DNA from: a virus
Virus record (IMG/VR): IMGVR_UViG_3300006802_000263
Coordinates: 1 to 34,879 of that record
Length of the DNA: 34,879 nt
Direction: 5' to 3' (one strand)
The translations under genes and the position numbers were made by a program. The notes beneath the pieces were generated by a model. The model was not told the origin of the DNA. It saw only the letters and a program-made list of their open reading frames with translations, and did not search any database. Positions 1-34,879 of this stretch are shown one piece after another (position 1 is the stretch's first letter; every line of letters starts with the position of its first letter).

Positions 1-26
1 ATAATCCAACGGCACAGCCAGCGCAT
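1..26 (-). CDS. start of a further minus-strand reading frame, cut by the window edge
   Basis: Directly after the metalloprotease stop codon there is an ATG at 26-24, preceded by GGGGG five bases away, that reads MRWLCRWI before the window ends. If the window is circular this ATG frame closes after 15 codons. Another frame, with a possible GTG start at 15-13, would then join the open frame at 34754-34879. Which frame is used cannot be decided here, so this entry only marks where translation of the next gene probably begins. Confidence 0.35.
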
Positions 27-623
27 TTAATCCCCCAAACAGCTACGAATCGCCCGCACCGTCTCAAGCGTCATGCGCGGTCGGTGCCGAAGCTTTGAGC
101 CTTGAACGAAGGTGAGCGCATTGGGGTGCATCAGCCCCTCTCTCGTATGCACCGCCGCAAGCTGATGTCCTAGCTCATGGCCTAGCAGCGTTGGGGCTAA
201 ATCCCACTGTCTCGGGGTGTCGCCCATGGCAGCGATACCGAAGCCGCCAGAGCGCCACCTAGGGGCGCAGTGAAGAGATGACGCACCGCCCCCGTACTGA
301 TACCCCTCGCGGTCGATAAACGGCGGGACGATAAGCAGCGCGGGCCGATAGCCCCCTCGTATGCTTGGCCAGTAGCGGTCGCGATAGATGGCGGCATAGC
401 CTGAAAGCGCTTGCACGTCAGGGAAGTAATTTCCCGTCTCGGTGCCTTTCACCTCGCGCCATTCCCACCAAAGCTTCACCTTAGCATCGCGCCGATACTG
501 TCGCCGCACCGCTCGCATCACGCGCTCGATGTCGGCTTTAGGCATTGCATGGGGGCCGTCTACTCTTCCGATGTTCACATGAGCGTGGAGCAGGGCAACG
601 GCTGCGAGCCAGGTGAAGCTCAT
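27..623 (-). CDS. HExxHxxxxxH zinc metalloprotease-like protein (metzincin type), 198 aa
   Basis: This is a probable zinc-dependent peptidase. Residues 149-159 read HELGHQLAAVH, giving three zinc-binding histidines (149, 153, 159) and the catalytic glutamate 150. A Met-turn-like LMHP follows at 164-167, as in metzincins, although the usual glycine three residues before the third histidine is alanine here. The first 12 residues after MSFT are hydrophobic and may be an export signal, but the cleavage site is unclear. The start at 623 is chosen because GAGGTG lies just upstream and the ATG overlaps the previous stop as ATGA; an upstream in-frame ATG at 683 lies inside the preceding small gene. 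It is the last complete gene of the replication operon. The substrate is unknown. Motif confidence is high, biological role low. Confidence 0.75.
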   Translation of the reverse strand: MSFTWLAAVALLHAHVNIGRVDGPHAMPKADIERVMRAVRRQYRRDAKVKLWWEWREVKGTETGNYFPDVQALSGYAAIYRDRYWPSIRGGYRPALLIVPPFIDREGYQYGGGASSLHCAPRWRSGGFGIAAMGDTPRQWDLAPTLLGHELGHQLAAVHTREGLMHPNALTFVQGSKLRHRPRMTLETVRAIRSCLGD

Positions 624-733
624 CGCATCACCTCGTATACTCGATAAGCGAGCGCCCAAAACATTGCGCAGAAGCCCACACAAAACATCCAGGCGAGAAG
701 CCAGGCAATCGTTGACGGTCTATCTTCAATCAT
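620..733 (-). CDS. 37-aa single-span membrane peptide
   Basis: The ATG at 733 is preceded by GGGAGGGG and opens a 37-codon frame that begins MIEDRPSTIAW and contains one strongly hydrophobic, Trp/Phe/Cys-rich segment (about residues 9-31), ending in a basic tail. Its start overlaps the end of the preceding gene and its stop overlaps the metalloprotease ATG as ATGA, so it fills an otherwise empty gap in a translationally coupled chain. That packing is the main support. No family is recognised; a small membrane partner of the neighbouring metalloprotease or a holin-like peptide are both only guesses. Confidence 0.6.
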   Translation of the reverse strand: MIEDRPSTIAWLLAWMFCVGFCAMFWALAYRVYEVMR

Positions 734-1061
734 GTTCCCCTCCCAATCCCTTCAGTGTTTTCTTCTTAAAAAATCCCCTGAAGCTCGGGTCGTGCGCTTC
801 CACTAGTCGCGGATAGTACGCGGTGAAGCTGTTCGATATCTTGAACTCCTGGCCCGTGTTCTCCAGCTCGCAATGCCACCGCACCCGCTCCATGATGGAT
901 TTTGCGCCGTAGGTTTTGCGCCCCGCGTCGCGCATTACTTTTGCGTAGTAGTAAAACAGCTCGAAGATGTGGGGGTTCAGCCGATGGTAAGCGTTGAACG
1001 CCTCAAGCGTGCTGCTCGGAATGTCTTCAAGCGGGGTGTAATCAATAATCGCGATTTGCAT
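726..1061 (-). CDS. conserved phage hypothetical protein, 111 aa
   Basis: The protein resembles, by memory of its pattern, a common small phage and prophage protein with the order NPHIFELFYYYA, GRKTYGAKSIMERVRWH, FKISNSFTAYYPRL and GFFKKK; its function is not known to me. The many aromatic and basic residues would suit a nucleic-acid-binding helical domain, but that is inference. The start at 1061 is preferred over the in-frame ATG at 1085 because AAGGGCGG precedes it. It then overlaps the upstream zinc-ribbon gene by 20 bases and its own end overlaps the 37-aa membrane peptide. It is part of the replication operon. Confidence 0.7.
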   Translation of the reverse strand: MQIAIIDYTPLEDIPSSTLEAFNAYHRLNPHIFELFYYYAKVMRDAGRKTYGAKSIMERVRWHCELENTGQEFKISNSFTAYYPRLVEAHDPSFRGFFKKKTLKGLGGEHD

Positions 1062-1452
1062 GATATCCGCCCTTAATCTCTTCAACGATTCGCCGAATGC
1101 TTACCTTGCTTCCCTCCTTCGATTGCTTCGCCTCTTGGCAAGCCTTGCCGCATGGCGTGTCGCACCACGGGCAGCAATTGACCGCCTCACCCTCGCCGAC
1201 AAAACAAGGCATGGGGCCGCATCGCTCGCAATTCACCCATGACATCCAATCCGGTGGGCACACGCCCTCTAAGCAAGCCATCTCCTCCGCTATCGCTAGG
1301 ATGGGCCAGCCTCTAGGGTTTTCCATCTTCGATGCCAGCTTCATGAGCTCGGTGAAGCGCTCCACCCTCTGCCGCATGTTCTCCTCCATCCACTCGCTAT
1401 TCCGCTCTTTGATTCGCTTCTGCTGTTCCGCTTCCAATTCCTTTAGCTTCAT
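1042..1452 (-). CDS. zinc-ribbon-like protein with N-terminal coiled coil, 136 aa
   Basis: The first 45 residues are charged and helical (KELEAEQQKRIKERNSEW), a probable coiled coil. The C-terminal half is rich in cysteine: C75-x2-C78 and C94-x2-C97 could form a four-cysteine zinc ribbon, with further cysteines at 65, 70, 83, 93, 101 and 105. The start at 1452 has AGGGGG just upstream; the in-frame ATG at 1467 lies inside the upstream ATPase gene. Its position directly behind the ATPase and initiator genes suggests a replication-associated or nucleic-acid-binding role, which is inference. No named family is recognised. Confidence 0.7.
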   Translation of the reverse strand: MKLKELEAEQQKRIKERNSEWMEENMRQRVERFTELMKLASKMENPRGWPILAIAEEMACLEGVCPPDWMSWVNCERCGPMPCFVGEGEAVNCCPWCDTPCGKACQEAKQSKEGSKVSIRRIVEEIKGGYHANRDY

Positions 1453-1460
1453 GTTGCCCC

Positions 1461-2279
1461 CTACCAAATCATCTGCTTGTCTGTGTTTCTCGGCCTCTCG
1501 CGAACTTCCTCATCGAGCCGCTCTTTGAGCGGAGCCCATGCCCAACTAAGCGCCCCGTCCTGCGTGTTGATGAGGTCCACCACTAGCGGCTCCGCGTCTT
1601 TACCGAAGAAGCCGCGATTCTTCTCGAAGCGCAGCTCGAACTCTGTCCCCTCCTTCGGCACTAGCGTTTCTGGCCGTGAAAGCCTGATGCTTGTGTCTAA
1701 CAAATCCTCGCGGTCGCTCGCTCCGCGCTGCGTTCCGGCCTTCCCCGCGTGATGAACGAAAAGCACCGATTTTTTCTGGGAGCGCTTCTTTGCCGCCCAC
1801 TGAGCCACCCGAAGCCATGAATCCTTGTCGCCTTCGCCCCTTCGCTGCCTCACGCAGGTTGAAACGTTGTCGATGATTATCAGGTCGCACCCCTCAGCTA
1901 CTTCGTCGTAAAGCGCTTGCTGCGATGGCTCTGAGAGATTCCACATGATTTCATCCTCGCAATGCTCGAACGTGTGAAATCGAATCCCGTCTGCGGAGAT
2001 AGAACTTGCCGCCCCTTCGTCAACTTTCAGGATGCGGTCTTTGAGCTCCTGCTCCCCCATCTCGCCATCGAAGTAAGCCACCCGCCTAGCCGCTGGCGCT
2101 TGCCACTTGAGAAACTTCCCGCCCGCTGCTACCGCATGGGCCACGCCAAGGGCGAACCAGGTTTTGCCCACGCCGCGCCAGGCGTACACCATGGCGAGCG
2201 CCCCCTCTCTCAGCCAAGGGCCGAGAAGCTCATGCCGTGGCTTGAATTGCTTCCGAACTAAATCGCCTGCTGTAATCAT
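1461..2279 (-). CDS. RecA-fold AAA ATPase, RepA-like hexameric helicase type, 272 aa
   Basis: This is a P-loop NTPase of the RepA/AAA_25 kind, found in phages and plasmids as a replicative helicase or helicase-like ATPase. Walker A is at 36-40 (GVGKT), a DGE with a likely catalytic glutamate at 71-73, Walker B at 133-137 (LIIID), and a sensor stretch VLFVHHAGKAG at 172-182 followed by a GAS...R segment typical of the family. It lies directly downstream of the replication initiator gene with an ATGA overlap, which supports a role in loading or unwinding at the phage origin. The length is usual for single-domain members. No polymerase or separate primase is seen nearby, so the phage probably relies on the host replisome. 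Confidence 0.85.
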   Translation of the reverse strand: MITAGDLVRKQFKPRHELLGPWLREGALAMVYAWRGVGKTWFALGVAHAVAAGGKFLKWQAPAARRVAYFDGEMGEQELKDRILKVDEGAASSISADGIRFHTFEHCEDEIMWNLSEPSQQALYDEVAEGCDLIIIDNVSTCVRQRRGEGDKDSWLRVAQWAAKKRSQKKSVLFVHHAGKAGTQRGASDREDLLDTSIRLSRPETLVPKEGTEFELRFEKNRGFFGKDAEPLVVDLINTQDGALSWAWAPLKERLDEEVRERPRNTDKQMIW

Positions 2280-3109
2280 GCCTCACCCCTAAATTGCTCG
2301 ATGTCTCGCGGGAAGTAGTACCCAGGGCCGCTTTGCGGATGCGTGAAAAATACCTTCCCGTCTTCGAGGTACTTGCGCCGAAACGCCCGCAGGGTTTTGT
2401 AATGGTCGATGTACCGCTTGAACCGTGGCGGGTTTTGGCTGCTGTAAATTTCGAGCCGAGAAATCAGCACGTCGGTTTCAAGCTGGCCGATTTCTTCGCA
2501 GAGCTTGAGATACTCCGAGCGGGTAAGCCACACATGCCCATCCTCGCTGCCAGGAAAGCGCTCAAGCTCCTCCGGTTTTCGGTTTAGGCTCTTCGGTGCC
2601 TTCGGTGATGGGTGCAGCTTCGGTTCGTCGTCGTTAGGTACCTCAGGCTGCTCAGTGGGTTCCGATGCGCCAGCATCGGCTTTTTCTTTTTTCTCTTTTT
2701 CTTTCTTATCTATTCTATTCTTATCTATTCTATTGGAAATTTTGCTAGCACTTGCTCTGCATTTGCTAGCATTTGCTCGAACCTCTCGAATTCGCTCATT
2801 TTCTTCTATTTCTCGCTGAACTCTTTCGCTCGTTAAAACGCCATCCGAAAACGACACCAAATCGAGGTCGCAAAGCACGTTTAGCAAATTTTTCAGTTGC
2901 TCATTTTTGATAAACAATTGCTCAGCAAATGCTAGCATTTGATAATCTTTGCTAAGCAATTGCTTCCCACCGCCCGAGTAAATGCGCTCCACCACCGCCC
3001 AATACAGCCCCACACCCTCCCATCCGAGACGCTGCCGAAGCGCTATCAGCTTGAGGTCCGTTTGAGCGTCGATGTCATGCTTGAACCACGGCTTCAGTGT
3101 CCTGCTCAT
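2276..3109 (-). CDS. phage replication initiator with DUF4373 (Lin1244/Lin1753-type) N-terminal domain, 277 aa
   Basis: Residues 6-45 (KPWFKHDIDAQTDLKLIALR, GWEGVGLYWAVVE) match the DUF4373 winged-helix domain of phage replication initiator or replisome-organiser proteins. A very basic low-complexity linker follows at about 124-145, with the tandem repeat NRIDK, then an acidic/proline stretch and a C-terminal domain (about 180-277) of the kind that contacts partner proteins. The DNA of residues 48-130 holds repeats and an AT-rich tract that look like an origin inside the gene, as in lambda O. The gene is followed with ATGA overlap by the RecA-fold ATPase. Assignment to initiation is from domain and context. 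Confidence 0.85.
   Translation of the reverse strand: MSRTLKPWFKHDIDAQTDLKLIALRQRLGWEGVGLYWAVVERIYSGGGKQLLSKDYQMLAFAEQLFIKNEQLKNLLNVLCDLDLVSFSDGVLTSERVQREIEENERIREVRANASKCRASASKISNRIDKNRIDKKEKEKKEKADAGASEPTEQPEVPNDDEPKLHPSPKAPKSLNRKPEELERFPGSEDGHVWLTRSEYLKLCEEIGQLETDVLISRLEIYSSQNPPRFKRYIDHYKTLRAFRRKYLEDGKVFFTHPQSGPGYYFPRDIEQFRGEA
2688..2963. repeat. iteron-like repeats and AT-rich tract inside the initiator gene, candidate replication origin
   Basis: Within the initiator gene there is a T/A-rich pyrimidine tract (2688-2745) that includes a tandem 15-mer, CTTATCTATTCTATT. Next come two copies of TTTGCTAGCA (2741-2750 and 2762-2771). A 17-mer at 2761-2777 recurs inverted at 2925-2941 with one mismatch. 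CAATTGCTCAGCAAA (2916-2930) and TTTGCTAAGCAATTG (2949-2963) form a 15-bp inverted repeat with one mismatch and an 18-bp centre. Iterons beside an AT-rich unwinding tract inside the initiator gene is the lambda-type arrangement. The repeats are seen directly; origin function is inferred. Confidence 0.55.
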
Positions 3110-3339
3110 CGCGCCACCTCACGCTTAAGGTCACGCTGGTAGGCAACGTAGGAAAGGGCTTCCCAGGAGTAGACGAAGCCCCCTTCTCTCGATATCTCGC
3201 CCCTGCTTTCGAGGTCATCGAGAAGCGCCGAACCGACAACCTTGAGAAGGTCCGATTCTTCGCAGCGCCCCCCGCCCATCTCGCAAGCGAGCTGTATATA
3301 GCTTTCTTCTGTCTTTCGTGTAGTATTGTCTTTGCCCAT
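3106..3339 (-). CDS. small acidic hypothetical protein upstream of the initiator, 77 aa
   Basis: The gene overlaps the initiator start by ATGA, so the two are translated together. The protein reads like a compact winged-helix fold: helix (SYIQLACEM), helix (EESDLLKVVGSALLDDLESR), then GEISREGGFVYSW, similar to the wing region of small regulators. No catalytic motif is visible. An AGAGAGAAG stretch serves as a modest ribosome-binding site. It is the first gene after a 170-bp intergenic region full of dyads, so it may be a regulator or helper of the initiator, but this is inference. Confidence 0.65.
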   Translation of the reverse strand: MGKDNTTRKTEESYIQLACEMGGGRCEESDLLKVVGSALLDDLESRGEISREGGFVYSWEALSYVAYQRDLKREVAR

Positions 3340-3398
3340 CGAGCTTCTCTCTCATGGGCCGCCGCCGCTGAAATCTCCAGGTTTCGAGCGGCTTTTTT

Positions 3399-3506
3399 GC
3401 GGCCTGATTATCAGCCGCGATGAGTCGATAAACTTACTTATCGGTCATTCGCGACCAGTCTAAGATGCGCCTCCCTCTCGAAAGGTGTCAATAAAAAAAG
3501 TGTCAA
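3399..3506 (-). promoter_or_regulatory. dyads and tandem TTGACA boxes in the intergenic region before the initiator operon
   Basis: The 173 bp between 3340 and 3512 hold no gene but several symmetric sites. One is an interrupted palindrome at 3399-3418 (GCGG, CTGAT-T-ATCAG, CCGC) next to a six-T run. A second is CGATAA-acttac-TTATCG at 3426-3443. On the minus strand there are two TTGACA hexamers (3501-3506 and 3486-3491) nine bases apart. The first dyad contains TGATTATC, which is also the half-site of the palindrome at 4718-4735. No convincing -10 box sits at the right distance from either TTGACA, so a promoter is only suspected. Operator function is inferred. Confidence 0.4.
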
Positions 3507-3512
3507 CTAAGG

Positions 3513-3677
3513 TTATATTTTCAGCTTCTCGGCCACCTTAAGCTTGATGCCCTCAATGATGATATCTCGGAGCGTCTTCCCCTCTTGAGCCGCCCGAACC
3601 TTCGCGGCTCGGTGCAGCTCCTCGGGAATAGCTCGCAGAATGTAATCTTGCGTTTTCTGCTTTGATTGCCTCTTCAT
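3513..3677 (-). CDS. ribbon-helix-helix (Arc/MetJ-like) DNA-binding protein, 54 aa
   Basis: The short basic protein has the layout of a ribbon-helix-helix regulator: a β-strand (QDYILRAIPEE), helix A (ELHRAAKVRAAQEG) and helix B (KTLRDIIIEGIKLKVAEKL). Such proteins bind DNA as dimers and often control their own operon. The start at 3677 has GGGGGAAG directly upstream and overlaps the preceding gene's stop as ATGA; longer in-frame starts would run deep into that gene. The dyads in the next 170 bp are natural candidates for its binding sites, although this has not been shown. Confidence 0.75.
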   Translation of the reverse strand: MKRQSKQKTQDYILRAIPEELHRAAKVRAAQEGKTLRDIIIEGIKLKVAEKLKI

Positions 3678-3895
3678 ACTTCCCCCAGTTTCGATGGCGA
3701 TGCCACTTGCCGCACGTTGTTCCAATCGCTGAGCGTTTCGACCACCGTCTGGCCATGGCATGAGCCACACCCCTCGATTTCGTAGCCGTCATGCAAAAAC
3801 AGCCAATGGCCGTCCGAGTCGCACCAGTATTCTTTGACTATGTGCGGGTGTCTTTCCGCAAGCCGCTGGAGCACTTTGCTTCTCTTGCCGCTCAT
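3674..3895 (-). CDS. small hypothetical protein with a CxxC pair, 73 aa
   Basis: No family is recognised. The protein has a basic N-terminal helix (GKRSKVLQRLAERHPHIVKEY), an aromatic strand region (CDSDGHWLFLHDGYEI) and CGSCHG, so two to three cysteines plus histidines could bind a metal. It overlaps both neighbours by ATGA, which supports it as a real, translationally coupled gene between the 172-aa protein and the ribbon-helix-helix protein. Confidence 0.65.
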   Translation of the reverse strand: MSGKRSKVLQRLAERHPHIVKEYWCDSDGHWLFLHDGYEIEGCGSCHGQTVVETLSDWNNVRQVASPSKLGEV

Positions 3896-4410
3896 ACTTC
3901 CCCGCCTAGCTTCGCATATGCGTGGTCATTGTCGTTCGCGTTGTCAGCCTCATCATACTCGATAAGCGCCTCGCATACCCGACTACACTCTGCGTCGGTG
4001 AGCGTTAAGCTCAGAACGTTATCAGCATATCCGCGGAGGTGCTCAATCAGCTCCGTTCGCGCCGCGCCAGTCCGTCGTAACGTTGCCCAACGCTCATCTT
4101 TTGCGCTCGTCCACGCAGCGCCTGGTCCTTCATAGCCGGAGATGGCGCGGAAAAGGCTCTGAAGCTGCTCGCCGTTGGTCGCCTCTTGCTCTTCGCGCTC
4201 GGCTTCCATTTCCTTTGCCCGCTCCTTTAGCTCCTCAACCCACCAGGTGTACGTTTCGGCATCGCACACCCACTCCCCGTCATCGCTCCGCGTAAACTGC
4301 CCATCGATTGTCGCCCCCGCGTTGCCGATGATTTCCTGCGCCCAATTGACGCCAGCCACCACCGCCTTGAGCTCCACCTCTTGCCCTGTTTCGCTGATTC
4401 TTACCTTCAT
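3892..4410 (-). CDS. hypothetical acidic protein, 172 aa
   Basis: No family is recognised. The N-terminus (MKVRISETGQEVELKAVV) looks like a β-hairpin, followed by a charged helix at about 58-80 (VEELKERAKEMEAEREEQEA), then a Gly/Ala region and a long helical C-terminus rich in aspartate and glutamate. An AGGAGG-type site lies upstream (AACAGGAGGACAAC before the ATG). It is the second gene behind the promoter at 4708-4736 and overlaps the next gene by ATGA. The acidic character would suit a nucleic-acid mimic or a partner protein, but there is no direct evidence. Confidence 0.65.
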   Translation of the reverse strand: MKVRISETGQEVELKAVVAGVNWAQEIIGNAGATIDGQFTRSDDGEWVCDAETYTWWVEELKERAKEMEAEREEQEATNGEQLQSLFRAISGYEGPGAAWTSAKDERWATLRRTGAARTELIEHLRGYADNVLSLTLTDAECSRVCEALIEYDEADNANDNDHAYAKLGGEV

Positions 4411-4422
4411 GTTGTCCTCCTG

Positions 4423-4659
4423 TTAAAAATCATCTGTTAGCGAGGCTTCCAACCCCCTCATTGCCAGCTCCTTGGTCGGAGCCTGGCGAACCACAGCGAG
4501 CATGTCGAGCTCATCGACCTGCTCAGCATCCCACACGAACCACTCCACCGAAGCGAACCGCGTGTATACCGCCGCCACTCGGTAGCGGCAAAAATCGCCG
4601 AAAATCTCCGATGTTCCTGGAACCTCTTGCCCCTTCTTGCTTGGGTCGTTGCGAATCAT
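4423..4659 (-). CDS. hypothetical protein, first gene of the replication operon, 78 aa
   Basis: The protein has a compact αβ pattern (FCRYRVAAVYTRFASVEWFVWDAEQVDEL) with an aromatic core, similar to small phage proteins of unknown function. AAGGGG precedes the ATG at good spacing. It is the first gene after the strong promoter at 4708-4736, about 40 bp downstream of the expected transcript start, so it is likely made early and in quantity. Function unknown. Confidence 0.7.
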   Translation of the reverse strand: MIRNDPSKKGQEVPGTSEIFGDFCRYRVAAVYTRFASVEWFVWDAEQVDELDMLAVVRQAPTKELAMRGLEASLTDDF

Positions 4660-4707
4660 AAAGCCCCTTAAAAATCGCCGAGGCTAATCTCCTCAGCTCA
4701 TGTATCT

Positions 4708-4736
4708 ACTATACATATGATTATCGTGATAATCAA
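4708..4736 (-). promoter_or_regulatory. sigma70-type promoter of the replication operon
   Basis: On the minus strand TTGATT (4736-4731) and TATAGT (4713-4708) are separated by exactly 17 bp; they match the -35 and -10 consensus in four and five of six positions. Transcription should start near 4701 and run into the gene at 4659. A perfect 6-bp inverted repeat (ATGTAT 4700-4705, ATACAT 4711-4716) overlaps the -10 box and a larger dyad overlaps the -35 box and spacer, so the promoter is probably repressible. Confidence 0.7.
4718..4735. promoter_or_regulatory. perfect dyad TGATTATC-GT-GATAATCA, candidate operator
   Basis: Two perfect 8-bp arms separated by two bases lie over the -35 box and spacer of the promoter at 4708-4736. 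A dimeric repressor bound here would block the polymerase. The half-site TGATTATC occurs again in the dyad at 3399-3418 before the initiator genes. It is unlike the 24-bp palindrome at the repressor promoter, so a different protein may read it. Because it lies just beyond the integrase stop, an attachment-site role is a second possibility. Confidence 0.6.
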
Positions 4737-4769
4737 GATGTTTCTTTAATCTTTTTACTTTTTTATTCT

Positions 4770-5666
4770 CTAGTGATTTCCGTACTTTAGACGGCCAGCG
4801 ATTTTGTCGTTCGCCTTCGCCCGCTTGTCGTACACCTCTACCATGCCCGTGGTTCGGTGCCGTAGAAAGTCCCGCACCTCGCGGTCAGTAGCCCCCGATT
4901 GAAGAAGCGCCGTGGCCGCCGTAGCCCTAGCGCTGTGCGGTGCATAGCCCTCTAAGCCCACCTGCTCAAGGTAGTAGCTATAAAGCCGCCTAAGCGATGC
5001 GGTGCTCATTCTGCCGCGCTCCCTGCCTCGTAGGTCGTAGGTAGGAAACAGAGGGCCGATAGGCGTAGCCCCATCGCCTGAGCGTTGCGCCACAAGCTCA
5101 GCAAGCCTCTCTGCTGCCCAATCGGGCAGCGCTTGCTCCTGGCGCTTGCCCGCCTTGCTCTCTCTGATGACTAGCCTTGAGCCATCCGCGCTAATGAGCA
5201 CATCACGCAAATCGAGCCCGACCACCTCCGAGCGCCTGAGCCCGCCGCCGAACAGCGCTGCCAGCACAGCGCGGTCACGAACGCCGATTTTCGTCCTCGG
5301 GTCTGGCAAATCAAGAATCTCTGGCACAAGCTCAAGCGGGACCAGCTTAGTGGGCCGCACCTGAACATGCCGCCTCGCGGGTAAAACGTTTCTCGCCATC
5401 GCCCAGGGGTTGCCCCTGATGAGCGCCAGGTCTGAGAGATGGCGGTACAGCGCCGATAGTAGCGCCACCGTGTTACTAATTGTTGCGTCAGATTTGCCTT
5501 GAGCCTGTAGACCTCTAACGAAGTCCAAGGCTTTGCTTGGAGTCACGGAGCCGATTGATTGCCCCGCTAGAAACTCGCGTAATTGCGCGAGAATCGCGTG
5601 ATACCTTCGCTGCGTGTTATGGCTCTTGAACGCGACGAAGCGCTCGCAAGCTTGTTTTGTATCCAT
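4770..5666 (-). CDS. int: tyrosine recombinase / phage integrase, 298 aa
   Basis: The enzyme should integrate and excise the phage by site-specific recombination. Residues 1-95 form a SAM-like core-binding domain (LREFLAGQ, ATISNTVALLSALYRHL). The catalytic domain shows R144 (GGGLRRSEV), a lysine in ESKAGK (171 or 174), H244 and R247 (PHSARATAATALL), H270 (FLRHRT) and the nucleophile Y279 (VEVYDKR). All expected residues are present and the length is usual for a XerCD-like member without a long arm-binding domain. GGAAGGA precedes the ATG, and a TGACC-tcac-GGTCA dyad (5689-5702) lies just upstream. The attachment site is not identified; the AT-rich 4736-4770 stretch behind the gene is the natural place to look. 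Confidence 0.93.
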   Translation of the reverse strand: MDTKQACERFVAFKSHNTQRRYHAILAQLREFLAGQSIGSVTPSKALDFVRGLQAQGKSDATISNTVALLSALYRHLSDLALIRGNPWAMARNVLPARRHVQVRPTKLVPLELVPEILDLPDPRTKIGVRDRAVLAALFGGGLRRSEVVGLDLRDVLISADGSRLVIRESKAGKRQEQALPDWAAERLAELVAQRSGDGATPIGPLFPTYDLRGRERGRMSTASLRRLYSYYLEQVGLEGYAPHSARATAATALLQSGATDREVRDFLRHRTTGMVEVYDKRAKANDKIAGRLKYGNH

Positions 5667-5711
5667 GTTGTCCTTCCTTCGTTTTAGTTGACCTCACGGT
5701 CACCTCCGCTG

Positions 5712-5867
5712 TTATCTTTTTCTGCCAAAAGTTGCTTCTATCCCCTTGGTAAATTCTTTTACCCACGTCTCCAGCGCCTCCACACGCCGCTTTAGGCTAC
5801 GAATATTCTTGAGCGTGGCATCCTGCATGTTCTTACGTTTCTTCGTTGTCTTAGTTTTCTTTGGCAT
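5712..5867 (-). CDS. 51-aa very basic coiled-coil peptide
   Basis: The ATG at 5867 follows GGAGGAG and opens a 51-codon frame. The first 13 residues are mostly Lys, Thr and Arg (MPKKTKTTKKRKN), then a helix with heptad-like spacing (LKNIRSLKRRVEALETWVKEF). This suggests a DNA- or RNA-binding peptide that oligomerises. It ends 45 bp before the integrase start and its own start overlaps the stop of the Cys-rich frame upstream (TGATG), so it may be an integrase-linked accessory such as a small excision or architectural factor, which is inference. Confidence 0.6.
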   Translation of the reverse strand: MPKKTKTTKKRKNMQDATLKNIRSLKRRVEALETWVKEFTKGIEATFGRKR

Positions 5868-6037
5868 CACTCCTCCAGCATCACCGCTGCATACCGTTTA
5901 ATTTTTGCATTCCAATCTACTCCCATGCAGCAATCGCAAATTCCGCCCTGCTCGTTCAGCTCCCCGCACAAATAAACACCTCCCCCCTCTAATTCAACTA
6001 GAAATCCAACACGGCTCCCCTCTACAGTCGCCGCAAC
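5867..6037 (-). pseudogene. small CDCC-containing protein whose reading frame has lost or shifted its start
   Basis: A protein-like frame reads AATVEGSRVGFLVELEGG, then YLCGELNEQGGICDCCMGVD, then WNAKIKRYAAVMLEE, ending at 5867 with TGATG coupling to the next gene. The only good start (GGAGGGGTGATG, ATG at 6039) is out of phase by one base and its own frame stops after five codons. Either a one-base deletion near the start, a sequencing or assembly error, or a -1 shift explains this. A TTG at 5971, preceded by GGGGGGAGG, could still make the last 34 residues. The two close cysteine pairs suggest metal binding. Function unknown. Confidence 0.45.
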
Positions 6038-6061
6038 ATCACCCCTCCTTGTCTTTGGTTG
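6037..6061. repeat. 25-bp direct repeat, copy 1 (ribosome-binding site plus start codon)
   Basis: The 25 bases at 6037-6061 are identical to 6232-6256. On the minus strand each copy ends in AAGGAGGGGTGATG, that is a strong Shine-Dalgarno sequence and an ATG. This copy leads into the frame-disrupted 5867-6037 gene. Confidence 0.85.
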
Positions 6062-6084
6062 TGGTTGCTTTGAGCTTCACAACC

Positions 6085-6234
6085 TTATACGACAATTTGA
6101 AAGCCCATCGCTTCCACGATACGCTCACGTTCGTCTAAAATGCCCTGGTCATACGCCTTACAAGTGTCGCAGCAGTCTGTGGCTCTCTCTAAATCTCGAC
6201 ATCGACAAACGCTCTCCACCCACTCGTTCCCCAT
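6085..6234 (-). CDS. 49-aa Cys-rich micro-protein
   Basis: The ATG at 6234 follows GGAGGGG and opens a 49-codon frame with five cysteines: CRCR at 10-13 and CCDTC at 21-25, followed by an acidic helix (DERERIVEAMGF). The C-x-C and CC-x2-C groups could bind one zinc ion. The gene lies almost exactly between the two copies of the 25-bp repeat (6037-6061 and 6232-6256), so it could be lost or gained as a cassette. No family is recognised. Confidence 0.55.
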   Translation of the reverse strand: MGNEWVESVCRCRDLERATDCCDTCKAYDQGILDERERIVEAMGFQIVV

Positions 6235-6256
6235 CACCCCTCCTTGTCTTTGGTTG
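6232..6256. repeat. 25-bp direct repeat, copy 2 (ribosome-binding site plus start codon)
   Basis: Exact copy of 6037-6061, 195 bp away. On the minus strand it supplies the Shine-Dalgarno sequence and the ATG of the 49-aa Cys-rich gene. Confidence 0.85.
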
Positions 6257-6278
6257 TCTTCTGTCCCATAACTCCCCG

Positions 6279-6287
6279 TGGTATAGT
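6279..6287 (+). promoter_or_regulatory. extended -10 promoter on the plus strand
   Basis: TG-g-TATAGT matches the extended -10 motif with one mismatch in the hexamer. No good -35 box is present, which extended -10 promoters tolerate. Transcription would start near 6294-6297, exactly at the 5' edge of the paired hairpins described next. Confidence 0.4.
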
Positions 6288-6293
6288 GATTCT

Positions 6294-6370
6294 CTTAGTA
6301 CAGAGGTGAGAACTTCGGTTCTCTAGCGGGGCGTGGGGGTACTAGCTTCCACGCCCCGTTCCTTCTATTC
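6294..6370 (+). ncRNA. candidate structured small RNA: UUCG hairpin, 10-bp GC hairpin and possible pseudoknot
   Basis: On the plus strand, 6308-6323 is GAGAAC-TTCG-GTTCTC, a perfect stem with the very stable C(UUCG)G loop. It is followed by CGGGGCGTGG (6327-6336) and CCACGCCCCG (6349-6358), a perfect 10-bp stem. The second loop contains GTACTA (6339-6344), which is complementary to TAGTAC at 6296-6301, the predicted 5' end, so a pseudoknot can form. The tail is TTCCTTCTATT, a weak U-rich end. Read on the minus strand, the same hairpins follow the stop of the gene at 6365 and might end its transcript, but without a T run. Structure is seen; the RNA itself is inferred. Confidence 0.4.
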
Positions 6371-6586
6371 CCCCTCCTTTACTTCACGTTCTTTCCTATT
6401 CTCGGCATCTAGCTCATCGCTCGTCGCTGGCTCCCTTGCCGCGCACTTCGCCATGTGGTTGTTCAACTCTAGCGGCCCACCTTCGCCCCCGCCTCCGCAC
6501 TCTGCACAGACCCACCAAGAAAATGTCTTTTGCGTGGCTCCAGACTGACCAAGAAACCACCCGCCGCGCCTCTCCCCCTCACTCAT
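6365..6586 (-). CDS. C2HC zinc-finger-like small protein, 73 aa
   Basis: Cysteines 27 and 30, histidine 44 and cysteine 48 give C-x2-C-x13-H-x3-C, a plausible single zinc site, inside WWVCAECGGGGEGG and LELNNHMAKC. The C-terminus is highly charged. The start ATGAGTGAG with GGAGG upstream belongs to a 20-bp repeat shared with the next gene upstream, and it overlaps that gene's end. Function unknown; nucleic-acid binding is a fair guess. Confidence 0.65.
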   Translation of the reverse strand: MSEGERRGGWFLGQSGATQKTFSWWVCAECGGGGEGGPLELNNHMAKCAAREPATSDELDAENRKEREVKEGE

Positions 6587-6597
6587 CGCTGGCCTCC
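6578..6597. repeat. 20-bp direct repeat, copy 1 (start region of the 73-aa gene)
   Basis: CTCACTCATCGCTGGCCTCC is identical to 6825-6844. On the minus strand it carries GGAGG and the ATGAGTGAG start, and also encodes the last residues EASDE of the 84-aa gene. Confidence 0.85.
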
Positions 6598-6833
6598 TCT
6601 GCGTCGCCCACCAAAAGCTCTTCTAAGAACCAAACGCGCTGCCGCCATAAGTACGCGCCAGGCATCCCGAGTTTCTTACCAAACAAACGCACCCGAAGGC
6701 GTCGCAACGTCCAGCGCCTAAGAACTTGTTTATAGCTGATGAGCATCATGTCAGGGGCTGGCCCCTTTTGAATCTCTATTAGAGCCTTGTTAAGAGCGGT
6801 TTGAATGTTCCCCGCTGTCAATTTCTCACTCAT
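6579..6833 (-). CDS. hypothetical basic protein, 84 aa
   Basis: The N-terminal half is helical (NIQTALNKALIEIQKG) and the second half very basic and aromatic (VLRRWTLRRLRVRLFGKK, YLWRQRVWFLEELL), with an acidic tail DAEEASDE. This layout would suit a small nucleic-acid-binding or membrane-associated protein, but no family is recognised. The gene lies exactly between the two 20-bp repeats; both its own start and the start of the following gene come from these repeats. Confidence 0.65.
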   Translation of the reverse strand: MSEKLTAGNIQTALNKALIEIQKGPAPDMMLISYKQVLRRWTLRRLRVRLFGKKLGMPGAYLWRQRVWFLEELLVGDAEEASDE

Positions 6834-6844
6834 CGCTGGCCTCC
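6825..6844. repeat. 20-bp direct repeat, copy 2 (start region of the 84-aa gene)
   Basis: Exact copy of 6578-6597, 247 bp away, supplying the Shine-Dalgarno sequence and start codon of the 84-aa gene. Here the EASDE-coding bases lie behind a hairpin and seem to be a remnant. Confidence 0.85.
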
Positions 6845-6845
6845 C

Positions 6846-6877
6846 ACAAAAGCCCCCGCGTCAACCGCCCACGGGGG
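6846..6877 (-). terminator. probable intrinsic terminator or attenuator
   Basis: On the minus strand CCCCCG (6877-6872) pairs with CGGGGG (6858-6853), extended by two weaker pairs, and is followed by CTTTTGT. It lies between the stop of the 34-aa peptide and the ribosome-binding site of the 84-aa gene, so it could reduce transcription into the small-gene cassettes. The T run is short, so termination may be partial. Confidence 0.5.
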
Positions 6878-6884
6878 AAACGAA

Positions 6885-6989
6885 TTATAACAGCCCAATC
6901 CCTAGCGCGTTCTCGATAAGCCGGACAATCGATGCGAAAGCCAGACCATCGAACATGAACGCAAACGCTCTCAAAATGTGATGCGTCAT
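6885..6989 (-). CDS. 34-aa hydrophobic peptide
   Basis: The ATG at 6989 overlaps the stop of the 99-aa gene as ATGA and has GGGGGTGAG just upstream. The peptide begins MTHHILRAFAFMFDGLAF and continues SIVRLIENALGIGLL; it is mostly hydrophobic and amphipathic, with few charges, so it is probably membrane-associated. It ends 8 bp before the hairpin at 6846-6877. The support is start context and packing only. Confidence 0.5.
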   Translation of the reverse strand: MTHHILRAFAFMFDGLAFASIVRLIENALGIGLL

Positions 6990-7285
6990 GACTCACCCCC
7001 ACCTGAAAGCCAGCGAGACAACCAGCCAGGCGACACCGCCCGAACCGTTTCCTGCTGCTCTCGCAAGTCTTCGTTCTGCCAATATGCACCCTTTTGCCCC
7101 TCCTTTGCGCGGGCTTCCGCAATCTGGCCGTTTTGGTATCGCCCCCATTCGCGTACGCCGTTCGGCGTCCCGATGAAAGCCACACCACCGCAGCCCGTCT
7201 GCATGAGCAGCAGCCCGATTGCTGCCAATCCCATGCTGATGCCTAACAGCCCTAGCGTTGCCTCATCCTCAGTCATCCTATCCAT
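6986..7285 (-). CDS. small membrane protein, 99 aa
   Basis: One membrane segment spans about residues 10-29 (LGLLGISMGLAAIGLLLMQT), followed by GCGG and a hydrophilic, helical C-terminal part (EARAKEGQKGAYWQNEDLRE). The segment before Cys32 has glutamine and threonine where a lipobox would want leucine and alanine or serine, so lipidation is unlikely. GGAGG precedes the ATG at 7285 by eight bases. Function unknown. Confidence 0.65.
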   Translation of the reverse strand: MDRMTEDEATLGLLGISMGLAAIGLLLMQTGCGGVAFIGTPNGVREWGRYQNGQIAEARAKEGQKGAYWQNEDLREQQETVRAVSPGWLSRWLSGGGES

Positions 7286-7333
7286 GTCTCAACCTCCATT
7301 GTCTAACCTACTCTTCAGCCTTTTCTGAAGCTT

Positions 7334-7555
7334 TTACCTTGCGCCGTTGCGCCCTCCGAGCATCATCTCACCGCTGAGATGCACAACCTTATGCCCTAGC
7401 CGCTGCTCTGCCCGTATCCATCGAAGCAAGCCACGCAGCACCGATGCCCTTGCAAGCGCCCGAGCCTTAGCTCTAGCGTTCTCGGTTTCAGTCGCTTGCG
7501 TGATTGCTTCCTGCATCATTCGCTCTACCATTTGCACAACATCTTCGAGTCTCAT
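7334..7555 (-). CDS. hypothetical helical protein, 73 aa
   Basis: The protein is almost entirely α-helical by composition (VVQMVERMMQEAITQATETE, then ARAKARALARASVLRGLLRW). It overlaps the end of the Bet-like gene by ATGA, so it is translated with it. That coupling suggests a partner of the annealing protein, but it is far too short to be an exonuclease and no motif is recognised. Confidence 0.65.
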   Translation of the reverse strand: MRLEDVVQMVERMMQEAITQATETENARAKARALARASVLRGLLRWIRAEQRLGHKVVHLSGEMMLGGRNGAR

Positions 7556-8451
7556 ACGTTTGCCTCCTCTGTGTCGTCGATAAAGACAAGCTCGTCATCT
7601 TCGAAGCTCACTTCTTCCGCTGCTGCTGGCTTCGATACAAGGAACTGGCTCATGTCTACGCCCGCCACCTCGCCAAGCTCCTCGCCACCTCTCCAGCTCT
7701 TACTGTCCTTATCCCAACGAAAGCCAAGAGCCTTCAAAGCCTTCCGCACAGCGCCAGCATCGAACCAGTCCGATTGATATGGAAACTGATACGCAATGTC
7801 CTGGCTTCGGCGGTTAGTCTTTTGGTGCTCTTCTATCTCCTTCTCAGCGGGTGTCTTTGCGCTGTAAGGGCGTCGAACGATAGGCGTAGCAAGCAGCTCG
7901 TCTATTTCCGATTTCTGCTTTGTCTCCACTTCCACCGTGGCGCCGTCGCCGTACTCTGCCGGCATCTCCTCTGCGGTATAGGTGCCGTTTAGCTCCTGCG
8001 GAAATGCCTCACGAAGCGCTATCGACTTGGCAACCTTCGTAAGCATCACGCGGGGCATTTGCCGCCAAATCGGAGTATCCTTCCGGTACTCTTTCATGAG
8101 CGCCACGCCCTCAGCGGGATATTTCCGGTCTTTGCGATACACCTTGCACGTTGCCTTTGAAGGGCTTTCGTCGTCGTCCACCTCAACAGTCATCCCGTCG
8201 AACTGCGGGTGTGAATTTGCCACCGCGAGGTAGCCATTAATCCCCGTCATCAGTTGCAAGCGCCCGCCCGCTTTGATTGCCCAAATCTCTTTCTTGAACG
8301 GATTGAGCTTCGTCGCCCTACAATGCTCAGCGAATAGCCGAAACTCTGCATCCGTAAGCCCTTGCGCCACGGTAGCCTTGAGCGTTGCGACCACCGCCGC
8401 ATCGCCGAAATCGACAACCGCCAGCTCTTTTTGTTCTTTTTCTTTCACCAT
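7552..8451 (-). CDS. bet: phage recombination protein Bet (Redβ/RecT superfamily single-strand annealing protein), 299 aa
   Basis: The protein should pair complementary single strands during recombination and replication-end joining. Residues 33-90 carry the typical Bet core: DAEFRLFAEHCRATKLNPF, KKEIWAIK, GRLQLMTGINGYLAVA and HPQFDGM. The region to about residue 175 completes the annealing domain (QMPRVMLTKVAKSIALREAF). The C-terminal third is a variable tail of the kind that contacts partner proteins. The start at 8451 has GAGGAG upstream; the in-frame ATG 60 bases earlier lacks a good site. No exonuclease or single-strand-binding protein is recognised next to it, which is unusual for a Red-type operon. 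Confidence 0.88.
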   Translation of the reverse strand: MVKEKEQKELAVVDFGDAAVVATLKATVAQGLTDAEFRLFAEHCRATKLNPFKKEIWAIKAGGRLQLMTGINGYLAVANSHPQFDGMTVEVDDDESPSKATCKVYRKDRKYPAEGVALMKEYRKDTPIWRQMPRVMLTKVAKSIALREAFPQELNGTYTAEEMPAEYGDGATVEVETKQKSEIDELLATPIVRRPYSAKTPAEKEIEEHQKTNRRSQDIAYQFPYQSDWFDAGAVRKALKALGFRWDKDSKSWRGGEELGEVAGVDMSQFLVSKPAAAEEVSFEDDELVFIDDTEEANV

Positions 8452-8491
8452 GCTTTGCTCCTCTAATTCAGCCCATTCTCGGGGGTAGTTG

Positions 8492-8704
8492 CTACATCCA
8501 ATCATCTTCATCGGTCAGCCTATTGCTCTCGTATTGTGCCTCTATCTCTTCCATCTCCTTCCGCTTCAAGAGCGTGTAGAGATGCACCGACCGCAGCGCC
8601 TTGCTGAGTCCTGGCACATCCGTCCTTCTGCCCCGCTTCACCTGCTGAAGCAGAATCAATTGAAGCTGCTCCAATGCCTTCACCGTTCTCATTTCTTCCC
8701 ACAT
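8492..8704 (-). CDS. hypothetical helical protein, 70 aa
   Basis: From the ATG at 8704, with AAGGGA upstream, the frame encodes a helical, charged protein (ALEQLQLILLQQVKRG, then LRSVHLYTLLKRKEMEEIEA) with an acidic end DEDDWM. The same frame runs further upstream but there it is only the shadow of the zinc-ribbon gene. It precedes the Bet gene by 40 bp. Function unknown. Confidence 0.6.
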   Translation of the reverse strand: MWEEMRTVKALEQLQLILLQQVKRGRRTDVPGLSKALRSVHLYTLLKRKEMEEIEAQYESNRLTDEDDWM

Positions 8705-8840
8705 TGCTTTCCCTTCTCGTTTCGGGAGCCACAGCCGCACCGCAAGAAAGGCAGGCGAGAAGAAGAGGGGAGCCATCGCTGGCGTAATCCAGCGCACCCC
8801 AAACCTCGATTCGCCCACACATACACTTGCCAATTGCCAT
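8520..8840 (-). CDS. zinc-ribbon protein, first gene of the early operon (C-terminal extent doubtful)
   Basis: The first 45 residues look like a small zinc ribbon: KCMCGRIEVWG, then LLACLSCGAAVAPETRRE, giving C-x-C and C-x2-C pairs. GGAG precedes the ATG at 8840 and the gene lies about 30 bp behind the early promoter. Beyond residue 46 the frame stays open to 8520, but it overlaps the 70-aa gene for 185 bp and its composition (AASIDSASAGEAGQ) looks non-coding. Either the overlap is real or a base change has removed a stop or shifted the frame near 8700. The zinc ribbon is credible; the tail is not. Confidence 0.5.
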   Translation of the reverse strand: MAIGKCMCGRIEVWGALDYASDGSPLLLACLSCGAAVAPETRRESNVGRNENGEGIGAASIDSASAGEAGQKDGCARTQQGAAVGASLHALEAEGDGRDRGTIREQ

Positions 8841-8860
8841 GCCGTTGCTCCGTGTTTCTG

Positions 8861-8889
8861 TTGACTATTGATGTCTATACTAGTAGAAT
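8861..8889 (+). promoter_or_regulatory. promoter of the repressor gene
   Basis: On the plus strand TTGACT (8861-8866), 17 bp and TAGAAT (8884-8889) match the sigma70 consensus in five of six positions each. Transcription should start near 8896, giving a leader of about 35 bases to the ATG at 8931. The -10 box lies inside the 24-bp palindrome, so the repressor probably controls itself. Confidence 0.7.
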
Positions 8890-8905
8890 CGATTCTACTA
8901 GTCAA
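8877..8905 (-). promoter_or_regulatory. early minus-strand promoter, overlapping the repressor promoter
   Basis: On the minus strand TTGACT (8905-8900) and TAGTAT (8882-8877) are 17 bp apart, matching in five and four of six positions. Transcription should start near 8870 and lead into the zinc-ribbon gene at 8840 and the Bet gene beyond. It shares most of its sequence with the opposing promoter, so the two should exclude each other. Confidence 0.6.
8879..8902. promoter_or_regulatory. perfect 24-bp palindrome, candidate operator of the lysogeny switch
   Basis: The half-site ACTAGTAGAATC is followed immediately by its exact reverse complement (8891-8902). The palindrome covers the spacers of both opposing promoters and the -10 box of the repressor promoter. 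Together with the adjacent HTH gene this is the expected form of a phage genetic switch. I saw no second full copy elsewhere in the window. Confidence 0.75.
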
Positions 8906-8930
8906 TAACTTTAGTGGTAAATGTATTATT

Positions 8931-9185
8931 ATGGTAAGCATCGTAAAAAAGGGGCAGGGTATAGGGGTGCAAGCTTGCCAAATCATTGATAAAAGGCTTA
9001 AAGCCAAGGATGCCAAGCGGTGGACCGATTACCGCATCGCGAAAGAGCTTCATCTCGCGCAGCGGTCCTATCAGCTACTCCGCGATAAGACAGAGAACCC
9101 AGGAAAGGCCATTTTAAAACGTCTTTTCGCGCTTGCTCACAAAGAGCTCGGCATGACGCTCGATGAGTTCTGGGGGCTACTGTAG
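8931..9185 (+). CDS. HTH repressor-like regulator, the only recognised plus-strand gene, 84 aa
   Basis: The small basic protein has a Cro/C1-type helix-turn-helix pattern: helix (VQACQIIDKRLKAKD), HTH (WTDYRIAKELHLAQRSYQLL, 31-50), then helices AILKRLFALAHKELG and TLDEFWGLL. Such proteins bind DNA as dimers and hold the lysogenic state or control early genes. ATG 8931 is chosen because the earlier in-frame ATGs lie before the expected transcript start. There is only a weak ribosome-binding site (AGTGG), so expression may be low. It is divergent from the early operon and meets the secreted-protein gene tail to tail with a 9-bp overlap. It lacks a C-terminal cleavable domain, so it may be Cro-like or a short CI. 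Confidence 0.75.
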   Translation: MVSIVKKGQGIGVQACQIIDKRLKAKDAKRWTDYRIAKELHLAQRSYQLLRDKTENPGKAILKRLFALAHKELGMTLDEFWGLL

Positions 9186-10298
9186 CAGCGACAATCCCCA
9201 CCGATATGACTGGTTGAACTGCTTCCCGTTATTAAGCCAAGCTCCCGCCACACCGCCCGCGAATATAGCCCCCCCCGCCTCGTAATATCGAAGCTCCCCC
9301 GTTTTATCACCGAGAAAGAAGTAGAGGGGCGCTATAAGCTGGTTCAGGTCCGGTGCAGCCTCTAGGCCGCCGGATGGTGTCTGCCTATCGGTATAGCTAA
9401 AACTCCCGTCCTGGGGCAGCCAAAGCGCAGGAAAGAGGCCATCTGCTAGTATTCTTAGAGCTGGAAGTATTCTGGGGTCAGGCGTAGCCGAATGGTACGC
9501 AATCAAGGCGTGAGCGGTGAGCCCGGCCATGAAGGGCCGCACGTAAGGGGCTGAGCGAGTTACGAACCAACTATCGACATGGGTGAGCGCATCGTTTACC
9601 AACCGCGAAAGCCTGGCCCTTCTCGGTTGCCCAATCCGCTCAGCTTGTAACAGCGCATGAATCGCATACGCCACCTCTCTGCTGTATTGTGGGTCGGCCG
9701 TGTTCTCTGCCGTTGTGTCTCGCGCAAAAGCCGCGTTCGAGGCCAGTAGCCGCACCCCGTCACATGACGCCGCCACCCCCCGTCGTATGCAGTCTTCGGC
9801 CATGCCATGCGGAAAATTCCAATAGCCAGGAACGTTCCCGCCGTTCGGAAGAACATACCAATCCCGATAAACGGCCAGCGCCGCGTCAGCACACGATAAC
9901 CAATAGGCATCTCGGAATTTATCGAACGCCTGAAAGTATACCCAGGCCGCGTCATAGTAAGTGGCCGCAAGCTTCGGGTCATCCGGTGGCCCGTTCTTTA
10001 GCGCTTCGCAATGCCGCCGCCCCCAATCGTTAAAATTCGCCACATAGTCCGTCATGGCTGGAAGTGTTGCGGGCGTTGCCGTTGGTCGAGGTGTTGCCGT
10101 TGCCGTGACGGTCGGCCTCGGTGTCGGCGTGGCTGTTGCGGTAGGTGTGACGCTAGGCTCGGGCGTCTCACACGAAATTCTTACTCGCTTAGCTGGATGT
10201 TGCCTGCAATTCACCCGAACGCTCCCGCCTGGCTCCAGCTCAATCGGAGCGGCGAGCGCCGAGCTTGCTACTAGCAGGCCGAGCAACACGAGTTTCAT
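9177..10298 (-). CDS. secreted protein with Pro/Thr linker and helical-toroid-like domain, 373 aa
   Basis: Residues 1-16 are a clear signal peptide (MKLVLLGLLVASSALA, cut before APIE). A short Cys-containing N-terminal part is followed by a Pro/Thr/Ala linker at about 48-80 with TATPTPRPT repeats. The large domain (82-373) has repeated helix pairs with aromatic and acidic residues (AATYYDAAWVYFQAFDKF, YSREVAYAIHALLQAE, GLTAHALIAYHSATPD), reminiscent of six-hairpin (α/α)6 toroid enzymes such as some glycosidases and lyases. That likeness is inference; no catalytic motif is proven. It is the last late gene, overlaps the preceding gene by ATGA, and may be a host-range or lysogenic-conversion factor. 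Confidence 0.7.
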   Translation of the reverse strand: MKLVLLGLLVASSALAAPIELEPGGSVRVNCRQHPAKRVRISCETPEPSVTPTATATPTPRPTVTATATPRPTATPATLPAMTDYVANFNDWGRRHCEALKNGPPDDPKLAATYYDAAWVYFQAFDKFRDAYWLSCADAALAVYRDWYVLPNGGNVPGYWNFPHGMAEDCIRRGVAASCDGVRLLASNAAFARDTTAENTADPQYSREVAYAIHALLQAERIGQPRRARLSRLVNDALTHVDSWFVTRSAPYVRPFMAGLTAHALIAYHSATPDPRILPALRILADGLFPALWLPQDGSFSYTDRQTPSGGLEAAPDLNQLIAPLYFFLGDKTGELRYYEAGGAIFAGGVAGAWLNNGKQFNQSYRWGLSLLQ

Positions 10299-10645
10299 GG
10301 CTTCTTAATGTCCTCGATGCGAACTGAATTTTTGACCACCATCAGCTCAAGGGCCGCTATCTTCGCCGTGAGCTCCACCACCCTCTCAGGGGTGCCGTTC
10401 ATCTGAGCCTGGAGCGTGGCGAATTGAATCTGCATCGCCTGGACACCCGCCGCGATTTCTCGCTGGTCGCGGTGCATCGACTGGAGCTGCCAAATAGCAA
10501 CCCCAGCCAAGGCCGCAAGCGCCCAAATAAGCAGCTTGTATACAGCTTCACCAGGTTTAGTGATGCCGACCATGCAGAGCGCCCCCCGTTCCGCAACCTT
10601 GGCCACCCGCAGGCGCGGGGTGTATCCATTCGCTGCTATTTCCAT
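10295..10645 (-). CDS. membrane-anchored coiled-coil protein, possible inner spanin, 116 aa
   Basis: A single membrane segment (about residues 37-53, LLIWALAALAGVAIW) is followed by a long helical, coiled-coil-like domain (REIAAGVQAMQIQFATLQAQ, then ERVVELTAKIAALEL). This is the form of inner-membrane spanins and of XhlA-like lysis helpers, and the gene lies in the lysis region. ATG 10645 with GGGGGCGTG upstream is preferred because it leaves only 16 bp to the previous gene; ATG 10573 after GGGGGG is the alternative and would remove a 24-residue cytoplasmic tail. The role is inferred. Confidence 0.6.
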   Translation of the reverse strand: MEIAANGYTPRLRVAKVAERGALCMVGITKPGEAVYKLLIWALAALAGVAIWQLQSMHRDQREIAAGVQAMQIQFATLQAQMNGTPERVVELTAKIAALELMVVKNSVRIEDIKKP

Positions 10646-10661
10646 CACGCCCCCGCATGTT

Positions 10662-10988
10662 TTAGGGCTCCGTTCGGTAGCGCACTAAAACGCCAACGGT
10701 GCTCCCCGCCCCTGTTGTCACGGTAAGCCCTTCGCCGTCAGCCGTTGCGAACCAGCCAGGTTTGCTATGCGGAAGCACAACGCCACCATTGGCCCCGCAA
10801 GCGAACTTGCAGGAGATAGCCGTTCCCGCGCCGCTCGGTTTGGTGTTGAACGTGACATCAGTAGCGGTGCCGCCCGCCATGATTGCCACCTGAGTGATGA
10901 CAAGCTTCACACCAGATACGGCGGTCACTACCGCCCCATCTGTTGTGCCTGCCGCAATGTTGGCAAACGCCACCTTGTTTTGAGCCAT
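10662..10988 (-). CDS. small β-rich virion protein, decoration or spike type, 108 aa
   Basis: The sequence follows a pattern common in small phage head or tail surface proteins: KVAFANIAAGTTDGAVVTAV, GVKLVITQVAIMAGGTATDV, TFNTKPSGAGTAIS, GGVVLPHSKPGWFATADGEG, STVGVLVRY. Alternating hydrophobic residues and many glycines and threonines indicate a β-sandwich. AAGGGGG precedes the ATG. The match is by pattern memory; exact placement on the virion is unknown. It sits between the holin candidate and the membrane coiled-coil gene. Confidence 0.65.
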   Translation of the reverse strand: MAQNKVAFANIAAGTTDGAVVTAVSGVKLVITQVAIMAGGTATDVTFNTKPSGAGTAISCKFACGANGGVVLPHSKPGWFATADGEGLTVTTGAGSTVGVLVRYRTEP

Positions 10989-10997
10989 TTATCCCCC

Positions 10998-11201
10998 TTA
11001 AAGAGCGCCCTTGATTGTTGTCTTTGCTCGGAGTCGCCCAAGGATAGCGAGCACACCGCCCACCGCATGAAGCACCCCCGATACCTGAGGAGGTAGCACG
11101 CCCGCATCGGCGACAACGTTTACCACCTCGACTAGCTCCGGAAGCAGCGCGAAGATGCCGCCCCAGACCGTGATAGATTTCAGCAATCCTTTCGTTTCCA
11201 T
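10998..11201 (-). CDS. holin-like small membrane protein, 67 aa
   Basis: The start at 11201 follows GGGGGAAAG. The protein shows two hydrophobic stretches, about residues 8-30 (SITVWGGIFALLPELVEVV) and 41-54 (VSGVLHAVGGVLAILG), and ends in a basic tail GRLRAKTTIKGAL. The pattern with a central pair of segments and GRLRAKT at the end is seen in many small phage proteins placed next to lysozyme genes and annotated as holins. A holin would open the inner membrane for the lysozyme encoded two genes upstream. Length and context fit, but function is inferred. Confidence 0.65.
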   Translation of the reverse strand: METKGLLKSITVWGGIFALLPELVEVVNVVADAGVLPPQVSGVLHAVGGVLAILGRLRAKTTIKGAL

Positions 11202-11211
11202 CTTTCCCCCG

Positions 11212-12315
11212 TTAGTCGATACGAAATGCCGGAAACTCCAGCACCCAACCCTTTCGGCCATCCGTCAGCACTACGTTGTTAGGTAGGTCTGCCGGATGCG
11301 TCCGAAAATCCCAGATTTGCCGCTGCGAGTTGTCATGCGTGTAGCGGCTTCTAAATCGCGCATCAGCAATGCGCTTTCCGTCTTTCTCAATCCAAAGCTT
11401 GGTTGCTTCCGCATCGCGTGGAAGTAAGCACGTCGCGAAATCCTTATCCTCTCCAAGCTTCCAAACGAAGCCACTCTTTGCGCCGTCGTAAGGGTCGAGG
11501 ATTCGCTTGCCCTTGGTGTCTATAGGGTTAAGCGGTGACGTGCTTCGGAAAGTGTGCGGGCTGGTCCATAACCGATACACCCGCTGCTCTCTCTTTCGCG
11601 GAAAGTCTTTCCGCTTCTGCGGTGGAGCCCATGAGCTCTTGGCTGTAAGTCCGTTATCTCTAAAGCCCCAGATGTAGCAGCACTTCGCCGTCTCATGGCG
11701 CTTTGCGTACGCTTTAAGGTCTGCCGCTTCCCAATCGATGCCGTCTAAATCAGCGATATCAACACCACGCGGGGCGTTTACACCATGGAACTCCCGCAGG
11801 TAGCCCCCAGGAACGAAACCGCCTGTTACTGGGTTATCTACGATAGCCGCCTGCGGGAGTATTTCGCGGATTATGCCAGCAAGGGTTTCGAACACCTCTT
11901 GCGGTATAGGTTGATGCTCAAGCCAAGGGGAGACGGCGAGCTCAAGCGTTCCCGCCGGAGCCCACCGCACCACATCCGCCACATGGAGTACCCGCTTGCG
12001 AAATGCCTGTAAGAACTTCGCATCTTTTCGCTTGATTGCTGAAACGCATTCCGCATGGTCCATCCCCCGCGTTATCTCATGCGATTGAGGCCGCCCGTTG
12101 TTCATCCCTGGGCCGTTAATGATGTGAACTCGGCAGAACTTAGACCGATTAAGCTTCATCACCTGAATGGCGTGTTTTGAATTCTGCGGGTTAAAGAAAT
12201 TATCCAGCCAGCCGAACCGAATGATGCTCGCGTTCTTAAATGAGCCGATGAACTTCTTCACATCGTAAAGCGGGTGACAGAGCCCAAGGCTGGAGATGCC
12301 GCGATTATCGCTCAC
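11212..12315 (-). CDS. TIM-barrel-like protein of unknown function beside lysozyme, 367 aa
   Basis: A GTG start at 12315 with AGGAG seven bases before it, and GTGA overlap with the lysozyme stop, sets the N-terminus (SDNRGISSLGLCHPLYDVKK). An earlier in-frame start would lie within the lysozyme gene. The pattern of strands followed by helices (SIIRFGWLDNFF, KFCRVHIINGP, VVRWAPAGTLELAVSPWLEH, QAAIVDNPVTG) resembles a TIM barrel such as glycoside hydrolases, and the C-terminus contains β-rich segments (KGWVLEFPAF). Candidate acid residues (E in LELAVSP, D in VDNP) are present but not proven. It may be a second cell-wall or surface enzyme, or a receptor-binding protein; I cannot name a family. 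Confidence 0.65.
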   Translation of the reverse strand: MSDNRGISSLGLCHPLYDVKKFIGSFKNASIIRFGWLDNFFNPQNSKHAIQVMKLNRSKFCRVHIINGPGMNNGRPQSHEITRGMDHAECVSAIKRKDAKFLQAFRKRVLHVADVVRWAPAGTLELAVSPWLEHQPIPQEVFETLAGIIREILPQAAIVDNPVTGGFVPGGYLREFHGVNAPRGVDIADLDGIDWEAADLKAYAKRHETAKCCYIWGFRDNGLTAKSSWAPPQKRKDFPRKREQRVYRLWTSPHTFRSTSPLNPIDTKGKRILDPYDGAKSGFVWKLGEDKDFATCLLPRDAEATKLWIEKDGKRIADARFRSRYTHDNSQRQIWDFRTHPADLPNNVVLTDGRKGWVLEFPAFRID

Positions 12316-12758
12316 AGAATGTCTCCTGTTTCGAGCATGAGCGCGATTCTTTGCGCCCTTGCGGGTGTTTGAATTGCCCACTGGCTTTCTAGCGCCTCGC
12401 TTGCTGCTTCTTCCCATTTTCCCGCCTGTATTGCTCGAATCATCAAGCGGAACTCTTGGAGCCCCGATTGCCCTAACTGGAAGCACATCGAAATCAGCGC
12501 AAGCTTTCGCCCGTCGCTCATCGCGTCCCAGTACCCATAGAAAAGCGCCTTCGTGTGCGTGATGGCCTCATCGAGGTCATCGCTGAAAATCTGGAGAATC
12601 GCCGCCTTGCTGATGGGCTTTGCTAGATTGTGGCCGATGCCTATGGTCCAATGCCCTAGCGTGTCTCTGTATGGCAGCGCTCGAATGCCTTCCTCTTCCT
12701 CAAAATGAGCTTTGAGCAGGTCGTAGAATTCTTTTTGAGCTTCCATTTGTATTGCCAT
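12312..12758 (-). CDS. T4-type lysozyme (GH24 endolysin), 148 aa
   Basis: This muramidase cleaves the glycan strands of peptidoglycan at lysis. The T4 triad is intact with correct spacing: E23 (EEEEGIRALPYRD), D32 and T38 (TLGHWTIGIGHNL). The rest matches the helical lobe (ALISMCFQLGQSGLQEF, then PARAQRIALMLETG). The chosen start at 12758 overlaps the tail-fibre stop (TGATG). No good Shine-Dalgarno sequence is present, so translation is probably coupled to the fibre gene. There is no signal peptide or SAR-like anchor, so release needs a holin, for which the gene at 10998 is the candidate. Confidence 0.92.
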   Translation of the reverse strand: MAIQMEAQKEFYDLLKAHFEEEEGIRALPYRDTLGHWTIGIGHNLAKPISKAAILQIFSDDLDEAITHTKALFYGYWDAMSDGRKLALISMCFQLGQSGLQEFRLMIRAIQAGKWEEAASEALESQWAIQTPARAQRIALMLETGDIL

Positions 12759-13627
12759 CAAATTAGCCACACCCAAGCCGCGATGATTGTCGGCCCGCTT
12801 GCGCTCCATCCCGCCGTGGTTAGTAGGTTAATTCCAACCTCCACCCCGCTCCCGCCATCTGCTAAGGCTTCTGGCGTGATGGTGGCGAATTTGCCGTTGC
12901 CTGATGTTGCGGTGATTACCTTTGAAGTACTGGAGCCGCCCTCCAGTAGCGTTAGCTGCACTGTTCCCGTTGACAGCGTCACCCCTGGACTAAGCGCGAA
13001 GCTCATGCCCACCGCCATCCGATTGCCTGGAACGAACACAGACTGCACCGAAATGCTGGAGCCTGAGTTATAATCAAGAGACATGGTCTCAGTTAGGCCG
13101 CTAGTCAGGGCTCCCTTATTCGTTCGAAAAAACGGCCCAATCGGAATAGGTTGCTGATGATTCACGATGATGAATTGCGTTCCGTCATAAACGAACTCGT
13201 AGAGATAGCCGTTAATAATTTCGTTGGCCGCTACCGCTTGGCCTGTTAGCCGATAAATGTTCTTAGCGCCTAGCCCGTTGACGTTGAGAGTAGCTGCGCC
13301 CGTGTTCGTGTGATTCGCCACACCTCGGACCACCATGCCGCCATAGTACGCCGTGGCCGCTGGCGATAGCGTTGCCGTATAGTTGCCAGAGCTCCCGCCG
13401 AGCGCGGAAACGTAGCGATTCGTGTCCACCCAATTTAGGTGAGCGGTCGGCACGTTCTGGCCGTCTTCTGTCAGACAGAGAGAAAGCCCCGTTGCAACAT
13501 CCTGGTCGTGGGTATCGTGGCGTGATGCAAGTATCTTTGCACCGCCTGCCTTGTCATCGGCCCAGGTTGCTGAGCCGCTGTTGACACCGTTCGTTCTCGA
13601 AAATGTTCCGCTGCCGTTCCAGGCCAT
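12758..13627 (-). CDS. tail fibre or tail-tip adhesin, 289 aa
   Basis: The N-terminus is characteristic of podovirus tail-fibre proteins: MAWNGSGTFSRTNGVNSG, then TWADDKAGGAKILASRHDTH, and LSLCLTEDGQNVPTAHLN. This part anchors to the tail. The middle (AATLNVNGLGAKNIY, IINGYLYEFVYDGTQF) is a repeat unit common in fibre shafts. The C-terminal 110 residues are β-rich and Ser/Thr/Gly-rich and probably bind the host receptor. The start lies just before the transglycosylase gene's end and the stop is coupled to lysozyme. At 289 residues it is a short fibre. Confidence 0.82.
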   Translation of the reverse strand: MAWNGSGTFSRTNGVNSGSATWADDKAGGAKILASRHDTHDQDVATGLSLCLTEDGQNVPTAHLNWVDTNRYVSALGGSSGNYTATLSPAATAYYGGMVVRGVANHTNTGAATLNVNGLGAKNIYRLTGQAVAANEIINGYLYEFVYDGTQFIIVNHQQPIPIGPFFRTNKGALTSGLTETMSLDYNSGSSISVQSVFVPGNRMAVGMSFALSPGVTLSTGTVQLTLLEGGSSTSKVITATSGNGKFATITPEALADGGSGVEVGINLLTTAGWSASGPTIIAAWVWLI

Positions 13628-13628
13628 T

Positions 13629-16310
13629 CTATGCGCTCACTGATGCACCTCCTTGACGTGAGAACTCGTTTGCCTTCCTCAGTATCGGCTCTACGTAGCC
13701 GCGTGTTTCGATGGGTAGAAATTGCTTGATGCGGTTCCAGTCTTTCGAACCCGCTCGCTTGATGGCGGCTTGCACCCGTGGCGCTCCTGCGTTGTATGCA
13801 GCAAGCGCTAAGCGGATATCACCGAAGCGCTCTAGCTCCTCTTGGAGAATCGCTTGCCCTGCTCGTAGCGATTGCTCAGGGTCGAATGGATTTGAGACGC
13901 CTAGCCGCTCATAGTGCGCTGGCATAATCTGGAGAAGTCCCTTAGCGCCCGCCTTCGATACCGCCGAGGGATTGCCCGCCGACTCCTTCCAAACCATCGC
14001 CCTTATTAGCGGCGGCTGCTGCTCTACCAGCTTAGAAACACTAGCTTTATCGATTTTTACTGCCTGAGATGGCGTTTTAGTGGTAGAATTAGAGGATGGA
14101 TTGGATACTTTTGGCGGTGATGGTTGGGTGCTTCCTTTGGTCATGGGCGCTTGCGCGGGAATACCACCGCCGCCAATATCGCCAGCTCCAGGGGCTCCAC
14201 GAAATTCTGATTCGCTTTGAGCACCAAACGAAGATGGAGCTTGACCATTTTGAGGCTGAGACATGGGCGCGATTGCTTGACCTTCAGCGCCAGTCTGACG
14301 GTTTGCAGACGGCGATGACGCCGCCACCGAAAGAACGCCACCTCTAATCCCGCTTCGCGTTGTGTTGGTTATAACGTTCTGAAGATGCTCGGCCACGGTC
14401 TTCATGCGGTTGGCTGTCGGTGCAGCCGCAAGCTCCCTGGCTAACTTCGGGTCAAACGCCACCCGCGCTATTAAGTCACGAATTTTCACGTCGGCGTTGT
14501 TCCCTAACATCTCCGCGATTCCGCTTATCAGAACGCCCGCCGGACCAGAACCAAAGCCCGCGCCCTCGGCGATTTGCTTCGATATCGCCCCCGCCACCGT
14601 TGCCCGTTGGAATGTGGCCGATTGCCCTTTAGAAGCCTCTAGCGCGATTCGATTCACGCTATCAGCGCTTCGCATATCCGCAAGCGCTCGCTGAAAATTC
14701 GTTACATGCTCATCACCGAGCAACGTTCGAAGCCCCCCCTCCTTATCCTGAAGAAATTTTTTAAGGTTGTTCGTCGTTATGAAGCCGTTCGGTTCTCGCG
14801 GAATGGAGTCGATAACTCCGCGTTTTATCTGCTCCCATAGCTCAGGGTCTTTGCCGATAGCCCTCCGCAGCTCCTTCGTGCTCTTCTCGCTGCCGAGCCA
14901 AGCGCTGCTCAAGGCGTTCTTCGGGTCGAGCCATTCGCTGGTCAGCCGCCCGCCAGCCGTTTTCGGGTTGTAGATTTCTTCCGTTGTAAACTTAGTTCGT
15001 CGAGCGTTGCGCCATGTGCTAGTTACATCTGAATCGAGCGAACTGCCAATTGCTTTATCAACACCCTTCGTTATGACGGCCAATGTGCGTTTTTCGAATG
15101 GCGAAAGCCCGTTGCTTTCTCGAAGCATTGTTTGGGCGCTCTGCCGTATCTGGTCCAGCGCCCCTGTGGTCATGTTACCAGACTCTGCCCCTTCTCTTAT
15201 CTGGTCCACCCAACTTTTTATTTTCGAGTTTATCGGGTCGCGTGTCTGCTTTGTCGCCATGTGCGCTAATACCTCATCTCCGAGCTCGGTCACCACAACA
15301 GGCGACCACTGCGGGAACTCCTGATAGAGCTCTCCGACTCGCGCATTTCTGGCATCCTTCATGGCGGTTGCCTTGTTCATCATCTCAGCGCCTAGAGCCT
15401 CTTTCGCCATCGGGGGCGCCTTCGTTGCCCGATACATCAGCCCCTCTCGCGCCTCGGCTCTTGCTGCGTTGTTCGCCGCCAACAAATCTCTTCCCTTGCC
15501 GCCGCTCGTTATATCCATCTGGAGCTGTGCCATCCCTGGATTCTGCGTGAGTTCGGCGGTGGTTTTGTATTGGAGGAGTGGGTCACTAGGGTCTTTTAGT
15601 AAGGCTGAATCTATCGATTGAGGGGTGACGCCCGCCTCCTGAATCATGTGGCCTACCGTTTGGCTCACCCTGTCATCTGATGCGCCCACCGCTAATCGCT
15701 TCAGCGCTTGCGCTCCCTCTATCACTCCCTGTCCCGCCACTCTCCCCATGACGGCGGCCACTAAGCGGGTGATGGGGCTTTCCATCGTGTTCCGCGCTGC
15801 AAATTCCGACGCCGCACCGGAAACCGCATCCAAGCCGATGTTCGTAGCCGAGCCGAATTGATTAAGAGCTTGCCCGATAGCCGTCCCGCCCTTTCCAAGA
15901 ATGTTCAGCCCCTTTCCTAGCGTGGTGGCAAAGACACCAGGGCCGATGAACTCTCCAACGGTGTTGATATATGGATATTTTTGTCGGTTCGGTGTCGGCA
16001 ATAGTGGTGCGACCAAATCCTCAGCCGCTCGGCTCACTGGCATAATCGGGACAGCATCAACATACTGCCCCTGCTCGTTTTTCTCGAATTTCGGCCTCTT
16101 CGGGCCGAAGACAACCGCTCTTAGAAGGTCGCCCACCGAGCCGATTGCCCCCGCCGTTCCGCGCACCATAGCGCCGCCAGCCTGCCCCAGAGCTTCCCCC
16201 GTGTCCCATCCCTGGGCGGCTTTTTGCGCCTGCGTAGCCTGTTTCAGGTAATCCTGGTACTCCAGGTAATCCTGATACTCTTGCCAGTCCTGGGCTTCCT
16301 GCGGGTCCAT
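13629..16310 (-). CDS. ejection / internal virion protein with C-terminal lytic transglycosylase domain, 893 aa
   Basis: The C-terminal domain (about 765-885) is an SLT-type lytic transglycosylase with catalytic E776 in MVWKESAGNPSAVS, followed by KGLLQIMPAHYERLG and LALAAYNAG. It would open the cell wall during DNA entry. The first 30 residues form an aromatic/Gln repeat (QDWQEYQDYLEYQDYLKQ). Residues 50-640 are Ala/Gly-rich and helical, as in ejection proteins that cross the envelope. Residues about 660-745 are a Ser/Pro/Gly/Gln linker. The start overlaps the previous gene as TAATG. With the genes at 16310 and 19949 it probably forms the set of internal proteins of a podovirus. Confidence 0.85.
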   Translation of the reverse strand: MDPQEAQDWQEYQDYLEYQDYLKQATQAQKAAQGWDTGEALGQAGGAMVRGTAGAIGSVGDLLRAVVFGPKRPKFEKNEQGQYVDAVPIMPVSRAAEDLVAPLLPTPNRQKYPYINTVGEFIGPGVFATTLGKGLNILGKGGTAIGQALNQFGSATNIGLDAVSGAASEFAARNTMESPITRLVAAVMGRVAGQGVIEGAQALKRLAVGASDDRVSQTVGHMIQEAGVTPQSIDSALLKDPSDPLLQYKTTAELTQNPGMAQLQMDITSGGKGRDLLAANNAARAEAREGLMYRATKAPPMAKEALGAEMMNKATAMKDARNARVGELYQEFPQWSPVVVTELGDEVLAHMATKQTRDPINSKIKSWVDQIREGAESGNMTTGALDQIRQSAQTMLRESNGLSPFEKRTLAVITKGVDKAIGSSLDSDVTSTWRNARRTKFTTEEIYNPKTAGGRLTSEWLDPKNALSSAWLGSEKSTKELRRAIGKDPELWEQIKRGVIDSIPREPNGFITTNNLKKFLQDKEGGLRTLLGDEHVTNFQRALADMRSADSVNRIALEASKGQSATFQRATVAGAISKQIAEGAGFGSGPAGVLISGIAEMLGNNADVKIRDLIARVAFDPKLARELAAAPTANRMKTVAEHLQNVITNTTRSGIRGGVLSVAASSPSANRQTGAEGQAIAPMSQPQNGQAPSSFGAQSESEFRGAPGAGDIGGGGIPAQAPMTKGSTQPSPPKVSNPSSNSTTKTPSQAVKIDKASVSKLVEQQPPLIRAMVWKESAGNPSAVSKAGAKGLLQIMPAHYERLGVSNPFDPEQSLRAGQAILQEELERFGDIRLALAAYNAGAPRVQAAIKRAGSKDWNRIKQFLPIETRGYVEPILRKANEFSRQGGASVSA

Positions 16311-17458
16311 TAGAATAATCCGTTATTACGCTGCGCTTGCTTTTGTTTTCGGAATTCCTCGAACGTCATCACTGGCGGGGGTGTTGGCTGGCCCGCCGCC
16401 TGCTGTGCCGCTTGCAGGCTCTTGTCATAATCTGGGTAGATGGTGCCAACGTCTTCGGCAAGGTCGCGAAGTAGTACCCGCTGCGGGTCAATTCGTGAGC
16501 CCGAAGCGAGCCCCGCATATGCCCCGTGCTTCTGGTTAAATGCGTCTCGGTATTCGCTATACCGCCGCGCCGCGATTCTCAAGATGCCCTGTCTTACGTC
16601 TTCGCTGAGTCCGGTCCCGCCGTTCAAAGCCTTATTTAGCGCACCCTTCCACTCATCGGGGATAGACTGGCTTGATGCCACCGCCGCTTGTTCGCCCTCG
16701 CGTACTGCCATGCCTGGCTCAATCGCCTGGATAGCGCCTCGAACTAGTTCAAGGTCAGAGGTTGCCGAGGGGTCTTTGATTGCCTTCACTAGGGAACGGA
16801 AGCCGATTTCCGATTTTTCGAAATCCTTCACCGGTCCCAAAGAGTAGAACTCTTTCCTAAGCGACTCCTCCCGCTCTAGAACTGATTTTCCGATGGGGCT
16901 TGCTGGATTGATAGCGCCATCGGCACCGCCGGAAAGCGTTTCGAGTGCGGAATTTTCAGCCAGAACCTCCCCGCGCTTTACTCGCTCGGCTTTTTCGACG
17001 GCATCCCGTATCGGGTCGAACGCTCGAACCATTTCGCCCTTCGGTCCCATAAAATAGCCGCGGTCTGCTTGCTTGCTCATGTAAAGCTCTTGCTGCTTCT
17101 GCGCCAGCTCAGCCTCCCTCTGCTGCTCCTCAAGCTGAAGCGCATTGATAGCCGAAGCGAGCCGCGAATTCTTGGCCGATATAGCCTCCCGAGCCGTTGG
17201 GTCTTTGACCGCTGTGCTCCAGTCCTTCATCAAAGAGAGGTTGTCACTCTCCGTCTGATTCCGAGCCACGCCACCCAAGAGCCCTGCAAGCAATCCAGCG
17301 CCCACGGTGTAGAGGGCATTCTTGCCCGCGCTATCGTATGGATTCGATAAATACGGCGCTCCCTGTGCTATCGCTTGGCCCGCGATGCCGAAAGGATTCT
17401 CTTCGGCTCTGTACATTGAGCCTGTTATCGCGTCGAGTAATGCGTTACCTGTTGCCAT
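16310..17458 (-). CDS. internal virion (ejection) protein, 382 aa
   Basis: The N-terminus has a Gly/Ala hydrophobic segment (VGAGLLAGLLGGVA), then a long charged coiled coil (about 75-130). The central part (KEFYSLGPVKDFEKSEIGFR, LELVRGAIQAIEPGMAVREG, IPDEWKGALNKAL) follows a pattern I recall from large internal virion proteins of podoviruses, in which a conserved motif of the kind LV...DPG..VREGE is found. The C-terminus is Gln/Pro-rich. A 59-bp segment (16699-16757) is repeated exactly in the gene at 19949-21538; here it looks native to the protein. AGAGGG precedes the ATG. Confidence 0.75.
   Translation of the reverse strand: MATGNALLDAITGSMYRAEENPFGIAGQAIAQGAPYLSNPYDSAGKNALYTVGAGLLAGLLGGVARNQTESDNLSLMKDWSTAVKDPTAREAISAKNSRLASAINALQLEEQQREAELAQKQQELYMSKQADRGYFMGPKGEMVRAFDPIRDAVEKAERVKRGEVLAENSALETLSGGADGAINPASPIGKSVLEREESLRKEFYSLGPVKDFEKSEIGFRSLVKAIKDPSATSDLELVRGAIQAIEPGMAVREGEQAAVASSQSIPDEWKGALNKALNGGTGLSEDVRQGILRIAARRYSEYRDAFNQKHGAYAGLASGSRIDPQRVLLRDLAEDVGTIYPDYDKSLQAAQQAAGQPTPPPVMTFEEFRKQKQAQRNNGLF
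16699..16757. repeat. 59-bp exact direct repeat, copy 1
   Basis: Identical to 21169-21227, 4470 bp away. On the minus strand it encodes DLELVRGAIQAIEPGMAVR in the 382-aa internal virion protein. Confidence 0.9.
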
Positions 17459-17460
17459 CG

Positions 17461-18414
17461 TTACCCTCTAAGCGCCGAACCTAGCCCCATGTTGATACCA
17501 GCGCCCACGCCCTGGACAAACTGATTTCCTGTACTCTGTTGCGGGAACATCCCAGGATTCCCGTTGAAGCCGCCCATCACCATGTTGTTATACATCTCTC
17601 TATCGAGTAGCCCGAGCTGCTGCTCATAACTCAAGCCGCCATAGCCACCACCACCACCTCGCGGGGTTGCTCGAATCGCATCAAGCTGCTGCTTGCCTTG
17701 CATCTTCTGGAGCGCCAGCGCGTTCTGCCTATCGAGCTCATTCTGCCCGCCCAGGAATTGCTGCTGCCCTTGCTGTAGCTGGCCCTGCATCTGCGCCTGG
17801 TAGAATGGCGACATGTAAGAAAGCTGCTGGAATGGAAGCTGTGCCTTGAATCCCGCCTGATTGAACATCTGCTGTTGCTCGCCTTGGCCCATCTGGAAGG
17901 CGTTGTTCATCGCCCCCTGCCTAGCGTTTGCTCGCGGGTCATTGATGCGGCGATTGTAGGCCGATTCATACGCCTCTGAGCCTGGAGCGATTCCGCGCTG
18001 CGCCATCTCTTGCTGAAATTGCTCATCCTGCTGCTTGTAAGCGCTCGCGTTCAAGCGGTCGAACTCGTTCATCGCGGTATCGGTCGCCTGCTGCCGCATG
18101 GCTGTATAGTCCTGGTCCATTGGGTTGTTTTTCCAGACGTTGCTTGCCTGCTCGAATCCTTGGTTGATGAGGTCGAGCGAGCCCTGGTTAATATCCCCAA
18201 TTGACACCTGAGGGTTATCCACTGGCTGAGTCGAAACATCTGGCGGCATACCAGCAAGGGCGCTTTGAACCTTGCCTAGCCGCTTTGCGTATTTCCCTGG
18301 AGCATTGGGGCCGAGCTTGTCCATACGGTTTTGTATCCGCGATTGCTGCGCCTCTAGCGCCGCTCTGTCAGCCCCTAATTGAAACCCCTTTGGTCCTCTC
18401 TTTAATGCGCTCAT
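17461..18414 (-). CDS. Gln-rich internal virion protein, 317 aa
   Basis: The protein is rich in Gln, Asn, Met and Ala with a helical middle part (AMRQQATDTAMNEFDRLNAS, EQFQQEMAQRGIAPGSEAYE, LQQGQQQFLGGQNELDRQNA) and a glycine-rich end. The segment MAQRGIAPGSEAYE is typical of structural proteins found next to ejection genes in podovirus genomes. The start overlaps the previous stop as ATGA. No enzymatic motif is visible. It probably lies inside the capsid or tail with the other ejection proteins. Confidence 0.72.
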   Translation of the reverse strand: MSALKRGPKGFQLGADRAALEAQQSRIQNRMDKLGPNAPGKYAKRLGKVQSALAGMPPDVSTQPVDNPQVSIGDINQGSLDLINQGFEQASNVWKNNPMDQDYTAMRQQATDTAMNEFDRLNASAYKQQDEQFQQEMAQRGIAPGSEAYESAYNRRINDPRANARQGAMNNAFQMGQGEQQQMFNQAGFKAQLPFQQLSYMSPFYQAQMQGQLQQGQQQFLGGQNELDRQNALALQKMQGKQQLDAIRATPRGGGGGYGGLSYEQQLGLLDREMYNNMVMGGFNGNPGMFPQQSTGNQFVQGVGAGINMGLGSALRG

Positions 18415-19949
18415 ACCTGGCCCCCTGCCTCAAAACGTACTTCGAAAGTGGTGAATTTAAGCACCTGGTCCGTCACTTCTCCCGTCACTCTCAAGCTCCC
18501 CGAATGCCCTTGGCCGCTCAGCCCGAAGCGGTCAAAAATGTACTCGCCCTCCGAGCCCCAATCTGATGTATCCCAATCAGCCTCATCCCAGAGCGTGCGC
18601 GTTCCCGCATCGCTTCCGAGCGGTAGCGTTCTCAGCTCAGCGCCTTCACTAAAATCTGTATTCATCGCCACCTGTACCGTCACGCCTGATTCGGTGAACA
18701 TGAGGGGCCGCAAGTCGAGGAAGCGCTTCCAGCTTTGGCGGTCGCCGAAGAAGGTGTAGGGCAAATCCATATCAAACGCGATGGCGCTTCCATCATCGCT
18801 TGTCGCCATCTCTGCCTCGTACACCACCCCGCCCGTTGATTTGCCGAGGTACGGATAGCCGCCATAAATAGCCATGCTAATCGTCTCGGCCGAGGTGTAG
18901 TCGTAAATGCACCAGGCACCCGTCTCGATGTTGCAGACCAGGAGAAAGGTTGCCGTTGCCGAGCGTGGCACCTGGACGAACACCCTCTTCCCTTGCGGCC
19001 AGTACATTCCGCGCCAGAGCGATGAGAAGCCAACGCTCGCCGCGTACTGCTGAAGCAAAGGATTGACCTTGCGGCTCACCGCATTCTGGGCAACGGTTGG
19101 CCCGCCTGAGAAGAGAAGAGATATAGGAACGATTCCCGCTTCGGTCAGAATCCAGGTGTCATTATCCACCTCGATAAAAGCGTTATATCCGAGGGGCTTT
19201 CCGATGTAGAAACGGGCCGCCAGGCTCCAGTTATCGGCATCTCCTGGCGTTGTCCCTTGGTAGAATAGAACCTCGCCTTGAGACGATACGGCAACGAAGA
19301 GGTCATTTGGGAGCTGGCCCGTGTGATGGGTGAAGCTTCCACACCATACGAGATAGCCGCCAAGCTTGAAGATGTAATCAAGCGGCACCTCTGTCAGCGC
19401 CGAAGCTCCCACCGCCTGAACTGCCCCATACCAGTAGGAAGCCGAATCCTTTTCGACGAAGAACAACCGCTCATGATAGCTGCTCACGTTGATGAGCGTG
19501 GATAGCGTTACCCCTGTGAATGTGGAATCGGTCACGCTCGTTCCGTCGTACACTTGCACCGTGTCAGCGCCATTGCAAAGGAAAAGCCGATTCGCGAAAA
19601 CGGTCCCTTGCCAGATGTCAGATGTCGGTGTGGTGCCGCCTGTAATATCCGTGGCCGTTCCCGTATCAATCCGATAAAGCTTCGTGTCTGTTGCTGCCAC
19701 TAGCCTTGTGCTTCCACTCTGAAGCGGTAGAGCAAACAGAGAGTTTACAGGGTCGCCGCCCGTGATGGTGATAAAGGTATCAATTCCCTTTCTAACGTCC
19801 ACCGTAGCGCCGGCAGGGTAGAGGTTTTTCAGCGTTCTCGCATCGACAATGGGCCGAAGGTCAGGCGCTTCTGGGCCGTCGATATAGTTCACCCCGCCAA
19901 TTGGAGCGGGGAGCGGTACTGAGAAGGTGCGCCCTTGAGCTTGCGGCAT
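18411..19949 (-). CDS. tail nozzle / packaged-DNA stabilisation β-propeller protein (P22 gp10-like), 512 aa
   Basis: The protein consists of repeated β-sheet blades (LFALPLQSGSTRLVAATDTK, TVFANRLFLCNGADTVQVYD, GYLVWCGSFTHHTGQLPNDL, MYWPQGKRVFVQVPRSATAT) and opens with LPAPIGGVNYID, RPIVDARTLKNLYP, a start shared by many podovirus tail hub proteins. Such proteins close the portal channel after packaging and form the nozzle of the short tail. The length agrees with this group. The start overlaps the preceding gene's stop as TAATG. The family link is by architecture and motif memory. Confidence 0.75.
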   Translation of the reverse strand: MPQAQGRTFSVPLPAPIGGVNYIDGPEAPDLRPIVDARTLKNLYPAGATVDVRKGIDTFITITGGDPVNSLFALPLQSGSTRLVAATDTKLYRIDTGTATDITGGTTPTSDIWQGTVFANRLFLCNGADTVQVYDGTSVTDSTFTGVTLSTLINVSSYHERLFFVEKDSASYWYGAVQAVGASALTEVPLDYIFKLGGYLVWCGSFTHHTGQLPNDLFVAVSSQGEVLFYQGTTPGDADNWSLAARFYIGKPLGYNAFIEVDNDTWILTEAGIVPISLLFSGGPTVAQNAVSRKVNPLLQQYAASVGFSSLWRGMYWPQGKRVFVQVPRSATATFLLVCNIETGAWCIYDYTSAETISMAIYGGYPYLGKSTGGVVYEAEMATSDDGSAIAFDMDLPYTFFGDRQSWKRFLDLRPLMFTESGVTVQVAMNTDFSEGAELRTLPLGSDAGTRTLWDEADWDTSDWGSEGEYIFDRFGLSGQGHSGSLRVTGEVTDQVLKFTTFEVRFEAGGQV

Positions 19950-21538
19950 TATGCGAACCTCCCGCGTGGTACGAACTTGGCTGGCGATTTGAGCGCCTGA
20001 GCGATTCGCGCCCCAATCTGCTGCTGCTCCTCCGGTTGTGCCAACGCCATTTTAGGCGCTTGCATCCCCTGGGGTGAGCCTCCCGCCATGTACGCGATGC
20101 GGTTGCCCTCAGGCAGCGTTACGGGGTTAGGGTTGACCGTCCCATCTGCTCGCCCTAGCGCCGTGGCAAGCTGGCCGCCGAACTTTCTCAGGTCGTTAAA
20201 ATCGCGACTATTCATCGGCAGCCGCTCTGCCCCTGGTGTCGTTCCCATACCCGCCCCAAGAGATGGGGCAGATGTTGACGCCCCGCCGCTCAGGATGCCC
20301 TGGATTCTCTGCTTTAGGGTGTCGTTATAGTTTTCGTTGAAATCCATCTGGCCCCGCGCTTCCCGAACCGCGCCAGCGTCGAGAATCGATTGAGCCACTT
20401 CGAGCTTCTTATCAAGCCCCGCATTTGCGTAATCATTCCCGAATGCCTCAGGCAGGAATGAATACCCTACGATGTCATGCGCTCTTAGGTCGCCCTCGTT
20501 CCTACTCTGTGAGAACTTGTTATTTACGAAGCCCTCAGGTGTCATGCCCTGGAAGTCAGCGGCATAGTTCGAATTCAGAAGCTCTTCCTTAGACCGCCCG
20601 CGTGATGGCTCTGCCGTGTTGAAATCCCAATTGATGCCCTTGTCGCGTAGCTTCTGCGCTCTTGAGTATTCTTCTTTAAATCGGTCCTTATCGCCCCATT
20701 TCCCGATGCCGCCCATCAGAGCGCCAAGCAGAGCGCCACCTACCAGCACCGGAGCACCGAACGGGGAAAGCCCTAGAGATGGTGCAAGCGCTGCAATCGA
20801 TGAGCCTAGCCCCGCTCCCGATATCGCACCCGTTAGCGGGTCTTTCTTCTGGTTAGCGTTAAACAGCCCGTAGGCCGAAAGCGCCGCACCTATTCCTGGG
20901 ATAAGCTTAGCGCCTAGCCCAGTAGCCGTTCCACTAGCTCCCGCCTCGCTCGCTGCTGCGCCGATGTTCTTCACCCCCTCGGCAGCCGTCGCGCCCGCTT
21001 CGGTCGCCACGGCATTTCCGAGCGCGTCGCGGGCCACCCCATACGGTGCCAGCGCATTCGTCGCACTCGATTGCAGCGCTTGAGATGCCCCAGACTGAAC
21101 GGCGCTCGTCGCCGCTGCTGTGCCTACCTCTTTGGCCGCTTCGCTCGCTACCTGCTTTAACGCTACACCGCGTACTGCCATGCCTGGCTCAATCGCCTGG
21201 ATAGCGCCTCGAACTAGTTCAAGGTCATTTGCAGCTTCTCCACCGAACCAGCCCGTAATCTTATCAACCACGCCCCCAAGGATGGGCTTACCAGCCACGG
21301 CATCAGATACCGCCTTTACACCTAGAGCACCCGCTGCCAAGCCGCCTATCGAGGCCAAGCCGCCCTTTTGCTGCGCCTTGGCCTGTGCCTTAGCCGCTTC
21401 TCTAGCTCGCTCCTCTGCGGTCGGTAGGCCGTTAGGGAACGCCTGGCGGAACGCATCAGCGGCGGGGGTTCCCTGCCGTAGCAGCTCATAGTACCGCATG
21501 GCACCCGCTCGAACATCGCTTTGAGACATCATCGCCAT
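19949..21538 (-). CDS. Ala/Gly-rich ejection protein, 529 aa
   Basis: The first 60 residues are a helical DNA- or virion-binding part (MRYYELLRQGTPAADAFRQA). Residues 60-280 are extremely Ala/Gly-rich with several hydrophobic stretches (GLASIGGLAAGALGVKAV, VLVGGALLGALMGGIG), like ejection proteins that form a channel through the envelope. The C-terminal part is mixed. Residues about 104-122 (DLELVRGAIQAIEPGMAVR) come from the 59-bp repeat and break the Ala/Gly composition, which suggests an insertion. The protein is probably in the virion with the products of 16310 and 13629. Confidence 0.7.
   Translation of the reverse strand: MAMMSQSDVRAGAMRYYELLRQGTPAADAFRQAFPNGLPTAEERAREAAKAQAKAQQKGGLASIGGLAAGALGVKAVSDAVAGKPILGGVVDKITGWFGGEAANDLELVRGAIQAIEPGMAVRGVALKQVASEAAKEVGTAAATSAVQSGASQALQSSATNALAPYGVARDALGNAVATEAGATAAEGVKNIGAAASEAGASGTATGLGAKLIPGIGAALSAYGLFNANQKKDPLTGAISGAGLGSSIAALAPSLGLSPFGAPVLVGGALLGALMGGIGKWGDKDRFKEEYSRAQKLRDKGINWDFNTAEPSRGRSKEELLNSNYAADFQGMTPEGFVNNKFSQSRNEGDLRAHDIVGYSFLPEAFGNDYANAGLDKKLEVAQSILDAGAVREARGQMDFNENYNDTLKQRIQGILSGGASTSAPSLGAGMGTTPGAERLPMNSRDFNDLRKFGGQLATALGRADGTVNPNPVTLPEGNRIAYMAGGSPQGMQAPKMALAQPEEQQQIGARIAQALKSPAKFVPRGRFA
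21169..21227. repeat. 59-bp exact direct repeat, copy 2
   Basis: Identical to 16699-16757 and read in the same frame, giving the same peptide in the Ala/Gly-rich ejection protein. The flanks of the two copies are unrelated. Confidence 0.9.
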
Positions 21539-21539
21539 C

Positions 21540-22400
21540 TTAGAACCGCCCGAAAGTTATTCTGCCCCCATAAGCCCGCATCACTGTTCTAGGCTCCTCC
21601 TCCACTACGGAAAATCGGCCCGTCTGCGATTGCTTCCCGAACTCTGCCGCGAGCTGTGAATAGAACAAATCTGGGGCCGTCACATTCTTGATGGATGCGA
21701 ACCGCTCCAGCACCCCCTGCCGGAATATGCGTTCTGAGAGTATCGGCTCGTCATCATCAGCTACGAACTCCTTGTATGCCCCGCTGTAGTAGCTCCATGT
21801 GATACCGCCATCTGATGCGGTGCTGCTTGTGTGCGTCGGTGGCGTGGCCCCCGTCGTTCCCGCCGTGGTCGCGGTGTAATAGTTACCGTCGTAAAATGTA
21901 TAGTCCCCAATCGCCACGCTCTGCCCCTGCGCCCACGTAGCGGGCCGAGCATAGCGGTTCGATTGGTACTCAAAGATGATTGTCTGCCCCGCAACGCTTG
22001 CCCCTGGCGTTGGGTAGATTAAAAGCTCCTCATCCGTCACGCCTCGAACGGCGAATGCATCACTCGGCAGCGCGTCGAAGTCTAAGCCTCGAAACGCCGA
22101 ATACGCCTGCGGGCTCATCGGGCCGTATAGCTGCCAGCGGTTCGAGGTGTTCCAGAAAGAATTGAAATGGTAATGGCTAAAATCGCCAGGCAAGGCGTAG
22201 GTCGCCACGGTGCTGGAGAGGGTAAAGCTGTGGCTCTTCCACAGCTTATTCCAGGCGTATAGCTCGCACATCTCGCCTAGAATGCGGTTACTGATAGCAA
22301 GCAGGCGCTTTGTATCGGTATCGGTTGAACCGATGATGCTGCTGTCTATCGTGTAGCCAACCTCGTCAGCTACCGCTTGGCATGATTCAAGTAAGCTCAT
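21540..22400 (-). CDS. head-tail adaptor protein, 286 aa
   Basis: The N-terminus (SLLESCQAVADEVGY, LLAISNRILGEMCELYAWNK) and the central part (WNTSNRWQLYGPMSPQAY, VTDEELLIYPTPGASVAGQT) match the pattern of podovirus adaptor proteins that connect portal and nozzle. Residues about 165-205 (GDYTFYDGNYYTATTAGTTG) are a small β-rich insertion domain seen in various phage tail proteins, probably exposed. The gene overlaps the preceding one by 14 bp. Its place between decoration and nozzle genes fits the role. Confidence 0.72.
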   Translation of the reverse strand: MSLLESCQAVADEVGYTIDSSIIGSTDTDTKRLLAISNRILGEMCELYAWNKLWKSHSFTLSSTVATYALPGDFSHYHFNSFWNTSNRWQLYGPMSPQAYSAFRGLDFDALPSDAFAVRGVTDEELLIYPTPGASVAGQTIIFEYQSNRYARPATWAQGQSVAIGDYTFYDGNYYTATTAGTTGATPPTHTSSTASDGGITWSYYSGAYKEFVADDDEPILSERIFRQGVLERFASIKNVTAPDLFYSQLAAEFGKQSQTGRFSVVEEEPRTVMRAYGGRITFGRF

Positions 22401-23118
22401 TTAGGGTGGGCTCCGTTGAAGTCTTTGACTTCTTCGAACGTCCACGCTTCCTGGGCTCAGGTGTCGCGCTTTCGTGCTCCGAAAATTGTTCGCTGTTAAG
22501 CTCAGCCAGGCGGTCGCGCTGCTCAGCGCTCACCATCCGGATTCCCTCGTTTGCCTCGATGCGCTGGCAGAGGAGGATGTTCTGCCGCTCTAGGTCTTTA
22601 ATCACCCGCGCCATATGTTCAATTTTGGACTCTAGCGCCGCAACCTTTGCAGGGGTCGCCGTGTCCTTTGCGCCAAGGTAGCGCTTCGCCTCTTTGCTCC
22701 AGCTAAATAAAGCGCCTAGCTTCTTTGCCCCCTCGGGCGATGGGTCTGCAAGCTGCTCCACCGTGTGGAACCCAAGCTCTCTCAAGCTTTCGAGGTCGAC
22801 GTAACTCAGAACGCCCCAATCCTTGAGCGGTGTTCCGGTTAGCGATGATGTCTCTTGGCCCGATTTCCAAGCCTGATACTTCTCGCGGAAGATGCGATGG
22901 GATTCAGGGTCATAGGGAACCTCTTTCTTCGGCTCCCCTGGTACCTCGATGCAAATCAGGTCGATAGGCCGTGACACCGGACGCCCCTCTTCGATGGTGC
23001 GCCGCTTGTCCGTTTCCATATGGACGCGGAAGGATATTCTAGCCCTTCGGAGAATCCGCTGCATCGCGGCTCTTCGTGGGTCTACCCCTAGCTCTTCGTC
23101 TTCGTAACCTCTCATCAT
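22387..23118 (-). CDS. conserved phage hypothetical protein with coiled coil, 243 aa
   Basis: The N-terminal half contains RPIDLICIEVPGEPKKEVPY, SHRIFREKYQAWKSGQE, TGTPLKDWGVLSYVDLESLR and ELGFHTVEQLA, a combination I recall from virion-associated proteins of unknown role in phage head-gene clusters; it includes a helix-hairpin-like part. Residues 155-205 are a coiled coil (LESKIEHMARVIKDLERQN). The C-terminus is basic (PRKRGRSKKSK). ATGA overlap with the small lipoprotein gene. A structural or assembly role is inferred from position. Confidence 0.68.
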   Translation of the reverse strand: MMRGYEDEELGVDPRRAAMQRILRRARISFRVHMETDKRRTIEEGRPVSRPIDLICIEVPGEPKKEVPYDPESHRIFREKYQAWKSGQETSSLTGTPLKDWGVLSYVDLESLRELGFHTVEQLADPSPEGAKKLGALFSWSKEAKRYLGAKDTATPAKVAALESKIEHMARVIKDLERQNILLCQRIEANEGIRMVSAEQRDRLAELNSEQFSEHESATPEPRKRGRSKKSKTSTEPTLNELT

Positions 23119-23297
23119 TTTGCGGCTTCCTCTGTTTGCGGTTTCTTCAGCTCTTCGATTGCCTTAGCTAAAACCTCTAGCGCCGCATCCCGTTGCTGGA
23201 ATGCAACCGCTACCTCCTCCCTTGTCAGGCGCTTGTCCACCATATTGACGGTGCAGCCCGTTAGTAAAATTACACAGGTTAGAAGTAGCGGTTTCAT
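23115..23297 (-). CDS. small lipoprotein, possible outer spanin, 60 aa
   Basis: Residues 1-15 are a lipoprotein signal with lipobox LTGC (Cys15). The mature part has about 45 residues and one charged helix (RLTREEVAVAFQQRDAALEV, then LAKAIEEL). Such short lipoproteins serve as outer-membrane spanin partners in Gram-negative phages, or as superinfection-exclusion proteins. It is odd that it lies between the head and adaptor genes, far from lysozyme. A run of CCCCC (GGGGG on the minus strand) before the ATG serves as ribosome-binding site. Confidence 0.65.
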   Translation of the reverse strand: MKPLLLTCVILLTGCTVNMVDKRLTREEVAVAFQQRDAALEVLAKAIEELKKPQTEEAAK

Positions 23298-23312
23298 TAT
23301 TCCCCCTTATGG

Positions 23313-24227
23313 TTAGCCTTCCTTCTGAATCCACCATGCGAAGGTGCCAGTCTCGGCCCCATCACAATCGAGATTGAAAGACGTACCGTTGACTATCGTG
23401 TCATACCAGCATTGAGCGGTGCCGCTCGGTGCCGATGTGCGGGTCAGGAAGATTCGCGCACCCGTCGCCGCGCATGTGGTCGATACAGTGACAGCTGTCG
23501 TTCCGTTCGCCGTTACCGTACCAGCACAAGCGCTTGCAGCGGTGCCGGAATCGATATGTAGCGTCTTCCCCGTCACGTTGAGAATCAGGTCGGTTGCCCA
23601 TGTCGCAGTATCTCCATTATCCTCGATGTCGAGGAGGTTAATGCTGCCGTTAGCGCCGACTACCTTGAAATTATTAACGGTACCGCCAAGCTGGACTGTG
23701 GCTGAGCCTCCGCTTCCGCTCTCATTCCCAAAGAGCTGAATATTCGCGCCTCTCGCAGTACAGTCACCAGACTTACAGCTCGTAGACGAGAGCACCAAGG
23801 TACCATCATCATCGGCGTCAGCCGTTGAGTGGGTTACTGACGCAACCTGGGTTGCCGTAGTGCCCCCATCGCCGAAGGCCAGGGCAAGAGCTGAGTCACT
23901 GGTTCCGCTATAAGTGAGCAACCTATTGCTGTCGTTAGCGCCCTTTAGAATAACGGTCCCTGCGCTTGTAAGCGTAAGTGACGTAGCACCACCTACTAAC
24001 GAAGCCGCCGCCCCCGAAAAGGTCAGCGTATCATCCGTAAGCGTTAGCTCCGTTGTTCCGTTCACGCCCCATTCTGTCGAGGTCGTACCGTTCCCGATGC
24101 TTGCCACCTTTGAAGCAAGCTGCGCTGGCATTCCAAGCCCCATCAGTTGCGCTGATGTGACTGGAGCGGCGAACGCCCCAAGCGGAAGCATGAAAAGCCC
24201 CGCCAGTATTGAAAGAATCTTTTTCAT
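23313..24227 (-). CDS. β-rich structural-type protein with a Sec signal peptide, 304 aa
   Basis: From ATG 24227 (GGGAG upstream) the protein begins with MKKILSILAGLFMLPLGAFA, a textbook signal peptide cut before APVTS. The remainder is Gly/Ser/Thr-rich and β-stranded (TELTLTDDTLTFSGAAASLV, LTSAGTVILKGANDSNRLL, NFKVVGANGSINLLDIED), typical of phage fibre or surface proteins. Five to six cysteines in the second half could form disulfides after export. An exported protein in the middle of the head operon is unusual; it might decorate the cell surface or be a virion protein with a retained leader. Confidence 0.65.
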   Translation of the reverse strand: MKKILSILAGLFMLPLGAFAAPVTSAQLMGLGMPAQLASKVASIGNGTTSTEWGVNGTTELTLTDDTLTFSGAAASLVGGATSLTLTSAGTVILKGANDSNRLLTYSGTSDSALALAFGDGGTTATQVASVTHSTADADDDGTLVLSSTSCKSGDCTARGANIQLFGNESGSGGSATVQLGGTVNNFKVVGANGSINLLDIEDNGDTATWATDLILNVTGKTLHIDSGTAASACAGTVTANGTTAVTVSTTCAATGARIFLTRTSAPSGTAQCWYDTIVNGTSFNLDCDGAETGTFAWWIQKEG

Positions 24228-24249
24228 GTCTCCCACCTAGAAAGTTATA

Positions 24250-24267
24250 GGGGGGCCGAAGCCCCCC
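24250..24267 (-). terminator. GC hairpin with UUCG loop behind the capsid genes
   Basis: On the minus strand GGGGGGC-TTCG-GCCCCCC is a perfect 7-bp stem closed by a C(UUCG)G tetraloop, followed by TATAACTTTC. The weak T tract suggests a partial terminator or an mRNA-stabilising end between the capsid/decoration genes and the genes downstream, which would raise capsid expression over tail genes. Confidence 0.6.
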
Positions 24268-24274
24268 TTCGTTG

Positions 24275-24751
24275 TTAGTTCGTACCGAGTAGGCCGTAAG
24301 CCTTCACAGTACTGAGCGCCGTAGAGCCCGATGCATTCGCATCGATAGCCCCAAGCGTGACAACCGTGTCACCACCCGCGCCAAGCTCTCCAGCGTTGGC
24401 CGTTGTGGTAAGCGCATCGCCCGCACTGATTGCTGTCGCCACCAGAGCTTCACAGAAGCCCTTGCCGCGCCAGAACCATCCGAACTCGTTATCTGCGAGC
24501 GTTGCCATCGCAACACCGAGAACGTTCGGAGTAGATGCTGACTCTGCCGTGGTCACTTCATCTGCATCACCATCAGCCAAGCTGATGCGGCAGATAGCGC
24601 CCTGGTCGATTGCACCGTTTGCTCTAGCGAACATGAATTCGCCAGAAGCGGTGCTTCCGTTGACCTCGATAGTGGTGAACAGCTTGAACTTGCGTTCAGT
24701 GTAAGCCTTATCGAGGTTCACTTTTGTTCCGTGTGGTCCTTTGTATGCCAT
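24275..24751 (-). CDS. head decoration-type protein, 158 aa
   Basis: The start at 24751 (GGAGG upstream) gives MAYKGPHGTKVNLDKAYTER; longer in-frame versions run into the capsid gene. The protein contains KLFTTIEVNGSTASGEFMFA, GAIDQGAICRISLADGDADE, NVLGVAMATLADNEFGWFWR and GDALTTTANAGELG, in the order seen in small proteins encoded directly behind many major capsid genes (virion or head-decoration proteins). The fold should be a β-barrel. It lies 20 bp behind the capsid gene and is followed by the hairpin at 24250-24267. Confidence 0.75.
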   Translation of the reverse strand: MAYKGPHGTKVNLDKAYTERKFKLFTTIEVNGSTASGEFMFARANGAIDQGAICRISLADGDADEVTTAESASTPNVLGVAMATLADNEFGWFWRGKGFCEALVATAISAGDALTTTANAGELGAGGDTVVTLGAIDANASGSTALSTVKAYGLLGTN

Positions 24752-24771
24752 TTCTTTAGTCCTCCTTACCG

Positions 24772-25737
24772 TTACGCTACGTACTGCTGGAGAACCGGAG
24801 CCGAGCAACACAGCGCACCCTCTACGAGGATAACTGTGAAGTAAGCATCTTGGTCCACTGGCCGCGCTAACTCTTTCTCGATGGGCTTGAAATCCGCATC
24901 GCGAACGAGGGTCAAATCCCAATACTTGGTATTGAGGTGTCGAACTACTGAAGCGCCAATCGTGGCGGTGTTGTAGCCCGTGTCGCATACGTAATCGATG
25001 CCGTTGAACTCAAGCGAACGGAAGCCAGCCATACCCTTGTCGCCGGACTTCGTGATGCGCTGAATCGCCGTCATCGAATCGTGAAGAAGCTTCCAAACGG
25101 TAGAACCGGCAAAGCCGAAATCCACACCGTCAGAGCCGCGCTGAACTTCAATCATCGCAGCGGTAAGCTCGCTCTGCACGTTGGCCGCAGTGAAACCACC
25201 CGAAACCGAGTAGGTATCATTCCGCGCCCAGGTGTTAGCTGAAGAGCTTCTATCGATTTTCCCGTAGGTCGAACTCGAAGGAGAGCTGGAAACCGCAAGT
25301 CTCAAACCTTCGAAACCGATGCCACTATAATCGGTTCCATCACCTGTTATCGAAACGTCGATAGTGTTCTTAAGGCGAGCGATAGCGGCGTCAATCTTCA
25401 TATCTACGTAATCGAGAAGCGCCTCTTCGTCTCGGCTAGCTCTGCGCTGCCGTCCTGAGATGGCGACTGGTTCGTAGAACTGCCGAACTGTGAACTGGAA
25501 CGCATCAGCATCGTTCACGCTCGAAAGGTCGAACGAATCGAAGTCCTGATAAGCTCCACCAACGGCGGTGCTGTAGTACATCACCGGACGTCGGAACTCA
25601 TAACCACCACTTGCCCGCTTAATCTTGCCGCGCTCTTTCAAGGCAGCTGAAAACGGGTTGTGGCCTAGTATCTCGTCGGCAATGTCATCGCTCTGATTGA
25701 ACAGAGTCGAGACTACTGCCTCTTCCAAATTAGCCAT
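24772..25737 (-). CDS. major capsid protein, 321 aa
   Basis: The protein should form the icosahedral shell with an HK97-type fold. Signs are an N-terminal helix region (LEEAVVSTLFNQSDDIADEI), the segment RQFYEPVAISGRQRRASRDE with the following E-loop/spine-like helix (LLDYVDMKIDAAIARLKNTI), and GTDYSGIGFEGLRLAVSS, and WDLTLVRDADFKP near the end. Position after the scaffold gene and before the decoration gene is the standard order. GAGGG precedes the ATG. Composition is typical: balanced, few cysteines. Confidence 0.88.
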   Translation of the reverse strand: MANLEEAVVSTLFNQSDDIADEILGHNPFSAALKERGKIKRASGGYEFRRPVMYYSTAVGGAYQDFDSFDLSSVNDADAFQFTVRQFYEPVAISGRQRRASRDEEALLDYVDMKIDAAIARLKNTIDVSITGDGTDYSGIGFEGLRLAVSSSPSSSTYGKIDRSSSANTWARNDTYSVSGGFTAANVQSELTAAMIEVQRGSDGVDFGFAGSTVWKLLHDSMTAIQRITKSGDKGMAGFRSLEFNGIDYVCDTGYNTATIGASVVRHLNTKYWDLTLVRDADFKPIEKELARPVDQDAYFTVILVEGALCCSAPVLQQYVA

Positions 25738-25752
25738 TTTTTCAATCCCTCG

Positions 25753-26793
25753 TTACTGTTTCGCGGCCTGGCTCATGAAGTACCTGAGCGCATCGCGCCG
25801 CGTTGTATGTTTCACCGCTGGCGTTCCACCACCTGGCCCGCCGCTTATTTGCCGTGTTGCAGCTCTTGCTGCTTCGGCTCTTTGATTTGTTTTTTCTGCG
25901 GCTTCTCTTGCTTGCACCTTTTGAAGAAGGTCAGAGAATCGAGGGTCGCCGCGTGTAACCATGTTGTACGCTCGTTCAAGCGTCTCCATCACATCGAGTG
26001 AAGGATTCGCTTGTCGGAGGCCGAGCACTATAGGCTCCATCGCCGCTTCCAGCTCCGCTGCGGTGCCGGGGTCACGGAATAGAGGCTTGCTCTCTACGAA
26101 CTTTTGTACAGCGGATGTATTTGATTGCAAAGCCATGCTTTGCTCCCGCTCCCGCACCATCTGCTCGAACTCTTCGCGGGTCAGATAGCGGTCATCCCCC
26201 TGGGGTTGCTGCTGATAGTTTTGGGGCGCCCCGCTTACAAGCTCCCTAGCGTCGATGCCGTAGGCTTGAAGGAACTCCCTAGCCGCTGCCGTGGGGTTGG
26301 TGCGGAATGCCTTTTCCCAGGCAATAGCCGTCCGGTAGGTCTGAGCGGGATCTAGCCCTAGCCGCTGCGCCTCTTCCCTTACGTCGTTTAGGTTGCCCCA
26401 ATCGCTAAGCTGCTTTTCCCGCCCCTGGAGCTCCTGCATCCGGCGGTTGTAGTCAGCCGTCGTCTCATGCGCCCGCCTGGAGAGAAACCTTTGAGCCTGA
26501 AGCGGTAGCGAATCCCAGACCGCCCTTTCTTCGGCATTCAAGCTTGATGGCGGCAGGATGGCCTCGGCTTCCGCTGCCGTCATCGGCTTCTGTTCCACCT
26601 TCTCAGCCTTAGCCGCTGCCTTTTCGGGGTCAGGTTTCCTAAGCTCCGCTCTTAGCGCCGCCCGTATGCTTCGATGCTTTACGGGCTTCTCTTCGCTTGC
26701 CGGCGTGGCCTCGGCCTTTACTGGCTCCGGTGCCGTCTCTTGTGTTGCGCTGGTTGTACTGGTTTCTACTGTTGCGGTTTCTTCATCACCCAT
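25753..26793 (-). CDS. capsid scaffolding protein, 346 aa
   Basis: The protein is highly charged and helical with a disordered acidic/Pro N-terminus (EPVKAEATPASEEKP), a central helical part (REEAQRLGLDPAQTYRTAIA, YLTREEFEQMVREREQSMAL) and a basic C-terminus (VKHTTRRDALRYFMSQAAKQ) of the kind that binds the capsid subunit. Gene order directly before the major capsid protein supports scaffold function. It overlaps the previous gene by 8 bp (ATGGGTGA). No protease domain is seen. Confidence 0.82.
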   Translation of the reverse strand: MGDEETATVETSTTSATQETAPEPVKAEATPASEEKPVKHRSIRAALRAELRKPDPEKAAAKAEKVEQKPMTAAEAEAILPPSSLNAEERAVWDSLPLQAQRFLSRRAHETTADYNRRMQELQGREKQLSDWGNLNDVREEAQRLGLDPAQTYRTAIAWEKAFRTNPTAAAREFLQAYGIDARELVSGAPQNYQQQPQGDDRYLTREEFEQMVREREQSMALQSNTSAVQKFVESKPLFRDPGTAAELEAAMEPIVLGLRQANPSLDVMETLERAYNMVTRGDPRFSDLLQKVQAREAAEKTNQRAEAARAATRQISGGPGGGTPAVKHTTRRDALRYFMSQAAKQ

Positions 26794-27094
26794 TTAAACG
26801 CTCGCGGATTTCCCGCTTGACGTTCTCTAGTCGCCTTCTGAAACTCTCTTCCCGCCGCTTGTCAGGGCTGTAGCCGTTCTCGTATGCGGTGCCCACCTCT
26901 TCGCACCCCGCTGCCTTGGTTGCGGCTCTAAACTTGGCCTTTGAGGTGTACACCTCCCCCGTTGCGGGGTGCTTCGTTGGTGGCATCTCGTCCATGATTA
27001 ATTGGTGCGACACGGTAGCGGGAAGCTCCAGCGCTAGGTGTGCTTCCACTACCCGCCGCTGAACAGGGCACCACTTGTAGACGCCACGGCTCAT
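26786..27094 (-). CDS. conserved phage protein upstream of scaffold, 102 aa
   Basis: The protein contains CPVQRRVVEAH, IMDEMPPTKHPATGEVYTSK, KFRAATKAAGCEEVGTAYEN and a basic helical C-terminus (RREESFRRRLENVKREIRER). The combination of a phosphosite-like SKAKFRAATK and GCEEVG is recurrent in phage genomes just ahead of scaffold genes, with no known function. It overlaps both neighbours by ATGA-type overlaps. A structural or assembly role is inferred from position. Confidence 0.7.
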   Translation of the reverse strand: MSRGVYKWCPVQRRVVEAHLALELPATVSHQLIMDEMPPTKHPATGEVYTSKAKFRAATKAAGCEEVGTAYENGYSPDKRREESFRRRLENVKREIRERLNG

Positions 27095-27414
27095 AGTCCA
27101 CTCACGAAAAACAGGGCGATAAGCTCGTCATCGCGACGCCTCACTTCAGCCGATTTTCGCGCCTGAATTAGGGCGTTCCAATCGCGCTTGATGCGAGTTT
27201 CTGAGGCGTTGAGGGCATATGCAACCCTTTCAATTACCTCCTGCGGCACCTTCTCGGCTGGCACCTCCCGCCTTAGATACGAAAGCATGATGCGCTTCAA
27301 ATCGCGCTTTTTCGGTTTTCGCTTCTTCTTTGTCCAAAGCGGAACATAGACGGTCGGAAAATGCCCGCCCACTACATTAAATTGCTTCGGGTTGAGTAGC
27401 AGAAACAGGCTCAT
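27091..27414 (-). CDS. hypothetical basic protein with C-terminal helices, 107 aa
   Basis: The N-terminal 30 residues are hydrophobic and β-like (SLFLLLNPKQFNVVGGHFPT), followed by a very basic patch (WTKKKRKPKKRDLKR) and helices (AEKVPQEVIERVAYALNASE). No family is recognised. It overlaps its neighbours by ATGA on both sides, so it belongs to the head operon. Confidence 0.62.
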   Translation of the reverse strand: MSLFLLLNPKQFNVVGGHFPTVYVPLWTKKKRKPKKRDLKRIMLSYLRREVPAEKVPQEVIERVAYALNASETRIKRDWNALIQARKSAEVRRRDDELIALFFVSGL

Positions 27415-27617
27415 TGCTGAGTGATTCTCCCCTCGCTTTGTAGCTCTTGTAGCGCCTGAAGTACAATGGCAGGGCGAAACATCTGAATAGAATTTAAGTG
27501 TGCGAGCAGCTGAGCGCGGTCAATGCTTCCGCCAGCGCGTTTTATCACCATCATAGTGTAGCGTTTAATTTGCTGAACTCCTGGCTTCTCATCGTCTACT
27601 AGTGTGATTGTTGGCAT
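27411..27617 (-). CDS. small winged-helix-like hypothetical protein, 68 aa
   Basis: After a short lead (PTITLVDDEKPGVQQ) the sequence has three helices and a final strand region (RYTMMVIKRAGGSIDRAQLL, PAIVLQALQELQSEGRITQQ), the pattern of a minimal winged helix. In the head operon it is more probably an assembly or regulatory helper than a virion component, but there is no direct evidence. Confidence 0.58.
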   Translation of the reverse strand: MPTITLVDDEKPGVQQIKRYTMMVIKRAGGSIDRAQLLAHLNSIQMFRPAIVLQALQELQSEGRITQQ

Positions 27618-27623
27618 GGCTTC

Positions 27624-29285
27624 CTAAGTTGGCATTACTCGATAGGTCACTGTGACATAAGCTGTATAGGTTCCAACGGTTGATAGCCCGACGAGGGCTC
27701 CGTTTAATGCCTCGTTGTCGCCTCCGTCCCAATGCCCTGGCTGAATCACTATCGAATCAGGCGACACGCACAGCCCCAGGTCTTTTCCGTCGATACTATT
27801 GAATTGAGAGGTCTTCCATATCCTGTGGAAATGCCACGTTCCCGAAGCGAATCGGAACCGAATCCCCTCGCTCTCGTCTGCGCCAGCTCCGAGGGATGAC
27901 GAGTCTGGGGTGTGAAGCGATGCGTGTATGCCATACACCTGAATTTTGGACCCTGCTCCTGGTGCTGCGATGATTTGTGTGTTTGTCGTTACGGCGAATG
28001 TAGCCGATGCCGTTAATATACGGTCGCTGTCGATTATCAGCCGTTTTCGCCTATCTGTGCTTAAGTCGGAACGGTCTGCGCTGGCACACGCCGTCAGCCC
28101 ATCGTTATTGGTGACGGCATACCCGCCAACCTTAATTGGGTTTCCTGAGTCTACTGCGTCATGGGCCACTAGCGATGTGACATAGGTTTCGCCGCTTGGA
28201 GAAATGTCCGCTAGGTTGAGTGAGCCGTCGAGACTCCAGGTGCCGAGCACGTTAATACCGCCAGCGTCGATGCCTGTTGGTATCGCGGCGTTCCCGAATA
28301 TATCCTTGAAAGCGATAGTGACTGGATTCGTTCCAGATACCGCCGCCCCCGCCGCGATGTTGCCCTGTATCTGCTGAGCACTCCCACCAGTGCGAGTATC
28401 AGCCACATGCAGCCGCCCGTCGCCATTTGTGTTGAGCGTTGCGTAGTCGCCGTCTGTTCCTGCGCTTGTGCTTGCGGTATCGGCGCGTCTTGTGAGGGCC
28501 AGTACACCTGCTGCTCCTGAGCTATGTACTGCGTCTTCTGCTAGCACGATATCGTCGATGAGCTGAAGCGCTGTAATCTCAGTGGTTTGATTCGCGCTTG
28601 TCGCTGCGCCCGTAGGTAGCGACACCGTCCCTGAGACGTTCGTGATATTCCACGTTCCTGACTGCGTAGCCGCTACCGTGCCATCTACCGTTAGACTCCC
28701 TGCGCCATCATCCACCGAGAGCGTCGTGCTGTTGTCGCTGACAGGTATCACGCTCTGATTTGACGCAATCGCGACCGAAATCGAGTTTGCCATCGTCTGC
28801 TGGCCCTCGTTCGGTAGCGCCGCTATCGTGACGTTGCCCGTGTCGCACGCTGTAACTTTACCGTTTAAGGTCGATAGCGTTGCCTCTGTTGCTGCTCCGG
28901 TCGGTAGAGGTAGAGATGCCGCATCTACCGTGATACTATTGCCACCATCCTGAATGTTGACCGCTGCCGCACCATCGGCATTATCGACCGTTACGTTGTG
29001 CCCATCCGGTAGCTGTAGCGCTGCCGTTGCGGCACCAGTAGGAAGCGGCCAGGATGTGGCGTCCACCGTCAAACTTGCGCCGTTATCGTCCACCGATACG
29101 GGCTCCGATACCGTCACCGTTCCAGACACGGGAACAGTTCCACTGACCACCGACTCCGTGGTGCCGCTGCCTAAATCAAGGCGCATGTGTTGGATTTGCT
29201 TCCCTGCCGCCGTTTCTGATGTGCGTACAGGGATATCTGGATTACTCGATGCCGGAGCGTTCGAAACGTTTACATTATCAGCCAC
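27624..29285 (-). CDS. repeat-rich β-structured fibre-like protein between portal and capsid genes, 553 aa
   Basis: A GTG start with GGAGG eight bases upstream sets the N-terminus. The first 230 residues contain three LPTGAAT repeats (81-87, 127-133, 223-229), two of them preceded by LTVDA- or ITVDA-type strands, with further VSGTV and TVDG strands between; this is the look of a β-helix or shaft. The C-terminal part (LASADR-like, IIAAPGAGSKIQVYGIHASL, IRFRFASGTWHFHRIW) is a globular β-domain of the kind found in phage head-fibre and surface proteins. It is probably exposed on the virion, perhaps as a head fibre. Confidence 0.68.
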   Translation of the reverse strand: MADNVNVSNAPASSNPDIPVRTSETAAGKQIQHMRLDLGSGTTESVVSGTVPVSGTVTVSEPVSVDDNGASLTVDATSWPLPTGAATAALQLPDGHNVTVDNADGAAAVNIQDGGNSITVDAASLPLPTGAATEATLSTLNGKVTACDTGNVTIAALPNEGQQTMANSISVAIASNQSVIPVSDNSTTLSVDDGAGSLTVDGTVAATQSGTWNITNVSGTVSLPTGAATSANQTTEITALQLIDDIVLAEDAVHSSGAAGVLALTRRADTASTSAGTDGDYATLNTNGDGRLHVADTRTGGSAQQIQGNIAAGAAVSGTNPVTIAFKDIFGNAAIPTGIDAGGINVLGTWSLDGSLNLADISPSGETYVTSLVAHDAVDSGNPIKVGGYAVTNNDGLTACASADRSDLSTDRRKRLIIDSDRILTASATFAVTTNTQIIAAPGAGSKIQVYGIHASLHTPDSSSLGAGADESEGIRFRFASGTWHFHRIWKTSQFNSIDGKDLGLCVSPDSIVIQPGHWDGGDNEALNGALVGLSTVGTYTAYVTVTYRVMPT

Positions 29286-29288
29286 GGG

Positions 29289-31493
29289 TTACGCCTCCTG
29301 CATCTCCATGCCGGTTGCGTTCCCCTGAGCGTCTCTGATGATTTTCCCGATGCGCTTGCCACCTTTGCCACCATCCACATGCACCGTAATCGGTGGCGTG
29401 GTCTTCGCTGCCGCTTCGATAGCTAGCCGCTTTTCTTCAAGCAGTTTCTCGTACATCTCAAGCGCCACGCGCTGCTTATCGTTATCGATTTTGATGGCTT
29501 CCATCTGAGCCGTTACCGCCTGCATTCGCTGGTCGATTTCAGCCTTGAGAACCGCTTGCGCGTCCTTCGAATCGATTTCCTTAGCCTTTATGCCTAGCTC
29601 GGCCTCTAGCCTCATCTGCTCAAGCTGAAGCTTCGCGGCCTCTAGCTGTATCTCCGATTGCTTGAGTAGGAGTTCGTCTCGCCTAAGCTCAATATCCACC
29701 TGCATCTTTTGACTATCCAGCATCATCTGCTGCTGCTTTAGTTGCGCGTTTATTTGCGCCTCTTGCATCCTCGCCTGGGCTTGCGCCGCTCCTGGGTCAG
29801 GTTGCTGTTGCTGTGCCTTCTGCTGCATCTGCTGCAGCATGGTCCCTAGAATCGCCTCAAAGGTCTGCTCTAGCTCCTTGCCGCCTCGGTAGCTTCGGAT
29901 GGTGAACTTCATGAGCTCCATGCCTAGCTGTCCCACGGCGGGATAGTTCGTCATGAGAGGCTCAAGCTGTTGTAGGAATCCACCCGCTGATGCGAGCAAG
30001 TCCACCCGCTGCTGGCGGTCCTGCTTCTCGTCCATCGCCACCATTGAGTCAGTCGCGATTTCGAGGGAATAGCATCGGTCGTCGCTGTCTTTGAGTAGAG
30101 CGAGCGCCTGATTGACTAGCTCAGGCGGCATCTTCATCACCTCATCTTCGAGGTTCGCCATCTCGATAAGCTTCATCGGGTCGAACTGCGAGCAGATGGC
30201 CTCCCCTAGCTTGGAGATGGCTTTGCCGAAGAACTCATGCACCTGGCGCTGCCGTAGCGAGAATCTGGCGTTGAAGAACTGAGCTTTAATCTCCTGGGCC
30301 GTTGCCGTCTCTGCGGGGTTAGTCATGCCGCGAACGATGTCAGCGGCTCCGGTGGCCTCGTACACCTTACCCAGAGCCAATTCCCGCTGCTGTACTAGCA
30401 CCTCAAGCGCTCGCACGTATGGCTCAATCGGGGTGAACTCCATCGCCTCAGCCAAGCGCTTTGCCGTGGTAGGCACAGCGATGACATCAAGGTCACCGCT
30501 AAAAATCTCTTTTAGCTTCTCCGCTATCGTGTCATCTGCCGCGATGTTCACCCTGATGGCCTTGGTTACGGCATGAATGCGCGTCGTCAGGCGCTCGATT
30601 TCGAGTAGCTGGTCCTCTAGCTCGGCATAGTCGGAAACCGGAATAACCGAATCCAGGCTTAGGTTTTGAACGATATCGACGCAGGGATAGAAGCCTTCGT
30701 ATTTAAGCGGCGGCTCCCCTGCCTCTAGAATGGATTTCTCGCCCCGCTTGGAAATCCAGTAGACCTTGCCCGATACTTCGCACCAGATTTCCCAGAGCTC
30801 GGCCTTTTTCTCGTATTTGTTGCCGTCGCCCCGCCTAGCTATCTCGTCAGGAAGAACGTCGAATTTAAGCTTATTAGCCGTACCGCTTCCGAACATCGCC
30901 TCGGCCTGGTCGCGCCTTAGGTAAGCCCGTCTTCCACGCCATTCGATTTCAGACTCATCACGCCCGCATGAAACCAGGTAATCCCTATAGTGTGGTACCT
31001 CTAGCACCACCCGCTCATCTGCCACCTCTTCGGCCTCAATCACCGTCTCCCTGATGCCGTCCTCTTCGATTTCGGCAGCCTCTACGGTCTTCGGCCTGAT
31101 GTCTGCCTCATACCTTGCCCAGAGCGACGAACGGCCCGTTAGGAGGTACTGAAGCACAGCGCGGTTGGCTACCTGGTCAAATAGAAAATGGGTATCGATG
31201 CTGTACTGAGCGGCACCCTCGGCGACTCGAGCCGCAAGCGCTGCCGCTGGTCCTCCCCGCTTCTTTCTTAGCGTTGATTCAACCTTCGGCTTTTGGCTGT
31301 AGTAGGCAGGGAGGAGGGTAGTCGTTACCATCCACCAGGCGTTAAGCTTTCGGCTTCCGCTCTCTAGGCATTTTTCGGCCTCGAAGAGCTTCACCGATTT
31401 CTCGGCTTTTTCGATGAATTTCCGGTCTTCCTGCTGTTGCTCAGCGCGGGTGATTTCCCCAGACCAATATTGCTCGGTGTATTTCTCGGCCAT
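29289..31493 (-). CDS. portal protein with Gln-rich coiled-coil C-terminus, 734 aa
   Basis: The protein forms the dodecameric ring through which DNA is packaged and ejected. The N-terminal part (VTTTLLPAYYSQKPKVESTL, QVANRAVLQYLLTGRSSLWA, YRDYLVSCGRDESEIEWRGR) and the middle (DSVIPVSDYAELEDQLLEIE, VYEATGAADIVRGMTNP, ATAQEIKAQFFNARFSLRQR) are typical of podovirus-type portals. From about residue 560 to 700 it is a long Gln/Glu/Leu-rich coiled coil, a barrel-like extension as in large podovirus portals. The start overlaps the terminase stop as TAATG. Confidence 0.9.
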   Translation of the reverse strand: MAEKYTEQYWSGEITRAEQQQEDRKFIEKAEKSVKLFEAEKCLESGSRKLNAWWMVTTTLLPAYYSQKPKVESTLRKKRGGPAAALAARVAEGAAQYSIDTHFLFDQVANRAVLQYLLTGRSSLWARYEADIRPKTVEAAEIEEDGIRETVIEAEEVADERVVLEVPHYRDYLVSCGRDESEIEWRGRRAYLRRDQAEAMFGSGTANKLKFDVLPDEIARRGDGNKYEKKAELWEIWCEVSGKVYWISKRGEKSILEAGEPPLKYEGFYPCVDIVQNLSLDSVIPVSDYAELEDQLLEIERLTTRIHAVTKAIRVNIAADDTIAEKLKEIFSGDLDVIAVPTTAKRLAEAMEFTPIEPYVRALEVLVQQRELALGKVYEATGAADIVRGMTNPAETATAQEIKAQFFNARFSLRQRQVHEFFGKAISKLGEAICSQFDPMKLIEMANLEDEVMKMPPELVNQALALLKDSDDRCYSLEIATDSMVAMDEKQDRQQRVDLLASAGGFLQQLEPLMTNYPAVGQLGMELMKFTIRSYRGGKELEQTFEAILGTMLQQMQQKAQQQQPDPGAAQAQARMQEAQINAQLKQQQMMLDSQKMQVDIELRRDELLLKQSEIQLEAAKLQLEQMRLEAELGIKAKEIDSKDAQAVLKAEIDQRMQAVTAQMEAIKIDNDKQRVALEMYEKLLEEKRLAIEAAAKTTPPITVHVDGGKGGKRIGKIIRDAQGNATGMEMQEA

Positions 31494-32884
31494 TAAACTT
31501 TGCTGCGGGCTTGCTCACGTCGAACGTTTTTCACGTAATCCGCTACCCTTACACGGCCTTTTCTAACCGCTGGCCCCTTGGTATCAAAGCCATCCTTTTC
31601 GATGGGACGGCTCATGCAGAGATACCTAGCCGAATCCAGCGCATGGTCGTTCATGGTTGTGTCCAGGTCTTCCGGCTTCCGCTCATCATGCTGAATCGTC
31701 TGAAGCTGCTCGATGAGGTTTCGGCAGGTGTGGAAGATGTAAAGAAGCGGGATTTCAGGCGCTAACCGCTGCCGTATCTGGGACCACCCCGCAAGCCGCG
31801 TATTGTCGGCAGGGGTCAGGATGAAGCCCTTCCCGAAATTGTAAATCTGTTCGGAGATTGAGGGGCCGCCATCTTCCTTGAAAATAGACGGGTCAGCCAC
31901 CCGCTGCGTTAGCTCCTCCCCCTGCGATAGCTCTTTCAAAAGCTCGCCAATCTTCGGATTTGGTAGCTGCCGCCCGTAGGTTTCGCGGTAGAACACTAGC
32001 GAGCCCTTAGGGTATGGCACCTCCCGCCCTGCGTCATCCTTCCCGCTCGATACCGCTGCCCATAGCCCGCAAAAGGGTGATGTGAAGCCCCAATCGAATC
32101 CGAAATGCCTTGGCCAGTGCTTCGGTATGGGGAATGGTTCGATGATGTGGCGTGGCCCGAATTCGCTAAAATAGGCACCTGCAACCACGTTCCAATCGCC
32201 TTCTAGCCACATCCGAACCAGCTCGGCAGAGCCGACCAGCTTTAGGCGCTCGATATAGTCAGGGTCGCGTTCTAGCAGCGTGGGGTTATCGGTCACCTTT
32301 GACGGGATAAACATTCTGGACCATCTCGCCCCCTCTTCGGCGATGGATTGAAAGCCCCTGGGGTTGTCCTGTATGCCGTAGCGGTCCCGCACCCACTGAT
32401 GCCCCGCTCCCCCTGGGTTGCCTGTTGCCCTGATGCGCTTCACTGGCACCTCGGCCTCTGCCCACCGCAAGCAGGCAAACAGCATCAGGAATGCATCGGG
32501 CTCAGCCCATTGGGTGAGCTCATCGAACGCTATCCAGCCGAATTGATGGCCTTGGTATCGGGTCGCGTCCTGTAGGCTTTCCAGGTACCGCATCCGAAGA
32601 CAAGCGCCCGAGGAGAAGCGCCATTCCTTTGCTTGCTCATGCCAAACGCCCCCCTGGGAGGGGTACATCTCATGGCTTCGCCTGATTACCTCTTGGAGCT
32701 CGGGATAGGTGCGCCGGATGAGTATTCCCTGCCAATGGCGGCCAAACTCTTCTACGTCCTGAAGATAATCGGCGAGCAGGAAGTCAGACTTGCCCCCACC
32801 TCTTGCGCCGCCGAAGAACAGTTCGGGAACGAAGCGGGCATCGATAGCCGCCGCCTGTGGCCCTGGATGGGGTCGCCAATTCAT
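31493..32884 (-). CDS. terL: terminase large subunit, 463 aa
   Basis: This is the DNA-packaging motor. The ATPase domain has Walker A GGARGGGKS (25-33), Walker B IAFDE (118-122) and the coupling segment RATGNPGGAGHQW (152-164). The RNase H-like nuclease domain shows metal-binding aspartates at D264 (HFGFDWG), D331 (VADPSIF) and D413/D417 (NDHALDSARY). All key residues are present and the length is usual. The ATG overlaps the small-subunit gene stop by ATGA, and portal follows, the standard order. Confidence 0.95.
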   Translation of the reverse strand: MNWRPHPGPQAAAIDARFVPELFFGGARGGGKSDFLLADYLQDVEEFGRHWQGILIRRTYPELQEVIRRSHEMYPSQGGVWHEQAKEWRFSSGACLRMRYLESLQDATRYQGHQFGWIAFDELTQWAEPDAFLMLFACLRWAEAEVPVKRIRATGNPGGAGHQWVRDRYGIQDNPRGFQSIAEEGARWSRMFIPSKVTDNPTLLERDPDYIERLKLVGSAELVRMWLEGDWNVVAGAYFSEFGPRHIIEPFPIPKHWPRHFGFDWGFTSPFCGLWAAVSSGKDDAGREVPYPKGSLVFYRETYGRQLPNPKIGELLKELSQGEELTQRVADPSIFKEDGGPSISEQIYNFGKGFILTPADNTRLAGWSQIRQRLAPEIPLLYIFHTCRNLIEQLQTIQHDERKPEDLDTTMNDHALDSARYLCMSRPIEKDGFDTKGPAVRKGRVRVADYVKNVRREQARSKV

Positions 32885-33192
32885 TTCTTAGGCTTCCAGC
32901 GCTCCTGCCACTCCTCGAAGCTCTTAGCTGGTGGCGGTCGGTCGATTCCTGCTTGAATCTGGATGGCGTCGCCATCTGGCCCCGATACCTCTACCGCTTG
33001 CGCTGGCTTGCCCCATCCGTAGGCGAGAAGCCCCATGGCAGCGCTCACTGAGGCTTTACCCTCAGAGCCTCGCATCCATTCCACTAGCTTCAAAACAGCT
33101 TCCTCGGTGTACTGCCGCGCCAGCTCTCGTACTACTTTGTTTTCTTTTGGTCGGCCTTTTGGGTTGCCAGACGCTCCCTTTTTCCAGGGCAT
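32881..33192 (-). CDS. DUF5681-type protein, likely terminase small subunit, 103 aa
   Basis: The N-terminus reads GASGNPKGRPKENK, the signature of DUF5681 proteins, which are commonly encoded directly before large terminase genes. Residues 20-65 are helical (VVRELARQYTEEAVLKLVEW, SVSAAMGLLAYGWGKPAQAV), fitting a small DNA-recognition subunit. The C-terminus is acidic then basic (EEWQERWKPKK). ATGA overlap with terL. The ribosome-binding site is poor. The role as small subunit is inferred from place and size. Confidence 0.75.
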   Translation of the reverse strand: MPWKKGASGNPKGRPKENKVVRELARQYTEEAVLKLVEWMRGSEGKASVSAAMGLLAYGWGKPAQAVEVSGPDGDAIQIQAGIDRPPPAKSFEEWQERWKPKK

Positions 33193-33223
33193 TGTTCATT
33201 CTTGAAAAACAAATGCGGTTTAC

Positions 33224-33646
33224 CTAGTGAATTTGCACCGCCTGAGCCTTGTATCCAAGCCTTGGTTTTCTACCCGCTGGCTGCCCGTGCCTGATTATCT
33301 TCCGCATGTGTAGCCGTCGCATCATCTCCTCTTTCGGTGTCTCGGCCAGCTCTAGCCGTACCATCTCAGGGTCAATGCCCACCGCTTCACAGCACCAACG
33401 GAACGAGAAGGGCTCCGAATCATCGGTGAAAAGCCACCTCTCTGCGTCTGCTTTGAGCGTTTCCCTGAGCCCCTGCTGGTAGACCAGGATGCCCGAAACA
33501 GCGCTTCCGTGGCTCTCGCAATAGTCGTAGATGGCCCTTTGAATCACCGCGATGATTAGCCCGATTTCTGCCTCTGCGGGATTCTTGGCATCAACGCTGA
33601 TGTCAAATAGCCGCTCACCTCTGCAAAGAATGGCTTTGATACCCAT
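33224..33646 (-). CDS. conserved phage hypothetical protein, 140 aa
   Basis: The segment ADAERWLFTDDSEPFSFRWC, then CEAVGIDPEMVRLELAET, matches a pattern widespread in phage and prophage genomes near packaging genes; function is unknown to me. The N-terminus forms a β-hairpin (IKAILCRGERLFDISVDAKN) and the C-terminus is basic (RKIIRHGQPAGRKPRLGYKA). AGGAGG lies only two bases from the ATG at 33646, closer than usual. It is the first gene after the hairpin region 33647-33751. Confidence 0.7.
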   Translation of the reverse strand: MGIKAILCRGERLFDISVDAKNPAEAEIGLIIAVIQRAIYDYCESHGSAVSGILVYQQGLRETLKADAERWLFTDDSEPFSFRWCCEAVGIDPEMVRLELAETPKEEMMRRLHMRKIIRHGQPAGRKPRLGYKAQAVQIH

Positions 33647-33670
33647 AACCTCCTTGAGAATATCCCCTTG

Positions 33671-33692
33671 TCAAAGCAACCAGCTTGCTTGA
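33671..33692. repeat. inverted repeat before the packaging genes
   Basis: TCAAAGCAA (33671-33679) and TTGCTTGA (33685-33692) form an inverted repeat with one bulged base, 25 bp upstream of the 140-aa gene. On the minus strand it ends in TTGACA. A regulator site or small hairpin is possible; no clear promoter could be placed around it. Confidence 0.35.
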
Positions 33693-33717
33693 CGTGACTC
33701 GATTGTTGACCTTCTCG

Positions 33718-33753
33718 CACCCGCTTCAGTCCATGCCTGGAGCGGGTGTTTTT
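33718..33753 (+). terminator. intrinsic terminator reading on the plus strand
   Basis: CACCCGCT (33718-33725) and AGCGGGTG (33741-33748) form a perfect 8-bp stem followed on the plus strand by TTTTT. Read on the minus strand the same stem directly follows the stop of the DUF1064 gene but lacks a T run after it. It could stop plus-strand transcripts entering the early genes or act weakly in both directions. Confidence 0.5.
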
Positions 33754-34060
33754 ACGTCTCGTATAGTTCCACCCCATGAACTGCTTTCATCAGCTTCTTC
33801 TTCAGCCTGTAGATGGGTGTTCGGTACCCTTTCGAGTCCTCCACTACGTGCTGCCCATTGGGTAGGTCATACTCGAAATCTGAGATGTACTTGCAGATGA
33901 GCACCCCGCCTACCTCGATGCGGTAAGTCACCTGGCGCTTTAGGTTGGAAATCTCCTTCGCTCTTTCCATCCAGAGCAGGGCTTGGTATCGGGCCGCTTC
34001 GCGTTTCGAGTCGAAGCGCTCGCCGTTAATTTCAGTTTTCTTCGCTCGATACTTATTCAC
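33752..34060 (-). CDS. DUF1064 nuclease-like protein, 102 aa
   Basis: The sequence is a good match to DUF1064, a small restriction-endonuclease-fold family common in phages: MNKYRAKKTEINGERFDSKR, EAARYQALLWMERAKEISNL, QVTYRIEVGGVLICKYISDF and HVVEDSKGYRTPIYRLKKKL. The likely metal site is E18 with D64/E76 and the lysines around them (SDFEY, VVEDSKG). Family members are proposed to cut recombination or DNA junction intermediates; activity here is inferred. It overlaps the methyltransferase gene by 8 bp. Confidence 0.8.
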   Translation of the reverse strand: MNKYRAKKTEINGERFDSKREAARYQALLWMERAKEISNLKRQVTYRIEVGGVLICKYISDFEYDLPNGQHVVEDSKGYRTPIYRLKKKLMKAVHGVELYET

Positions 34061-34757
34061 CCACCGCCCCGAAGTTGAGAACCTCCTGGGCCAATCGCTT
34101 GGCCGCTATCTCGCAATACTTCTCCTCAATTTCGATGCCGATGGCCTTGCGGCCTAGATTCTTTGCCGCTACTAGCGTTGTTCCGCTGCCCATGAACGGG
34201 TCTAAAATGGTTCCGCCTTCAAGGGATGCCCGATTGACCAACCATTTCCATTGAGCCATAGGCTTTGCGCATGGATGGTCGATTCTGTTCGCATCGTTAG
34301 GGTATGTTTGGCCGAGACTATTAGGTCTTGAGCCTCGCCCCATGGCGAGATATGGGCATTTGCCATAAAAAAGAATTGGCTGAAAACAACAGAAGCCCCA
34401 TTTTGCGAGCCCCGTTCCCGCCGCTGAGAAGAAACATCCGATGTCATCCGGTTTCGGATATTCCCACATCAGCCGGGCGCCTGGAGTTAAAGCTGCTCTT
34501 TGATGTATAAACAGCGCCGCTCGAATCACGGGCAGCACTACTTCCCGAATGTATTCTGGAGAGTCATCGAAGCGAGTATAGGAATCGCCGCGCTTTTTTG
34601 TGTTATTTTTGCCCCTATGCTTTGCGACTTTCCCCGACAATCCCACCCCATAGGGCGGGTCAGTCAGCACTAAATCCACCTTCGGCAACGTCGGCAGAAT
34701 CTCCTGACAATCGCCGTGGTATATCGTGCAAGCGCTGTCCTGATAATAGGGCTTCAC
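34053..34757 (-). CDS. DNA methyltransferase, β-class N6-adenine/N4-cytosine type, 234 aa
   Basis: The catalytic motif DPPY is at 33-36 (LVLTDPPYGVGLSG) and comes before the AdoMet-binding motif DPFMGSGTT at 186-194, followed by AIGIEIEEKYCEIAAKR. The order motif IV then I is that of β-class enzymes, and DPPY favours adenine methylation. GTG 34757 is the start because GGGGG precedes it and GTGA overlap links it to the previous gene; an earlier in-frame ATG at 34850 would run through that gene. No restriction endonuclease of a matching system is seen. It probably protects phage DNA or regulates genes by methylation. Confidence 0.88.
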   Translation of the reverse strand: MKPYYQDSACTIYHGDCQEILPTLPKVDLVLTDPPYGVGLSGKVAKHRGKNNTKKRGDSYTRFDDSPEYIREVVLPVIRAALFIHQRAALTPGARLMWEYPKPDDIGCFFSAAGTGLAKWGFCCFQPILFYGKCPYLAMGRGSRPNSLGQTYPNDANRIDHPCAKPMAQWKWLVNRASLEGGTILDPFMGSGTTLVAAKNLGRKAIGIEIEEKYCEIAAKRLAQEVLNFGAVGE

Positions 34758-34879
34758 ACATCCCCCAACGGCTTCTCTGTCGTCTGCGCCTTCTTCCCCT
34801 TCCTGCACCGCTCCACTAGAACATCTGTGCGCTTTTCGCTTCGGTCCCACTCCTCCATCAGGTCTTTGAGAGATGATGG
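34754..34879 (-). CDS. C-terminal part of a small gene cut by the window edge (41 residues seen)
   Basis: The frame from the edge reads PSSLKDLMEEWDRSEKRTDV, then LVERCRKGKKAQTTEKPLGD, then V and stop, overlapping the methyltransferase GTG. An internal ATG at 34858, preceded by a weak site, could be its start and would give 34 residues. If the window is circular, the frame stays open across position 1 back to a GTG at 15-13. The charged helical sequence gives no function. Confidence 0.5.
   Translation of the reverse strand, partial: PSSLKDLMEEWDRSEKRTDVLVERCRKGKKAQTTEKPLGDV

Follow-up and report, generated by a model that had tools for sequence, protein, structure and literature searches.

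Duplicated start regions around a small gene beside recT in an uncultured virus, and a probable role for them in gene turnover

A 195-bp unit in the genome of an uncultured virus, represented by a single metagenomic record, is probably a small-gene cassette in an array that is remodelled by recombination between duplicated start regions. In the window (the whole stretch of DNA analyzed, 34,879 nucleotides) the unit consists of a 49-aa gene bounded by two identical start regions, and in related phages genes are present or absent exactly between repeats of this kind. Little is understood of how the many tiny genes of phages come and go. This turnover would be predictable from one sequence if duplication of its start region marked a gene for removal by simple annealing, and such a process, if true, would account for accessory micro-genes that arrive with working translation signals.

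Duplicated Start Regions in the Window

The repeat that bounds the unit, here J2, is an exact direct repeat of 26 bp (6037-6062 and 6232-6257, with a start-to-start distance of 195 bp). Both copies read ACAACCAAAGACAAGGAGGGGTGATG on the minus strand (5' to 3') and contain a strong Shine-Dalgarno (SD) sequence, with an ATG as the last three bases. An earlier note on this DNA, made from the sequence alone, had described identical repeats of 25 bp, each with an SD and ATG on the minus strand; the exact identity and the translation signals were borne out, both copies ending at the ATG, and the length proved to be 26 bp by measurement. The number of such repeats expected by chance is 0 (up to three mismatches, 100 dinucleotide shuffles). 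No third copy was found anywhere in the window with up to three mismatches allowed, and outside the 26 bp the flanks of the two copies are without detectable homology on either side. Copy 1 (J2a; 6232-6257, minus strand) provides the SD and ATG of the 49-aa gene (6085-6234, minus strand), an ORF within the 195-bp unit that encodes five Cys residues (MGNEWVESVCRCRDLERATDCCDTCKAYDQGILDERERIVEAMGFQIVV), as expected from the Cys-rich gene that the note had placed between the repeats. Copy 2 (J2b; 6037-6062, minus strand), with the identical SD and ATG, forms the downstream limit of the unit. The 49-aa gene has a codon score of 0.135 per codon, which is weakly coding-like, and no homologs were found in Pfam, PHROGs, viral_contigs, phages, or related records. 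Upstream of copy 1 and outside the repeat lies a G+C-rich hairpin with a perfect 10-bp stem (6325-6360), which folds well and lacks a coding-strand T-run. A search of the repeat region for RNA families gave nothing significant (one non-significant match).

Copy 2 now stands as an orphan start region, because its ATG (6039) is followed by TTG CGG CGA CTG TAG and opens only MLRRL*, an ORF of five codons in the three-frame translation (6022-6039, minus strand). The likeliest next gene after copy 2 is a TTG-start ORF of 34 codons (5867-5971, minus strand, ending in CGELNEQGGICDCCMGVDWNAKIKRYAAVMLEE*) that stands behind GGGGGGAGG and has a codon score of 0.227 per codon. The plausible coding frame after copy 2 is offset from the copy 2 ATG. 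The frame of the TTG-start ORF is open further upstream, but the repeat supplies no start codon for that frame, and the longer open frame was rejected as unproven for this reason. According to the earlier note, collapse of the two copies would leave the next gene preceded by the identical start region. Taken literally, this does not hold: the collapsed repeat site, joined in a script, again reads MLRRL*, and since copy 2 heads a five-codon ORF, collapse would not set the start region before an intact next gene. MLRRL* itself (6022-6039) combines a strong SD with CGG CGA codons; it may be translated, as a minigene or leader, or may represent just a decayed start.

The window contains a second pair of start regions, J1, an exact 20-bp repeat (GGAGGCCAGCGATGAGTGAG) at 6844-6825 and 6597-6578 of the minus strand with a spacing of 247. 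The J1b copy (6825-6844, minus strand) starts an 84-aa gene that lies between the J1 copies (6579-6833, minus strand; codon score 0.242 per codon), and the J1c copy (6578-6597, minus strand) starts a 73-aa gene (6365-6586, minus strand), the end of the 84-aa gene (EASDE*) overlapping the start of the 73-aa gene (MSE). A diverged third J1-like junction (GACACAGAGGAGGCAAACGTATGAG; 7553-7578, minus strand; local score 30) follows RecT, at its junction with the 73-aa gene at 7555. J1 and J2 are the only exact repeats in the 34.9 kb scanned that have a length of 16 nt or more and a spacing of up to 1.5 kb. Only 3-5% of positions for random minus-strand 20-26-mers contain an SD and the start of an ORF of at least 40 aa, and it is therefore unlikely to be accidental that both repeats fall on start regions. 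Directly upstream of J1b, at 6840-6880, a G+C-rich hairpin is followed by CTTTTGT, a possible terminator immediately before the 84-aa gene.

Gene-Sized Indels in Related Phages

Neither a filled nor an empty site of the 195-bp unit was found among relatives, and no other record covers the locus. The RecT relatives of the window reach an identity of at most 60%. The 26-mer and the 20-mer had no match in viral_contigs, the 49-aa and downstream small proteins had none in the searches for relatives, an integrase search for relatives covering the locus likewise gave no matches, and a RecT search of genome_contigs returned no record spanning the unit. Two records (L031 and L032) derive from this same virus, with 99.98% identity to the window, and cover only 26-35 kb. 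The mechanism, rather than the individual unit, was therefore tested in related records, using a set of RecT- and portal-related records of about 0.7 Mb.

Distinct gene-sized indels between related records were counted where the flanks on both sides matched over 140 bp or more. Four of 11 lie exactly between duplicated start regions, and in each of these (4/4) the short form is a hybrid, in which a single repeat joins the sequence left of the left copy to the sequence right of the right copy. Among 6000 random position pairs, 16 had junction repeats as strong as these, and for at least four of 11 indels with such repeats P = 1.6e-8 against random junctions. The repeat sequences of the four bracketed indels differ at three loci. 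Record L078 holds gene A, of 96 aa, and gene C, of 66 aa, both with (A)AGGAGACTAAC[CT]ATGA in front; L080, 95.6% identical to L078 overall, is without A and C and has one start region per site. A 62-aa Cys-rich gene of L019 lies between copies of AACGGAG[GA]AACAACGAAATGA, and L055, without the gene, has a single copy. L057 contains 166 bp extra between two copies of a start and N-terminal sequence that is present once in L020; in this instance (case 11) the paralogous N-terminus could be a feature of the protein family. Gene C was probably lost from L080 and L083, because the outgroup L085 carries a homolog, and for the other three indels gain and loss are both possible. The remaining indels (7/11) have no junction repeat, indicating that start-region recombination is one route among several. 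A recT homolog is found no more than about 3 kb from each of these loci, a distance biased by the way in which the relatives were found, by RecT or portal searches and mostly through recT. Gene B of L080 (6184-6461) contains an in-frame TAA relative to L078 and thus looks disabled, in the same record that lacks A and C.

In T7-like phages (n = 8), start-region-like junction repeats were found at two of 52 indels, the rest having no repeat or mostly promoter/terminator repeats. The difference between 4/11 and 2/52 (p = 0.007) is only indicative, since independent events had not been fully separated among the T7-like indels. The two T7-like cases with such repeats are L109 (phage EG1), at 6733-6973, and L115 (JeanTinguely), at 11660-11771.

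Proposed Mechanism

In the proposed mechanism the 195-bp unit would be a cassette of one gene and one start region within a variable early-gene array beside recT, and the array would change through recombination between short duplicated start regions. Annealing or crossing over between two copies would remove exactly one gene and one copy, and addition of one gene and one copy could occur by the reverse reaction or by exchange with another phage. Gain and loss of small genes through duplicated starts had been suggested in the earlier note, together with a comparison of relatives for empty sites that retain a single repeat. One-copy short forms at four sites in relatives support the suggestion; for the window's own unit, over which no relative extends, it stands as an extrapolation. 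By the sequence pattern seen in the relatives, this unit may have been made by start-region recombination, through either gain or loss.

The annealing protein that the note had described as Redβ-like and 1.3 kb away is confirmed as a RecT/Bet-like single-strand annealing protein (7552-8511, minus strand; Pfam RecT, E = 1.8e-27). As all loci are near a recT homolog, RecT is a reasonable agent, and from this proximity RecT, or another annealing activity, may be responsible for the exchange. RecA-independent replication slippage or host recombination would be equally compatible. A broader proposal is tentative and rather doubtful: that in uncultured RecT-bearing phages the start region might be the standard recombination unit of accessory early genes, such that a start region and its ORF would travel together, starts would be homogenized within genomes, and annealing would add or remove exactly one translatable gene with its translation signals intact.

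Comparison with Known Repeated Elements

Conserved boundary sequences in lambdoid phages are short homologies at gene borders that have been proposed to guide mosaic exchange. These are defined by conservation between phages, whereas the window repeats are defined by duplication around one gene within a genome. In T4-type phages, early genes are shuffled through repeated promoter/stem-loop junctions, the PeSL (promoter early stem-loop) modules (Arbiol, 2010; Comeau, 2014, both as cited in PMC4503421). As far as PeSL modules are described there, the likeness lies in a repeated junction sequence that provides short homology for shuffling of small early genes, and the difference in content: a promoter and terminator stem-loop in T4, but only the SD and start region in the window repeats, with the end of the upstream gene in J1. 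Neither a promoter-like site near the repeats on the minus strand nor a hairpin inside the repeats was found. Gene presence and absence of the PeSL type was seen at the four sites in related phages, the window locus being covered by none of them.

The start-associated sequences (SAS/ESAS) of cluster K mycobacteriophages are near-identical AGGAG sequences at the starts of several unrelated early genes per genome (PMC3203893). The SAS is a 13-bp sequence (GGGATAGGAGCCC), present in 11-19 copies per genome and ending 3-7 bp before the start; some copies carry an inverted repeat, and the function is unknown (PMC3203893). The window repeats similarly hold AGGAG and are placed at start codons. Unlike the SAS, J2 consists of two copies of 26 bp with the ATG included, and the sequence differs per phage; against the 11-19 copies of the SAS, J2 has two and J1 two exact copies and one diverged. 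Matches to the SAS consensus in the window are limited to three with two mismatches, none at these starts, and six of 100 shuffles also reach three. The window locus works like PeSL and looks like SAS, and is a member of neither, as it lacks defining features of each.

Alternative Explanations

The repeats may instead be functional start-associated elements comparable to the cluster K SAS, with a common ribosome-, RNA-, or protein-based regulator and recombination as a by-product, a reading considered unlikely. Several features are in keeping with it. In L082, (A)AGGAGACTAAC[CT]ATGA recurs at four genes in succession that belong to unrelated families. A different common start (GACTAGCAGAGGTGA, GACTAG[CT]AGAGGTGA) is particular to L084, where the homologous genes B and D share it with a gene inserted between them; this suggests homogenization within a genome and also favors the proposed recombination. 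Strongly similar start regions make up 10 of 960 pairs of neighbors and next neighbors, vs. six of the 4592 other pairs from the same genomes (p = 7e-5); this fall in similarity with gene distance favors the proposed exchange between copies, but a shared regulator would produce the same. The J2 repeat also stops exactly at the ATG, and elements of this kind are known in cluster K phages (PMC3203893). The SAS was confirmed here in cluster K1 mycobacteriophages (n = 4), with 14 forward copies per genome. However, J2 has only two copies in the window and none elsewhere, part of its 26 bp has no anti-SD role, and no clean SAS-to-SAS indel was found in the four cluster K1 phages. Those apparent SAS-flanked indels of cluster K that were inspected were discarded as short-match artefacts or gene replacements; at one of these, 2355 bp are collinear between Anaya and Adephagia.

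It is improbable that the repeats arose by coupled copying of junctions, in which short template switches would copy the stop/SD/start junction between gene boundaries and leave the intervening gene unmoved. Such copying is consistent with the inclusion in J1c of the upstream gene's sense end (EASDE*/MSE), with the end of RecT (DTEEANV*) at a similar junction, where the third, diverged J1 copy lies, and with an exact ectopic repeat of 59 nt shared by two virion genes of the window, but alone it leaves the clean presence or absence of genes in relatives unexplained. Tandem duplication of a 195-bp unit of gene and start, whose coding parts would have diverged beyond recognition while the starts remained unchanged, is highly improbable. 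The spacing of 195 bp does equal 65 codons, and small Cys-containing genes are found on both sides; yet the 26/26 identity ends sharply, no coding similarity is detectable next to it, and the flanked genes in relatives are unrelated. An assembly artefact or chance can be practically dismissed, for although the locus is known from one metagenomic record only, no such repeats are expected in shuffles, read length far exceeds 26 bp, and two other assemblies match at 99.98% elsewhere in the genome.

Additional Observations

The 59-nt direct repeat (16699-16757 and 21169-21227 of the window, 4.47 kb apart) is far beyond chance and encodes the peptide DLELVRGAIQAIEPGMAVR in two different virion genes; it is a candidate recent ectopic copy, or a candidate recombination substrate. 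Among the related records, the terminase large-subunit ORF contains an in-frame insert of 1035 nt (345 codons) in L072 (407-1453) and L055 (10161-11198) that is not found in L077 and L019. The insert includes an ORF of 277-278 aa on the opposite strand and is a candidate intein or homing element.
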